Below the pieces are notes generated by a model. That model saw only the letters and a list, made by a program, of their open reading frames with translations, was not told the DNA's origin and did not search any database. Of a stretch of DNA of 64,000 nt, positions 1 through 64,000 are shown piece after piece (the first letter of the stretch is position 1; the number at the start of each line of letters is the position of its first letter). The DNA comes from Panorpa germanica (taxonomy: Eukaryota; Arthropoda; Insecta; Mecoptera; Panorpidae): contig OY783218.1 of the NCBI GenBank assembly GCA_963678705.1, forward strand, positions 4,846,152 through 4,910,151, given 5' to 3'. Position numbers and translations under genes: made by a program.

Positions 1-133
1 AATACTATGAGTTAAAATAGTCTTCATGAACTGGATCTATTACCTCACGGAGCATAAGAACCTGCAAAAAATGGATATAAGAGAATTAGTATATGTGATT
101 TTTCTTTTTTAAATGCAGTGATGAAGCAATATT

Positions 134-379
134 TTATTTCGATCTTATCTCATCTGCAACTGTCACTATTTTCTGGACAAACTCTTTCCTGCTGTTTGAG
201 ATTGTAACATAAAATTTTTGCCTCATAACCTCCCATAAAAAATAGTCTAGCGGTGTTAAGGTTGGGCAGTGTGGTGGATAAGCTATGTGCTCACCACGTC
301 CTATCCACGGCGGATAACTTCCATCTAAATGTGTTCTTACTGCACGAGCTGAATATAATCTTATCTGTGACTTCTGCAT
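134..379 (-). pseudogene. Tc1/mariner-like transposase C-terminal fragment
   Basis: The reverse strand encodes about 81 residues resembling the end of the DDE domain of insect Tc1/mariner-type transposases. The block WIGRGEHIAYPPHCPTLTPL followed by DYFLWE matches the usual 'P-x-LTPLDFFLW' segment, whose Asp is the third catalytic acid in this superfamily. A preceding VRTHLDG stretch fits the usual VRxxLD lead-in. Nothing of the HTH region or the first two catalytic acids is present and the usual C-terminal tail is missing, so this is a dead fragment truncated at both ends. No terminal inverted repeats were seen around it. Family assignment rests on motif recall, not a search. Confidence 0.75.
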
Positions 380-2233
380 TAAAAGTTTTTTTACCTGAAC
401 CTACACACTAGATCTTCTATCCTACTCTGTCACTATCCAAACAAATCCTAACATTTTACAGCCTACTCATACACCCAAACCTATACAATGTAGCGCAGAT
501 AGCTACTAACTGATATTGGGCACTCGTGTAAGGGTCATATTCAAACTTCAATAACTTTAGAATTATTTAACTCAAAGCAATGATTTTGGTGTCATTTTGT
601 AGATAATATCTTTGTATGTCAAAACATTGTAAAAATAATGTGTCGGTTTTTAAGATATGTAAAAAAAACTAAAAAAAATCAACAAATTTTGGACTAAAAA
701 TTGCGTAAATCATTTTTTTTATGACATTTTCAATTCGAAAGTTTCTAAAAATATTTTATAACTTGATAGGTGGTATAATTACCTTTCAAATACATTTTTT
801 TTCATATCCGTAGGACCTTTAAATCCAGAGAAATCGATATTTTTCGAAAGAGTCACCTAAAATAAAAAATTAAATTTAAAATGGTGGCCATTTCTACAAA
901 ACGAGAGATGGACCCCCATATGTTGGCGTTTTTGTCGATAAAATTACGTGTATACCACGTTCTTAAAGTAACGGTAGTCGGAGACAAGACACCCTGTACA
1001 TAAAAGCCTTTACATAAAAGATTATGGATAAAACGAAGAATATTATTCGATTCATGCCACACATAAATCACATGATCACTGTGGAGATTTCACTAGCAAA
1101 TTCACCTACGCCTATAGAGAAAATTTGTGAACTGTATTTCTAACCGTTTATTAAAATTTATTTCTTTTAAACATCTTTCCTACCATTTAGTCCGTTATAT
1201 AAAGATTCTACAGTATTATGATCTGTATTTTCTCTTACTTTCTTTATCACATATTGATAAGCGTGGTATTATAGTTTTCTTTTCTGTTGTTTACTTATTA
1301 AATATATTTTTAAATTGTTATAATCAACATCAAAGGAGTCCTCCAAGCATGTTTGCATAAGAGACCAATATTTCTAGCTACGACATTGCTTCTGTATATG
1401 ATACTTTGATAAATTCCAGAAACTCCAGTTAATATATTTAGTACGTATAATTACTGAAATATGTTAACTTGCGGTATCCATTTACTGCAATACGGGTACG
1501 GGGAATGAGTATGTTGGTCTTAAATTTTCTCGTATTAAAGCTTACGAAGGTAACAACCGTGAAGTACAGCGGAGAATAACTAAGTGTAATTAATAATTAA
1601 TTAATAATAAGATGTAATATTTCATGTATGAGTAAATATTATGTTTTTATGCAAAGCCAGCTTTAGATTATCATTTATTAAAATAAATATGATTAATATA
1701 TAATTATTAATTATATAAGACATGTTAATTAGTAATAATCAAACGTTTGGTAAAATACTCTAATATAATTTTACCTTAAATATTGTAAGAATCCCGATAA
1801 AGATAGTCTAAGGGCAATTATAGGGTTTTAGTAAGAAAAAAATGCGGCTGCCTCACGAGGACATTACCGAGAAAACGTGATAGACTTCCAGTTGACAACC
1901 TGATAATGTTTTAGTCGGGTTAACCTCATTCCAGTTCTGTAGTCATTGTAATATTTTCACCTTTCGTACTTCCTAATTCTACATTTAGTATAGGTAGTTA
2001 TAGTATTGAATATTTATAGATTGAAACGTAGCGTAACACTGAAAATAAAGTATTTTATTTGTACGCAGATACGTAGAAAACGTTTATAGGACTGGCCGGA
2101 GGTTAACAATTACTGATTTTGTGTTACATGTGTTATTCAATACATTAGATACTATAAATATGTTTTAATAAATATCCTGATACTTTAGGTACCCTTAAAA
2201 AAGGTATGGAATTGTTAGTTTGGCATTTTTGTT
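380..2233. other. AT-rich non-coding stretch, probable repeat remnant
   Basis: I see no gene here. The part 520-1000 has the low-complexity look of an insect interspersed repeat and ends with GACACCCTGTA (988-998), a motif shared with the termini of the TIR elements at 43567-44045 and 56035-56174. I could not pair it with a convincing left terminus. Short ORFs at 853-1071 and 1127-1360 show no recognisable composition or motif. Confidence 0.4.
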
Positions 2234-3083
2234 AGTGCGGCAGCATAACTTCCTTTTTTCAAAACTTAATGAAACCCATTGTATGAACCAGAAATTTTCT
2301 ATTTATTTTTAATAATGTAGGCACATACATAAAGTTTTGTTTTAGTTAGTTTTAAAGATCAAATCAGGGAGGTGATGTCCCCCATTCTCCATACACACTG
2401 GGTAAACCGATTTCTGGCGTTTGTCTTGACTCGTGCCAGTATAACAGGCGTTATGTTAGTAATTTCTTCCTAGATGTTGGACTTCAAATCTTGGATGGTT
2501 CACATAAAGATGGGATTACAAAAAACCCTATAGAAAATAATCACAAGGGGCCAAATTGGGAAAGCCTCTCCAAATCTCGTTATTGAGATGAGGCGCTGTA
2601 GGAAGTGTTCCTTCAAATTACTGCACAACAGCCATCTTGTATGGATGGAAATGAGGATCATCTGAAGAATTCTCTTCACAAAACGATCGGAAAGTCCAAG
2701 GGCAGACGCATGGTGATTGCAACATTGAAGCTCTCACTGCCTCAATGCTCTCAGGTGATTTAATGGGCCGAGTGATTCCAGTTCTTCGTCTGAACGTAGT
2801 GACCTACGTAACAATTGATTTCCGGCCCGGGACAGGGGCCAACGGTGCTTAATTAACGCAATTTCAAAAGGCGCGCTAAGTTGTGATCACAGAACATCCG
2901 CTCGAAAAGTAGGCTCAACGGCAAATGCATACTCCTCTCTGTTCCAACGCATGATGTCGACTGAATTGTTTCGGGACAAAACTTTATTGTCCCGCCTCTC
3001 GAACGAGACCACTAGCACTCCGTTACGACATCAACCGACTGAATGGCGCGCTTTTTAAAAAGGGAAGTTATGCTGGCGTAGCC
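2234..3083 (-). mobile_element. Decayed Tc1/mariner-like TIR transposon with transposase remnants
   Basis: The ends are inverted repeats: the left end reads GCGGCAGCATAACTTCC and the right end, reversed, reads CGCCAGCATAACTTCC. Between them the reverse strand carries broken transposase reading frames. An N-terminal piece begins MRWNREEYAFAVE (ATG near 2952); an HTH-like piece reads HASALGLSDR; a HPYKMAVV-like piece follows after a frameshift; and a C-terminal piece ends with a TPVILARVKTNARNRFTQC segment near 2370-2460. These match, in order, a common insect transposase family with a DDE_3-type domain. The catalytic core is deleted and the frame is interrupted by several stops. The element is about 850 bp and non-coding today. 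Confidence 0.75.
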
Positions 3084-3868
3084 TGTACATGGTTTATATT
3101 TGGCAGTGGTTTATATTAATGTGACGCATTTGACTTGTGGTTTTGTTAGAAAGCTTACTTCAGGATACTTCTTAGGAGATTTAGAGTTACTTGTGTTTTC
3201 ATTGCTACTTATACTCGTTTAGATCAAAAAACAAAAAGAAAATATAGAGGATAGTAGGTATTTGATTTTGCCCTCACTCTCAGAAGTGTGAAAGTTTAAA
3301 ATTTAAAGATTGTTTTCCATATAAAGAGTTCTACTGTAACATATGCTACAGTAAAATAAATATTCTGGAAAGAGTCTCGTAGGTTTAGGCTTTACTTTCC
3401 AATATATACAAATACATAAAACCAATATTACGAATAAAATGTGAATTGGTGAAATGTGACATGACTGAAAGAAGAAGAAAGTTTATGACAAAGCTCCATT
3501 GTAAAGTGTAAGCTGTAATAAAAGAAGAAAAGAACCAGTACTCGTATACAGCTATACGGTACACACTATACCATCTGTCAAGTTCCTATTTACATACATC
3601 TTATCCTAACAGGGTTTTGATGTCGTTGTTTACATGCCATCACTTTGAAACCCGGTCTATTGTTTTAGTTGGAGTCCAACTACTGGTTGTGTTTACCAAC
3701 TACTTTTAAACTTCTCACTCTCTCTCATCTATTTACTCTCTGTGGTTTTGAGACAACTATGTATATCACAAAATCACGTTATGAAACAATCAAATACAGT
3801 GCTGGATTTCCATATTTGGGGCGCATGATTGAGTACTCTGAGTTCCTTTCTATCTATCTACTTCTTAT
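3084..3868. other. Intergenic DNA without recognised features
   Basis: AT-rich sequence. I see no coding region, RNA gene or repeat terminus that I can support. Confidence 0.4.
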
Positions 3869-4266
3869 GCCGGGTTTCAACCAGAGAGACAGTTCAATAA
3901 AACACGAACAAAAACACCAATGTTTACATCAAAAAGAGAGTTCTTAAAACATTTTTGTCTTTTGTTGTTGTTTCAGTAAACAAAACACATTCCCATCTGA
4001 AGTCGGTAAGATCAAAGGAAAACACGTTTGTTATTGTTTCTTAGTCTATTTGGTTTGAGTACGCAGTTTTGTTTTTTGTGAACATTTGCGCTTGTCCGTT
4101 GTTGTTTATCATGTTATGGGACATTGTTATGGGACACACACAAAAACACTAAAACCAAAACCAGTCTGTTCAGTGTGAACAGTCTGTTTTCGAAAAACAG
4201 AACTGTTTATAATAAAACAAAACATGTTTTTGCTTTGTTTTTTGACAACAAAACTGTTGAAACCGA
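3869..4266. repeat. Degenerate foldback MITE (same family as 6631-6769)
   Basis: The left end GCCGGGTTTCAACCAGAGAG and the right end (reversed) GTCGGTTTCAACAGTTTTG resemble the arms of the compact element at 6631-6769, including the internal 'ACAGTTTTGTTGTC' and 'AAAACATGTTTT' motifs. This copy is longer and diverged, with unrelated sequence in the middle, so it has probably been interrupted or rearranged. Confidence 0.5.
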
Positions 4267-5914
4267 CATTAGTCTGAATGATATTTTCTTTTCTTGCTCT
4301 CATGCAAACTGATATTTAATATTTATTTTATATATCAAATCTTGTACAAATCAAACTACATATTAAGAATTTACTAGCTTTATCTTACCTCTATACTCAA
4401 AACATGGATGTCTCCTTAATCGTTAAAAAAGAACTTCTTTTGATGTCATAATCCTTAAACAGGTGTTTAAGGAACAAAAATGGAAGATTCAGTTTTCAAA
4501 TAACAGTCAAATCCTCACGCGTCATCTGTAGCTCTGTCTTTCTACCGCTCTACATAGATTCTATAGCCTCTTACGGGATTTAATACATGGGGATACGATT
4601 AATTTGGCTTATGTTATATGCAATGACAATGAGACCAAAACAAGCTAAAGAAAATTTGATTTTTACACTTTAAGCGAATATATCAAGTAATATATCAAGT
4701 AATATGGTCGTATGCATAAGGGCGAACAAATATGTACTAAATAGCTTATTTTTTCATCAAGTAATTCTGAGCCTTCCCAAACTGTCAATATTTGAAGTAT
4801 ATGTATAGTAATATTATTAAAAATGTGGCGTTTATCTTATTTATTATCAATTATTAGAGTATATATACCTATATATATATATATGTATATATATAACTAT
4901 ATATAGTTTCAGATACATAGGAGCAAAGGGAGGGTCTATAAATTGTGACAAAGAGGAGAGAGAGGTCAACAGTGTTGTGGCGTCACATGCAGTATAAAAT
5001 ATATTTAAACAAAGACAAAAAAAATATAAATTTCCATGAGATCTAAAAAAAACAAAGTCTAAAAACTAAAATATTATGAAAATTTTAATTATTGAAATGT
5101 GTGACACTACAAATTTGTGTGACGTAGTTTATGGATGGCCCTATATTACTATTGTTGTAAACACATACATAAGTTTTATGTATGCATTTAATTATTTTTT
5201 CCAGGCCTCCTAGTTGCCCAAGGCCCATGATACTTAGATTATAAATGCGGCCCTGTATAAAGGAGTATACACTATGAACGATTTGCTCAAATTCAACTGA
5301 TTTTATTTATATTCAACATTGCAATCTAAAGAATAACTCTAACAATAACCGCCAGGAGGTGTTTTGTTCCCAGGTGGCGATATCCGAATGATATTTATTC
5401 ATTGAGCACGTAATATTTGTGTGTATAAAATGTTAGGGTTTAAAGAAATACAAACAAAAGCATTTTAAACAATGGATATTTTCAATGAAAATATTTTTGT
5501 GATAAACAAACAGAAGTCAGGACTAACGACCCCGTTAAAAATTCAAGTACCCGGACACAAAGCACGCGGATTCGTTCAGGTTCTGTTTCAACCCGCTATA
5601 AAGTCGCGTAAAATGACAAATAAAAGTAAAATATAATTACTACTCTGTGCCACACGCATGTACACGCATGTTTATTGTTTTTATGTTTTTGAACTATTCA
5701 ATTAACATAAGATAATTTATTTTTAAATTTTTCTTTTTTATTATATTGCTACTATATCATTTTCTACCCGCTATCCTGTGGGAATAAATTGCTAAACTTA
5801 GTGGTAGAGTTTACAACCTAAGGAATTTGATATTTAATTTTAATTAGATATATTAAGTTTTATCTTATTTATTAAGCAGAGGAAAGTAACAGGAGCGCGC
5901 TCTCATCAAGCACA
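4267..5914. other. AT-rich intergenic DNA with a TA-rich simple repeat
   Basis: There is an imperfect (TA)n tract at about 4858-4906. A short GGCC-rich patch at 5203-5260 (GGCCTCCTAG... to ...GCGGCCCTG) looks like the terminus of a decayed DNA transposon, but I could not find its partner end. No coding sequence was recognised. Confidence 0.4.
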
Positions 5915-6552
5915 AATGGGATTGTGTCCTCATTTTTCAGTGGTCGACTTTTCAATTGTTGATTGAAATTGATGTCAATAAATGTGTATTGGCGTGTCTA
6001 TTTTATTAAATATCTAAATGTTGACGGAGATATAGCAATTAAAAGTTTGAAATGTAGTTTTAGCGCTAGAAATGGTCGACCATATTTGTATGACGTGAAA
6101 TGCATTTTAACGTCAGTTACTTGTTGAGTAGGTCAGTGCTGTGGTAATGTTCTGTAGCTGTTGATAGTCAAATAATCAAGTCAAATCAAAGAATAATAAG
6201 TTTTTATTTTATTTAACCCTGCTAAGGCAGACATAATATTGAAATTTGATTGTTTCTTGAAATAGCTGTAAATAATATTTGATATTTTGATATATAAATA
6301 CATATAGCAGAGATTTATGAGCTGTAAGGTTGGTAACCTTAGACAAGGATTGTGATGTCACATGCACTTGGAATGCGTACAACGTTGAATCCCTTTAATA
6401 ATTAAAGAGACAAAATGTCTTGACAATTGTTAATATCTCTTAACATATAAGCAGTTATTAAAAAATAATTGAACATTTGAGGTTCTAGTAACCCACTTTA
6501 TCAATATATAGTACAGTTTTATAGAAATTAAGACATAGGACACAAGCCCATT
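5915..6552 (-). mobile_element. Non-autonomous TIR element, family A copy 1
   Basis: A 638-bp element in reverse orientation relative to the copies at 20690, 33836 and 63274. The outer ends form inverted repeats based on AATGGGCTTGTGTCCT; the left end here has one change, GGGATTGTG. The interior is collinear with the other copies over its whole length and contains no transposase-like frame. No target-site duplication was obvious by eye. The superfamily is unassigned. Confidence 0.8.
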
Positions 6553-6630
6553 GTATTGAATGGTTCGGTTGACAGCTAAGCTTTATTGCAATCGCTTACG
6601 GTTTTTGTGAAATTTTATTATATTTGTAAT

Positions 6631-6769
6631 GCCGGTTTCACACCAGGGAGACAGTTTCAAAAACAGTTTTGTTGTCAAACAACAAAACAAAAACATGTTT
6701 TGTTTTATTTTAAAACAGTTCTGTTTTTTTTCGTGTTTTATTGAACTGTCTGTCTGGTGTGAAACCGGC
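6631..6769. repeat. Foldback MITE, 139 bp
   Basis: Nearly perfect inverted repeat. The left arm begins GCCGGTTTCACACCAGGGAG and the right arm, reversed, begins GCCGGTTTCACACCAGACAG. The arms continue pairing through ACAGTT and 'AAAACATGTTTTGTTTT'-like sequence towards the centre, so the whole unit could form a hairpin. The short ORFs on both strands here (6583-6789, 6629-6832) are products of the palindrome and not genes. Confidence 0.85.
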
Positions 6770-7386
6770 AAAATAATAATATGCCTCATATTCCAGGTGG
6801 CTTATATACAATATAAGCAGTGTCGCATTTAAGCACAAGCAATAGGGGCGACTACCCCGAATTTTGTAATAAGTCTAAGACATCTAAGCGACTGTTTTAT
6901 TAACATTGTATTATACAGAAGTCTAATCTAACAATTGATTGAAAATTTATATTGAATATAATAAAGTTTTGAGAGAAGAAAAATCCTCATATATTTTTGA
7001 AATACTACCTTTTTTCAATAGTAATTGAAAGACGTGTTTAGTTTCCCATTATATGGTACACTAAAACATAAATCTTTTTCAATATATTAATGAACAGAAT
7101 TCGGTTTTGTGTTTCTGGCAAAAATTACCGTCTCTTTCTTCCTGATTAATCGTTCCTATCTGTTTGACGTCAACCACATCATTTATTATAAAAAAATTCT
7201 AATATTATGCGATTTTGTCCAAAAGTAATGCAAGCTAAAACCGCTGAAATATTTCTTGACATAATCATTCATAAATAAACTTAAAATTTAAATATTTTCC
7301 ATCTATAACAACGTCAAACATTTGACGAAAATGAAGTGTCATTTTTATTTGATCGTCAGCTTCTAGAATTTTCATTCTTGTCGTAG
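6770..7386. other. Intergenic DNA without recognised features
   Basis: AT-rich sequence. No coding region or repeat boundary was recognised. It ends in a pyrimidine-rich run followed by TAG at 7384-7386, which could act as a splice acceptor for the candidate exon that follows. Confidence 0.35.
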
Positions 7387-7613
7387 ACACATATACGTGG
7401 GGTCTACGTTTATCGGAGCCTTGCGTGGGTCTAATGATACTCAGCTCTATGTTCTGTCCTCCACGAGCATCGGCTGTGCTACGCGCTCAGCTGGCAGCTG
7501 CAAGGTGCTTGCGTAGCGGCAGTCGTCTTCTACACTTCGCGAAAGAAGGCCGAAGCAAACCTGCTACGAAGTGCCGTTACTTCTACGTCAAGTGCTCTAC
7601 GCGAGATAAGTGA
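7387..7613 (+). CDS. Candidate small terminal exon, unrecognised product (uncertain)
   Basis: I do not recognise this. It is a GC-rich island of about 230 bp in otherwise AT-rich DNA. Reading in the frame starting at 7389 it is open for 74 codons to a TGA at 7611-7613, which overlaps an AATAAA signal at 7613-7618. A plausible 3' splice site (pyrimidine run plus TAG) lies at 7371-7386. The predicted peptide is Arg/Ala/Ser-rich and ends KCRYFYVKCSTRDK, with two Cys six residues apart. That spacing occurs in some small cyclic neuropeptides such as C-type allatostatins, but the surrounding residues do not match any I know. A second frame is also open for about 60 codons, so the coding frame is not established. 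It may equally be a fragment of a repeat. Confidence 0.25.
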
Positions 7614-7907
7614 ATAAAGTGATGAAAACGATTAACTTGATGTTGTTAAGTAAACCTAGTAATAATATAATTATAGTTATTTGCTTCGTAACTTTACTGG
7701 TGTGTGTTTTTGTGCATAGTTAAGTCTTTAAATGTATACTGGAATAAGATTATTATTGCCAAGTGAAGTATTTTGTCCACTTAAACTCTACAATTAATTT
7801 TAACGAAAAATATTATAATTTTATTTAATTGAATCGCATTTAATTTGTTTTCTGCTTATAAATATATTCAGTAAATTATTATTTTTTAATTTGTAATTAT
7901 AAACAAC

Positions 7908-8760
7908 TAGCTTTTACCCCCGTCGCAAGCGACGTCTGTCTTTTGTGTGTAGCTTGAACTTCATGTAAAAATTTAAATTCCACTAGAATCTACCCCAGTC
8001 GCAAAGCGACGTCTTTTTGGCGTGTATCATTTGAATCCAATAAAATAATTCGTAATTACATTTCATATTTAACTCTATTTTTAAATTGAAATAATAAACT
8101 CGCAAACAAATACATTGATACATATAAATTGACTAAAGAAATATATTTTTTTATCAAAATAAAAAATATTTTCAATTTATGCGTTATTTGACCAACTTTT
8201 TTTTCAAAATTTGGGATTTTTTTTTTTGATTCGTAAATAAGTTACCAAGGTTAGCCTATATACAAAATTTTAACTTTCTAGCACAATTTTTACTCTCAGC
8301 AAATACTGCTCCCGTGCCCCAAATAAAATTTTGAAATTTTGAATTTTTTTTTATTAATAATATACTTAATTATTCTAGAATCCAGAATATGAAGTTTCTC
8401 CAAAGTTCCCTACCGGGCCCCCGAATTTCTTCAACCCCCCCTTTTTCAATTTTGGAATTTCTAATTTTTGAGAAATGTCAGCATTGAATACCTTAATACA
8501 CATGCAATATTTCAACTTTCTATCTTTTACGAATTAAAAGTTATAGAACAAAAAGTAAAAATTTTTTTTTTAGTTTTTCCAAAGTTACGGGTTTCCAGGA
8601 AATTCAGGGAAAAAATTCGGGGACGCCAAAAGTATTAGAATTTTTTTCTCTACGAAATAGCAAACTTTCAAAACCATTGCGGAGCCGTTTTCATTCTACC
8701 ATACGAATTTCAGCAACAAACATATAAACATATAAATATACACTTGGAATATTATAATAT
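7908..8760. repeat. Interspersed repeat with ACTAGCTTTTACCC-type head
   Basis: The head ACTAGCTTTTACCCCCGTCG and the tail rich in 'ACATATAAACATATAAATATACACTT' are the style of widespread arthropod interspersed repeats whose autonomous source is usually a non-LTR element or Helitron; I cannot decide which. The head segment is partly duplicated: 'CCCCCGTCGCAAGCGACGTCT' at about 7916 recurs as 'CCCCAGTCGCAAAGCGACGTCT' at about 7992, about 76 bp downstream. No ORF is retained. Confidence 0.55.
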
Positions 8761-8819
8761 ACGTATGACGTACGTATGACGTATGATGTTAATGCTACTA
8801 CTTATGCTAATTTTGCAAA

Positions 8820-9180
8820 TATCCTAGATGAGAAATAGTCGTCTAGTCACGGCTATATCTATGAATGGCAATTGAAATCGTTGTGGTAGTTTTAACACAC
8901 TATGTCTTTTTAGTCTTTTAAAGTCAAACGAATTTTTATCCAGTAAATTCACAGCTAGATAGTTTGGATGATTGTTTAGTCGCTGGTGGTATCTTTGGCT
9001 AAAATTGTTAATTTCTTCTTTCACAGTATTTATGCTGAAGTCGTTGTTTTTGTATTTATTATTTATTTACCACGGGATATCCATAGTCCTTATTGTCTTA
9101 AACTGAAATCTTTCCAGTGTTTCCATGTTTGAAACAGTAGTTGTTCCCAGAATTCAAAGCCGTAAATCCAGACAGGTAGT
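8820..9180 (-). pseudogene. LINE (jockey-like) reverse transcriptase C-terminal fragment
   Basis: The reverse strand translates, across one frameshift, to the thumb region following the RT domain of jockey-type non-LTR retrotransposons. It has a WIYGFEFWG-like motif near 9150, then NMETLERFQFKTIRTM, then RYHQRLNNHPNYLAVNLLD and RLKRH. The longest open piece is 66 codons (8824-9024). The catalytic RT motifs are absent, so this is the 5'-truncated end of a dead copy. Related fragments are at 26356-26976, 48662-48996 and 57830-58215. Confidence 0.75.
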
Positions 9181-9563
9181 AAATTTAATAGCAATAATTA
9201 TGTATTTTCTAAGAACTCAACTTTGAAATTAGTAACAACTGATTCTTAATTACGATTTAAATTATTTCTATATATTTTTAAAAGCTTCCCAAACGTAAAT
9301 TCATATAGTATTTAACGTAATATTTTTTACATAATGTCAGAACCGTATCGAAGAGGGAAGGAGAGGAACGACGGAAGAAAGCTGTTTAAGAAATCCACTA
9401 AAAACTCGTTGTAATTTTCACTAGATATAATTGCTTTTGATATGTACATTACTGTTACATTAAAAATAAAAAGAGCAATGTGTGTAAAATAAGCTTTTAA
9501 CGTCGGTTTGTTACCAATGCTGAGGCCTATCATCAAAGACTTCCTATTATATTGACTGTTTTT
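9181..9563. other. Intergenic DNA without recognised features
   Basis: AT-rich. An 88-codon reverse ORF here runs into the neighbouring MITE and shows no family signature. Confidence 0.35.
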
Positions 9564-9725
9564 ATCATAGAGATATAAGAATAGAGTACGCAAAGAGGAA
9601 GCGATAGATGCAAAACAAAAGATAGCCTACCGAGTGTCCTATCTGTTTCTTCATAACAGAACCGCTGCTGCTGGCTTGGTTGGCGGTATGGTAGGGAGTA
9701 AACAAGCAAACAGACGCTATTGTTA
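9564..9725 (+). repeat. Family B MITE, left part
   Basis: This closely matches the left half of the complete 273-bp copy at 25490-25762: ATCATAGAGATATAAGAATA, the AGGAAGCGATA block, CCGAGTGTCCTATCTGT, the GCTTGG-TTGGCGGTA block and AGCAAGCAAACAGACGC. The right half appears at 10151-10230, so the copy is probably split by the insertion of the element at 9890-10150 plus other sequence. Confidence 0.7.
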
Positions 9726-9889
9726 AAATAAAAATAAAAATATTTGTAATAGTGAGTATAGCATACAGTAAATTTTAAAATGAATAAAAACACCGACAGC
9801 CCCTCACTCTGACGCAATATGGCCCTAGTATAGCTATATTTTCGTTAGCGTGGCAGTCAATCACAGTATTCGGCTCGAAAGAGACACAG

Positions 9890-10150
9890 CCCAGTAAACA
9901 TTTTGGAGCATTTTGGAGACACTTTGACATCATATTGGAGATGCGTATGATTTTTTGGTCATGAAAAATTTCATTTATAATTCAGTTTCTCACAATCGTT
10001 CATATGAAATGTCTTTTTATCGGCTACAGATGACGGAACCACTCCACCTGTCGGAATACAAATGAAGATAAAGTTGATGCGAACTATAATTGAAGTGAAA
10101 TAGTGATAGAAACGTCACAAAAAGGGACACTTCACCAAATGTTTACTGGG
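9890..10150. mobile_element. Family C MITE, 261 bp, nested in a family B copy
   Basis: Inverted terminal repeats: CCCAGTAAACATTTTGGAG on the left, and reversed on the right CCCAGTAAACATTTGGTGAA. The interior shares blocks such as GTTCATA-x-GAAA and CTACAGA with the longer relative at 11926-12777. No coding capacity. It lies between the two halves of a family B MITE, so it inserted later. Confidence 0.7.
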
Positions 10151-10230
10151 AGAGGACTTTCGCGGTTATCTTTCTCTTTGCCTTTATTACAGTATTCAGC
10201 CTCTTGCGCACTCTATTCTTATATCTATGG
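10151..10230 (+). repeat. Family B MITE, right part
   Basis: The block TCTCTTTGCCTTTAT-x-CAGTATTCAG-x-CTCTTGCG-x-ACTCTATTCTTATA matches the right end of the full copy at 25490-25762 and ends at the CTATGG terminus. Confidence 0.7.
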
Positions 10231-10310
10231 TATTTATGGTGTCTTGGCCTCATATATGCATAGCACACCGCTGTCTAATGAATTTATGGTTATGTAAGCA
10301 CATAATGAAT
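10231..10310 (+). repeat. Short dispersed repeat (also at 33288-33372)
   Basis: About 75 bp beginning TATTTATGGTGTCTTGGC and running to TTATGGTTATGTAAGCAC. It recurs with roughly 80% identity by eye at 33288-33372. Its nature is unknown; it abuts the family B terminus here but not at the second site. Confidence 0.5.
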
Positions 10311-10746
10311 TAAACTTGACAACTAAACCTAGATTATAAAGCACTGTCCTTAAGATTAAACCCGAAGACACAGCATCTAGGATTAATTCTCTCAAACACT
10401 GCGCCTTTGTCCTTAATTGTAAAATACATAACTTTATAAGATATCTAAGCACCGTACGCTTTTATTATTAAACTATATGCTAAATTATACTTCTATTATC
10501 GGAGAGTTTAAAGTTATTTCGCAATGAAATGATGTTTCTTATACATTCTGTTGATCAGTTCTGATTTTTGTTAAACTCGAACATAACTGTAGCTCAACCA
10601 AGCAAAGTACGACTACCTCAGTTATATTTTCCGTTAGTTAACTGTCTTCGACAAAAGTGGACTTGATAAACCATGTTTTAGGTTATGCCATAACATGAGT
10701 ATAACCGCGAACTAAAAAAACGGTCCTTAATTATTTTACGTATATA
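10311..10746. other. Intergenic DNA without recognised features
   Basis: AT-rich sequence with no recognised gene. It ends with the TA target dinucleotide (10745-10746) of the mariner element that follows. Confidence 0.4.
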
Positions 10747-11333
10747 CGAGGCGTGGTTTTGAAGTAAGTACCGTTTTGGAATTAAAGGAAGACGTGCAAA
10801 GATATCGCAATAATTTTATTTTTACATGAAAGCCTGTACCTTAATCTACTTTTCTACATAATTTCCGTGAATATTGAGGCACTTGTCATAACGTGGCACC
10901 AGTTTTTGAATACCCTCCTCATAAAATTCTGCCGCCTGACTTGTTAACCACTGTATCACAACTGTTTTTACTTCGTCGTGTGACTTTGACGTGTGCGGCC
11001 ATCTTTAAATGCTCTCACCCATTTCCTTACCATTCCATCACTCATAATGTTTTGTCCGTAAACTTCACAGATCTCACGATGAATATCGATCGGTTTTACG
11101 CCTTTAGCACTAAGAAATCGTATAACAGCCCGTACTTCACAATCGGCGGGACCCACGATTGTCGGAGGCATCTTAAACACTCAGTAAACAACGTATACAA
11201 TGAAGAATTAGACTGTAATGGCGTCAGTGCGTAGACAAGAGATGTAGGTAACCAGCGCGCATGCGCGGAACGCCGACCGTAGCGCTGCAAAGGCGGAATC
11301 GCAAAACGGTACTTACTTAAAAAACATGCCTCG
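10747..11333 (-). mobile_element. Mariner element with internal deletion, TA target duplication
   Basis: A 587-bp element flanked by TA on both sides (10745-10746, 11334-11335). The terminal inverted repeats are CGAGGCGTGGTTTTGAAGTA on the left and, reversed, CGAGGCATGTTTTTTAAGTA on the right; both continue AGTACCGTTTTG. Inside, the reverse strand keeps both ends of a mariner transposase. From ATG at about 11171 it reads MPPTIVGPADCEVRAVIRFL and continues through the HTH (GVKPIDIHREICEVYG, VRKWVRAFKDGR). Then, in another frame, it has the conserved C-terminus EFYEEGIQKLVPRYDKCLN ending NYVEK-stop at about 10848. The whole catalytic domain is missing and the junction shifts frame, so no functional enzyme can be made. 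Confidence 0.93.
10968..11171 (-). pseudogene. Mariner transposase N-terminal HTH remnant
   Basis: A 67-codon open piece starting at the MPPTIVG Met. It covers the first DNA-binding helix-turn-helix of a mariner-family transposase and reads on into the deletion junction, where it terminates after ...SHTTK because the C-terminal exon-like remnant lies in another frame. In family members this region binds the TIR; a truncated product of this kind could only act as a DNA-binding fragment, and there is no evidence it is expressed. Confidence 0.85.
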
Positions 11334-11335
11334 TA

Positions 11336-11925
11336 TTATAAAAATTGTTTTTATTTTTTTTACTTTGTTTACAAGATACTTGATTAGCTTATATATTCAT
11401 GACAAAATTAATGGCAATATCAGGAGACATCAAATTTGTAAAACGATAAAATGTGACACTAATATCACACCTTGAAACGAATTAGTTACTTGTTATATTA
11501 ATTTGCAACATGTGTCTGACATAATTCGATATTTTAGTAATTATTTAAATTTTGTTTTCGTCGAAGCAATATTTTGTAATTTATTGCTGTACTTAAAGTT
11601 TAATATCGTCCATAAAAACGTACATAAACTTGTTATATCGTACACACACACACACACACAAACGCACGGGTATTTTGAATTAATTAAAGAATCTTTACGA
11701 ACTAGGGGCACAAGTACCTTAAAGAGATATAACCTCTTGGAGCTCCTTCCGTTGCAAACTTTTTTTTGTGACTTGTGAGTTTTTCAGTTGAATGTAGTGG
11801 CATTAGCATCTTTACTTGCATATACGTACATAACGTGAGCAGTGGTAATGGCTGTCCTTGGCTCATAATACAATTCTGTAGTCATCTTACGGGAAGGTGT
11901 GCTAATGCGAAATTATTTGAATACA
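11336..11925. other. Intergenic DNA with a short CA microsatellite
   Basis: It contains a perfect (AC)n run at about 11643-11660. The ORFs at 11503-11778 and 11775-11978 have low-complexity composition without recognisable motifs, and I do not call them genes. Confidence 0.4.
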
Positions 11926-12777
11926 TCCTAGTAAACATTTTGGAGCAAATTCTACTTAATTTCTATTACATATCATGAATTTTTTGTCTGGAACGTGTTC
12001 GTTTTCTATTCAGTCGTTCATAGGAAAGGCCCTTTTTATGAGCTACAGACATTGCAACGACGGTTCACTGCTGAATTAAATGCGGAGTCGGTTTATGATT
12101 TATGACCGGAGTTATAAACTTGAAACTAGCAGGGGTATAAAACTTAACGGAATTTTACTTTTTAAAGTCTGCAAAATATAAATATTTAAATGAAGAAATA
12201 AATAGATGTAATCTTTGGTACGGATCGTGATTTTTTTAATGAATATTATTCATCTTCAACAATACTCGTTATATTAGTTTTTTACATTGTTTTGGTGATT
12301 CAAAAATCCACGATCGGCAGGTCTGCGTTAGGTTTATAACCTCTGTCTTACCATCGCTAGGTACTATCTTCGTTTATATACATTCTATTCGGGGATTGAA
12401 GGAGATAGCGTCTGTCTATTACCATTAAAGAAATATTTGTTGAAAAAGGATAGCATATACTTTAAACATCTGTACTGAACGAAATATTATACAAATATAC
12501 AAGTGTAACGGTGAAAAATATATTTTACTTGTCTAACCGCATCTCGTTTCTCTCTCACTTAGGAATAAATGATATGAAAGTGAACTTAAAAAAAATATAT
12601 CCATGTGGGAAAGAAACAGAAATACTTAATGAATGATGTTGGAAAAAGAAAGAATACTAGAAAGAATAACTAACACAAAATCTGTGACAGGTAGAGAACT
12701 TGTAAAGCGTTAGAATAGAATTGTACGAGTGACTCGAACTTTACCAAATAGGGCACTTCACCAAATTGTTTACTGGG
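11926..12777. mobile_element. Longer family C TIR element, 852 bp
   Basis: Ends TCCTAGTAAACATTTTGGAG (left) and, reversed, CCCAGTAAACAATTTGGTGA (right), the same termini as the nested 261-bp element at 9890-10150. Subterminal blocks around CAGTCGTTCATAGGAAA and GAGCTACAGACA match that copy; the middle is unique. No transposase frame. It could also be two family C ends flanking unrelated sequence. Confidence 0.55.
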
Positions 12778-13960
12778 ATCTTACTTAAAAAGTCATCGTC
12801 GCAAGTAATCGGTTGCAGTGTGAGACAGGTCTTAAGGTTTCTCCAATTTTGTAACTTAATAAATCGGGATTATTGTCCAGTCACATGTTTCAATATTTTA
12901 ATTTATTGATTTTACTGTTTTTTATGTGTTCTAACGTTTTATAATATTATCACTACGTTATTGGTTATTAATTATTATTAAATTGTCAGGTTACCTATTT
13001 TTTTACACATTCTTCATATTATACGACTGAAGATAAATGTAACGTTAAAATATGTTGTTTTTAAATTTGGGGTTAAGTTATAAATGCGGTTCTTGTTTTC
13101 TTTATTATTTTGCTTTTATTTTATTATGCTTTGATATGAACTGCCATAGTTGCCACCACACATTATACATTATACAATTTTATTTTGTTAATGTAAATCA
13201 CAGTGTAAATGCGGTCACGGTGATAGGACTCAACATCGGAAATAAATTAACATTAAATAAGTTAAATAATGAATTAAATTTTAAATATATTTAATTTATT
13301 AATAAATACATCAGCACTAGGCACAATATCGTCGGGATTAATGGGGGGCTAGGGCCGTATTTAATATGGGGGCCCTTTGTTTAGATTCTAAGCGTAATCA
13401 ACTTTATCTAGTCACATTTACGATTTAGTTTATCTGAAATTCTTTTATTAAATTGAAATTATAACGTTTTTTAGCTCTAACGCAAAATAAATTGTATCTA
13501 ATCATAATTAAAAAGAATTTTTGATAGCTTATGTTGGGTCGGGGACTGTGAGACACCCCTCCCCCCCCCTTTCTTCCACTTAGTACGTTTTTGACTAGAC
13601 AATAGCCTTCAACAGAAAATGTTACAAGATAAATGTTATCCCACATATACCAGTCCACGAAACTACCATTAGCATCGGAAATATGTCGACGGTAAATAAA
13701 TTAAAGGAGAAAATCTACATATTAATCAAATAAATTTTAGTTTCCGGGCTATTAATTAAAAATGAATTGCAATAAACTTTACAAAATATTTGAATTTTTT
13801 TATATTTCATTAAATATTGCTGTCTGTCGTAAAAAAATTATTTAAATTTATTTAAATTATTTAATATTTTACATTAGCACATTTCATTTATATTAGTTAT
13901 CAGGGTTTGTACATATTATTTTCCTATTACCTTCATATGAAATTTTTAATATAATCCAAA
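12778..13960. other. AT-rich intergenic DNA; GC-rich patches of possible repeat origin
   Basis: No gene recognised. Patches at 13340-13380 (GGGGGGCTAGGGCCG... GGGGGCCC) and 13540-13575 (C-rich) resemble termini of decayed DNA transposons. The 80-codon ORF at 13052-13294 is low-complexity and hydrophobic without a family signature. Confidence 0.35.
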
Positions 13961-13965
13961 AATGA

Positions 13966-14450
13966 AACTTCAATTTGAGAAACCAAGATTTCATTAACAA
14001 AAGTCAGTTAAAAGGAAGAGATTATTATTTGTTACATCCATATTTAAGTAAGAAAAGATGGTTTAGAAATGAGTCCCGCAAAATTATATCAACTATAATC
14101 AGAATCAAAAGTAATCATTGCAAAACTCCAGCCCACCTGTACAAAATTAATATTAAATCTGACGATAGATGTCAATGTGGTGAAGAAGGAACTTTGGATC
14201 ATATTATATTTGAATGCATAAATTATAGTTTAGAAAGATCAAAATTGAATAGTGATATATTAGATGTGATTAAAACTTTTCCTGATAATACTAAATTTTT
14301 GTTAAGTGATTTAAAATTAATTAGTGAATTATTGAAATATTTAGAAATTTGTAAAATTGAATTATAAATTATAAAAGATGTATAAAAAATGTTTGATGGT
14401 GGCTATGACGAAAGAAACTCAAGGCAAATAAGTAATTAAATATAAAAAAA
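13966..14450 (+). pseudogene. LINE 3' end: RNase H/zinc C-terminal fragment, family X copy 1
   Basis: Open for about 130 codons to TAA at 14365-14367. The segment STIIRIKSNHCKTPAHLYKI followed by CQCGEEGTLDHIIFEC is the typical end of a non-LTR retrotransposon ORF2: an RNase H-type tail with a CxC(x8-9)HxxxxC zinc-like motif. The 3' UTR (AAATTATAAAAGATGTATAA... GACGAAAGAAACTCAAGGC) ends in an A-rich tail near 14450. The 3' UTR and the last 70 codons recur at 56920-57734, which defines the family. 5'-truncated, so there is no RT domain. Confidence 0.8.
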
Positions 14451-14460
14451 ATATATATTA

Positions 14461-15059
14461 TTTTCCTTTTCTTAAATATTTATTTGAGTGCATCAATATT
14501 CGATAGGTATTAGCACTTAAACAATATATACATTTATAAACATTTGTAATACATAATTTATAGTTTATAAATACGAGTATGTGTAGAATTGCATTTTTGT
14601 TTTCCTATTTCTCAGCTGATTATTATATGCTTTAAAAGTATGTTGATCTATTTTACTTCCATTTTTTCCAATTAATTTTTTTTTTTATTTACTTTATTTA
14701 ACATCATGGTAACAACATGGTAGTTTTATATGGCGTTGAGACTTCCAAAATTCAGAAAATATATAGCAGATCCGCAAATTAAACCTGAAGATACAACAAC
14801 CTCGTTTCTAGAATCATTATTCTTTACGGGGCACTACCAGGTCGAAAATTATCTTGTAGTGTAACTTTCACAGTATTTAGCTTGCCAAAAGCTAATTCCA
14901 AGTTTTTTTTCTACCTGGACTGACAAAAATATTAAAATAAAAATATTGACTTTAATAAATTTTCAATTTATCAAAAAGGTACTGGAATAATGACTAAGTT
15001 TGTCAGAGACATAATTAAAATGTATATCAGTGTTTAAACAAAGGTTTCAATAAATTAAA
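14461..15059. other. Upstream region of the GPCR exon
   Basis: AT-rich. It must contain the 5' UTR or an upstream intron of the receptor gene, but I see no decisive TATA box, initiator or splice acceptor. The Met codon at 15060 is preceded by AATTAAA, which is not informative. Confidence 0.3.
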
Positions 15060-15713
15060 ATGGCGCAGCAAACATTACAAAAACTTATCAGTGCATTAAA
15101 TGAAACAGATAAATGGGTTCCGAATGTATTGCCAATTGAAGACAATGAAGGGTACAGCTATTTGTCCTTCGACGACTGTGAACGCCTTCGTGACCTGGGC
15201 GCCTTCAACGATACCACATTTCAATCCGTCAACTTCACCCTGAACATGACAGCGGTGAGATGCTTGGACCACGCTCCAGTCCTCACGCAATCGTCTACAA
15301 TCCGCGCGGGGGTGTTGACAGCCATGGCGTTGATCTCGCTGTTTGGAAATATCGCCACCATACTCAGCATTCACATTTCTCGGCAACGACGCATCTCGAG
15401 ACACTCTTGGAGTGCAGTTTACACTTTAATCATCCACCTGTCAGTAGCAGATTTATTCGTGACGGTGTTTTGCATCGCTGGAGAAGCTGCCTGGAGTTAC
15501 ACAGTTGCTTGGCTTGCTGGAAATGTTTTTTGTAAATTGTTTAAATTTTTACAAATGTTCAGTTTGTATTCGTCGACTTTTGTGCTGGTGCTTATTGGAC
15601 TTGATCGATTTCTTGCGGTGCGGTACCCGATGAAGTCGCTGAGCACAACCCAGAGATGCAACCGACATCTTGTGGCCGCCTGGATCCTCAGTTTCGCTTT
15701 GAGTATTCCACAG
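15060..15713 (+). CDS. CrzR: Corazonin/ACP-type neuropeptide GPCR, first coding exon
   Basis: The exon codes for 218 residues of a rhodopsin-class receptor. The extracellular N-terminus (1-80) has four N-glycosylation sequons (N14, N50, N58, N62). TM1 is about 82-106 with the GN motif (G96 N97); TM2 is about 119-141 with LSVAD (D131). ECL1 has the conserved Trp (W153) and TM3 starts with the disulfide Cys (C158). TM3 ends in DRF (182-184) followed by LAVRYPMKSL, and TM4 starts at about 203. The FKFLQMFSLYSSTFVLVLIG stretch is typical of the corazonin/AKH/ACP receptors (GnRH-receptor superfamily) and favours corazonin or ACP receptor over AKH receptor. The frame reaches a phase-0 donor CAG|GTAATT at 15713/15714; the intronic read-through stops at 15740. 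TM5-TM7 are not encoded here and were not recognised later in the window. Expected ligand: corazonin, coupling to Gq/Gs in other insects (family knowledge). Confidence 0.85.
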
Positions 15714-15719
15714 GTAATT
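15714..15719 (+). other. Splice donor of the GPCR exon
   Basis: GTAATT directly after ...ATTCCACAG, in phase 0 at the Pro-Gln end of the TM4 start. An intron near TM4 is consistent with the fact that conserved receptor sequence stops exactly here. The matching acceptor was not identified. Confidence 0.75.
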
Positions 15720-15984
15720 ATATATTTTAGAAACGTTTAATTTAGCACTACAAATGAAATGAAAAAAGAATTATGTTTGTGAAAATACAAAAGTACTAGT
15801 ACTGCTGATATCTCGAAAACCAAAACACTTATTAAACAATAATATGAAAATTTGATATCATCATAAAAAAATACTTCCGAATATGAAAGATATTTCTATT
15901 TATCAATTACGGTTTTTGAATAATTTTTTTTTCATATTTTAGAATTTAAGGCGATTCCAACAACAAGGTCATATTCGCCTGAAG

Positions 15985-16365
15985 TTCGTTTATTTTAATT
16001 AAATTTGGTTTATTATATTTATATCATTAAGGAATTCCAGCACTTTTACAATTTTTTCTGTATTGTTTGAAAGTATGTCCTTTAACTCTCCATTGATGTT
16101 GTGTTTTGTTCTTTGCGTTTGATATTGTGGGCAGGTTATTAGTAGATGATGGACTGTTATTTGCGTCTGACAGTTGCTGCACTGCGGAGCTGTTGTTTTA
16201 CTAATTAAATGTTGATCAATCTCGTATGTCTTGTTCTTAGTCTGAAGATGGCTTTTTCGAATTGTCTATTTATTTGATATGAAGTTTCGCACTTTTTTGC
16301 ATTTCCCTTAATCAATCTCAATTTGTTCCTACTTATTTGCGTCCTTTGCACCTTTGAACTTTAAT
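15985..16365 (-). pseudogene. LINE RNase H/C-terminal fragment in the GPCR intron
   Basis: The reverse strand reads, with frameshifts, NKLRLIKGNAKKCETSYQIN, then FEKAIFRLRTRHT, then QHLISKTTAPQCSNCQ, then VHHLLITCPQYQTQR. This is the RNase H-tail arrangement of a non-LTR retrotransposon (RLRxxHTxL, then a CxxC...HxxxxC motif). It is 5'-truncated and frame-broken. It is a different family from the one at 13966, judging by the residues around the zinc motif. Confidence 0.7.
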
Positions 16366-16941
16366 ATGCTGATACCTTGTAAACCAAAACACCTAGTTAC
16401 ACATTATATGCAAATTTGAAACCAGCATTAAAAAACTACGTAAGAATTAGGAAGCCATTTTTATATATCTGATACGGTTTTACTGTCAAGCATTAAAACT
16501 TTTTTCTTTCTTTTAATCCTGCACAGAAATATTACATACAATCTTTAATTGTCAGCCTGTATCATATTACTACGCGGTTGCGTTACTAATTGAATATCGA
16601 TTACCACAGCACGGAACGTTGTCTACCGATATTTCATTACATTTATCAATTATAAATGTTTGGCTTTCAATAATCAATGATGCATTTATATCTATAATTA
16701 AAGTACCCAACACCCGGTGCCTTGTCATTATTATTTAATTTTGGAAGTAAAATGTAATTAATAAATCGTTTATAATCCATTTTATCTGGTGTTGTGTTAA
16801 AATACAGAAATCAGATTAGCAACATCTTGGCTGCTAAATGGTTATAATATGAGAATGATGTTTATCTGAAGATTTAGAATAATTGAATATTTTAGAAATA
16901 TTTACGTAAATTTTATGTAGGCATTGCTATCTTGAAAATAA
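16366..16941. other. Intronic or intergenic AT-rich DNA
   Basis: No recognised feature. It ends in the TAA target duplication (16939-16941) of the next element. Confidence 0.35.
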
Positions 16942-17645
16942 GGCCTGTCTCAGTATGGCACCGTATTTAAGCGAATTTCTGCCGGACGTATACGGGCTAC
17001 TTCGCTTTACCTATCCGAACCATGTAAATGTAATGAGATCTCTCTGGAGCTCTCAGACTGCAAGCTACAAAGCCGTCCGAATACGGGCGGCACTACCTCG
17101 CACATTAGAACCGTATAAAGGCTTATCCTTTTATTTATCCAAGCGTTACCACTACTACAACGATATCCTATCCGAACCTTTGTAAATGCAAACAGCCGCC
17201 TCAGACTGGAGGGGATACCTAAGATCGCTTGTTGTTACGCTGCAATACGGTTCAAATGAGATCTATCGGCGACATCGCTTGTGACGAGTATGTTCTGCAT
17301 GCTGTTTATGTTTGTATTTCAGTGAATCATGGACACCGATACCGATACCAATACGATAGAACTAAATTTAAATTCACGACAACCAGAACGCAGATATATA
17401 ATAAATGCTAAAGTCCCTTTAATACCAGTATCGATAAAAATTAAAGTTAAAGTTTGCTCTCATAATAAATTATATTAGTGCTAAAGAACTCCAATACACC
17501 CCATACAGTACACAAGTTAGTTATCTGACGACTGACTACAGACATCTGTGACACACATAGGCGGTTTGCTTTGTAGCTCATCCAACCCGCCGATTTACGT
17601 TCGAATACGCCGTCGCTTAAATACGGTCCCATACTGAGACAGGCC
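16942..17645. mobile_element. TIR element with TAA target duplication, family D, 704 bp
   Basis: The ends are inverted repeats GGCCTGTCTCAGTATGG followed by CACCGTATTTAAGCGA (left) and GACCGTATTTAAGCGA (right, reversed). TAA lies immediately outside on both sides (16939-16941, 17646-17648). A 3-bp TAA duplication with GG...CC termini suggests the PIF/Harbinger superfamily. No transposase is present; the small ORFs inside are chance. Related but degraded sequence is at 29290-29490 and 30940-31260. Confidence 0.8.
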
Positions 17646-17648
17646 TAA

Positions 17649-20600
17649 GAGTGTGATCAAAGTATTCTTTGTTTATTTTGAAAACTAAAACTTCCACAAA
17701 AATTTTGAATAGACCTTTTTTGTAGATAACAAAATTGTCTGTAACTTTTATTAATTACTTTTTCTTTTAACTTTCATAATTAAGAAGTTATGAGTAGAAA
17801 TATAAGTTAAATGTGTTACGAATGTTGTAGTCTGTTCATTGCACCACTTAATTTAAGACAGCACCACAGGTTTCCTAATCTATTTAGACGCTAAATAGTA
17901 CTCTAAACTAAACTCAATCATAAGGTAACCGATAGCAATGGGCGCCAACACTTTTAAATATTTATTTAATATCAACTTTGGCACTTTGTTATAAGCACTA
18001 AAACAATATGTTATATCCTGGATATATTTAAAGCTAGAAGAGTATGATTTTCACATGAGTATACTAATAAATCTGCAAAGTATTACGTCTAGGTTTAAGT
18101 TCTCAAGGCACTTATCTACTGATAAGTCAAGTGTTCAAGTCAGTCTATTAATTTCATATATGAGAGCTGACTTATGTAAACATTCCAAGCTAATTGTGTG
18201 GGCCTGTATCTTTTAAATCAACCCTTGGAACTTTAGATAACAAAAGCTAGATGTAACAAGTCATGACATGTTTTGTCTCACGCACTAAAGTTACTAATAA
18301 GAAAATCTTGTACTGAAGATCATTCACAGTCTATCCTTCAAACTATTAACACTGAATGATCGATAGACTAATTGTTGGTTAAATTACTTATTATAACTTA
18401 ATGTGAATCACTAACTCTAGTAGAACTTTTATATATTAATAAAGTTAAAGTATATTAATAGTATTTGTTTTATTATCCTGCAATAGAAAAACTAAACTAA
18501 CTTACAAGCTCTAAACGACATACCAAACTTTAAGAAAATTCAATAAGTCTGTTCAGCAAAACCTAACAAATATATTCATTCAAAAATTTTATTTTTTGTA
18601 TGTGTGCATTGAAAAAATATACAATAAGTTAGACATTAGACATGGCAACTTACTTAAGAGCTGTGGAGTCGGTAAAAACATCTGACTCCTACTCTTGCTT
18701 CACCTGCTACCACTAAGACGTTTTGGGGTGTGTGTAGTATAAAAATGAAATATATAATTGCTAAACATGGTCTTGCTATTTCTAAATTTATTCAATTGTC
18801 CATTTTTTTTATAAGGTCACATTTGAGCTTAAAACAATATCTTAAATTCTAGAAATATAAATAATATGTACTGATAAAGTTAACTATCAGGATCTTAAAT
18901 GAAATTCTTTGAATTAGTCTCAATATTATTGAGGATATAAACAATTAGAAGAGTCATTAAAACCACGATAATTAAAGGGATAAAACTTCCTAAAACATTA
19001 ACGAAATATTAATGCCTTGAACCATCCTTATACTCCACATCTATAGGTTAATTATTTTTTAATTTATATTACTTAAATATTCATTGTTCATGCCAGAATC
19101 CTCTGACCAGAAATTGGTTCCGACTTCGCACAGTACTGACTTACTTCACCATTTTTTAGGCTTATTGAACTAAGCTCACCTACTAGTAGAGGTGCTAACA
19201 ACTGTTACAATTAACGTAGAACACCATCAGTTAAAATAATCATGTTTCAAAACTTAAAAGGTCATTCCTAAAAATGTATATATGGAACATTAAGGCTCTA
19301 TCATATTGGAACCGATTACTTGCGTCACCCGAGAGTTTCAATAGTGTGTGGTCTCAACACACTTTAGAATGAAGTTTCTACTTTAATGTTTATCAATGCA
19401 CCATTGTTGTGAAATATTCCTCAGCTTATAGGTCGCTGTTGATTTATGGCACAAAGACTGCAACTACTAAAGAAGGTTAAGCATTTCGTCTTTAACATCA
19501 AAGTTATCTAGTGGTGTAACCCCTTAAGATGAAATATGAATTCTTTTTGTATCTGTTATCACCAGCACCAACTAGACGAAGAAGGGCGGGAGAGTCTTGA
19601 CACCAATAGATGTAAGAAGTGATTTATACCCGACTCCAAAACTTGGTAAAAACCAGCAAAAAGGTCCAGTAACTTTTAAAAGGGCAGTGCTGAATCCTTA
19701 TGAAATTATCATCACATCCGTAATCTTCGACCTCGTAAACCACCAAATCTTCATTATAATAGAAGTACAAATGTGTACGCGACCAATTTATTTCACATTC
19801 TATTTATCTACACCTGCCAAAGGTGGTGTAAAAGTATATTCAACTGGAAACAGTAACTTAATGAAAAATTGTATTCGTAAATAAAAAAAAAACGTGTAAA
19901 ATCTGAACCTGACGTGACTTGAAGGATGTAAGGAGATGTGGCTAAAGTGAGAAACAGCGGTGAGGAAAGTGATTCATACCTGATCGTGCGGCACGGGATC
20001 GGAATACCAATGATTTATACAAACAGTAAAGAGACAATGTTTTCTTTTATGAAATGTGCTATCATCGAAAAATTGTTACAAACAACACACACTCGTAAAA
20101 TATGAATATATTCAAAAACAAATTTCCATACACATCAATTTATATGAAAATTTATGGATCAGAACTGTCAAATAAACACGTTTCTCAATTGGATGCTTTG
20201 TATTAGAAGGAGATAAGTCAAGATTGTTTTATCGTAACGGTCTAAAAATATTACTACTCAAACCTCTTTCCCACTTACAATATTTTGATATTTCATTTAC
20301 GGTTTTATTTAATATTCTAATCTAGATTTCACGTTTTCAGAATAGGCATTCCTTGTCAAATTTTTAATTAATTTAGTAAGCGAGTAAATTTTGTTTTAAG
20401 CAGTTCGACATTTGTACAAAATTGAATGTGGAATAATTAAAATTTATGTTTCTAATAATAATTAGTAATACAAATTGTTCTTTATTTTTGACAAATTGAC
20501 ATTGAACTTCTTTTAAAAATAAAGTAAAATACTGCAATTTGACAGATTATCACATTTTGTAGGTTATAATATACTAGAAATATAGCATTTTTTAATTTAG

Positions 20601-20689
20601 TAAGGTTTTAAAAAACAAAGAAAACATAAATTAAATTCTTTATTAAAAATGATACAGTGAATAATTACACATATTCCCATATGTTATAT
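17649..20689. other. Long AT-rich stretch without recognised genes
   Basis: Three kilobases with no recognised exon, RNA gene or repeat terminus. The 95-codon ORF at 19597-19884 is the most protein-like piece (mixed composition, higher GC at its 5' end), but I recognise no domain and do not call it. Confidence 0.35.
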
Positions 20690-21305
20690 AATGGGCTTGT
20701 GTCCTATGTCTTAATTTCTATAAAAATGTACTATATATTGATAAAGTGGGTTACTAGAACCTCAAATGTTCAATTATTTTTTAATAACTCCTTATATGTT
20801 AAGAGATATTAACAATTAAAAAAGTCATTTTGTCTCTTTAATTATTAAACGGATTCAACGTTGCACACATTCCAAGTGTATGTGACATCATAATCTTTGT
20901 GTAAGGTCATAAATCTCTGCTATATGTATTTATATATCAAAATATTAAATATTATATACAGCTATTTCAAGAAACAATCAAATTTCAATATTATGTCTGC
21001 CTTAGCAGGGTTAAATAAAATAAAAACTTATTATTCTTTGATTTGACTTGATTATTTGACTACCAACAGCTACAGAACATTACCACAGCACTGACCTACT
21101 CAACAAGTAACTGACGTTAAAATGCATTTCACGTCGTACAAATATCCGACCATTTCTAGCGCTAAAACTACAATTCAAACTTTTAATTGTTATATCTCCG
21201 TCAATATTTAGATATTTAATAAAATAGACACACCAATACACATTTATTAACATCAATTTCAATCAACAATTGAAAAATCGACCACTAAAAAATGAGGGCC
21301 CATTT
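20690..21305 (+). mobile_element. Non-autonomous TIR element, family A copy 2
   Basis: 616 bp, collinear with the copies at 33836 and 63274. It begins AATGGGCTTGTGTCCTATG; the right terminus is slightly eroded (GAGGGCCCATT instead of GAGGACACAAGCCCATT). No ORF of substance. The 60-codon reverse ORF at 21080-21262 is shared with other copies only in part and is not conserved. Confidence 0.8.
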
Positions 21306-22829
21306 AAATTAAACCAGTGAACTGAGAATGAAACTTAAGCTTATGTTTTTTGATAGATATTACTTTATACAGACTTTTATTTTAACACATGACGCAGCTA
21401 CATCTAACACCAAGATAAACAGTCCGTCAAACTTCTGTAACTGTAATTTAATTAAAGTAGGAGAGAGCCAAAGTATCATCTCGCATATACTACAACATTT
21501 TTTCCGTGTACTGTACATGTCATTTGTTACTAATGCAGTTTTTTACACTGATTTCAAAATAGGAAACCATCTATAGGCTTTGCTTGCTGATATCTCGTAA
21601 ACTTAGCAATCACTCTTCTATGTTTCGTACCATGTTTCTGAGCGCCACTATAGATGTATCGGTCTTCTACGAACCAAAATTACTCGGTGACTATGAGCGT
21701 ATGTAATCACATCTCTATCGTAAAGTTAATAACTACGTCATACTTGAATTTTTTTGTATTTGTGACGGTTTTTAAATAATCAGACTTTCATGCAATATTT
21801 GTATCTTAATATGGTGATATGTTCTATATCTAAAAGGAAATTCCAGATTTGAAATCACCATTCTAAAATGTGCCATAAGCTGTGTACCATAGCAACAAAA
21901 TGATACGATATTTTTTTTAGTTTGACATGTGATTGGAAATAATCTATTGTCATTCTAGCATTGATTACCATATGTACTCGAAAAAAGAAGCAATTTTTAA
22001 AAAAATTAGTAATATTTAAAATCACGATATTTCACTATGACAGCTTATCTCCAAGTGAACTTTTAAACAAGTTAAGCATTTAAATAAAAACTTTTGTAAT
22101 CGCATTTACACCAAGAAATGTATTCTGTTTAACTGGTTTACACGCCATCTATTTTCGTCTAACAGTTCGTTCTTCTTTGCTAGAACATACGTCGCAAAAT
22201 ACAATTCTTATTCTCATACAATGCACAAAATGTATTCAATATCACCTGTGACTTTCAGTTATTCACTTTGATTTATTCGATTAAATCCGACGTGGAGTTC
22301 TAGAAGCTTCAGTGTTCTTTACCTCGACTTTTGGTGCGGGGCTTTAAAAAAACAAATCTCGCAGACAGTTGCACCATAAGGTACCTTAAATATACACACA
22401 TATAATATAGCTAGACAATAGTTTAAATTCGTTTATATAAAGGACACTTATATAGTTTCATATTTACAATTTATCACTGTCGAAATACGTAGTTACAAAT
22501 TACATTTGTTCCATGTACATACAAATACATATAAAAGGTATCAAAATGAATTGAACGTAGAATGCTACGTATTTAAAATTGACGGTACTTATTATTTTCT
22601 TAGTCCAAATTATGTATGACGCGAACACGTTACTAAACTTGGTGTACTTCGGAATATTTAAGAACATCAGGCCTCCAAAAAATGACAAGTTTTATCGCCG
22701 GCCTACTAGAGGTTCGGCAAGCTCAAACTGGATTTAAGAGTTTTTATAAAGCAATTTTAATACTTCTATATGTAAATATATATTCTATAACTGTTTTGTC
22801 TTACGTTTTTTGCGTATTCTTTAGACTTA
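21306..22829. other. Intergenic DNA without recognised features
   Basis: AT-rich sequence. Short ORFs at 21328-21576 and 22500-22688 show no family signature. Confidence 0.35.
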
Positions 22830-23640
22830 CACTAAGTAATTTCACACAATTTTCTTTACTTCGATATTTTCCTCTTCCTTTGTCCATTTCTTTTTCTGCA
22901 TCACTTTCTTCTATCGTTTTCTTCTATTTCAGTGCTCCTCTCCTCTGTGTTTCTCCTTCTCTCTTCTCCTTCTTGCCTTTACCATCCATATTCTTCCTTT
23001 GCAACAGTTATTGTACACTTACTCTAGTGTTTTCTCCTCTTTCCTACATATTCAACATGTTTTCTTTTTTTCTTTACCCCAATAGCTGCTTTCTCTTTCA
23101 TCGCTCGACGCCTTCGTTTTATCAACCTCATCAAACATACCATTCTCTCCAACCTTTTCCTTTTAATAGACCTCACGGATTGTAAAAGTTTATACTTTTG
23201 GGACCGCATCTAATGCCAGAATTGTAGTCTATATTCCAAGCAAATCTCATCCTAGGGATCAGTGCTTCCAGATATGATGATTATAGGCCCAGATTTCTGA
23301 CGAAGCCACTGAAAGGCGATGGGTTTCTGATAGCTCCAGTATTACTTCCTCTAAATCGGGCAATCATTTTAACTTCATTAGTTTCCTGTCTGAGTAGGTA
23401 CTCCGGCATCCTCCCCATCTACCACGGTCTGTGTCTTACATTGTACGTTGATCTTCTTTTACTGTTTCTGCACTCCTAGTTCACTTTATCTTATTAACTC
23501 CTGAACTTCCCACCGTTCGTTTATTATCTATCTACTCTGCCGCTATTTCTCTTCCTTCAAAATATCCTCTCCTTTCACTCTCCCACCTTATGTTCTGCAC
23601 TTTCCTAATTTCCTTTTTTATCATTCAATTTTAACTATAT
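22830..23640 (-). pseudogene. Degraded LINE ORF2 C-terminal region (purine-rich on minus strand)
   Basis: The plus strand is strikingly pyrimidine-rich. The reverse strand carries broken frames resembling the family Y LINE at 35288-36453: around 23420-23330 it reads MPEYLLRQETNEVKMIARFR, equivalent to VPQYLIEKDIKHIRRTARFR in that copy, followed by a Lys/Arg/Glu-rich tail. The zinc motif is not preserved. The 167-codon plus-strand ORF at 22682-23185 is an antisense artefact of this composition. Confidence 0.55.
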
Positions 23641-24788
23641 GTGATCAAAAACTTACGAGTCTAAAACAAGTTTAGTCCAATCTACAAATACAATAGTACT
23701 TCACAAATAAAAAGAGCGCCATCTGTTTTTCAAATCAGAAAACAATTCAAAATATGAATAATAAATTTTTTTTTAATTAAAAACTTTCAGGTTCTCATTA
23801 AATTAAAAATTCTATTGTTTTAATACAATTAACATTACTTATTAAAATAAAACGGTTGAGTTAATACAGTTTTCTTGTAGGACTGTAGGACACTGTAGAA
23901 TACAGCACAGTAAAATGCATTGTTCTGTTTGTAGATAAATTTACATTTTAATTATGACGATCTGAACATGGCAGTTCATTTCGGTTCTTAAATGACACTC
24001 AACACAATAAAACATATTTAATTACTACATTTTGTTAATTAATGTGTCGAATCATTCATTGCCTGAGAGTGGCGGTAAAGTGTTTATTTTAGTATAAGAT
24101 GGCAGTAACTGTCAATTTAGCTAAATATTATGACTGAATGAATATTTATGAATGTGATATACGACAATATAACGTACGCTGTTAAATTTTCATTATTTTG
24201 TAAACTTTTAACCAATATGTTGCTTGTTAAAAGTTTTTTAATAATACTCAATATTTAAAATTAATAATTCACCAAGTGTTGAACTTTACCGTCTTTCCAT
24301 TCTGTTATTTTGAGCTTTATTTTGTTCGGAAAGTTAAAAACGAACAAGAATTTCCCATCAATAAATCACGTTGAAACAATTTACTGCGTAATAGTGCGAG
24401 TAGATAAATTCCGCATTCCAATCAGTTGAAAAAGAAAATAATAAGTGAACCTATTGACACGCAGGCGTTTAGTGTTTTAAAAAATTACTGCATAACCTCA
24501 AAATGGTAATGGTATACGAAGCTTATTTAAATAGTTCAATTTTTTTTAATTATTACGAGTATATGTGTTGTATTACTAGCTTGTGTTAAAAGGGCCAACG
24601 AAACAAATGATAGCAATGCTTTATCAATACACGAAATGCAGATTTTTATAATGTTTTGAAAATAAGAAAAGTAGTGTCACTATATCCACTGTAACTCGCA
24701 CACTGCTGGTCATATACTCATGACATTTTATCGTTTGAAAGTTGGTACTATCTAAAAATCATATAGATTTGTCAATAGTAGGGCCATC
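23641..24788. other. AT-rich intergenic DNA
   Basis: No gene or repeat boundary recognised. Confidence 0.35.
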
Positions 24789-24799
24789 TATTAGTCATT

Positions 24800-25451
24800 G
24801 GATGGATGGCGGAAATAGAAAAAAGGGAAGAAAAAACAGGACAATAAATAAGCTCGTAGCTGCGTTGCATAAGGAACATGAAGAGAGAGGAAGTACTAAA
24901 AGAGGCAGTGAAGGGAAGCAGGAGAAAGAAAGAAGTAGCGAGGAAACAGTTAAACTTCAGTCCAGAAAAATAGAGGATTTGCGGAAAGGAGATAAGGACA
25001 AGAGGTGGATGACGGAGATAGAGACAATAATAAAATAGTAAAGGAAGAGAGTCAAGAAGAAATAGTAAAGTAAGAGAGTCAAGAGGAAATAGTAAAGATG
25101 GAGTGTTTATGCCTGTAATAGACATAAGTGGAGAAGTGAAAACGAAGAGAGAAGGCAGGAAAGATAGAGAAAAGATAATAGAGGGTTTGTCGAGAGGTGA
25201 CAAGGAAGGCAAGAGGTGATAGATGAAGATACAGGTAATAAGGAAGGAGAAGCAGGAAACGGTGTGAATAAAGGAGGAGTAGGGGACATGAAGAGAGAGG
25301 ATCAAGAAAGAAGGAACAGAAAGTACTATTCGAAGTAGTAATAGTCTAGAATAGTTTAAGTTTAGTTTTAACTTTGAATTTATATGAAATGCATTAAGAA
25401 ATATACTAATGTAGATTGTAAAGCCGAAAGGCACACAATTAATGTAATAAA
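24800..25451 (+). mobile_element. 5'-truncated LINE, family Y copy 1, with 11-bp target duplication
   Basis: Flanked by TATTAGTCATT at 24789-24799 and 25452-25462. The interior begins in the ORF2 tail (GGATGGATGGCGGAAAT...), open to the stop at 25036-25038, with the residues NKLVAALHKEHEERGSTKRG and KIEDLRKGDKDKRWMTEIET. It continues through a purine-rich 3' UTR (tandem GAGTCAAGAGGAAATAGTAAA-like units) to the family Y 3' end TGTAAAGCCGAAAGGCACAC followed by an AAT-rich tail. The tail is shared with 35288-36453 and 57082-57607. The 290-codon ORF on the opposite strand is an artefact of the purine-rich UTR. Confidence 0.85.
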
Positions 25452-25489
25452 TATTAGTCATTAATGCGTTATATGTTGTAGTGTTGAAA

Positions 25490-25762
25490 CCATAGACATA
25501 TAAGAATATAGTGCACGAAGGGTACGGCCGCGTGTAAGAGGAAGCGATAAAGACAAAGAGAAAGATAGCTGCCGAGTGTCCTATCTGTCTCTTTCTAACC
25601 AAACCGCTGCTTGGCTCATTGGCGGTAAGGTAAGGGGTAAGCAAGCAAGCAGACGCAGTGCTCGGCTAGAAGGGGACAAAGAGGACACTCGTCAGCTATC
25701 TCTCTCTTTGCCTTTATCGCAGTATTCAGTCTCTTGCGAACTCTATTCTTATACCTCTATGG
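25490..25762 (+). mobile_element. Family B MITE, complete copy with 6-bp target duplication
   Basis: 273 bp flanked by TTGAAA (25484-25489 and 25763-25768). Termini CCATAGACATATAAGAATA (left) and, reversed, CCATAGAGGTATAAGAATA (right). The interior is GC-richer than its surroundings and has two inverted 'CCGAGTGTCCTATCTG'/'GAGGACACTCG' blocks. No coding capacity. A split copy is at 9564-10230. Confidence 0.8.
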
Positions 25763-25768
25763 TTGAAA

Positions 25769-26073
25769 CAGATATTCTATTTTATGACAATTGAAATTAA
25801 AATAACATTGAATTCTTTCAAACTTTCATATCGATATCAAATTAGTAATTCCTTTAGTACCAAGTTACTTATATATTGCCTATGGCTCAATTATTTCTTG
25901 TACTTAATGTAAGCTATCTTCTGTTTTGTTCTAAAATTAATCCTACAAGTCTTAAATGGAAAACAATAGAGTTTATCTTTGACATCTTGTTTCTATATTT
26001 ACTACTCAGGAAGGAATGGAAACAAGGAAACACAGATTATCCATTAATAAGTCCTTTGTTTTCTTTATGTATA
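25769..26073. other. Intergenic DNA without recognised features
   Basis: AT-rich; a 68-codon ORF (25876-26082) has no recognised motif. Confidence 0.3.
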
Positions 26074-26352
26074 CACTGTTAAAAACGTTCTTAAATTGTA
26101 TACAAATTTAATAGACAAATGCATATTAAAAATTAATTCTTTTGTATTTATTAAAATTAATATAATTTTACAAAACAAGTCAATTAAAATGCACGTTTTT
26201 TATGAAAATTAATATACGGATCTAAATATTTTTTTATTGCACTATGGTTATAAAATATGCTTTAAAAATGTTATGAGGTTTTATTTACCAGCCCTGCCCT
26301 AAATTATAATTTAGGACAAACTGTTATTTACAAGCTATTAAACTAATATATT

Positions 26353-26355
<3 letters not shown>

Positions 26356-26399
<44 letters not shown>

Positions 26400-26976
26400 T
26401 ATTTCTTCTATTGTTTCAGCAATTTGCCTAAGTAGGCAATAAGCTCCTTACATGATTAATGAATTAAGACATGTAAGGGAAACATTCCAGTGAATGCCCT
26501 CTTGTTTTTATATACAATAAATTAGTATAATATATGATACAGTGAACACTATTCCCTATCGAGGACCTAAAGCTAAGTCTACTGGTTGATATCACCTTAA
26601 TCTGCGGGGTTCCCTGTTGTCACACACGTTCAGTTGATTCGCCAACGCATTGGGATGGTTGATTAATCTATCACTATATTTTGTACTGGATGGATATATT
26701 TCATCTTTGATGGATGCTATTGGGATGTCTTTCTGGATGACTTCGTTAATGACGTAGTATGGTGCATCTACAATGAGTCGTAGTACTTTGTTTTGAAATC
26801 GCTGGATTATGGCTATATTGGAGTTGCTTGCAGTACCCCAAAGCTGAATTCCGTAAGTCCAGATGGGTTTCAGAATGGTTTTATATATAAGTACTTTGTT
26901 GTCCAGAGAGAGTTTTGACTTTCGACCAATTATCCAATACATTTTCCTGATTTTAAGACCAAGCTGCTTACGCTTT
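26356..26976 (-). mobile_element. 5'-truncated jockey-like LINE with TA-rich tail, nested
   Basis: The reverse strand encodes the RT thumb region. The longest open piece is 26592-26942 and includes KTILKPIWTYGIQLWGTASN, then FQNKVLRLIVDAPYYV, then DRLINHPNALANQLN. An in-frame TGA at 26592-26594 interrupts the conserved end, which would read on as YQPVDLA. The 3' UTR ends in A-rich sequence that grades into a (TA)n tract (26356-26394). The RT catalytic motifs are absent. Inserted within the family E element. Confidence 0.85.
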
Positions 26977-27113
26977 GCAAAAATATGCTCGTAGTAAAAT
27001 AATTAAATAAAATAAAAATATATTAAATACATTTTATGTCAACTGCTGGCTTGTGACTGCACAAAAAAACTATATAAATTTTAGAACCGTTCTAAAGAAT
27101 ATTTTAGAACTAG

Positions 27114-27423
27114 GGGCCGTATTTCTTATTCTTGCGAGCAATGATCGTGATTGAACAGATCTGATTTATATGAGTGAAATATTTTCTGAATCACTTTTAA
27201 AAGAGTATTCCTGTACTATTCCTAATTTTTATTATTAATCATTATCCGATATGATACGAATCACTTTTAAAAGAGTATTTCTGAACTATACTAATAATTA
27301 ATAATAAAATTCAGGAATAGTACAGAAATAATCTTGTAAAAGTAATTCGTAAAATGTTTCACTCGTATAAATCAGATCTGTTCGATCACGATCATTGTTC
27401 GCAAGACTCAGGAATACGGGCCC
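27114..27423. repeat. Palindromic MITE, ~310 bp, nested
   Basis: Two arms of about 130-150 bp pair with each other: GGGGCCGTATTTCTTATTCT at the left and, reversed, GGGCCCGTATTCCTGAGTCT at the right. Both are followed by TGCGA(G/A)CAATGATCGTGAT and GAACAGATCTGATTTATA. Pairing continues through CACTTTTA(A/C)AAGA and CTGTACTATTCCT. The DNA strand or its RNA could fold into one long hairpin. No ORF. Confidence 0.85.
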
Positions 27424-27480
27424 TGGTGTTAAAAAAAATTCAGATCACAGAATATCAATTTTCATAACATATACAGAGCA

Positions 27481-27528
27481 TTTTCATCGAATTCTTTAAC
27501 AAATTTTTCATCGAATTCTTTAACAAAT
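27481..27528 (+). repeat. Perfect tandem duplication, 2 x 24 bp
   Basis: The unit TTTTCATCGAATTCTTTAAC plus AAAT occurs twice head to tail (27481-27504, 27505-27528) without mismatch, inside the family E element. Probably replication slippage. Confidence 0.9.
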
Positions 27529-27640
27529 TCAGACAAAAATTTATCTTAAATAAAATTAATTCTCTGCTCTTTATTTTATGTTAATACGCATTTGTCTATT
27601 AAATATTTGTATTAAAATTTAGAACATTTTTAACAGTGTA

Positions 27641-29034
27641 GTGATACCCAAACTACTAGCTAGACTATTTAAAAATTATATTTCATAATATATACTTTTC
27701 AAATAGGCCTATCGTTCAAAACAATTGTGACCGGATACAATTGATTTTAGCGAAGTAATTATGACTATATACGAGACAATTGTTTTTTCAGAAAGGAAAC
27801 TGTAACTAAATATAACTAATTATTCGCTGGAGGGTTTTCATCGATTGTGAAAGGAGAGGAAATATGAGTTTTAGCAAAGTAGTTCTGATTAGATACAATC
27901 GGTTTGTCTTTCCGCTGTGTCACTTTCACAAAAAGATTCACATCTCTGCCCCTTCGTATTTCTAACTGCGGTTTAATGTTTATTTAAATCCTATCAGGAA
28001 ATATTACATACTACATAATAAATCATAAACATGATCAGAACGTATTATAATAAATCATAGGTCAATAATATTAAAACGTATAACTAATTAATCAATAATT
28101 ATCATTCCACATGTATTACAGAGCGTAGCTTTCAACTATAAATAAACTTGAATTACTTCATACATAAGTTTATCCAACCCACCGTTAAAAGTTTACTAGT
28201 TACGTGTATAAAATAAAACAGATTGTCTGTTAGATAAACGTAATTTATTATTCTATTTTATTGCTCCATCTTCTGGTTAATTTATATTTGTGAAAAGATG
28301 TAAACAACAATATTTATAACGCCCCAAACATCCCTTTTTTGCCAAACACCTTTAAAAGGTGTGTAGAATATATTTTTCGTAGCTATTTGTCTTTAGTAGT
28401 AGTAGTAGTAATACTTTTTCTAAATAAATTGCTCCACGCATTATTTGTTTTGTCTAACCGTGTGACGAGCGGATCACATAAATCGTAAAGTAGTGCGTTT
28501 AACGCTTAAATAGTTTATTTATTCTAAAGAGCTTTTTTTTGACATTTATTGTGAATAAGTCAAAAGCTAACCTCACTTTTCTGATACGCAGAATGGCTTC
28601 TTTGGACTGCCTTATTAATGATTATTGTTGTGATACGACAAGTGTGCAAGTATTTCTACATACATATATGTTATATATACCACATTACCATCAATTATTA
28701 AAACGTATTTTGTTGAATAAATAACATTGAACTTAATCTATTTTTAAACCAAATTGAATATCCAATATTGATGGTTATCAATCATAATATAAAAGCAGTG
28801 ATTTTACGTGTTTTTACTTTATTTTGTGTGTATAGTCAGATGTTGGTTTAATGCTATGCCACCAGGGGGATTTATTACTGAAGGTCAAGTCAATGTAAAA
28901 AAGTAAAAGTCGAACTGTTAAATGATTGATAAGTTTCATTGGAAATTATTAGGAACAAAGGTGAGTTATCAGTAGGGTATATTGAAGTTAATTCGCATTA
29001 GTACAATTTAAAATGAGATGAAATAATGTTATAT
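27641..29034. other. AT-rich intergenic DNA
   Basis: No gene recognised. There is a short (GTA)n run at about 28395-28409. The 61-codon ORF at 28539-28724 has no motif. Confidence 0.35.
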
Positions 29035-29289
29035 AATGTTTCCGCAACGATCCGCTGGGAATGACATGTGCTGTAAATACACGACTATGAGTAGATTGTG
29101 AGGCGGCACTTTGATGTACCTTCGTATGAACCATATTATAAATACATAATTATGAAATACATACTTGTACAGTACAGAAAATAGAAACTTCCTTTTATGA
29201 TAAAGTGCATATGGCTTAATCCTGCAGAAAAAACGAATATCGCAAAGAGACGGTTCCAGCGTAAGAGAGTCCTTGGACTGGTGCATAAA

Positions 29290-29490
29290 AATATATCCAT
29301 ATTCCCAATTTTGTAAATGTAATCAGTGCTCTCACACTAGAAACGACGAAGCTATACGAATACATACGTTCATTTCAAACCTGCGACTTAATCCCAAGTA
29401 GCCGTGTTTTTGTCCAAAGACAGTAGTGTATCGATAAACATTAAAATAAAATCTTGATCTCATGATAAAATATGCTAATGCAAAACAACT
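29290..29490. repeat. Degraded family D-like repeat
   Basis: It shares order and wording with family D (16942-17645): a 'TGTAAATGTAATCAG' block, 'CTCTCACACT', then 'ATCGATAAACATTAAA' and 'CTCATGATAAAATATGCTAATGCAAA'. Terminal repeats are not recognisable and the boundaries are approximate. Confidence 0.45.
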
Positions 29491-30939
29491 TCTACACATT
29501 CCACTGACTACAAAGACGCTAGAAGTTTGAGTTAAAAGTAACGAGCAAACGACTCCTTTAAGTATGATCCATTGTATGAACTCCAGCTGTAGGTACAACC
29601 AAGTCGACTATAGTAGACTAGTATATGAACAGTCTTGGAACAAAGTATAGGTACAAAGCGTATCAAATGAACCTTGAAATTATCTTATGGTAAGCTAATA
29701 CTTTTTAACTTTGCGTTGCAAGACATTTTCTATATAAAAAGTAGAAAATGAACATGCAAAACAATTTTCTATCTGGAAGGTTGTAAATCATATATATTTT
29801 GAGGGCTATTATACACAAAAAAATCTTTCGTTGCAAGACTTTTCTGAAATGACAAATTCTCGTTTCTTTCTAAAGTATGATATACGAGTATGCCACAAAA
29901 TTTACGAGTATAAACAGTATGAATTTAACATCTTTAAATATTGGATAGAATACAGATAGCTAGAATAGATAGCTAGTTAGAATATTAGATATTATGCGAT
30001 AGCACGTATTTCTAAATTAAACGTCACTATATTCGTTTCCACACTCCTGACACTTCTTGTTGAAAATTGAATTATAAATTGAAATTAGATTTCTATCGAA
30101 CAGTCGGAACATCACTCTTTTCGACAAGCTGACGTATTCACTTCCTTAATCTAAGATTAAACATCCAATATGGAATCCTTTAAAGAACTTCTGAACGTTT
30201 ACGTCTCGTTTCCGGTGAAAAGCATTCAAAATGTCGGATACTGGGTTAAAATAATCTACTGTTAACTAACTTGTGTTTGTATATTTGCCAGGACATGAAT
30301 ACCCTCTTACTGAAAGGACTAAAGCGGATTATAATCTCCTTGGTTGAATTTGGGTGAACACATGAGGTGTGACAAAGATGTTTGTCTTGTTGTCAGATGA
30401 CACAGAGATTGTTTTGAATATATTAACGCACGTTGTTATCATAAATTAATTTCATCGTTTAGAATATTATTATGATTTAAATTAGACCGAACTAATAGTA
30501 TTATAATTATAGGTTAACTCAGCAAAAAGGTACTCGTATAATAAGTCAAAGCTGACATTAACAGTTAGGTTAAATTTATTTGGAGGTTATGTTTCAGCTA
30601 ACTAATGTATGTAACTCAATATGCAGGGTTTTTTAATAAGGGTGATATGTGATAACTTCGACTTTTATTGGCAGCTATTTTTAACATTGATTAACTGTCA
30701 TATTTTGACATTTGTGATCAATTACATTAATCACTTAATCTTCGAATACCATATAATTTACCAAAGCATTGGAACGGCTAAAATAAGTGAAATAATTAAG
30801 TAAAAATTGAAGGTAATTTTGATTAAAAAATAATCATCAAAGCAAATTTATTAACGAGATTCCACATGATATTCGAGAAAGCTCACAGAATCCTAAAAAG
30901 TCACTGTTTTATGTGGATTTTCTTCCGGCGACATTTTTG
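29491..30939. other. AT-rich intergenic DNA
   Basis: No gene, RNA or repeat boundary recognised. Confidence 0.35.
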
Positions 30940-31260
30940 AATATACGCGCTACTATGCTTTACCTATCTAAACCCTCTAAATGTAATAAACACTCGCTCA
31001 CTGCAAGCGACAAAGCCGTTCGAATACGGGCGTTACATAGCTCTCATACTGGATCGTATTTAAAAGAATTTTAACCAAGCGAATACATGCTACAACGCTA
31101 AATCTATTTGAATCTTTTAAATGCAATCAGCTGGCTCAGACTGGAAAGGAACAATGGGGTATCGATAAAAATTAAAGTAAAAGTTTGCTCTCATGATAAA
31201 TTATGTTAGTGCAAAGCAACTCTAATACACCCTACAGTACACAAGTTGGCGTACTGTCGT
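30940..31260. repeat. Degraded family D element
   Basis: It aligns by eye to most of the family D element: GAATATACGCGCTACTATGC and TTTACCTATC, CGTTCGAATACGGGCG, TATCGATAAAAATTAAAGT-AAAGTTTGCTCTCAT and ACAGTACACAAGTT. The termini with GGCCTGTCTCAG are lost. Confidence 0.6.
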
Positions 31261-33287
31261 ATCGGTACCGCTCCAAGGACGCCAGAATTCGCCGTCACTG
31301 TAAAACGCTTACAGTGTGCGACGAGTCTAAGAAGTTGCGCTAACTGAAAAGGTAAAGAATTGTCTTGGATTAAAGAGTACCTCATTAGGATAGTGTCGGA
31401 ATACTTTGAATCATAACTTAAACCACTTCCTTTCCTCTTGCTCAACACATGGAATTTACCTTACATTCACGTAATATTATACTTGAGCGAATCGTAACAA
31501 TAATTAATCTGAAAGGTTATCATTTAATTCTTAAAAAGAAAGTCTTCTTAAGCTTTTGTAATCTTTGGAAGGAGGTACATATGAAGTGTTGTTTATGTTA
31601 ATAGGTAGAAAGATAGATCTATTTCTCAAAATTACTAAAAAGTCACAAAACGTTAAGGTAGCATTGTTTATATAATAGGTAACTTTTATTATGATAGATA
31701 AACTTTAAGTACATGTAACTGTGTTCGTTGACATCAGTTCGTTATTTGAAGCAAAGTTGATATTAATATGCCTTCAAAATCGTATGATTTACTAGCGCTA
31801 GACTTCTTTTGTATGACTATGTTGAGTCACAAACTACAGCGGCGTATTTACGAATTATTTTGTGACTTAAGATCAATATGACATGAGCTCTTGTTGAGAT
31901 AAATTTCCAATTATACTAGAATGCTACTATAAAATGGTTAACTTGAATGACTGCTATAAACCGCGGCTGTTAACGATATTTAAATGGTTTTGCGTTCCAA
32001 ATATCATTTCATTAAATGTACTGTAATATCAAATAAAGATTTTTGGTAAAGATATATTATTTGGTTTATTTACATTTAAAGTTATATTTACCCCTCTTAA
32101 TGAAGAACCCTTTCTGTCACCACTTCTCTTAAATAAACATTTCTGTAATGTCATTAATACTGTTAATGTTTATAACGAAGACCCTGGCAACAAAATATTT
32201 CAAATTGAACGTTTGTAGAAGTATTACTCAAATATAAGTAAATTGCAAATATTTACTTTATGGGAGGACGAAATTTGTTTGACGTTTAAGGATAAAACAT
32301 AAAATAAAAACTAAAACTGAATAAGAGGGAATAACCCTACAATGTTTATATACATTATAATTTATTCTAGGAACAACATTTAAGTTTCTCATTAATATAT
32401 ATCACAAGAAGTTACAAAACTAAAGTTATTTCATCGTAGTAAACAAGAGCTTGTTATATTTTTAGTCCACTAGGACTAGGGCATTTGTTGGTCTATACTC
32501 TATCACTCCCACAACAAAACTAAATGAAGTTGTAAACTTTAAGAAACAAGATTTCCGTATTCTTCCTCTTATACTCTGTTAGTTTTCTTTCCCATCCTTC
32601 CCCTCATCCTTGAAACAGTTGTACTTGTATTTTATTGCCTCAGTCATATTAACGAGCTCTCTCTACCCACTCTCGAAGTTTTCCTAATGTTTCTTCATTG
32701 CTCTCAACAGTTTCTTAGTCACTTTCACCACCCTGCTCTCGCCCTCGTATATCTAACACCAAGTTATGTTCGCTGACTTTCTAAGGATATTTATCAGAAA
32801 CGGGATATACTCGTACTTCGTTAGTGAACTGACAGGAGCAGGACGTTGTCCTAAATTTAACGTTTGGTAATTGACAGCTGAAGTTATAGCCGAGATGACA
32901 CACTGAAAACTATCCCAGCTTTTTCAAATATCTACTCTTGAAGTATTTCTTTGAAACATCACTTATATACGGAATTAAATTAACATCAGCTAATGGATAC
33001 TCCCGAGTTTCCATTTTTGCGATGCTTCCTTCTGTTCTTATTGAATCTAATTTTAATTAGCTATTGAGTTAAGTACGGCTTAGAAATTAAATTAGTACAC
33101 GCGACTTTTTTCCTTTATAATCGTTTCTTTTCATCTATTTCCGTAAATGGCACTTCAGTATCACATGACTTAAACTAATTTTGATTTATTATAGGTGTAG
33201 ACCAGTGTAGACGAACAAAAGAAAAGACAAACGACTATTTTTACTCATGGTTATTTGGGTACTGAGATTTAGAATTTAGTTTATATT
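31261..33287. other. AT-rich intergenic DNA
   Basis: No gene recognised in this two-kilobase stretch. An 80-codon reverse ORF overlapping its left edge (31206-31448) has no recognisable motif. Confidence 0.35.
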
Positions 33288-33372
33288 GACAGTATTTATG
33301 GTGTCGTGGCGTCATATACGTGTGGCACATTGCTGCCTAATAAGTTTATGATTATGTATGTACAACATAAAT
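33288..33372 (+). repeat. Short dispersed repeat, second copy
   Basis: GTATTTATGGTGTCGTGGCG through TTATGATTATGTATGTAC matches 10231-10310 in order and spacing. Confidence 0.5.
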
Positions 33373-33472
33373 TTAATTTTATAACAACGAAACACAGAAA
33401 ATATAACATTGGTTTGGGGATCGAACTATGTCGTTTGTATTTTTTTTTAAACATAAATTTGTATCAATAGGG

Positions 33473-34643
33473 GTGCCTTCCACTAAGCGTTCATAACGTC
33501 CACAAAATTATTTCTGCCGTTCCACATGGCGACCAAGGTCGTTGTGGTCGCGGCGAAAACGTAATTAATGACTTCAACGTCAACCTCACAACGACCCATC
33601 TGAAGAGTTGGTCGTAGTAGTCGTCGTTGAGCATTTCGACGCAATGTTTAAACATAACGCAAAACTTAAAGATGACGATGACAGAAAAATTTACTTTTTA
33701 TTATTCGGAAAGAGATATTTTATTTTATTATATAGTTCATATTTAACTGCCATTTACACATTTTTCCTCATACTCTAACTTAATAAATAAACAATGTTCA
33801 TTATCATTTAGAATATATCTCTTTAATGAAAACTTAATGGGCTTGTGTCCTATGTCTTAATTTCTATAAAACTGTACTATATATTGATAAAGTGGGTTAC
33901 TAGAACCTCAAATGTTCAATTATTTTTTAATAACTCCTTATATATTAAGAGACATTAACAGTTAAAAAAGTCATATTGTCTCTTTAATTATTAAAGGGAT
34001 TCAACGTTGTACACATTCCAACTGCATGTGACATCACAATCCTTGTGTAAGGTTACCAACCTTACAGATCATAAATCTCTGATATATGTATTTATATACC
34101 AAAATATCAAATATAATTTACAGCTATTTCAAGGAACAATAAAATTTCAATATTATGTCTGCCTTAGCAGGGTTAAATAAAATAAAAACTTATTATTCTT
34201 TGACTTGAGTTGATTATTTGACTACCAACAGCTACAAAACATTACCACAGCACTGACCTGCTCAACAAATAACTGACGTTAAAATGCATTTCACGTCATA
34301 CAAATATGGCCGACCATTTCTAGCGCTAAAACTGCAATTAAAACTTTTAATTGCTATATCTCCGTCAATATTTAGATATTTAATAAAATAGACACGCTAA
34401 TACACATTTATTAACATCAAGTTCAATCAACAATTGAAAAATCGACCACTAAAAAATGAGGACACAAGCCCATTATGTATGTAGATATAGCTTTTGCTAT
34501 AGAGCTATTTAATCAAGTAGCGCCTTATTTTTTCAACGCTCATAACTTCCAGTTGAGTGTATGCTTGCAACGCTCGCAACCAAGTGGAACGTGAAAAACA
34601 GCGGTCGTGAGCGTGATTGTTGTGAACGCTTAGTGGAACGCAC
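33473..34643. mobile_element. TIR element (family F) interrupted by a family A copy
   Basis: Inverted ends GTGCCTTCCACTAAGCGTTC (left) and, reversed, GTGCGTTCCACTAAGCGTTC (right). The interior is GC-richer than its surroundings at both ends (GGTCGTTGTGGTCGCGGCG on the left). A complete family A element (33836-34474) splits it, so the original was about 530 bp. No target duplication seen by eye. No coding capacity. Confidence 0.75.
33836..34474 (+). mobile_element. Non-autonomous TIR element, family A copy 3 (nested, best preserved)
   Basis: 639 bp with both termini intact: AATGGGCTTGTGTCCTATG on the left and, reversed, AATGGGCTTGTGTCCTCATT on the right. Collinear with the copies at 5915 (reverse), 20690 and 63274. 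It sits inside family F, so it inserted more recently than that element. Confidence 0.88.
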
Positions 34644-35271
34644 TACCACATGAAAATAAGCGGCACTGTTTCATTTTTTATGTATCTTCATTAAAAATGT
34701 TTTATTTAAAAGTGCTTAATTTTTCTTAAAGTTTCTTTACTTTCAGTAAACACGTAATGTAAGATTAAAACTTAAAACATAAAACTAAAACTGTAAGTAG
34801 GAATGATACTTTAAGGTTAAACGAGAAAAATCTCATTAGAGAAAGCTCTTTAAGTATTAAAGTCTAATTCTAGGACACCCTTAAATGTTTCTTATATTTG
34901 ATTTATCTGTGATACCGTGATGCTGTATTTGTCTTTTGAACTTGACTTTCTTTAATAATGTTGAATGAGGGACGTAAGATAAGAGGTAGCTAAGTAGATT
35001 TTTGACCAATCCTATTACGTTATTAAAGGAAGGATCACAATTACATAAGAACTTTTATATACACTGTCAAAAATGTTCTTAAACTTCATAGAGAAATGCA
35101 TATTAAAATTAAGAATCGAATATATTAATTATATTAAAGCTGCATTAGTTTGAATTTTTGTTTCGTGAACTAACGATATGATATATTTGTTAAGGGTTAC
35201 ATTTTATTTGTCTCTGGAAATGTTGTTAAGCGATTTTCTACGCTCGGTATTGCTCTAATATAAGATATATG
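34644..35271. other. AT-rich intergenic DNA with a solo family E end
   Basis: A single family E terminus (TACACTGTCAAAAATGTTCT to AGAGAAATGCATATT) lies at about 35062-35105, without a partner. Otherwise nothing recognised. Confidence 0.4.
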
Positions 35272-35287
35272 TTACTAATAATTACTA

Positions 35288-36453
35288 TTATTATTATTAT
35301 TATTATTATTAATTGTTCGTCTTTCGGCTTTACAATCTACATTCTTAATACATTTCATAGAACTTCAACTTAAAATTAAACTTAAACTATTCTAGACCTT
35401 TTTATTTCGAAATGTACTTTCTGCTTCTTCTTCTCTTGACCTTCTTCCTTCATTTTCCCTAGTCTTCCTTCCTTCTCACCGTTTCCTCACCTCTTGTCTT
35501 CTTTGTCTCCTCTCGGTAAACCGTTTCCTGCTTCTCCTTTCTTATAGCCTGTATTTTCATCTATTACCTCTTGCCTTCCTTGTCTCCTCTCGACAAACCC
35601 TCTATTATCTTTTTACTATCCTTCCTGCCTTCTCTCTTCGTTTTCACTTCTCCAATTATGTCTATCACAGGCCTAGACGCTCTGTCTTTACTATTTCCTC
35701 TTTACTCTCTTACTTTACTCTTTCCTTCTTGACTCTCTACCTTTACTATGTTATAATTGTCTCTATCTCCGTCATCCACCTCTTGTCCTTATCTCCTTTC
35801 CGAAAATCCTCTATTTTTCTGGACTGAAGTTTAACTGTTTCCTCGCTACTTCTTTCTTTCTCCTGCTTCCCTTCACTGCCTCTTTTAGTACTTCCTCTCT
35901 CTTCCTGTTCCTTGTGCAACCCAGCCACCAGCTTATTTATTGTCCTGTTTTTTCCTTTCCTTTTTACTATTTCCGCCATCCACATCTTTCCTTCACTGCC
36001 TCCCTTTAATAGCTGACCAATATTCCTTTCGCCACTACTTTTTCCTTACACTCAAACTTAATGTGCTCCAGCGTTTCGTCCTCCGTTCCGCACACTCTAC
36101 ACTTTCTTTCCTCACTACTTTCCCAGTATCTGTTTCTTTTTCCTCATTTCCCAATCTAAACCTTGCTGTCCTTCTTATGTGTTTTATATCTTTTTCTATA
36201 AGGTATTGAGGTACATTACTTTCCCATAACCTTTTATATCTTGTATTGTAGTTGCTTTTTTCGATTTTTTCCATTCTCTTCTGTTGTTGTATCGCATTAT
36301 CCCTTCTCCTTAGCTCCTCTTACACACTTGCGCCTCCTTTTCTGCTCCTCTCTGCCTCCTCGATCGTCATTCCATTCCTTTTAAAATACTCCTTTCTCTT
36401 TTTTGGACCTCCTCCCGCCCCATTCTTTATACTATCCTCCCTTATATTCTCCC
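35288..36453 (-). mobile_element. 5'-truncated LINE, family Y copy 2, 16-bp target duplication and (TAA)n tail
   Basis: Flanked by TTACTAATAATTACTA at 35272-35287 and 36454-36469. On the reverse strand ORF2 remnants read YNTRYKRLWESNVPQYLIEK, then IKHIRRTARFRLGNEEKETD, then after frameshifts a CRVCG-x-EDETLEHIKFEC zinc-like motif, then NKLVAGLHKEQEERGSTKRG and RKIEDFRKGDKDKRWMTEIE. A purine-rich 3' UTR follows and the element ends TGTAAAGCCGAAAGACGAAC plus AATTAATAATAATA... (35288-35320). A (TAA)n tail recalls I-type LINEs, but the clade is not proven. No RT domain is present. Confidence 0.88.
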
Positions 36454-36469
36454 TTACTAATAATTACTA

Positions 36470-38869
36470 AATTTTGGGTTTACTTCATAAAGATTCAAAT
36501 AGTGTATTACGTTGCTTACGTGCGACAATTACCTTGTTCTCCCAGTTCCCTTCGAACCCTAGGGAACTGATGTCGTAACAGATAACTTTATAAAACGGTT
36601 TCCCTTTTTTATTAGAATTTGCTGCAAATATACGCTGTAATATTTACCCCTTGTCCCTTTCTAAATCCTACCAATAAATTACTTGATGTACGGGGTCACG
36701 TCGCGGAGGAGAGTTCATATACATTCTAATTGTATTTGTTGTTTTTATTGCGGTTTATATTATGATAGTCACGTTCCACTGTTGCTTTGTGCAGGTCGTC
36801 CTAATATCATCTGGAAAAGTAATATTCCAAGTTGTTTATTGTGATGGTTTCTTTATAGAACTAGAGTTGTATTAAGCCAATTTCATGCTAACAAAAAATT
36901 CCCAAATAAATTCAGAAATGTGAAATTTTACCAAATTAATTTATAATTTTCTCATTCTATTCCAAACTCTTTCTTCGTTGATTCCTTATCAACTTTATCA
37001 TCCTTCTGCCTTTCCTTGTATCTTTATGGGTCCTTTCGTTTTCACTTTAACTGCGACGTCTCCTATTGTTTTCCTTGCCCCCTTCTGAAACGTATATTCC
37101 GTCCATCTGACTGTCTGTCAATTGAGTCCTCCCAGTGCACAACTTCCATTCTTTGAACCACATTCTCTATATTAAAGCTGTTTTTATTCTTTCTTCCATT
37201 GTTCTTTTAATTTTTTCTGTCTTCTTGTATCTCCTATTCTAAATAAATATTTTCATGTTTATGATTATAACCACATAACCAATTTAATGGCAACGCTGCC
37301 GATCAACGAAATTGGCATCTACTAAGATAGTACTCTTGAAAGGCACTTCAAATACACTACATTAAACTTATATCACATATAGATCGTTCTTGTTGTCAGG
37401 ATATAAAGTTTAAAAGAGAAACTGAGAAATCTTGCCTGAGAATCCCGAGTAACCATAATCAAAAAAAATAAAAATATATCACGTCAGCTTTGGCATAGTA
37501 TGCATAATAAATTACTTGATTGAACAGCAGTGTTTTCTAAATCTATCTTACAAAGTGCTATTGTAGCACGTAGTTTAAAGAACATTTTCTTCGTCTGCAC
37601 CACAATATTTCCATCACCCTTCTTTTAAAGAAAGCTATGAAATGAATAACACTACAGATCTACTAAAGCAAAATATCACAGTGTACAATTTTGATAAACA
37701 AAGTTATTTTGAAAATCTTATTATTACTCTTCTTAGCCTTTTTATTCCTTTCTATGTAAAGTATCTAGTTGTGAGGCTGAAATATATATAATCTTATTAT
37801 CAAATATTTATTCACTTAAGAAGAAATATACCTTTTGTATGAATGTAGTATGAAGTATAAATAAAAGGAATTGATCTTTATAAAAAAGGAAATTGCGAAA
37901 AAAAAGGAAAAGAATAATGGTAAGTGTTGGCATATAATTTATTTCATTCGTGGAATATACTAAGTTAAGCTTTGGTTTCTTTGTATTCTTCTTGAGTATT
38001 TTGAAGCTGTATTATAATACGGTTTAAGAATCAGAAGTAACAAGAAAATCGGTTTATATTTTATAACAAAATTAGCAATAAAATTAATGTAGGTAATCCG
38101 CACATAAAGAAAAATAAATCAGATGGCGTGTATCAACAGCAACTGACTGTTTTGTGACAAGTATCAATTTAACATTTAAAATGTTAAATACGTAATCTAG
38201 AAAGACGGAAAGTGTTTATCAAATGTTGTACGGTACAACATCGCAGAAATCAGAAATCTCAGAAATTAGCTTATGGTGATACATCTTGAAGATAAGCGTC
38301 CACATGGTCCGCATGTTTTGTAGTATTAAAAATAGGAAGAGATAGTAAGTGAAGAGAGAGGTATGCGAGATCGAACTGCTCTTCTATGCAACGTTGTTAA
38401 AAATAGTGACAGTAACACATTTATACGAATTAATTATGTATATACTGGCAGCGCCTTCTCTTGCACGATTGATACGATAAATTTAATGGGTTTGTTGCGA
38501 TCCAAGACGCTTATCTTAAATATACATCTTGTTGATTCAATCTTTAATGAACCATTAAAAGAAATCACATAGTGATTTAATTATTTAATAAAGATTTTAT
38601 TGTACCGTGACAGTTTTCTATCTTAAGATCTATATACCTTGACCAAATCTCAAAACATACTTTAGAAAGGAAAGTTTTAAGAACTTTTGAAACTGGAAAT
38701 GCCACTAGAAAGAATTGAGTTAACATTCAGTCAATGCAGTGATCAAAATAACCCTCTACGTATAGTAAATGTTTTAAAATTGAAATTTAAGCTTCTATTT
38801 ATTAATTTTTGTTACTTATGTAAGCTCCAAGTTTTGCGGCATATTTTGCAGTTTTTTTAGGTCGTGTAA
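36470..38869. other. AT-rich intergenic DNA
   Basis: No gene recognised. The pyrimidine-rich patch at 36950-37210 has the same look as family Y LINE antisense, but I could not match it line by line. Confidence 0.35.
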
Positions 38870-38957
38870 TACGAGAGTAGCTTGATAATTCAGTGACTTT
38901 TTTTTGAGAAAAAAAAAACGTTTCAAAAAGTTTCTGAATTATCAAACAACCCTCGTA
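38870..38957. repeat. 88-bp mini-MITE with mariner-like ends
   Basis: Inverted ends TACGAGAGTAGCTTGATAAT (left) and, reversed, TACGAGGGTTGTTTGATAAT (right). Both are followed by TCAG-x-x-ACTTTTT, meeting at an A/T-rich centre. TACGAGGGT-type termini with TA outside the CGAG are typical of mariner-derived miniature elements. It can form a hairpin over nearly its whole length. Confidence 0.8.
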
Positions 38958-39915
38958 GATTTGGGTAAACTCAAGTTAATGTTACCTCGCTTAATGTTAA
39001 CAAGCGCTGTTAAAAAAATATGGAATTGAAATTTAACCTTAATATATCAGTCAATTATATATTGATTGATGTTTCACATTTAAAACGAATACCTTTTCAG
39101 GTTGTTATCGCACAAGTTACTCTTTGAATTAGATATTTATTCATCCAACGATGACCTCGTTTTATCCGCTCCATTAAATCTATCTCATCAATCATCCTGA
39201 TATGAGATTATAATCGAACTAATCTGGTAAAGAGTAAAAAAGGTTGACTACAATCTAGGCGTTTCGGTATAGATAATTTAAATGAATGTTAATGGTTTTA
39301 ATCTACATGTTTTGATGTATGGTTATATGAAAAGCTTTCAACGCTGACAAACCAACGGCTAAGTTGCGGTCAAATTGAATGTGAAATAATTTTTCAGGGG
39401 TCGATTTTTTAATTTTTTATTGAAATATTGGATAATAACTATCCAAAAATTGACAGATATCTATATCTATTTAAAGTTTGAACTTTGTTTTACTGCGTAA
39501 TATTCCGATTGTTATCGTATTAGTTGATGACGTCACGAACTTGTTAGAATATAATAAGTGACGTTATTTATTTTTCGTTTTATATCACGACATTATATTA
39601 AAACATTATAGGTCGACGCAACAGCTGCTATAGCTTTCGCGTCTAATATTCCATCTCTTTTACACTTCTCTTGTTTAAAAGTGATTGTAAAGATTATAAA
39701 GGTTGGCAAATGGTAGTAGGAAAGAAGGGGAAGAACCTATGTCGTCGTGAATTTAGTCATTTTTTGTAAATTTTTGCCCCTTTAATTATTAAAGGGAAAA
39801 ATGGCTATTTCAATCGTTGATAACTTCTATAATATTGTGAACTGAATAAAAATAGTTCAGTTATGGTTCCAAACCTATTTGCTCGATTGTTTGCACGTGC
39901 ATTTTTGTACTATTT
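38958..39915. other. AT-rich intergenic DNA
   Basis: No gene or repeat boundary recognised. Confidence 0.35.
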
Positions 39916-40396
39916 GGCCCTCCGCACACGACGCGACTGGTTGCAAACCTTAGCACCGAAACTACTCGAAACGAATGTGATTACAACTGTTGTTAGTCGC
40001 GAATGAAATAAAACACGAAAACACGCGAAACGAAGTTTTCAACGAAAACGAGCACGGGCCATGTATCGTGACTCTATAGAATTTTTAACAATAGCAAAAC
40101 AGGGGATTATTATCTATTGTGTTATATTTGATTGTATGTATGTATTTAAATATTTTTCAATAGTATTCGTAAACATCTCTGTTGATGAAACTAACAATCC
40201 CCTGCGATCAAGAAATATAGTCGCTGAATATATGCTCAAAACCAGTTTCAAATCACTTTAGTTACGTTCGTGCCGTGTGTTTTATTTCACTCGTAAACAC
40301 GTTCGTTCTTTTACTAACAACACAGTTGTAATGACATTCGGTTCGGGCAGATTCGGGGCTGAGGGTTGCAACCAGTAGCCCCGTCTGCGGACGCCC
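39916..40396. mobile_element. Long-TIR element, family G copy 1 (481 bp)
   Basis: Arms of about 100 bp are inverted copies. Left: GGCCCTCCGCACACGACGCG then ACTGGTTGCAA. Right (reversed): GGGCGTCCGCAGACGGGGCT then ACTGGTTGCAA. Both continue with CCGAA...CGAATGT-ATTACAACTG and TTGTTAGT. The central part, CTATAGAATTTTTAACAATA to AGTCGCTGAATATATGCTCA, recurs in the copy at 42054-42565. No transposase. Confidence 0.8.
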
Positions 40397-41968
40397 TTAG
40401 AAGGTTTTTAAGAAGAGAATCAAAAATTTTCACTGAGGACAATGGACACAAGGAATTAATTTATTTCAGTCATTTATCTTTTATAGGGATTATACTTATA
40501 AAGTTTTTCGACGTCTACATGCGGAGACCAATTAATATAAATGAAAATGCAGCTCCCCCTGGATTTATATTCATTAAGTTTTAATCCACGCCACATGTGG
40601 GCAACTAGTGATAGATGAACGTTAAAAAAAACTTTCACAAAATGTCGTTGTACTTTAATAAGCTTTGAACCTCAGGCTCTTTGAAAACTGGGAGTAGGAA
40701 ACCTTTTGCTTTCTGGAGTTTTATGTACGGCTTTGTAACATACGAGTATATGTACTCGTATTTATTAAAGAATATATGTTCCCCACCTCTGCTCTATATA
40801 ATTTATATGGAAAATATATCCCAAGGGTTTTGTCTTAATATTCTTGAGGCTCCTAAAATTTCAGCAGAAGGGTATTTTATCATACAAAGATTATTTGTAA
40901 GATAAATTCTACAAAATCTACGCTGCTTTTGATAATGTTACATGTAAAAGATTCTACAAAGGATAGGAGCTTAGTTTGCTCTAGCGAAATACATGTTTTT
41001 TTCACGTGAAAACTGGACTAATTTTCTGTCTTGCAAAGAGAATAAGTTTTAATTTAATTAAATGCAATGGTTGTAACACTTTTAATTAAATTGCAAACAC
41101 TTTGAGCATTTTCTTTTATTTGAACATACGAGTGTATTATAATGAACACTTTATATGAACACTTTATAATGAACTTTTTATATATGAGAAAAGATCTTTG
41201 CACTGATTCGTTAGAATCGTCAAAAGAAATCGGAGAAATGAAACACCGAAGGTACTTTAATGATAAACTAATGTATGTGTTCCTCTTGTACTACTTAAAA
41301 TTAGCACATGTAAATTAAGTCCTAATGACGCAGTGGGTGACAGCAATGATGCTTGACGCTAACTCCTTTGTCTTCGACTTATATTTTTTGGATTTGGTTG
41401 TTATTAAGTTGAATTTATTATGTATATTAAAAATCGTAAATTTTTTAGATAGTGCTGTAGTTTACATATATGAACTCGTGAAACGCTAACATAGTAGGAA
41501 ATCAGCATCGAAAATAGATCGACGTTAAATAAATTAAATAAAGAAAAATTTGGTAATAATAAAATAACTTTGGAAATTAAATGTAAAATATTGGCCACTC
41601 TAGCTCTAACACCATTTCAACGTACGTACATTGTAAGAAAAATTGATCGAAAAAATTCTTTAAATGCCTGCTTCTTAGACAGATGCAATGAAAAAATGAA
41701 TAGCACAGAAATAAATACGTAATTCTGTAATACATAGAATCATGCACTCCGCTTATTTAAAAGTAGCACAGAAATTATTATTTATTTTCATTATTATTAT
41801 TTTCGCGTAAATCTTTTTCGCAGCCTCTAATCTTATCTTAGCCTTAGAAAGAGGCGTCTAAAGCATGTTTTCGTCCAATGTTTTTGGCAGTGTACTGTTG
41901 GATTTACTGGCAATGTTAACAGAAAAACAGAAAGCGTAGTTTGATCGGTGCGCTCTGCAGTAGCTTAA
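40397..41968. other. AT-rich intergenic DNA
   Basis: No gene recognised; the ORFs of 64-74 codons here have no motif. Confidence 0.35.
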
Positions 41969-42053
41969 GGCCCCCAGCACACGACGCAACTGGTGCAAAC
42001 CTTTGACCCGAATCTACCCGAACCGAATGTGATTACAAGTGTGTTGTTAGTAA
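41969..42053 (+). repeat. Family G left arm fragment
   Basis: GGCCCCCAGCACACGACGCA through CCGAACCGAATGTGATTACA and GTTGTTAGTAA is the first ~85 bp of family G, preceded by TAA. It stops at the TAA that forms the left target site of the full copy at 42054, suggesting that the second copy inserted into the first. Confidence 0.65.
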
Positions 42054-42565
42054 GGCCCTCCGCACACGACGCGACTGGTTGCAAACCTTAGCCCGAATCT
42101 GCTCGAAGTGAATGTGATTACAACTGTGTTGTTAGTAAGATATCGAACGTGTATGCGAGTGAGATAAAGCACGAGGAAAGGTACACGATTGCAAGGACTG
42201 ATTACAAACTAAACGCGAAACGAAGTTTTCAACGAAGACGAGCACAGGCCATATCGAGCCGTGTATCGTGACTCTATAGAATTTTTAACAATAGCAAAAC
42301 AGGGGATTCTATTGTGTTATATTTGATTGTATGTATGTATTTAAATACTTTTCGTAAACATCTCTGTTGATGATGTCATCATCAAAAGCATGAAACCAAC
42401 AATGCTCTGCGACCGAGAAATATAGTCTCTGAATATATGCTCAAAACTGGTTTCAAATCTCGTAAACACCTTCGTTCTTTTACTAACAACACAGTTGTAA
42501 TCACATTCGCTTCGGGTTGATTCGGGGCTAAGGATTGCAACCAGTCGCCTCGTGTGCGGAGGGCC
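42054..42565. mobile_element. Long-TIR element, family G copy 2 with TAA target duplication
   Basis: 512 bp flanked by TAA (42051-42053, 42566-42568). Left end GGCCCTCCGCACACGACGCG; right end, reversed, GGCCCTCCGCACACGAGGCG; both then read ACTGGTTGCAA. The TAA duplication and GGCC ends suggest a PIF/Harbinger-type MITE. Same interior as 39916-40396. No ORF of note; the 88-codon reverse ORF at 42341-42607 overruns the element. Confidence 0.82.
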
Positions 42566-42568
42566 TAA

Positions 42569-43564
42569 AAGTGTTGAGATGTTTAGATGTGAATTAAATG
42601 AAGGCAATATTATTACCTTTAGATGTTACCGGTGCGGCGATTTAGCTACCACAACGAGGTAAAGATATTTAAAAAGAGAAAAAACATTTTTACTTATGAT
42701 AAAGCTGATATCAATATTGATATCAGGTATATTGTGCACAATTCCTTGGTTCGGTTAGTCAGAGCAGATTACAAACACATCTGGATTCCATGTAAGACAA
42801 AAACATACAATACTCATAAGAATTGATCCTTAAAATAATAAATAATGAAATTAAAAATAAGAAGTTAAATAAAGCATGAAGATAGACAGAATCTTTGTTA
42901 TCGTCAGGTCTGCTTTTACAGCTTCTTAATAAATCCAATTTATTAAGAATTATTAATATCCATTATTTCTTTATAACTTTTAAATACTCGTAACTAATTT
43001 TTATTTTTTAATAATACTTTACTATTCTCATGTTTAAAACATTTTTTTTAAACAGTTTTTAATAAAGCCAATTTAAATTTTTAATTTATTAATTAAGGAC
43101 TAATAAGAGAATCAGAGAATAAAAGGTAAATGGGAGTGTAAGTTAAAAGCTAAGATTAAAACACAGACGGAATTTAATTACAAGCAAACGACTGCAGATT
43201 GTGTGAGTGCTTCCATCATCTCTTAATTTCATTTTTTGATTAAGTTTATTTAAGACTTTTTTATATAAAAAAGTTTTGTCAATATATTTCACAAGAAGTT
43301 TTAGAACTTTTTTGCAAAGTTCTTTGAACAGATTTGACCCTGTGGTGAAGCGGCGTTGACCGATCAATTTTATTATTCTTTGGAATCTGGTGTGGTGATT
43401 TAACATAAAGCTACGTATTCACTTGTAAACATTGTTACATAACATGTTTAGAAACATCTCGTAGATGTTAATATGATCGCGGCCATCTTGTAAATGAAAC
43501 TATGAGTAGTAAACATTAGATAAAAAACGTTTAATCACAAAGAGATCAATTATAATTAGATTTA
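42569..43564. other. AT-rich intergenic DNA
   Basis: No gene recognised; ORFs at 42623-42826 and 43143-43406 lack motifs. Confidence 0.35.
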
Positions 43565-43566
43565 TA

Positions 43567-44045
43567 CAGGGTGTCCCAATATTCAACGATAAGAGGGTGG
43601 TCCTGCTCATGACTACAGAAGAAAAAAAGAAAAAGAAAATTTATCTCATTTTGTTTAGGAATTAGAAAAGAAAAATTTTTTTTTTCGAAAATTGAAACAC
43701 CTTAACATGTTTTTAACTACCATGACCACAATTTTTCAAATATCTCTGATTTTTTTTTGTATCGACAACATAAATAGCACTGCTATTCACAACAATCATT
43801 AAAAATCCCAGAATGCTAGTAGTTATTACACAAAAATCAATCGAAATTATTTTTTTCCCTAAAATTTTAAAGATTTTTACTTTCTGTCCACTTTAACTCA
43901 TCGTGGTGTAAAAAAAAAGTATGAACACTACTATGGCAAGTTTTTTTAAATATTGAAGCAACTCTTTAGGATTACAAAATTGTATAATACTCCAGGTAAC
44001 CTAGCAACAACAAAAAATTATTGCTAAATATATTGGGACACCCTG
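43567..44045. mobile_element. TIR element with CAGGGTGTCCC ends and TA target duplication
   Basis: 479 bp flanked by TA (43565-43566, 44046-44047). Both ends read CAGGGTGTCCCAATAT inward. The interior is A/T-rich homopolymer-laden sequence without a transposase frame. Ends of this type are common among insect Tc1/mariner-like MITEs; a shorter element with CAGGGTGTT ends is at 56035-56174. Confidence 0.82.
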
Positions 44046-44047
44046 TA

Positions 44048-44741
44048 GTGACAAGATATGACACAGGAGGAGGAGGTGGAGTCATTGGATTTGTGATGTC
44101 ACACCTAATCTAAAATTTGGCTTAAAAAAATATTAAGACCAAAAAGCAAAAAATATTTTTTTCAAATGTATGACGTCACAACAGAGGGGTTGGGGTATGC
44201 AATGTGTGGCAAAGCTGACAATTCGACGAGACGAGTAAAATTTCTTTTTGAAGAATCAAAAAAGTATAAATATTTATATAGGTGTGTTCAAACATTTATA
44301 AAATATTTGCAAATAATACTTAGTATAAGAAAGTATAGTATCTGAGTTATCTAAAAATAACGTTTATCAAATATCATATCTAACAAAGAGTATTAAATGC
44401 TAAGACCCCTTCAATTGACATGGTACGAGTATTCTTATATCCAACAAAACGTTTTCTTTCTTCCCATCTCACTTTCTGGAGAGGTACAATCACCAGGAGG
44501 TGGTTACAACAATGGATCCACTGTTCTTCCTTTATTTAACCTTCACTGAGTTCCATTCAATTTAAAAGTATTACATTTTATCAGCCATTGCAAATACTGA
44601 ATGAAAATAATATAAAATCTTTTTTACATAGAAATGTAGATTTAGAAAATAAATATTGAAGATAACTTGTCTCAAGATATTACGGTTTTAGGGTGACGTA
44701 GTAAAATAGTAAAGCATGAATACTCTCAGCCGTATATATGA

Positions 44742-44744
<3 letters not shown>
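44048..44744. other. AT-rich intergenic DNA
   Basis: No recognised feature. Confidence 0.35.
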
Positions 44745-44832
<88 letters not shown>

Positions 44833-44836
44833 TATT
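44745..44836. repeat. (TA)n microsatellite, ~90 bp
   Basis: An almost uninterrupted TA dinucleotide array, with single C interruptions near both ends. The 92-codon ORF with a run of Tyr-Ile across it (44680-44958) is an artefact. Confidence 0.95.
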
Positions 44837-44909
44837 AAAGTGGTATTAAGTACTTGTTGTAGTAAGGAAATATCATGTTGCAGTATTACCCTAACCGTGT
44901 AATAATGTT

Positions 44910-45218
44910 TGTACGAAATAAAACCATGCGAGTATTTGTAGATTGAATAATTATTCAATTGTTTAATGATAAAATAATTTTACACTTTTTAATTACTTTG
45001 AACCAACATTCTTATAATAACAAGATGGTTGGGAATTATGATCTTGACAGTGTAGAAGCCCAAAACACAACTGACACGAATGCCATATCGCTGTAGCGTA
45101 CAGCAGTCGTCGTATTGTAGTCATGCGCATTACTTCTATTAGAGACAACAATACATTATAATGTTGGAATGCCAACAGAGACATCTTCTTATGTTCTGTA
45201 CTAATTTTGTACTGAACA
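44910..45218 (-). repeat. 3' LTR of the BEL/Pao element
   Basis: 309 bp, TG...CA on the plus strand (TGTACGAAAT ... GTACTGAACA), matching 47725-48033 throughout by eye. It is preceded by the target duplication ATGTT at 44905-44909. The 63-codon ORF within it also occurs in the other LTR and is not a gene. Confidence 0.95.
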
Positions 45219-45373
45219 TAAATTGCCAGCCAGCAGAAGTAGATAAGCTCACAACTAATATCAAATTATACAATGTTACATAAAATTATTATAAACCAAT
45301 TTACAAAAAATAATGTGAACTTCTTAAAACTATTATAAACAAAATTACACAAAATAACATAAACTTCTTAACT

Positions 45374-47056
45374 CTATGGTAGTCTACATAATTTTGTGAA
45401 AATAATATAAAACAAATTAATTACTATCCTAAATATAACAGAAACCATAATTATCAATGTAGCATACATTATCAATTGCATAATGTACACAACAATCATC
45501 AACTCAATAGTTACAATGTTATTGAAACAATTATCTTTTAACAATTCCAACAGTACAGATGTTTGTTTTACATCAATGTTGTAAACATTGCAATTAATAT
45601 CTGATGGAAGTATTGTATTTGAATCAAAAATTTTATTTGTTGCTTGTTTGATTCGCACCAGCAACACTGCGCTAATAATCTCAAGCTGGGGTATTGTAAG
45701 TACCTTACTTGATGGAGCTACACTAGACTTGTAGCAAATTAAATTTGTTTTTAACTTAATATTTATAAAAATAATATTGTGTTTTAAACCTAATGTCATG
45801 ATACTGGTTGATCTGTTTAATAATGTTTTATAAACCTCCAATACTGAAGGATTGCGTCTAAATCTTTTTTCCAACACATTAAATCTTTGCGGGGCAACTG
45901 AGAAAGAATCCTCCAATTCTATTTTATTTACTAGGCTGAGTAATGGCAAATCAACAGTTAAATTATTTTTAAGTGCTACTGAATTTTGAAATTTATGTTC
46001 AGCCTTTAAGTAATCCTCAGAAAACTTATCTGATTCCTCTGGGACTTTCTCAGTTGTCCAAGATTGTTCCATAACATTCTCAAGGTTTGTATATTCACAA
46101 ATAGCAAGATTACATACAATATTATTATGTGAATACTTATTTTTATTATACAATTTTCTTGGAACCACATTTCCTTTATTATTATTGTCATGTGACATAT
46201 TTTTATAATCTAAACTATACTCAATTGCAATTGCACGTCTTTCTAAAAATGAAATAAATTCTGCCATAGTAGGCAGTTCTTCTAAATTTCTTTCCATGTG
46301 GAACGTGCGGTTAGTAACGATATCTAATTTTCTACTTAAGGCCGAGATTAAAATCATATCCCACTTGTCTACAGGCTCATCAAGATTTTTTAACGCTTGT
46401 AATTGCTGTTTTACTTGACATAAAAAAGCCCTTATATCGACTGCAGTACCTTTCTGCATGTTGGGAATATCAAGTATTATATTAATGTGATAAAAGATTA
46501 ATCTCGCCTTATTTTCATACCGCGCTAACAATAAATCAATAGCCTCTTTGTATGAACTGTTCACAAGCGGCAGATTTATAATTATTGAGAGAGCCTCATC
46601 AACGAGATACTTTCTCAAATAAAAAAGTCTTTGAACATCGGACAATGATGCATTATTGTGAACCACTGCTTGGAAGAGCTCATAAAAGGGCTTAAACCTG
46701 GTTATATCCTTGCCATCGAAGGTTGGAATTTCCACCGCTGGGAGCTTCAATGGAACTAATTCAGGCCTATTAACTTCTTTTAACTTATTGATGCTAGCAT
46801 TTAATTTTGCAATAATGTTAAAATACTTTTCTTCAACTTCTTCAATGTCTTCCTCATCTTGATCATCAATTTCTAAAATGCTGTACTGCGTGAGCTCGTA
46901 CGATTGGAATGTAGTCATCATCTTTTCTTTTTTCACCTGCAGCACCTCCACTGTAGCGGAGTCGAGAGCCCTTGGGTCGCTGACGTAATTGTCCATCCGT
47001 GATATTGCACTTTTTGCAGCCGTCCGCGCCGATCTAAGCCTTTTCAATCCCTCCAT
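45374..47056 (-). CDS. Retroelement polyprotein: BEL/Pao gag (DUF1759) fused to pol remnants
   Basis: 560 uninterrupted codons from ATG 47056, the first long Met after the primer site. Residues 1-100 are basic then acidic (EEDIEEVEEKY, coiled-coil-like). Residues 105-290 match the DUF1759 gag of BEL/Pao elements: LPAVEIPTFDGKDITRFKPF, YLRKYLVDEAL, LLLARYENKARL, then FLERRAIAIEY. Residues 325-415 resemble the segment at the start of the Pao reverse transcriptase (ENVMEQSWTTEKVPEESDKF ... QRFNVLEKRFRRNPSVLEVY). Residues 450-470 (KVLTIPQLEIISAVLLVRIK) resemble a motif that normally lies far downstream near RNase H. The zinc knuckles, protease, RT palm with its catalytic Asp pair, and integrase are missing. 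The last 60 residues are hydrophobic and unrecognised. The frame has stayed open despite the deletions, which may mean very recent origin or retained gag-like function (inference). Confidence 0.85.
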   Translation of the reverse strand: MEGLKRLRSARTAAKSAISRMDNYVSDPRALDSATVEVLQVKKEKMMTTFQSYELTQYSILEIDDQDEEDIEEVEEKYFNIIAKLNASINKLKEVNRPELVPLKLPAVEIPTFDGKDITRFKPFYELFQAVVHNNASLSDVQRLFYLRKYLVDEALSIIINLPLVNSSYKEAIDLLLARYENKARLIFYHINIILDIPNMQKGTAVDIRAFLCQVKQQLQALKNLDEPVDKWDMILISALSRKLDIVTNRTFHMERNLEELPTMAEFISFLERRAIAIEYSLDYKNMSHDNNNKGNVVPRKLYNKNKYSHNNIVCNLAICEYTNLENVMEQSWTTEKVPEESDKFSEDYLKAEHKFQNSVALKNNLTVDLPLLSLVNKIELEDSFSVAPQRFNVLEKRFRRNPSVLEVYKTLLNRSTSIMTLGLKHNIIFINIKLKTNLICYKSSVAPSSKVLTIPQLEIISAVLLVRIKQATNKIFDSNTILPSDINCNVYNIDVKQTSVLLELLKDNCFNNIVTIELMIVVYIMQLIMYATLIIMVSVIFRIVINLFYIIFTKLCRLP

Positions 47057-47319
47057 CTTGCTTAGGTGATAGATTCGTACTTATATGATAGATGAAACGT
47101 GGATGACAAACTAATCCAGGTTAATCCAGCAACATGAGAAGTTTTTAATAGATTGGTACTTGCAGATAGTAATAATAACTTTGTACCTTCATGAGTAAAG
47201 AAGTATTTTACTCTCCTCCAGCATCCATGTATCCTCTTCCGTAATGAATAATTTTTCTTAAAATATAAACGTGTAGTAATCCAAATTATATGCGAATCCG
47301 CTTAAATCAAACGTTGCAT

Positions 47320-47700
47320 TACCCAATCAATGGCAATTGATGACTTGCCAGGCCGCCATAGGGCAAATGTAACAAAATAGCTTGCACTTGTGCTGGTTAC
47401 TATACAGATGTAACCTCAAAACACCACGAAATCACACGCGGGTACCAATGGCTTGTAAGGCCAGTTTTTTTTTTTTTGTAGGATTTAAAACCTTCTTGAA
47501 ATGTAATTGTAAAATATCCAGCTTCGCTTGTAAGGCTTCTGGAAATGTAATTGTAAAATATCCAAATCCTCCGTGAATCCGCCAAAATAGAGCGTCCCAT
47601 TTACCCAATCAATGGCAATCGCCAAGGGGCAAATGTAATAAAACGCCAAAAATACAATGAAAAACACACGCGGTTAATAAACTCGAAGGATCGGCTTTGT
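47320..47700. repeat. Internal repeats in the 5' untranslated part of the BEL/Pao element
   Basis: Two blocks are duplicated. ACCCAATCAATGGCAAT ... GGGCAAATGTAA occurs at about 47320-47375 and 47600-47640. GCTTGTAAGGC followed by GAAATGTAATTGTAAAATAT occurs at about 47450-47520 and 47526-47563. They lie between the primer site and the gag start on the element's own strand. Confidence 0.8.
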
Positions 47701-47704
47701 AAGA

Positions 47705-47716
47705 CTCGAAGGACCA
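47705..47716 (-). other. Primer-binding site, tRNA-Tyr type
   Basis: On the minus strand, 8 nt after the 5' LTR end, TGGTCCTTCGAG(TC) is complementary to the 3' end of animal cytosolic tRNA-Tyr (…GGCTCGAAGGA plus CCA): 12 contiguous matches and 13 of 14 overall, from memory of that tRNA. A second, weaker version (ctcgaaggatc) lies about 23 nt further inside on the same strand. Confidence 0.75.
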
Positions 47717-47724
47717 GCTTCGCA

Positions 47725-48033
47725 TGTACGAAATAAAACCATGCGAGTATTTGTAGATTGAATAATTATTCAATTGTTTAATGATAAAATAATTTTACAC
47801 TTTTTAATTACTTTGAACCAACATTCTTATAATAACAAGATGGTTGGGAATTATGATCTTGACAGTGTAGAAGCCCAAAACACAACTGACACGAATGCCA
47901 TATCGCTGTAGCGTACAGCAGTCGTCGTATTGTAGTCATGCGCATTACTTCTATTAGAGACAACAATACATTATAATGTTGGAATGCCAACAGAGACATC
48001 TTCTTATGTTCTGTACTAATTTTGTACTGAACA
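47725..48033 (-). repeat. 5' LTR of the BEL/Pao element
   Basis: 309 bp, equal in length and by eye identical to 44910-45218. On the plus strand it is followed by the target duplication ATGTT (48034-48038). It should contain the promoter for the minus-strand transcript; I cannot point to a specific TATA or initiator. Confidence 0.95.
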
Positions 48034-48039
48034 ATGTTC

Positions 48040-48111
48040 AAAAATCAACGACTTGGCTGAGGATCCAACCGCAGACCTTTATCTTATTAAGATAACATTT
48101 AGCCACCCAAA
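48040..48111 (-). repeat. tRNA-like sequence, probable decayed SINE head
   Basis: The minus strand reads like a mutated tRNA: GGGTGGCTAAATG (D-arm-like), TTATC-TTAATAA-GATAA (a 5-bp anticodon stem with 7-nt loop, anticodon position AAT, as in tRNA-Ile), then GGTCTGCGGTTGGATCC (T-arm/B-box-like). The acceptor and T stems do not pair properly, so it is not a functional tRNA gene. A tRNA-derived SINE remnant is the likely explanation. The BEL/Pao element inserted right beside it. Confidence 0.5.
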
Positions 48112-48661
48112 AATTTATTAGAGTCTTTGATAAATGTATGATATTTTTATATTCCACATGAGATACGGATTTATACACTTAGACCTCTCTTGGCAGGACG
48201 CTCCACACACACTTATTTTAAGATCAGGAATGTTCGGCGTTTCTTTCACTAAATCACGGTGCAAAAGTAAAGCCATCTTTAGCGAATATTTCTACTTTAA
48301 CACTGCACAGTTTGTAGATTTAGCCATGCCGTACTGTTGGACGAGATCAGAACGACAAACACTTTTCTCATGTTTAGTTATTAATTCATTTTTTGTTTCT
48401 ACTGTATACGCTTAGGCTTCTTTACACAACTGCCACAAACACTTTTCACTTCTTTGCGAGTCATAATGACAGTTACTTAATACAAAAAGTATTTTATATA
48501 TACATGAATACTAGCCATGTAACGAATAATCGCGTCTTTTTTAATATTCGCATTGGTATTCGCAATAGATCATGCGATTCTTTTGTAAATGTATTTAGAA
48601 ATGAAAGAAATAACAATGAAACTGATTCGGTTTACAATATTTTTATTTTAGTTACTACTTG
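48112..48661. other. Intergenic DNA without recognised genes
   Basis: Two ORFs of about 90 codons (48134-48415, 48393-48662) have no recognisable family signature, and I do not call them. Confidence 0.35.
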
Positions 48662-49110
48662 AAAACAAGCTGCTTACATATAAACAAGTGCTAAAGCCAG
48701 TGTGGACGTATGAAGTGCAACTCTGGGGTTGCACCAAGAAATCAAACATTAAAGAAATACAAACGTTCCAAAATAAAGTTCTGCGAGGAATAGTTAATGC
48801 ACCGTGGTATATCCGCAATGATGATATACATAGAGACCTGAAGATTAACACAGTCGGAGAAGGAATCAAATCTATCGCAGCAAAGCACGAATTGAGACTT
48901 CGTAACCACGAAAACATCACCGTGACGCAAATGTTGTTTGATAGTAATGACGTTTGAAGACTTCGCAGGACTAAACCCTCGGACCTAGTAACCTAATCAT
49001 GTAGAATTGTTCGTTGGAGCAATCTCAACGACACCATGTAATTATAGAAATGCAAGCCGCTAGATAAGTATACTTAGTTGTAGTATTAAAGAAAATAAAA
49101 AAAGAGATTT
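48662..49110 (+). mobile_element. 5'-truncated jockey-like LINE 3' end
   Basis: Begins in the RT thumb: NKLLTYKQVLKPVWTYEVQL, then FQNKVLRGIVNAPWYIRNDD and HELRLRNHENITVTQML. A TGA at 48955-48957 breaks the frame just before the conserved ending RLRRTKPSDLVT and its TAA (48994-48996); a CGA-to-TGA change would explain it. The 3' UTR runs to an A-rich tail near 49090-49110. No RT core. Confidence 0.85.
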
Positions 49111-50937
49111 TAAAAAAACTTGTACTTGCAATATAAAATAACAATTATAAAATAACCACAATAAACTTTCAACTTTTTCGACACACAATGGAGCTAAGCA
49201 AATTACAATTTTTTTAATTACATTGAACTACTTTAAATGATATCTTTACTGAGAACACAAATGATAGGATTTATATTATATTACTAAGTAAAACATTTAG
49301 TAATTAAATTGAAGTAAAGGAATAGTAAACTTCAGGAATAAAAGTGTTGACATCATATGCCAAGTTTTGGCGTCATATTTAAAAAGCCGATATAATGAAG
49401 GAAATGGAACATTCGTTACATCCCTAATAAATATGTACTACATATACATATTATTTATATACTGTGTATTATATACACTTTATATACAAAATCAAAGCAA
49501 AAATTGTCTCAAGAACAATGAAGGCCACGTTTGTGCAGTCGTCATCCGAAGTACCACTGTGTATACTTGATGGTTACGTCAATAAAACATAATCTTTTTA
49601 TACCACTTTCTCGGAGCGGGTGGGTTACTTTTAACTTAAAAAGGGCGAGTAAGGGTACGTAAGCTGCACAAAGCTTATAGTAATTAATGCATAAGAAAAT
49701 CCCTGACTTAGCAACAACTTCTGTAGAATTTTATAAATTACAAACCAACTTAAAATTTAATTAAATATACATAACCATGTTTTATATGCTCTGCCACACA
49801 CACACTGACAGACATTCACACAGGACATAGGTAAAGTAATATTCTTCCCTGGAATTGCTCCGAATACGAGATCCGACTGTTTATATTAAACCTAAGGTCC
49901 GTAGTGTGTCGTAGTAGTCGGGGTGGGAATCCTAGAGAATAGTGGAAGGGGAAGACACAGTAGTCCGGAACAATGAGCACTGATATTGCTATATTGTTGT
50001 TTAACTTACCAATTGCTTTATAAAAGATATCCCATGAGATAAGTACCACCACGCACACTACCTTCTGAGTATATGGAATCAGATCAATGTACGACTCTTA
50101 TAATCTAATACATGTTACAGTTCGATGGTTTTTACAATAAAATACTAAATTTATATTCTATTGGTGAGTTTGCTACGAGTATTATTTTAAAATTGTGAAC
50201 CATCGTACTGTGAAGACATTTTTAAAAAGAATTGTGCTTCACCTTGTAAGATACATTATTGAGAATTTGAGGGAAATTCCCCGTTAAAAAGAGGAAATTT
50301 TTTTGAATCATTGTTTCAATTATCGAAATGGAGGGCCCTCTCATTCGGCTAAAAAATATAGCACAATCCAACACTTTAATTATCTAGTAATAAAGTACTA
50401 AGTGTGAAACTTATAAATGCATGACAATTTCTATAGAAGTAGAAAATTAAGTTTAAATAAGCTGATGGCAAGCTAGCAAATATATAGATATATTGAACAC
50501 AGTTTATTGCATTACTGCTTGACTGCTGTATCTTTGGTTTAATCACCGGAGTAGCAGAATATTTTCTAGATTTGGTTATTATCAAGTTCATTTGACTATG
50601 TCCTTATATAATCATAAAATTATTAAACTTTATTGCACATATATGAAACCTGGACAATATAGAAACTGCATACATATTAGGAGTTTGTTGGTGATAGAAA
50701 ATAGGGAGATGTTAAATAAATAAACAAATAATTGTTAAGAAAATAATCTATTTAATGTGTCAAATAGAAATCAATAAAGGCTAGAAATCAATAGGTTTAA
50801 TAAAACACTATAATATTTATATTATTTATAATTTTAAATAAAAACTAAATTATTTTTATATTAGTAACAAACTCGAATAACTAAATAAAGTAATACATAA
50901 CGTTACACATGTCTCTTGTGTATTTGTAGAAAACGTT
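49111..50937. other. AT-rich intergenic DNA downstream of the NEDD1-like gene
   Basis: No gene or repeat terminus recognised. It should include the 3' UTR of the NEDD1-like gene on its right side (minus strand), but I saw no canonical AATAAA close to the stop on that strand. Confidence 0.35.
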
Positions 50938-52054
50938 TTATAAGAATTCATCTCTTGGCATATATTTGGCTCTCTCTTTTCGCAAATAATTAACCTCAAA
51001 TTGTAAATTTTTATTTTCCCGTTTAAGTCTATCGTTTTCATTGCGAAGATCAAGGTCATCTGTTCTGGGCCTAAGCTCATCTAGCCGGTCCACTACAGCT
51101 AGATGCTGTTTGCACATCGATATATACAGCGACATCAGCTGCACTCTCGTAAACTGCATTAAATCAAATGTATTAAATTTAATACTTTCCAGAATACTTG
51201 CTGTTCCACTTTCTACGAGGTTACTGAGATTACTGAGATTTGGAAGGTCTGCAAACATGTCTTCTATATTGCTTTCATGTGGTGTTGCAGTTAAATCATT
51301 AGCTTCTTCTTCATCTTCTTCTGCTACAGAAGGAGACAAACTTTCAGGGGTATTAACTTGATGAGGCTCTTCCAAAGATGTTGCAGATGTCGATGCTCCT
51401 GTTAGTGAACTTCTGGTGGCGTATCCTTCTCCAATCACATCGAGGAAGAATGAGTCTCTAGGTTTTTTAAATGTTGGTGCTTTTTGATTGGTATTTGTTG
51501 AATTAGGACTCACGCCAATCATTTTTAGGAAAGAGTCTTCCGTCTGTTCTGCCCTGGTAGTTGTCTGCATTGGTGTTTCAGAATAACGGTTATCTTCTAT
51601 GCTAGATTCTATGCTAGAATTACCACGACATTCGTGAAGAGGTTTGTATCTTACTGACGTCACAGCACCATCGTGAGCTGCATTATATGCTATTGCTGTC
51701 TCGATGTTCCTCATATCGTAAACGACGACCCCTCCTTGGCGGTGACCACAGGCAGCATAATAACCATCCGGTGACGTACTAATCGATGTCAACGGATATG
51801 GCGTATGTACCACACATACTGGCTTAGGTAGTCGGGTATCGTACATATTGATCAGTTTATCATAACCAACGGTTATCATGACGTTTATTGTTAAACCGGA
51901 AAACGTCATATCTGAACAAATAGAGTGGTGATCATTGAACAACTTCAGTGGGGTCTTCTTTTTCAATATATCCCAAACTGCTAGACTTCCTGATTCCGTG
52001 GTTGCAGCCAACGCACTTCGACTGATCGGGCTGAAGTGGACGGATGTTACTGAC
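50938..52054 (-). CDS. NEDD1: NEDD1-like WD40 protein, second coding exon (C-terminal part)
   Basis: Residues 157-528 of a 528-residue protein. The exon starts after acceptor TTTAAG at 52055 and completes the split Gly codon, reading G-SVTSVHFSPISRSALA. Three further WD-type blades are visible: GSLAVWDILKK (VWD at about 182-184), YDKLINMYDTRLPK, and GGVVVYDMRNIETAIAYNAA, closing the propeller at about residue 296. A Ser/Thr/acidic linker of about 140 residues follows (EEDEEEANDL). The last ~85 residues are helical, with heptad-like spacing (RVQLMSLYISMCKQHLAVVD, then LDLRNENDRLKRENKNLQFE), ending RDEFL. In animal NEDD1 this C-terminal region binds gamma-tubulin and the propeller helps target gamma-TuRC to centrosomes and spindles. 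The ATG at 52092 upstream of the splice site is intronic. Confidence 0.9.
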
Positions 52055-52484
52055 CTTAAACAAACAAACATTACCTTTATATTTCTAGTCACAATTTAGA
52101 ATTATTAATCATAAGTATTGGGAGGTACATAACAGTATAAGTAAAGGGCAAGTCTCGGAGTGAAAGTTACAAAACTGAACATTCTGAAGACCAGCGAATA
52201 AAATATTTAGTATTACAGACATTTAGCAGACATGACACTTCTTATAAAAGTAAATGAAATGAAGGTACCACAAAAGAAAGTAATGTATCACTGGTAGAAA
52301 ATTGCCTTGGATTGAGTTTTCCGCACTTTCTAGCTTATCACAAGCTAATTACAAAGTTCAGTTTCTACTTTTTAACTAAAAACTGTCTTGCAATGCAAGT
52401 TTCACACTTTGTAATGTGCTACAAGCTAATTCCAAGATTCTCACTTTCTCTCTGAGGCACTTTATTTGTTATTTAAAGTCTCAC
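52055..52484 (-). other. Intron of the NEDD1-like gene, 430 bp
   Basis: Donor GG|GTGAGA at 52485/52484 and acceptor TTTAAG|G at 52055/52054. It is phase 2: the two Gs of exon 1 and the first G of exon 2 make one Gly codon, giving a continuous WD40 reading frame across the junction. Removing it yields 529 codons including the stop. Confidence 0.88.
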
Positions 52485-52954
52485 CCTTTTGAATTTGGCA
52501 ATTTCAGTCGGTCCATCTTGACATTACTAATTATGCCATACAGATCTACCTCGCTCCTTTCCCCGCCAACTGCCATGTAAGTATCTGCACAACAAACATC
52601 CAAAGACGTAACGGAGGAATTAAGAGGAGTAAATTCCTTGCATACTTTTTGCGCTCTTGTGTCCCACACCTTAACAACTCCTGCTGATGTTCCGGCAGCA
52701 ATATAGTGATTAGTTTGCTTGTAGAAGGTTGCAGCGGAACAATTAACAATGTTAACTCGTTGGATTCTTTTCGTTTCTACATCATTAGGTCGTAAGATCT
52801 GCGCCTGCCCAGTTGCAGTCACTGTCACCATGTATTGTGAGTCATAACTCCAATCTAGAGGGCGTATCGCTTCATCGAAGTTTCCATATTGTTGTTGGAC
52901 CTCGTAATTTGAGTCATAGAATATTATTTGTTTTCCTCCAGATGCCAAAAACAT
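52485..52954 (-). CDS. NEDD1: NEDD1-like WD40 protein, first coding exon
   Basis: Residues 1-156 plus two bases. It starts MFLASGGKQIIFYDSNYEVQ, corresponding to the short N-terminus before the first blade in animal NEDD1. WD-type blades are visible at DWSYDSQYMVTVTATGQAQI (about 35-54), at GTSAGVVKVWDTRAQKVCKE (VWD 96-98), and a third starting SSVTSLDVCCADTYMAVGGE. The ATG at 52954 lies only seven bases after a good acceptor (TTTCAG, ending 52962), so transcription probably starts in an upstream non-coding exon not identified here. Together with the second exon the protein is 528 residues, somewhat shorter than vertebrate NEDD1 (about 660), mainly in the linker. The family name comes from the propeller-plus-C-terminal-helix layout; a gamma-TuRC targeting role is inferred. 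Confidence 0.9.
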
Positions 52955-52956
52955 GA

Positions 52957-52966
52957 TGATTCTGAA
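52957..52966 (-). other. Splice acceptor just upstream of the NEDD1-like start codon
   Basis: AAATTTCAG followed by AATCATC and the ATG. Indicates a 5' UTR intron whose donor lies further right (not identified). Confidence 0.5.
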
Positions 52967-55420
52967 ATTTACAAATTTGTGGAATAATTAACATTTTTTT
53001 ATTTTTTATATATAATTTCTCGGGCTTCTTAAGCACGTAGCCTTTGTCGCCACTAAAAATGTTCGGCTTTTTCTTATACTTTATATCCCGACAACAAGAA
53101 TGATCTATTCATAGCCATTGCTGTTATAAATAATAATTAACATTATTGTAGTGTATATAAGGAATTATTAAACGGATTTGTCAGGATATCCTTTCGAAGG
53201 ATTGGTGCAACAAAAAAGCTAACTGTAAACACGAAGGCAACAATATTAACAATTAAAATAGTTGTTATATTTCGGTTGTGAACCACTACAATATGTTTTG
53301 ATAAACTTGGCTATAATATTTTATTTACATTTATTTAAATGTTTAGAGTATAGAAATATATGTAATTACAAACCTTTTTCATGTAGTTTCATTCAGTACG
53401 AATATTTTTCAACAGTAAATATCACTTAACATACCCAAGTAACAAATGGAACTGATTTATATTACAAATTTTACAAGTCAAGTAAACGTTGTGTCTTTTG
53501 TTTCACGATTACTTTTATAAATTCCTTACAACAATAGCATTGTAATAAACCATTCTAATTGATCCATTTTAAACAATCAGGTTTCTTTTTTTATATTTCA
53601 AATGTCTACAACAGACCCCACTATAACGCGAGTTTCTGCAATGCGAACTTATATAATTACGAAAAGAATATTACGTCAACTACTTCAAAATATTTTCTCG
53701 TGCAATGCCACACTGTTAAAATTATTAGCCACACTTTTAAAAGAAAATTTATGAAGTGTTACGAATATCCTATCAAAATGCACTCATAATTCTATATTAA
53801 TAAAAATCTGTAATAAATTTAAGACAACATTTAACAGTGTGTAGAATAACGTGTTACGGAACCTCCCACTTTTATTTAATATTTATTGTGTAGAGAAAAG
53901 AATTCTTTCGTCTTCGTTTTGTTTGTTTTCTATTCGAATAAAAAAAAATGATTACATACATCTAACTACGCGCTATTGTTATTAAATTAGTTTGATACAC
54001 AGATGTTCAATGACTTCCATGCTGATAAGTGGACGGGCACCTTTAATTGAGTGTTTGCTTTTATAACATTAAACACAATTTCTTAATACTCAAAACATTG
54101 TGATAACGTAACATTTAATTAACATTGTGATAACGTAATTTTAAAAAAGGTTAACTTTGGATTATAATATTCTTTTAAATATTTGTAAAATAATTAATTA
54201 ATCTTTTTCAATCAACTCAAATAACAATTTCTTGAAGTGAACAATGCAATAAAACTCGTGAACCTCTCAGAATAATTTTCTTATTGTCTAAGTTCAGGTA
54301 TTTTACCAGAAAATTTACTTTCGAAAAGTTTTCTTTATACAAAGTCATTTTCTGAATTCCTTAAGTGTAAAGTTATCGATAATGAAGTCTGCTTTTTATT
54401 TGTGTCATGCTCGACTTCGTTTTAAGTGATGAAACAAATTGTGAATAAATATTTTAGAAAATCGGATCCAGCATCCTATATTTAAGAAGAATCACTATTG
54501 TAACAAAGGTAAAATTATTTTTTTGGCTTAAAGTGTTTCTTAAAATAAAAATAAAAATAACTCATAAAGAAAATTGACGTAATTGACATTTATAACTACG
54601 AGTATATTTGGAATGTTAGCGAATAACTTTAAATGCATTTAAGCTAAGAACAAGCCTATTGTAAGACAGTATATGTAGTCCCGCCATGTTTAATTGGGTT
54701 CCTTGGATCTTTAAGAATATCTTAATTTTATTGTAGTACCGTAATACATTTTGTTAAACTTGCGGGGACATATGCATACTGCTTCCAAAGAGATACGCCG
54801 AATTTTTTTGTATTTGCGGAATTAATTCTATATTTCTACTATATATATAGTATACTCGTATATAAGTGGAAAACGAGAGTACTATCCCAATTCTGATGTG
54901 GAAAACAATACCCAATCCGCTAATCTGATGTGGAATCAAGGTACTCTTATTTAATTCAGGGCAAATGTCAATTCAATTAATATTCAACTATGCAATATCT
55001 TAGTTTCTAGTCAGGATGATAAAGAATCACGTAATTTGTTTAATACATTTATTTAATAAAATAATTACGATCATAATAATACAATAAGGTTACAATATAA
55101 ACGTTGGTATTTACTTTACAAATACAGAACAATGAATGAACAAACCATCTTAAATTCTAGTTATTATATACTCAGTCCTATATTAGTTTTTAGCTAGATT
55201 TAATAGGTTTATTTTTATTGAGAATGCGCTTAGTTAATTTCGATAAGCACATTCCTTCACGTATTCAATCAGTGGTTTAAAGATTCACACATTTTAATTG
55301 CTTTAACCTTTGACTTGGTTTCCGTTCACAATATACACTTATTAATCACATTCTTTTATGACTTTTCTAGCTCGGGTGTTATAGTTATGATTACTTTGTA
55401 TGCTCGATTTATTTTTACGA
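52967..55420. other. AT-rich DNA upstream of the NEDD1-like gene
   Basis: Probably contains the gene's promoter and non-coding first exon. I recognise no other gene, RNA or repeat terminus. Confidence 0.35.

Positions 55421-55456
<36 letters not shown>
55421..55456. repeat. (TA)n microsatellite
   Basis: Uninterrupted TA repeats directly abutting the head of the interspersed repeat at 55457. Confidence 0.9.
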
Positions 55457-55458
<2 letters not shown>

Positions 55459-55792
55459 TAGCTGTCCCGGCCACGCGCTGCTGTGCCTAACGTAGCGCCA
55501 TCTATTGAATATTTACTCAATCTAGTCAACAGATTTCGATTTACTCAACAGAATATTTACTCAATCTAGTCAACAGATGTCGCCATCATCGTCGCCCGAT
55601 GTCATATGTCATATACAGATAATTAATAGACAAATAATTAGCAATAAGATAAATAAATTGAGATGTAAGCTATCCTATCTTTCAAGTTGGGTCAAACTGC
55701 ACACGGTGTACAAATTTCATTAAAATCGGTTAAGTAGTTTAGGAGTCCATCGCGGAGGAACAACGTGACACGTAATTTATATATATTAAGAT
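55457..55792 (+). repeat. Interspersed repeat with ACTAGCTGTCCCGG head
   Basis: It begins ACTAGCTGTCCCGGCCACGC and ends TTTATATATATTAAGAT. The 3' block ACAAATTTCATTAAAATCGG TTAAGTAGTTTAGGAGTCCAT is a very common insect repeat end, usually attributed to non-LTR/SINE families. An internal duplication of ATTTACTCAATCTAGTCAAC occurs at about 55512 and 55554. No ORF. Confidence 0.65.
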
Positions 55793-56034
55793 AACCATCC
55801 AACAACTATATATTCTACAAAAAAAGATGAAGAAAAGAACTTCTTTGCGCCGCAGTTTCGAGTATTACTGTAGCATTCCACAGCGTCCGCACGGAATTAA
55901 CGATATCAGATGTGACTAAAACCTTTTCTACCAATACTAAATTTTTGTGAATTGACTCTAAATTAATTAGTGTAATATTTAAATTGTTAGATAATACTAT
56001 AATTTATTCCTAAATTACTTATAAAAGTATTTTA

Positions 56035-56174
56035 CAGGGTGTTGAACTGTCAGAAATTGTGTTTTTATAAAAATAATAATCAGACTTCGGTTAAGACATG
56101 TATGGCACAAAATGTTCTAAATGGTGTCAGCTATCATCCCCGCAAGGCTTTACACCTTGCTACCAAACACCCTG
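56035..56174. repeat. 140-bp MITE with CAGGGTGTT ends and TA target duplication
   Basis: CAGGGTGTT at both ends (inverted), TA outside (56033-56034, 56175-56176). The interior is unlike the larger CAGGGTGTCCC element at 43567-44045. Confidence 0.65.
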
Positions 56175-56176
56175 TA

Positions 56177-56906
56177 TATTAAACAATGTTAAATTTAAAT
56201 GTTGTGATTATGATGGTGGCTATAGGCTAGATAATATATTATCTATAAATATTTCTATGTATAAAGGACGTTATTAAATATATTTAAATTTTCAAATGAT
56301 TATAACAAAAGTGATTTTCTTGAGAACGCCCTTAAATGAAAACTATTAGGTGGAAATAATCAAATGGGTGTAGGTGGGACTGGGAGCAAATCTAACTGAT
56401 TTACAACAAAAAGTCTTCTAACAGTAATATAACATAAAATAATAGAATGTCTAAAATATAAAAAACACACGAAGAAGAGCAAGTAAACCCTCTTCACGAG
56501 TATAAGGGCCCAAAGGTTCTGTGTCCAACGATAACAAAGGGGAAATGAAAAGACAATTTAGGATCTCATAGTGACCTATTTCGTTCCGAGTCTAACTGAC
56601 TTAGAAAACAGGGAGTGATAGAAAGAAAATTGAAATCTGCTGCGAAAATCAGTTAGTGGAGGGGACGGGGTGACCTAAGACCAACGACCTGAGGCTTACG
56701 AACTGTGAAGGAAATGGAAGAAATTGATGAATAAATAATTGAATCTGACTCCAAATCAGATATATAAACATCCTTTTGTGTTAGCTTCTGGACACGTTGT
56801 GGAATTAATTCTTGACAGCATTGTGATTGTTATGATAACAGCTTGTTGTCCTTGTCAAGACTCATTCGAAACATCCTTTTTTTTTTCTTAAATATATTTA
56901 TATTGC
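56177..56906. other. Intergenic DNA without recognised features
   Basis: No gene or repeat boundary recognised; a T-run at about 56877-56886 precedes the LINE target site. Confidence 0.35.
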
Positions 56907-56919
56907 GATCTGTCATATA

Positions 56920-57734
56920 ACTTTGGGTCATATTATATTTGAATGCATAAATTATAGTTTAGAAAGATCAAAATTAAATAGTGATATGTTAGATGTGATT
57001 AAAACTTTTCCTGTTAATACTAAATTTTTGTTAAGTGATTCAAAATTAATTAGTGAATTACTGAAATATTTAGAAATTTATAATCTAAGAAATATTATTA
57101 ATTGTTTATTGTTCGCCTTTCGGCTTTACAATCTACATTCTTAATACATTTCATTTACTTCAACTTACAATTAAATTTACATTATTCTAGACCTTTTTAT
57201 TTCCAAAAGTACTTTCTGCTTCTTCTTCTCTTGACCCTCCTCCTTCATTTTCCCTAGTCTTCCTTCTGTACTGGTCTATTCCCTAGTCTATTTTTCTGGG
57301 CTGAAGTTTAACTGTTTCCTCACTACTTCATTCTTTCTCCTGCTTCCCTTCACTGCCTCTTTTAGTACTTCCTTTCTCTTCCTGTTCCTTGTGCAACCCA
57401 GCCACCAGCTTATTTATTCTCCTGTTTTTTCTTTCCTTCTTACTATTTCCGCCATCCACCTCTTTCTTTCACTGCCTCCCTTTAATAGCTGGTCAATATT
57501 TCTTTCGCTGGCTACTTTTTCCTTACACTCGAACTTAATGTGCTCCAGTGTTTCGTCCTCCGCTCCGCACACTCTACACTTTCTTTCCTCACTACTTTCC
57601 CAGTATCAATATTTAGAAATTTATTTATTTAGAAAATTGAATTATAAATTATAAAAGATGTATAAAAAATGTTTGATGGTGGCAATGACGAAAGAAAGTC
57701 AAGGCAAATAGGTAAATAAATAATATAAAAAAAA
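56920..57734 (+). mobile_element. 5'-truncated LINE, family X copy 2, 13-bp target duplication, split by a second LINE
   Basis: GATCTGTCATATA flanks it at 56907-56919 and 57735-57747. It begins inside the zinc motif region (LDHIIFECINYSLERSKLNS equivalent) and matches the copy at 13966 through the last codons and the 3' UTR (GACGAAAGAAAGTCAAGGC) to an A-rich tail. A family Y LINE (57082-57607) interrupts it near the end of the ORF. Confidence 0.88.
57082..57607 (-). mobile_element. Family Y LINE fragment nested in family X, 17-bp target duplication
   Basis: AATATTTAGAAATTTAT is present on both sides (57065-57081 and 57608-57624); the uninterrupted family X copy at 13966 has a single version of this site. 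On the minus strand the insert reads a CRVCGAEDETLEHIKFEC zinc-like motif, then SERNIDQLLKGGSERKRWMA, then the family Y 3' UTR ending TGTAAAGCCGAAAGGCGAAC and an AAT-rich tail. Relative to 35288-36453 it lacks a large part of the UTR. Confidence 0.9.
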
Positions 57735-57829
57735 GATCTGTCATATAGATATTTAATAATGGGTTTACAATAAAATTGAACTTGCACAATCCAGTGACAG
57801 AACCATATCTATTTATTATTTCATTTAAT

Positions 57830-58215
57830 TAAGTCCTCATGCGACCTTCTCTCCAGTCTCCTGAGGAAGTCCTACCTTGCACTAGCTTGGTTACTAATAT
57901 ATTTAGATGTCTCACAACTCGGTCTTTGTATTTCACCATTAGAGTTTTAATTTCTAGTCTCACTGTAGATATGGCAACATCGTGGTGCTGCAGTCTTTCG
58001 TTTGTAATATATCATGGAGCATCTACAATCATGCGTAATGTTTTAGACTGAGATCTTAGCAAGAACTCAATGTTTGAGTTACCTGATGTACCTGCTGATA
58101 TTGATTTAAGTATACATTTATTTATTAATAATTTGTTTTCTATCGATAACTGAGAATTCTTGTTTATTAGCCAGTATAGTTTACGAAGTATATTTCTAAA
58201 TATTTTGCTTTATTT
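57830..58215 (-). pseudogene. Degraded jockey-like LINE reverse transcriptase fragment
   Basis: The minus strand reads, with in-frame stops and a deletion, LRKLYWLINKNSQLSIENKL, then GNSNIEFLLRSQSKTLRMIV, then DAPWYITNERLQHHDVAIST and YKDRVVRHLNILVTKL. This is the same RT-thumb region as at 26592 and 48662. TGG-to-TGA at the conserved Trp (AP-x-Y) and loss of the WTYGIQLWG motif show it is old. Confidence 0.75.
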
Positions 58216-58612
58216 TGATTGAGGTATTTGGACGCTTTTTAAATTTACTGGTGGACATGGTAAATTACTATGGAAAATTTTACATAAACAAAACGTAGTA
58301 ACAGATTCGATCTTATGGGGTGGCAAACAGAGCAATCGCCCGGGGACTAGCTCTTCTAGGGGCCTCGCATTCTCGCGCAACAGCCCAAGTAATAATCTTT
58401 TTTACTAATCTCGCATCTCACTCTTGAGAAATCCCACTAAAATCACTGCGTATGTCTTTTAAGGCATTCATGTACCTTAGTTTATCATCATTAATAATTG
58501 TCATCTTTGTGCTTGTTAACTTTTATAAAACTTAACCAATATGAAATTTTATTTCTCGTCAATTATCATCAAAAATACTTACTTACAATTTACATAAATT
58601 ATACAAAGAACA
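58216..58612. other. Intergenic DNA with a GC-rich repeat-like patch
   Basis: 58315-58395 is GC-rich (GCAATCGCCCGGGGACTAGC, GGGGCCTCGCATTCTCGCGC). Its wording resembles the tandem units just downstream, suggesting an interrupted repeat. No gene. Confidence 0.4.
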
Positions 58613-58692
58613 AGGGCCTCGCTAAGATCTGCCGCCCGGGGCTTCGCAAGGATCTGCAACCCCGAGGCATCGCAAAATTCTGCCGCCCGCAA
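58613..58692 (+). repeat. Three imperfect ~26-bp GC-rich tandem units
   Basis: Units GGGCCTCGCTAAGATCTGCC GCCC / GGGGCTTCGCAAGGATCTGC AACCCC / GAGGCATCGCAAAATTCTGC CGCCCGC. Probably the terminus of a decayed transposable element; the surrounding 65-codon ORF is coincidental. Confidence 0.6.
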
Positions 58693-60189
58693 TAGCTAAG
58701 ACCGCCTCTGCGTAGTAATATTTAACATAAATAAGATTCAATTGTAAATGTAACATAAATAAGATACTTTATAATCTTTTAATCTTAAAACTATTTCCAA
58801 ATAACGTTATTTGTTGGTATCTTGGTAAAAAGCCATTTATATGAAAAACTGAATATCCTGACAATAATTGAATATTTGAGATGCTGATAACCTGCCAACT
58901 TTATCAAATATGTAGTACAGTCTTATAGAAAACTACCTAAACCCGCCTCGCTTTGTCTCTGTGATATGAAATGAATGTGAAAGTAAATAAAAGACGCACA
59001 GAAAATGCAACAATACATCATTATATCAACATTTTAAGTCAATCGATCGAATACTTTTCGAGTTTTCCGAGCACACACATACACATGCTGATACTTTTTA
59101 TATATAAAGATAAGACATGGTTTACAAGCCCTGTAATAAGTAAATTAAATTATAACCTCAAAACAATGGAATAAACAAATGTAAAATTATAAATGACTGA
59201 CTGATATTGAATGCATCTTATTAATTTGCATACGTGTCCGTACCTTTGACTTATCAACTGTCAATTTATGTACGGTTACGTCTTATTAAATGTTTATTGA
59301 CATCGTACCTCGTTTATTGCAAATGCAAATGCAAATGAGTGTGAACTGACTTAAATGTAACGCTAACGTGACCTGAACTGATTACATTAATAAAGATTTT
59401 CATCCGGTTAATAACCCCGGCGCAGAACTGAATCCAAATGTGGAGACTGGAACGGTAAATTAATAATCTTATTAGTAAGAGGTGGTGAACCTATGGCACC
59501 AATAAAATTAATAGCAAAAGTATGTTTTATTATTTGCTTTTATGATCAAATACGACATATAGCGTGTTTTTCAATTACGGCACAAGAAGGCATAATGCGG
59601 CATTATGTTTAGCGTTGAATATTTCAGCCTCGCACAGTTGAGCACTTTAAAAAGTTGTGCTTTTGTGCGCACGATGTGCGCAATTGATACCAAATAATTA
59701 GCATAAAATGTAGAAATTCTTGACAATTACTATTGGTTACTATTTCCAATACCATTGTATGAAATTAATAGTTTTAATAATACTTAATCCTTATTTTATT
59801 TAAATCATAAAAACATGTTTTAAATAAAATTAAACGTAAAATTATATTCATAAAATTGAGTTAAAAAATATAAACAATTTGTAAATATAAAAATAACAAT
59901 ACAACAACATACGTTGATTTAAACAATATGAAAAAATAATTAAATTATATAATTAATATAAATCGTAATTTTTTCAAATAACTGTTAAAGTACAACCCAT
60001 AAAGATTCAAGGAAATTAATATAAGGATATTGGAAGATAAATAATGAAGTTATCAAAGAAACGATATAAAAATTGATAAGAGAATGGGATAAGCTGAGGA
60101 ATACGAAAACAAAAGTTAGTTCTACTCATACTCGTATGTATAAATAGTAAATCTTTATAAATTGTTTTAAGTGCAAATAGCTAACGAAA
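58693..60189. other. AT-rich intergenic DNA
   Basis: No gene recognised. A short perfect palindrome CATAATGCGGCATTATG lies at about 59590-59606 and a GTGCGCACGATGTGCGC inverted motif at about 59667. Confidence 0.35.
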
Positions 60190-60600
60190 GTTCCAATCTA
60201 AATTAAATTAGATTAGATTGGAAAACTAAGACAAAGGCAGCAGATACTGAGAAAACGTTAGGTATTCATGTGAGAAAAGAGTAAGAAGTGAAAAGAAGAT
60301 TGTGCAGTTATTAAAGGAAGGCAGTGAAGAGAAGCGGTGGATGGCGAAGATAGAGAGAAGAAGCGAGAAAAGACATGGAAGGGCAGAGTAGAAACAGGAG
60401 CGAGAGAAGCAGGAAGAGAGAAGCAGTAGGGGGTTATTTATCTGTTTTGTTTGTATTTTTGTTTTGGAAGGAGTGAGAAAGGGTGGATACTATGTAATTA
60501 AGCACAATTATATGTAAATTAATGATTCAAGGCGGAAGAATGTAGTGCCTAATGGCAAAAACATTACAATAAACATAATAACAACTATCGAAAGTTGATG
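60190..60600 (+). pseudogene. LINE family Y-related 3' fragment
   Basis: Reads VQLLKEGSEEKRWMAKIERR with flanking frame breaks, corresponding to DQLLKGGSERKRWMAEIVRR in the nested copy at 57082-57607. A purine-rich segment and a 3' UTR ending CATTACAATAAACATAATAA follow. The boundaries are approximate and no target duplication was found. Confidence 0.6.
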
Positions 60601-61170
60601 CACTCAAATAATAATGCACTCAACTCAATAATGCAGTCTATCGTTGAATTTAAAAACTAATCCTTATTCCAATTAAACATCCGCACAATGCTACACAGTA
60701 CGGTATTACGTCGCATTGTGCTCTGTAATTGGAGAAAACATTTAAATTAGAGCTTTAATTACTTCAAGAACTTGATTTAGAACTGTTTAGATTTGTTCAA
60801 CTATTTGTTCATGTGGACGCGTCTTCATCTAGTTGTTCTGTAGACAAAGTGTTCACTATTTATTTAAGATGTCGCATTACTACTGTGTATTGTTCTCCTC
60901 CTATCCGATGTTTTGTATACTTAAGTCGCCAGCATCGCAATAAACAAGTAGCCCAGGGCATGTAACAAAGCAAGAAACACAACACAGACCATATGAAGAA
61001 CTTTAAAGACACTGATATATCGTTTTAGATATTATTTCAGACGTTTCAAGAACTATTTCTTCGTTTTAATTATGTTTTTTTTATAAAGTCACTATTAATT
61101 TAACGGTTAAATTAATTTAAATTATGTTTGTAAAGCAATTAAAAAAACCTTTTATGTATCTCGCTACCTA

Positions 61171-61744
61171 ATGCCTCGTACACATTTGTGCGACATCTTA
61201 TATTTATGTATATTCATTAATAAGTTGACATTATTTAGATATTAGTGTACTAAATGTGTTATACTTTTAACGTACAAACTAGTGCGACACTATTAAAACC
61301 CTCACTTATGCTATTTTTTAAACTTTCATGTAGTATTTTTATGAAACAAAAATGTTTCATAAACGAAGTCGGAACATCAAAGAAATTACGGTTTTGAATG
61401 TGAAATCGAACAAAAGAGTCGAGTACGTACTGAGTCTCCAGTATAATCTCATTGTGCGTTGAAGTTTTTTTAGATGTGTTTAGTAAATAAATTAAAATAA
61501 CATAAAATGGTATTTAAATGGACAAATGAAATAGACGTGAACAATAGATGAGTTAGCAGAGACCTTGTTAAATAACTGAGTTTTATTACTTTTTCTTTTG
61601 TAAACATTTTAGTTTTCTAAAACAGGTTGAAGCAATTCGTTCGAAATATGAAAACTTCGTATTAAGTTGCATGTCGCACTAGTGTGGACGTGTTGTATAA
61701 CTTCTTACAACAAATGTTGGATATCGCACGTATGTGTACCGTAC
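61171..61744. repeat. Possible TIR element with repeated GTGCGACA subterminal motifs
   Basis: The outer ends GTACACATTTGTGCGACAT (left) and, reversed, GTACACATACGTGCGATAT (right) are inverted. A second pair, CAAACTAGTGCGACAC at about 61275 and, reversed, CCACACTAGTGCGACATG-like at about 61675-61692, lies inside. No ORF. The exact ends and target duplication are unresolved. Confidence 0.5.
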
Positions 61745-61745
61745 T

Positions 61746-63273
61746 TAATATACAAAATATGAATCGAAAAACAGGGTGTATCAAATTACGCGACACTGTT
61801 TGTAATTAAATAGAAGATATGTTTGTTTAGGTACTATACAAATATTACAAATGTTGTATTTTATGAATAAAAGAATTCGTAGGCACCTAATCATTTAAGG
61901 TGAATATCGAGAAAATCTTTACTCTCCTAAAATTTTTCAAAATTCTATGAGGAGATTTTTGTGTATAACAGAAAATAGTTGGGCGGATCGAAAGTTTTAC
62001 ATGCTTCAAATGGGAGATGAAGCTCAAAATTTCTAACTTTATTATTAATTATCTCAGATTCTAAACGGTCAAAAATTCTGAAACTACGAGATTTATTAGT
62101 AAACGTTATGCTTAGCTAAAACCTATCGAAAAGTGGTTTCACGCTGGAACTACCTTAAGCAATACAAATCTGTGTAATTACAATTCTGGTACAAACTCCA
62201 TTTAGATTGTTAAGAATGTCGGAAAAGCCAGAACATTAGAAATGAATTATTCAAGGCACAATGACAGAGGATTTATATGAAATAAATTAAATGTAAAATT
62301 GAAAAAGTTTTTTAATCTATCAAAAATAATACTTCTATAAAACTAAGGACTAAAACAACCATCCTTTATTAGTTCCGCTTTATAGATCCACAAGACAATT
62401 TAAATAAAATATTAATATCTTAAATATTCTTGGTATTTAGTTTTTTGTTGACTTTTTTAAATGATTCTTTTTATATACTCGTATAAACTCTCGCAATAAA
62501 AATGTAAATTTTTTTTTTTAGTTTCGCCCGTCTGAATATTTCTTGTTATTTTTATTTCGTGAATGATTATTTTTAAATATAAAACATATTTTCTATAAAA
62601 AAAAGAATTTTATATGTATATTGTTTTTGTCAAACTAAATAAATAACATGTCACTATTTTGACACTTACGATTTAGAAATGTAAGTGGTTTGTATATAAA
62701 ATATAGAAGATTTGAATAAAATTAAGGATTAAATTGTCTCCGTCATATGCAACGAGATTTTGTTGTTGGATCAGTTAAATTCCAACCGAGACGAGAAAAA
62801 AAACTTATTAATATTAATTCGTAATATATTAGTTTCGTTTTCTGTTCAATTTTATCTGAATATGATGAATGAATAATTTTAAATCGAAGTTGAACTTCAA
62901 AATATAAAATTAGAACTTTGAGGTTATGAATTTAAATAGAATTTGAAAAGTTTATGAACTACTTTTCTAATGTCTGGCTTTTTTAAATGTGGTTTCTTGT
63001 TTTATTAAAAAACCAAAAGTTTATGAAGATATTTTCACAAGCTATAAAATAGTAATTTAAATTATTCCGCATTCAATTTTGTCCAACTGTCGAACAGTCA
63101 AATTTTTTATTACCAACTAAATTATCTAATGTCAAATTAAAACACGAATGTGACAAGGAATTCTGAAAACCTGAAGTCTGGATTAAAATATTAAATAAAA
63201 ACATAAATTAAATATCAAGTGGTAATAAAGCTTAACATTAAAAAAAACGCCATAATACTTATTACTTTATTAC
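61746..63273. other. AT-rich intergenic DNA
   Basis: No gene or repeat boundary recognised. Confidence 0.35.
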
Positions 63274-63846
63274 AATGGGCTTGTGTCTATGTCTTTATTT
63301 CTATAAAAATGTACTCAAATGTTCAATTATTTTTTAATAACTCCTTATATGTTAGGAGATATTAACAATTAAAAATGTCATTTTGTCTCTTTAATTATTA
63401 AAGGGATCAACGTTGCACAACTTTTCAATTGCATGTGACCTCACAACCGCTAGTTGCTATCTCTTTTATATAACACACCGTAAAAGAGGTATATTCTTGA
63501 CAGAACTCTGACAAGTTTACAGGTTACCAACCTTACAGCTCATAAATCTATATGTATTTATATATCAAAATATCAAATATTATTTACAGCTATTTCCAGG
63601 AACAATAAAATTTCAATATTATGTCTGCCGTAACAGAGTTAAATAAAATAAAAACTTATTATTCTTGAGCTTGACTTGATTTTTTCGACTACCAACAGCT
63701 ACAAATCATTACCACAGCACTGACCTATCTTTTGACCTGACATTTAGATATTTAATAAAATAGACACGCCAATACACATTTATTAACATCAACTTCAATC
63801 AACAATTAAAAAATCGACCACTAAGAAATGAGTACACAAGTCCATT
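63274..63846 (+). mobile_element. Non-autonomous TIR element, family A copy 4
   Basis: 573 bp, ends AATGGGCTTGTGTC (left) and, reversed, AATGGACTTGTGTACTC (right). Relative to the copy at 33836 it lacks the segment after GTACT near its left end and the CAACAAGTAACTGACGTTAA portion near its right end. It gains about 75 bp (around 63445-63520, including CTCTTTTATATAACACACCG). Confidence 0.8.
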
Positions 63847-64000
63847 TCAAACTTGTTGATACCAACTTTTAAAACGCTAAAGGCTTCATTTTCTAATAAT
63901 AGTCACAGACAATCTATTTGTTAACGACCTTGCGTGATGTACGCTATTTATTAAACAGTTCTGTGAACTATTGTTTACATTTTAATTTTATTTTTATCTA

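Follow-up and report, generated by a model that had tools for sequence, protein, structure and literature searches.

Non-autonomous retroelements are commonly viewed as elements that have lost their coding capacity. Among the closest described systems, the non-autonomous Athila families of Arabidopsis (Ty3/gypsy) display a gag with omega values of 0.19-0.38, recombine with one another and include pol in only four of 11 gag-defined families (PMC2410132). In wheat, RLG_Quinta combines an intact GAG ORF with a domain of unknown function, shares its primer site with its autonomous partner RLG_Cereba and has been proposed as a GAG donor (PMC11302176). Three insect systems are also relevant: Bel-21_AG of Anopheles gambiae, a 3.8-kb non-autonomous Pao-Bel element with identical LTRs and one 927-aa ORF, described from three copies with no recognised domain and neutral by its authors' dN/dS (PMC3212995); PbTRIM of the harvester ant, a non-autonomous LTR family of 480-781 bp with a 4-bp duplication and no coding capacity (PMC3532108); and CM-gag of Culex, which by its title "contains only a gag gene" (a reference-list entry in PMC3286476). 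Finally, the defective D-type elements of bovine ERVK[2-1-LTR] are more numerous than the competent elements with which they recombine, and trans-complementation is assumed for them (PMC10924933). In our searches of the open-licence literature of PubMed Central, we saw no non-autonomous element, animal or BEL/Pao, for which constraint on gag was demonstrated. The family of Panorpa germanica described below is in our judgement probably an established BEL/Pao family that is not autonomous: its insertions are young, full-length BEL/Pao elements would mobilise it in trans, and its own capsid domain is kept under selection.

The window (i.e., the whole 64-kb stretch of DNA that was analysed) contains a retroelement of 3,124 bp at positions 44910-48033, on the minus strand, on which all its parts lie. 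It is flanked by identical ATGTT target-site duplications (44905-44909 on the left and 48034-48038 on the right), and its 5' LTR (47725-48033) and 3' LTR (44910-45218) are both 309 bp long, have TG...CA ends and show no difference over 309/309 sites on exact alignment. The sequence-only reading had described equal-length identical LTRs and a perfect 5-bp duplication, and had deduced a very recent insertion; the exact alignment bears this out. Between the LTRs lie a 5' leader of 668 bp (47057-47724), which is indel-rich between copies, and a single ORF of 560 aa (45374-47056, including the stop). No further copy of the family was found within the window; up to E<=1, neither the window nor L009-L028 showed a relative below 90% identity, and the IMG/VR viral contigs yielded no relative. 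As to its surroundings, the window also carries a short interspersed repeat family of ∼630 bp at 5915-6552, 20686-21297, 33836-34474 and 63271-63846 (three full repeats 92-94% identical, the fourth broken), exon-like open frames on the minus strand at 50938-52095 and 52481-52987 that resemble a WD40 (NEDD1-like) protein by eye, and a GPCR-like open frame, also named by eye, at 15054-15740 of the plus strand.

The ORF joins a gag domain to two remnants of pol. In the Pfam scan, residues 113-252 (46301-46720) match DUF1759 (97 bits, the cut-off being 25.4; E=1.4e-27), and a 43-residue piece at residues 434-476 (45629-45757) matches positions 106-148 of the 162 of the Peptidase_A17 profile with 27.3 bits against a cut-off of 22.3 (E=4e-6); no other family was found in the ORF at E<=1, and neither RT nor integrase. 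Alignment with L029, a BEL element of this genome with a long ORF, places both pol pieces collinearly, with ∼1.0 kb between them absent from the ORF. Residues 435-487 align with the end of the A17 region of L029 at 43% identity, and residues about 325-427 (45776-46084) align after its protease, i.e., in the protease-RT interval, in a weak tblastn match (25% identity, E=0.012); the same piece matches another BEL locus (L040) at 22% identity (tblastn, E=0.002). The placement of this putative pre-RT remnant rests on collinearity, and the missing ∼1.0 kb should hold the RT core. In this respect, the Pfam scan and the L029 alignment corroborate the earlier description of one 560-codon frame in which a DUF1759 gag is fused to two pol-derived pieces while the pol enzymes are absent. 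Indeed, of a complete Pao-type pol (protease, RT, RNase H/A17 and integrase), only the A17 fragment and the pre-RT piece remain. The BEL/Pao traits that are present are the DUF1759 gag, the LTR pair with TG...CA ends and a target duplication as short as is usual for BEL/Pao. Judged from its sequence, the element is BEL/Pao-derived and incomplete as a member of BEL/Pao, on the understanding that DUF1759 may not be exclusive to BEL/Pao, since it also occurs in an element of this genome (L051) whose RT start is gypsy-like by eye.

The ORF ends with a hydrophobic tail (residues 488-560, 45377-45595) that shows no sign of constraint. Compared with 301 stop-free base shuffles, its hydrophobic maximum was reached by 3% of them and its number of windows by 0.3%. 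We do not claim a membrane anchor, since this composition is unusual and yet the tail is unconstrained. No zinc knuckle is visible to the eye in the ORF, which makes RNA binding by this gag doubtful. A sequence search of the PDB with the ORF gave no match at E<=1, and a structure predicted with 15 copies as input (mean pLDDT of 37.7) was set aside.

The element belongs to a large family. In the 464-Mb assembly, which contains the window, we identified at least 161 distinct gag-bearing places, of which 38 are LTR-selected copies and the remainder are matches from three other searches: with the gag DNA (40 scored of 646 first-look candidates), with the protein (78 of 2,656) and with the ORF of a divergent copy, L016 (40 of 990); first-look candidates are not to be equated with verified copies. 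From 1,220 first-look candidates, the LTR search listed 40 places in 42 match rows, one place having two extra pieces besides its main match; all 40 main matches were 100% identical. Among the other 39 places, 20 were examined with their flanks and turned out to be 18 elements that have two LTRs and share the internal structure of the window copy, plus two solo LTRs; at the 19 others, where only the ORF stretch was fetched, the ORF was present in every case (19/19). Perfect target duplications surround 20 of 21 insertions, window copy included, the exception being L027, whose flanks differ. In addition, the ORF is spanned end to end in 40/40 listed matches of the L016-ORF search (39 over 1-1719 and one over 1-1716), and the longest frame among the best 78 protein matches is 646 aa, with no gag-pol frame there. 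The copy L016 itself (G000:C8:18723900-18731300) has additional, incomplete LTR pieces at one of its ends and a stretch of leader that is repeated, and is, from this arrangement, a nested insertion or a recombination product.

A chance origin is excluded by the LTR identity, by the duplication and by the many copies that are built alike. The copy number also rules out a one-off deletion; of the two outcomes that would have spoken against the sequence-only reading, i.e., a single-copy deletion and LTRs differing on exact alignment, neither occurred, and copies with the same junctions form a multicopy family. A TRIM or LARD, defined by the lack of coding sequence between the LTRs, is ruled out by the 560-aa ORF. 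Of the traits characteristic of the Athila/Quinta type, the element has an LTR pair, no pol enzymes, many copies of the same structure, an intact gag ORF with purifying selection in its DUF1759 region, and a primer site in common with long-ORF BEL families (see below for the last two). It is hardly conceivable that the ORF is an exapted host gene flanked by LTRs by coincidence; such a gene would account for purifying selection on DUF1759 (see below), but it is at odds with at least 161 dispersed places and with target duplications that are perfect in all but one of the 21 insertions examined.

The reading frame is maintained throughout the family. It is open in all 46 copies read (window + 18 + 19 + 8), including 38/38 LTR-selected copies, which were picked irrespective of the ORF, and 8/8 extra copies from the DNA ranking, for which the stretch fetched was the aligned ORF itself. 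Since the ORF lengths that are multiples of three in these 46 copies follow from reading open frames and are not a separate test, length was examined separately in the L016-ORF DNA matches: all 40 listed differ by multiples of three, with a net length relative to the L016 ORF of 0 (20 matches), -9 (17) or +12 (3) bases. In the 5' leader of 17 copies, gap runs are of 1, 2, 3, 4, 5, 7, 13 and 44 (alignment without L013 and L016, because of their tandem duplications; an alignment of the 3'-UTR, which L016 distorted, is disregarded). In the protein search, 77 of the 78 listed matches are stop-free and one contains a TAG, in a ranking that favours intact copies.

To assess selection, every change was scored a single time relative to the commonest codon, and the transition bias was derived from the data themselves; the counts per region come from the 46 copies and replace earlier ones from 19 and 38 copies. 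Over the whole ORF, 56 of 121 changes are synonymous versus 26.8% expected (P=3.3e-6), and no nonsense change occurs versus 4.6 expected (P=0.009). The signal is strongest in DUF1759, with 21/28 synonymous changes (P=1.8e-7; omega-like ratio of 0.12). The other regions gave 9/21 for residues 1-112 (P=0.08), 3/10 for residues 253-324 (P=0.5), 12/28 for the pre-RT piece (P=0.06), 7/18 for the A17 piece (P=0.2) and 4/16 for the C-terminal tail (P=0.6); pooling residues 253-560 yields 26/72 (P=0.048), i.e., a weak constraint. These regional counts locate the protein-level selection signal in the capsid domain, and DUF1759 is on this basis under purifying selection, as the sequence-only reading had envisaged for its gag-like protein. 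For DUF1759, the synonymous excess speaks against the other option that it had raised, an ORF that has simply not had time to decay; for the C-terminal half, this option may hold. Among singletons, 12/39 (19 copies) and 15/47 (38 copies) are synonymous, close to neutral; once eight more divergent copies are added, the figure becomes 23/52 (P=0.005). As near-neutrality vanished in the 46-copy set, the contrast between singletons and shared changes is not used as support.

As for age, 2 differences occur over 5,562 sites in the LTR pairs of 18 elements with two full LTRs (L016 excluded), a sample that leans young because its elements were chosen by the identity of one LTR to the window LTR. ORF divergence across the 46 copies is 1.1% on average and reaches 3.5%, from which we conclude that the sampled insertions are young and that the active lineages, older than these insertions, have by this measure diverged for longer; old or decayed copies are under-sampled, since the copies come from the top of rankings. 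All four gametes are observed in 404 of 703 site pairs with 38 copies and in 256 of 465 with 19 copies, and the copies are thus mosaics. Such a pattern would be expected from template switching between co-packaged RNAs, with gene conversion as the alternative. It is important to consider here a purely parasitic element, for which helper proteins do everything, the ORF is open through youth and the excess of synonymous changes stems from a full-length parent with which sequence is still exchanged. Young insertions, frequent recombination and a C-terminal half under little constraint would all fit with it. We nevertheless regard it as unlikely, since the DUF1759 changes common to several copies are themselves mostly synonymous (13/18), no gag-pol frame exists among the best 78 protein matches (longest frame of 646 aa) and the complete chimeric ORF is what all 40 listed DNA matches contain.

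A family mobilised in trans, as we propose, raises the question of its helpers. The tRNA primer site noted earlier is indeed present, as TGGTCCTTCGAG at 47705-47716, 8 nt inside the 5' LTR and not flush with it; with such an offset, the end of the cDNA would retain extra bases. The 12-nt TGGTCCTTCGAG occurs in 14/19 family copies and its first 11 nt only, TGGTCCTTCGA, in 5/19. The site presumably corresponds to the 3' end of tRNA-Tyr; within the window itself, ARAGORN detected no tRNA. Of five long-ORF BEL families of the genome with ends fetched, three have these 12 nt where their 5' LTR ends. There, TGGTCCTTCGAGCCGGAT is flush with the LTR in L045 and L049, and either flush with it or at most 3 nt away in L041, where the fetched edge cuts into the LTR; the two others have variants before TTCGAGCCGGAT. 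At the other end of the window element, the stretch preceding the 3' LTR (45219-45250), where a polypurine tract is expected, ends in GCTGGCTGGCAATTTA and shows no visible tract, which leaves plus-strand priming unexplained; another family of the same genome (L037) carries GGGGGGAGTA before its 3' LTR, as seen in L050. Neither this absence nor the offset of the primer site figures in the sequence-only reading. With regard to the LTRs themselves, comparison with the ends of the five families, two of them with complete LTRs, gave only short matches at chance level, and none of the five has matching LTR ends.

Potential helpers are numerous, since 150 matches scored of 1,682 candidates in the A17 family search include at least 39 in open frames of 1,614-1,767 aa. 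In L029, the one candidate helper locus scanned, a 3.5-kb stretch contains protease, A17 (192 bits) and integrase domains and gave no RT model at E<=0.01, so that helpers of this type are called autonomous from their frame length and domains. The gag of the element is 31-34% identical to those of L041, L049 and a second family (L051/L052), and has no match at E<=0.01 in L043, L045 and L047, whose fetched stretches include little or no gag. Its A17 piece reaches at most 49% identity to the 25 A17 loci at the top of the list (11 families at 80% DNA identity), several of which gave no match at all. As none of these 25 loci is a close parent with the same gag or A17 piece, the deletion of pol is probably not recent, and the earlier idea of a young deletion loses its footing for the families compared; a closer parent may exist among the other BEL families of the genome. 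The low gag identity also bears on a further alternative, in which the gag would act against the helpers, as a dominant-negative or biasing capsid in their particles, and be kept for favouring the packaging of its own RNA. A capsid domain selected while the enzymes were lost, and a C-terminal part made of pol scraps and a hydrophobic tail, would be in line with such a role, but an identity of only 31-34% to the matched gags makes co-assembly uncertain, and we hold this alternative to be quite improbable.

Taken together, the mechanism that we favour for this trans-mobilised family is as follows. The family would have lost protease, RT, RNase H and integrase and kept its gag-like ORF. Its RNA, transcribed from the LTR, would be primed at the tRNA site also used by long-ORF BEL elements of the same genome, and would be copied and integrated in trans by the RT and integrase of a helper. 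The DUF1759 protein would contribute capsid to the particles, preferentially aiding its own RNA, because selection on the own ORF of a multicopy parasite is otherwise hard to explain. All steps after transcription, i.e., trans-mobilisation, co-packaging and the role of the protein in the particle, are those that we infer; mobilisation in trans, already put forward from the sequence, follows from the lack of RT and integrase in an element that has yet reached many copies. An intact capsid gene without copying enzymes suggests that the family rides on the enzymes of others while supplying shell protein.

Other DUF1759 elements were encountered during this work. In a second family, ∼95 of 150 scored PF03564 matches fall within open frames 831-871 aa long, and most of them score 118.8 bits. 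The one copy read (L051, G000:C3:3101500-3107900) has an 832-aa ORF with DUF1759, a retroviral aspartyl protease and, by eye, the start of a gypsy-like RT, gave no RVT_1 match, and is flanked by direct repeats 96% identical; judging from this copy, the second family also appears to be non-autonomous, of a gag-plus-protease type. A 1,652-aa open frame at L052 (G000:C2:20044200-20046800) is 93.9% identical to L051 over 1,741 bp of leader and gag and is, from this likeness, a possible autonomous partner of that family. Finally, nine DUF1759 matches (118.8 bits) on both strands, often ∼4.7-5 kb apart within 48 kb (G000:C2:13299748-13347207), probably form a local cluster or nest of the same second family.

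More tentatively, and with somewhat less than even confidence, the element may belong to a long-lived class of BEL/Pao satellites with capsid as sole product, acting partly in cis and borrowing only enzymes from distantly related BEL helpers, so that each satellite RNA would build or bias its own particles. If so, and considering the second gag-plus-protease family, LTR satellites of this genome would repeatedly keep gag and discard enzymes. A capsid kept under constraint without enzymes, alongside the many long-ORF BEL elements of the same genome, renders the cis action of LTR-element capsids testable, and the same system allows satellites to be tested as parasites versus capsid donors.

Compared with known systems, Athila is the precedent for pol-less elements with a constrained gag, RLG_Quinta for an intact gag and Bel-21_AG for a short non-autonomous insect BEL element. 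Like PbTRIM, the family is a non-autonomous LTR family of an insect without an identified autonomous partner (PMC3532108), and the bovine ERVK[2-1-LTR] D-type elements, unlike it, have no intact ORFs (PMC10924933). It shares with Athila its LTRs and an intact Gag ORF in the absence of pol, but Athila is a plant Ty3/gypsy lineage with env in some members, whereas here an animal BEL/Pao element has pol scraps fused to gag (PMC2410132). As in RLG_Quinta, a non-autonomous element with an intact gag ORF has a primer site in common with its presumed helpers; the partner of Quinta was identified by LTR ends, primer site and PPT, whereas here, among the families fetched, the primer site alone matches (PMC11302176). 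Finally, the family resembles Bel-21_AG as a short insect BEL family with one long ORF and identical LTRs, and differs from it by its at least 161 places and by a DUF1759 domain that is both recognised and constrained (PMC3212995).
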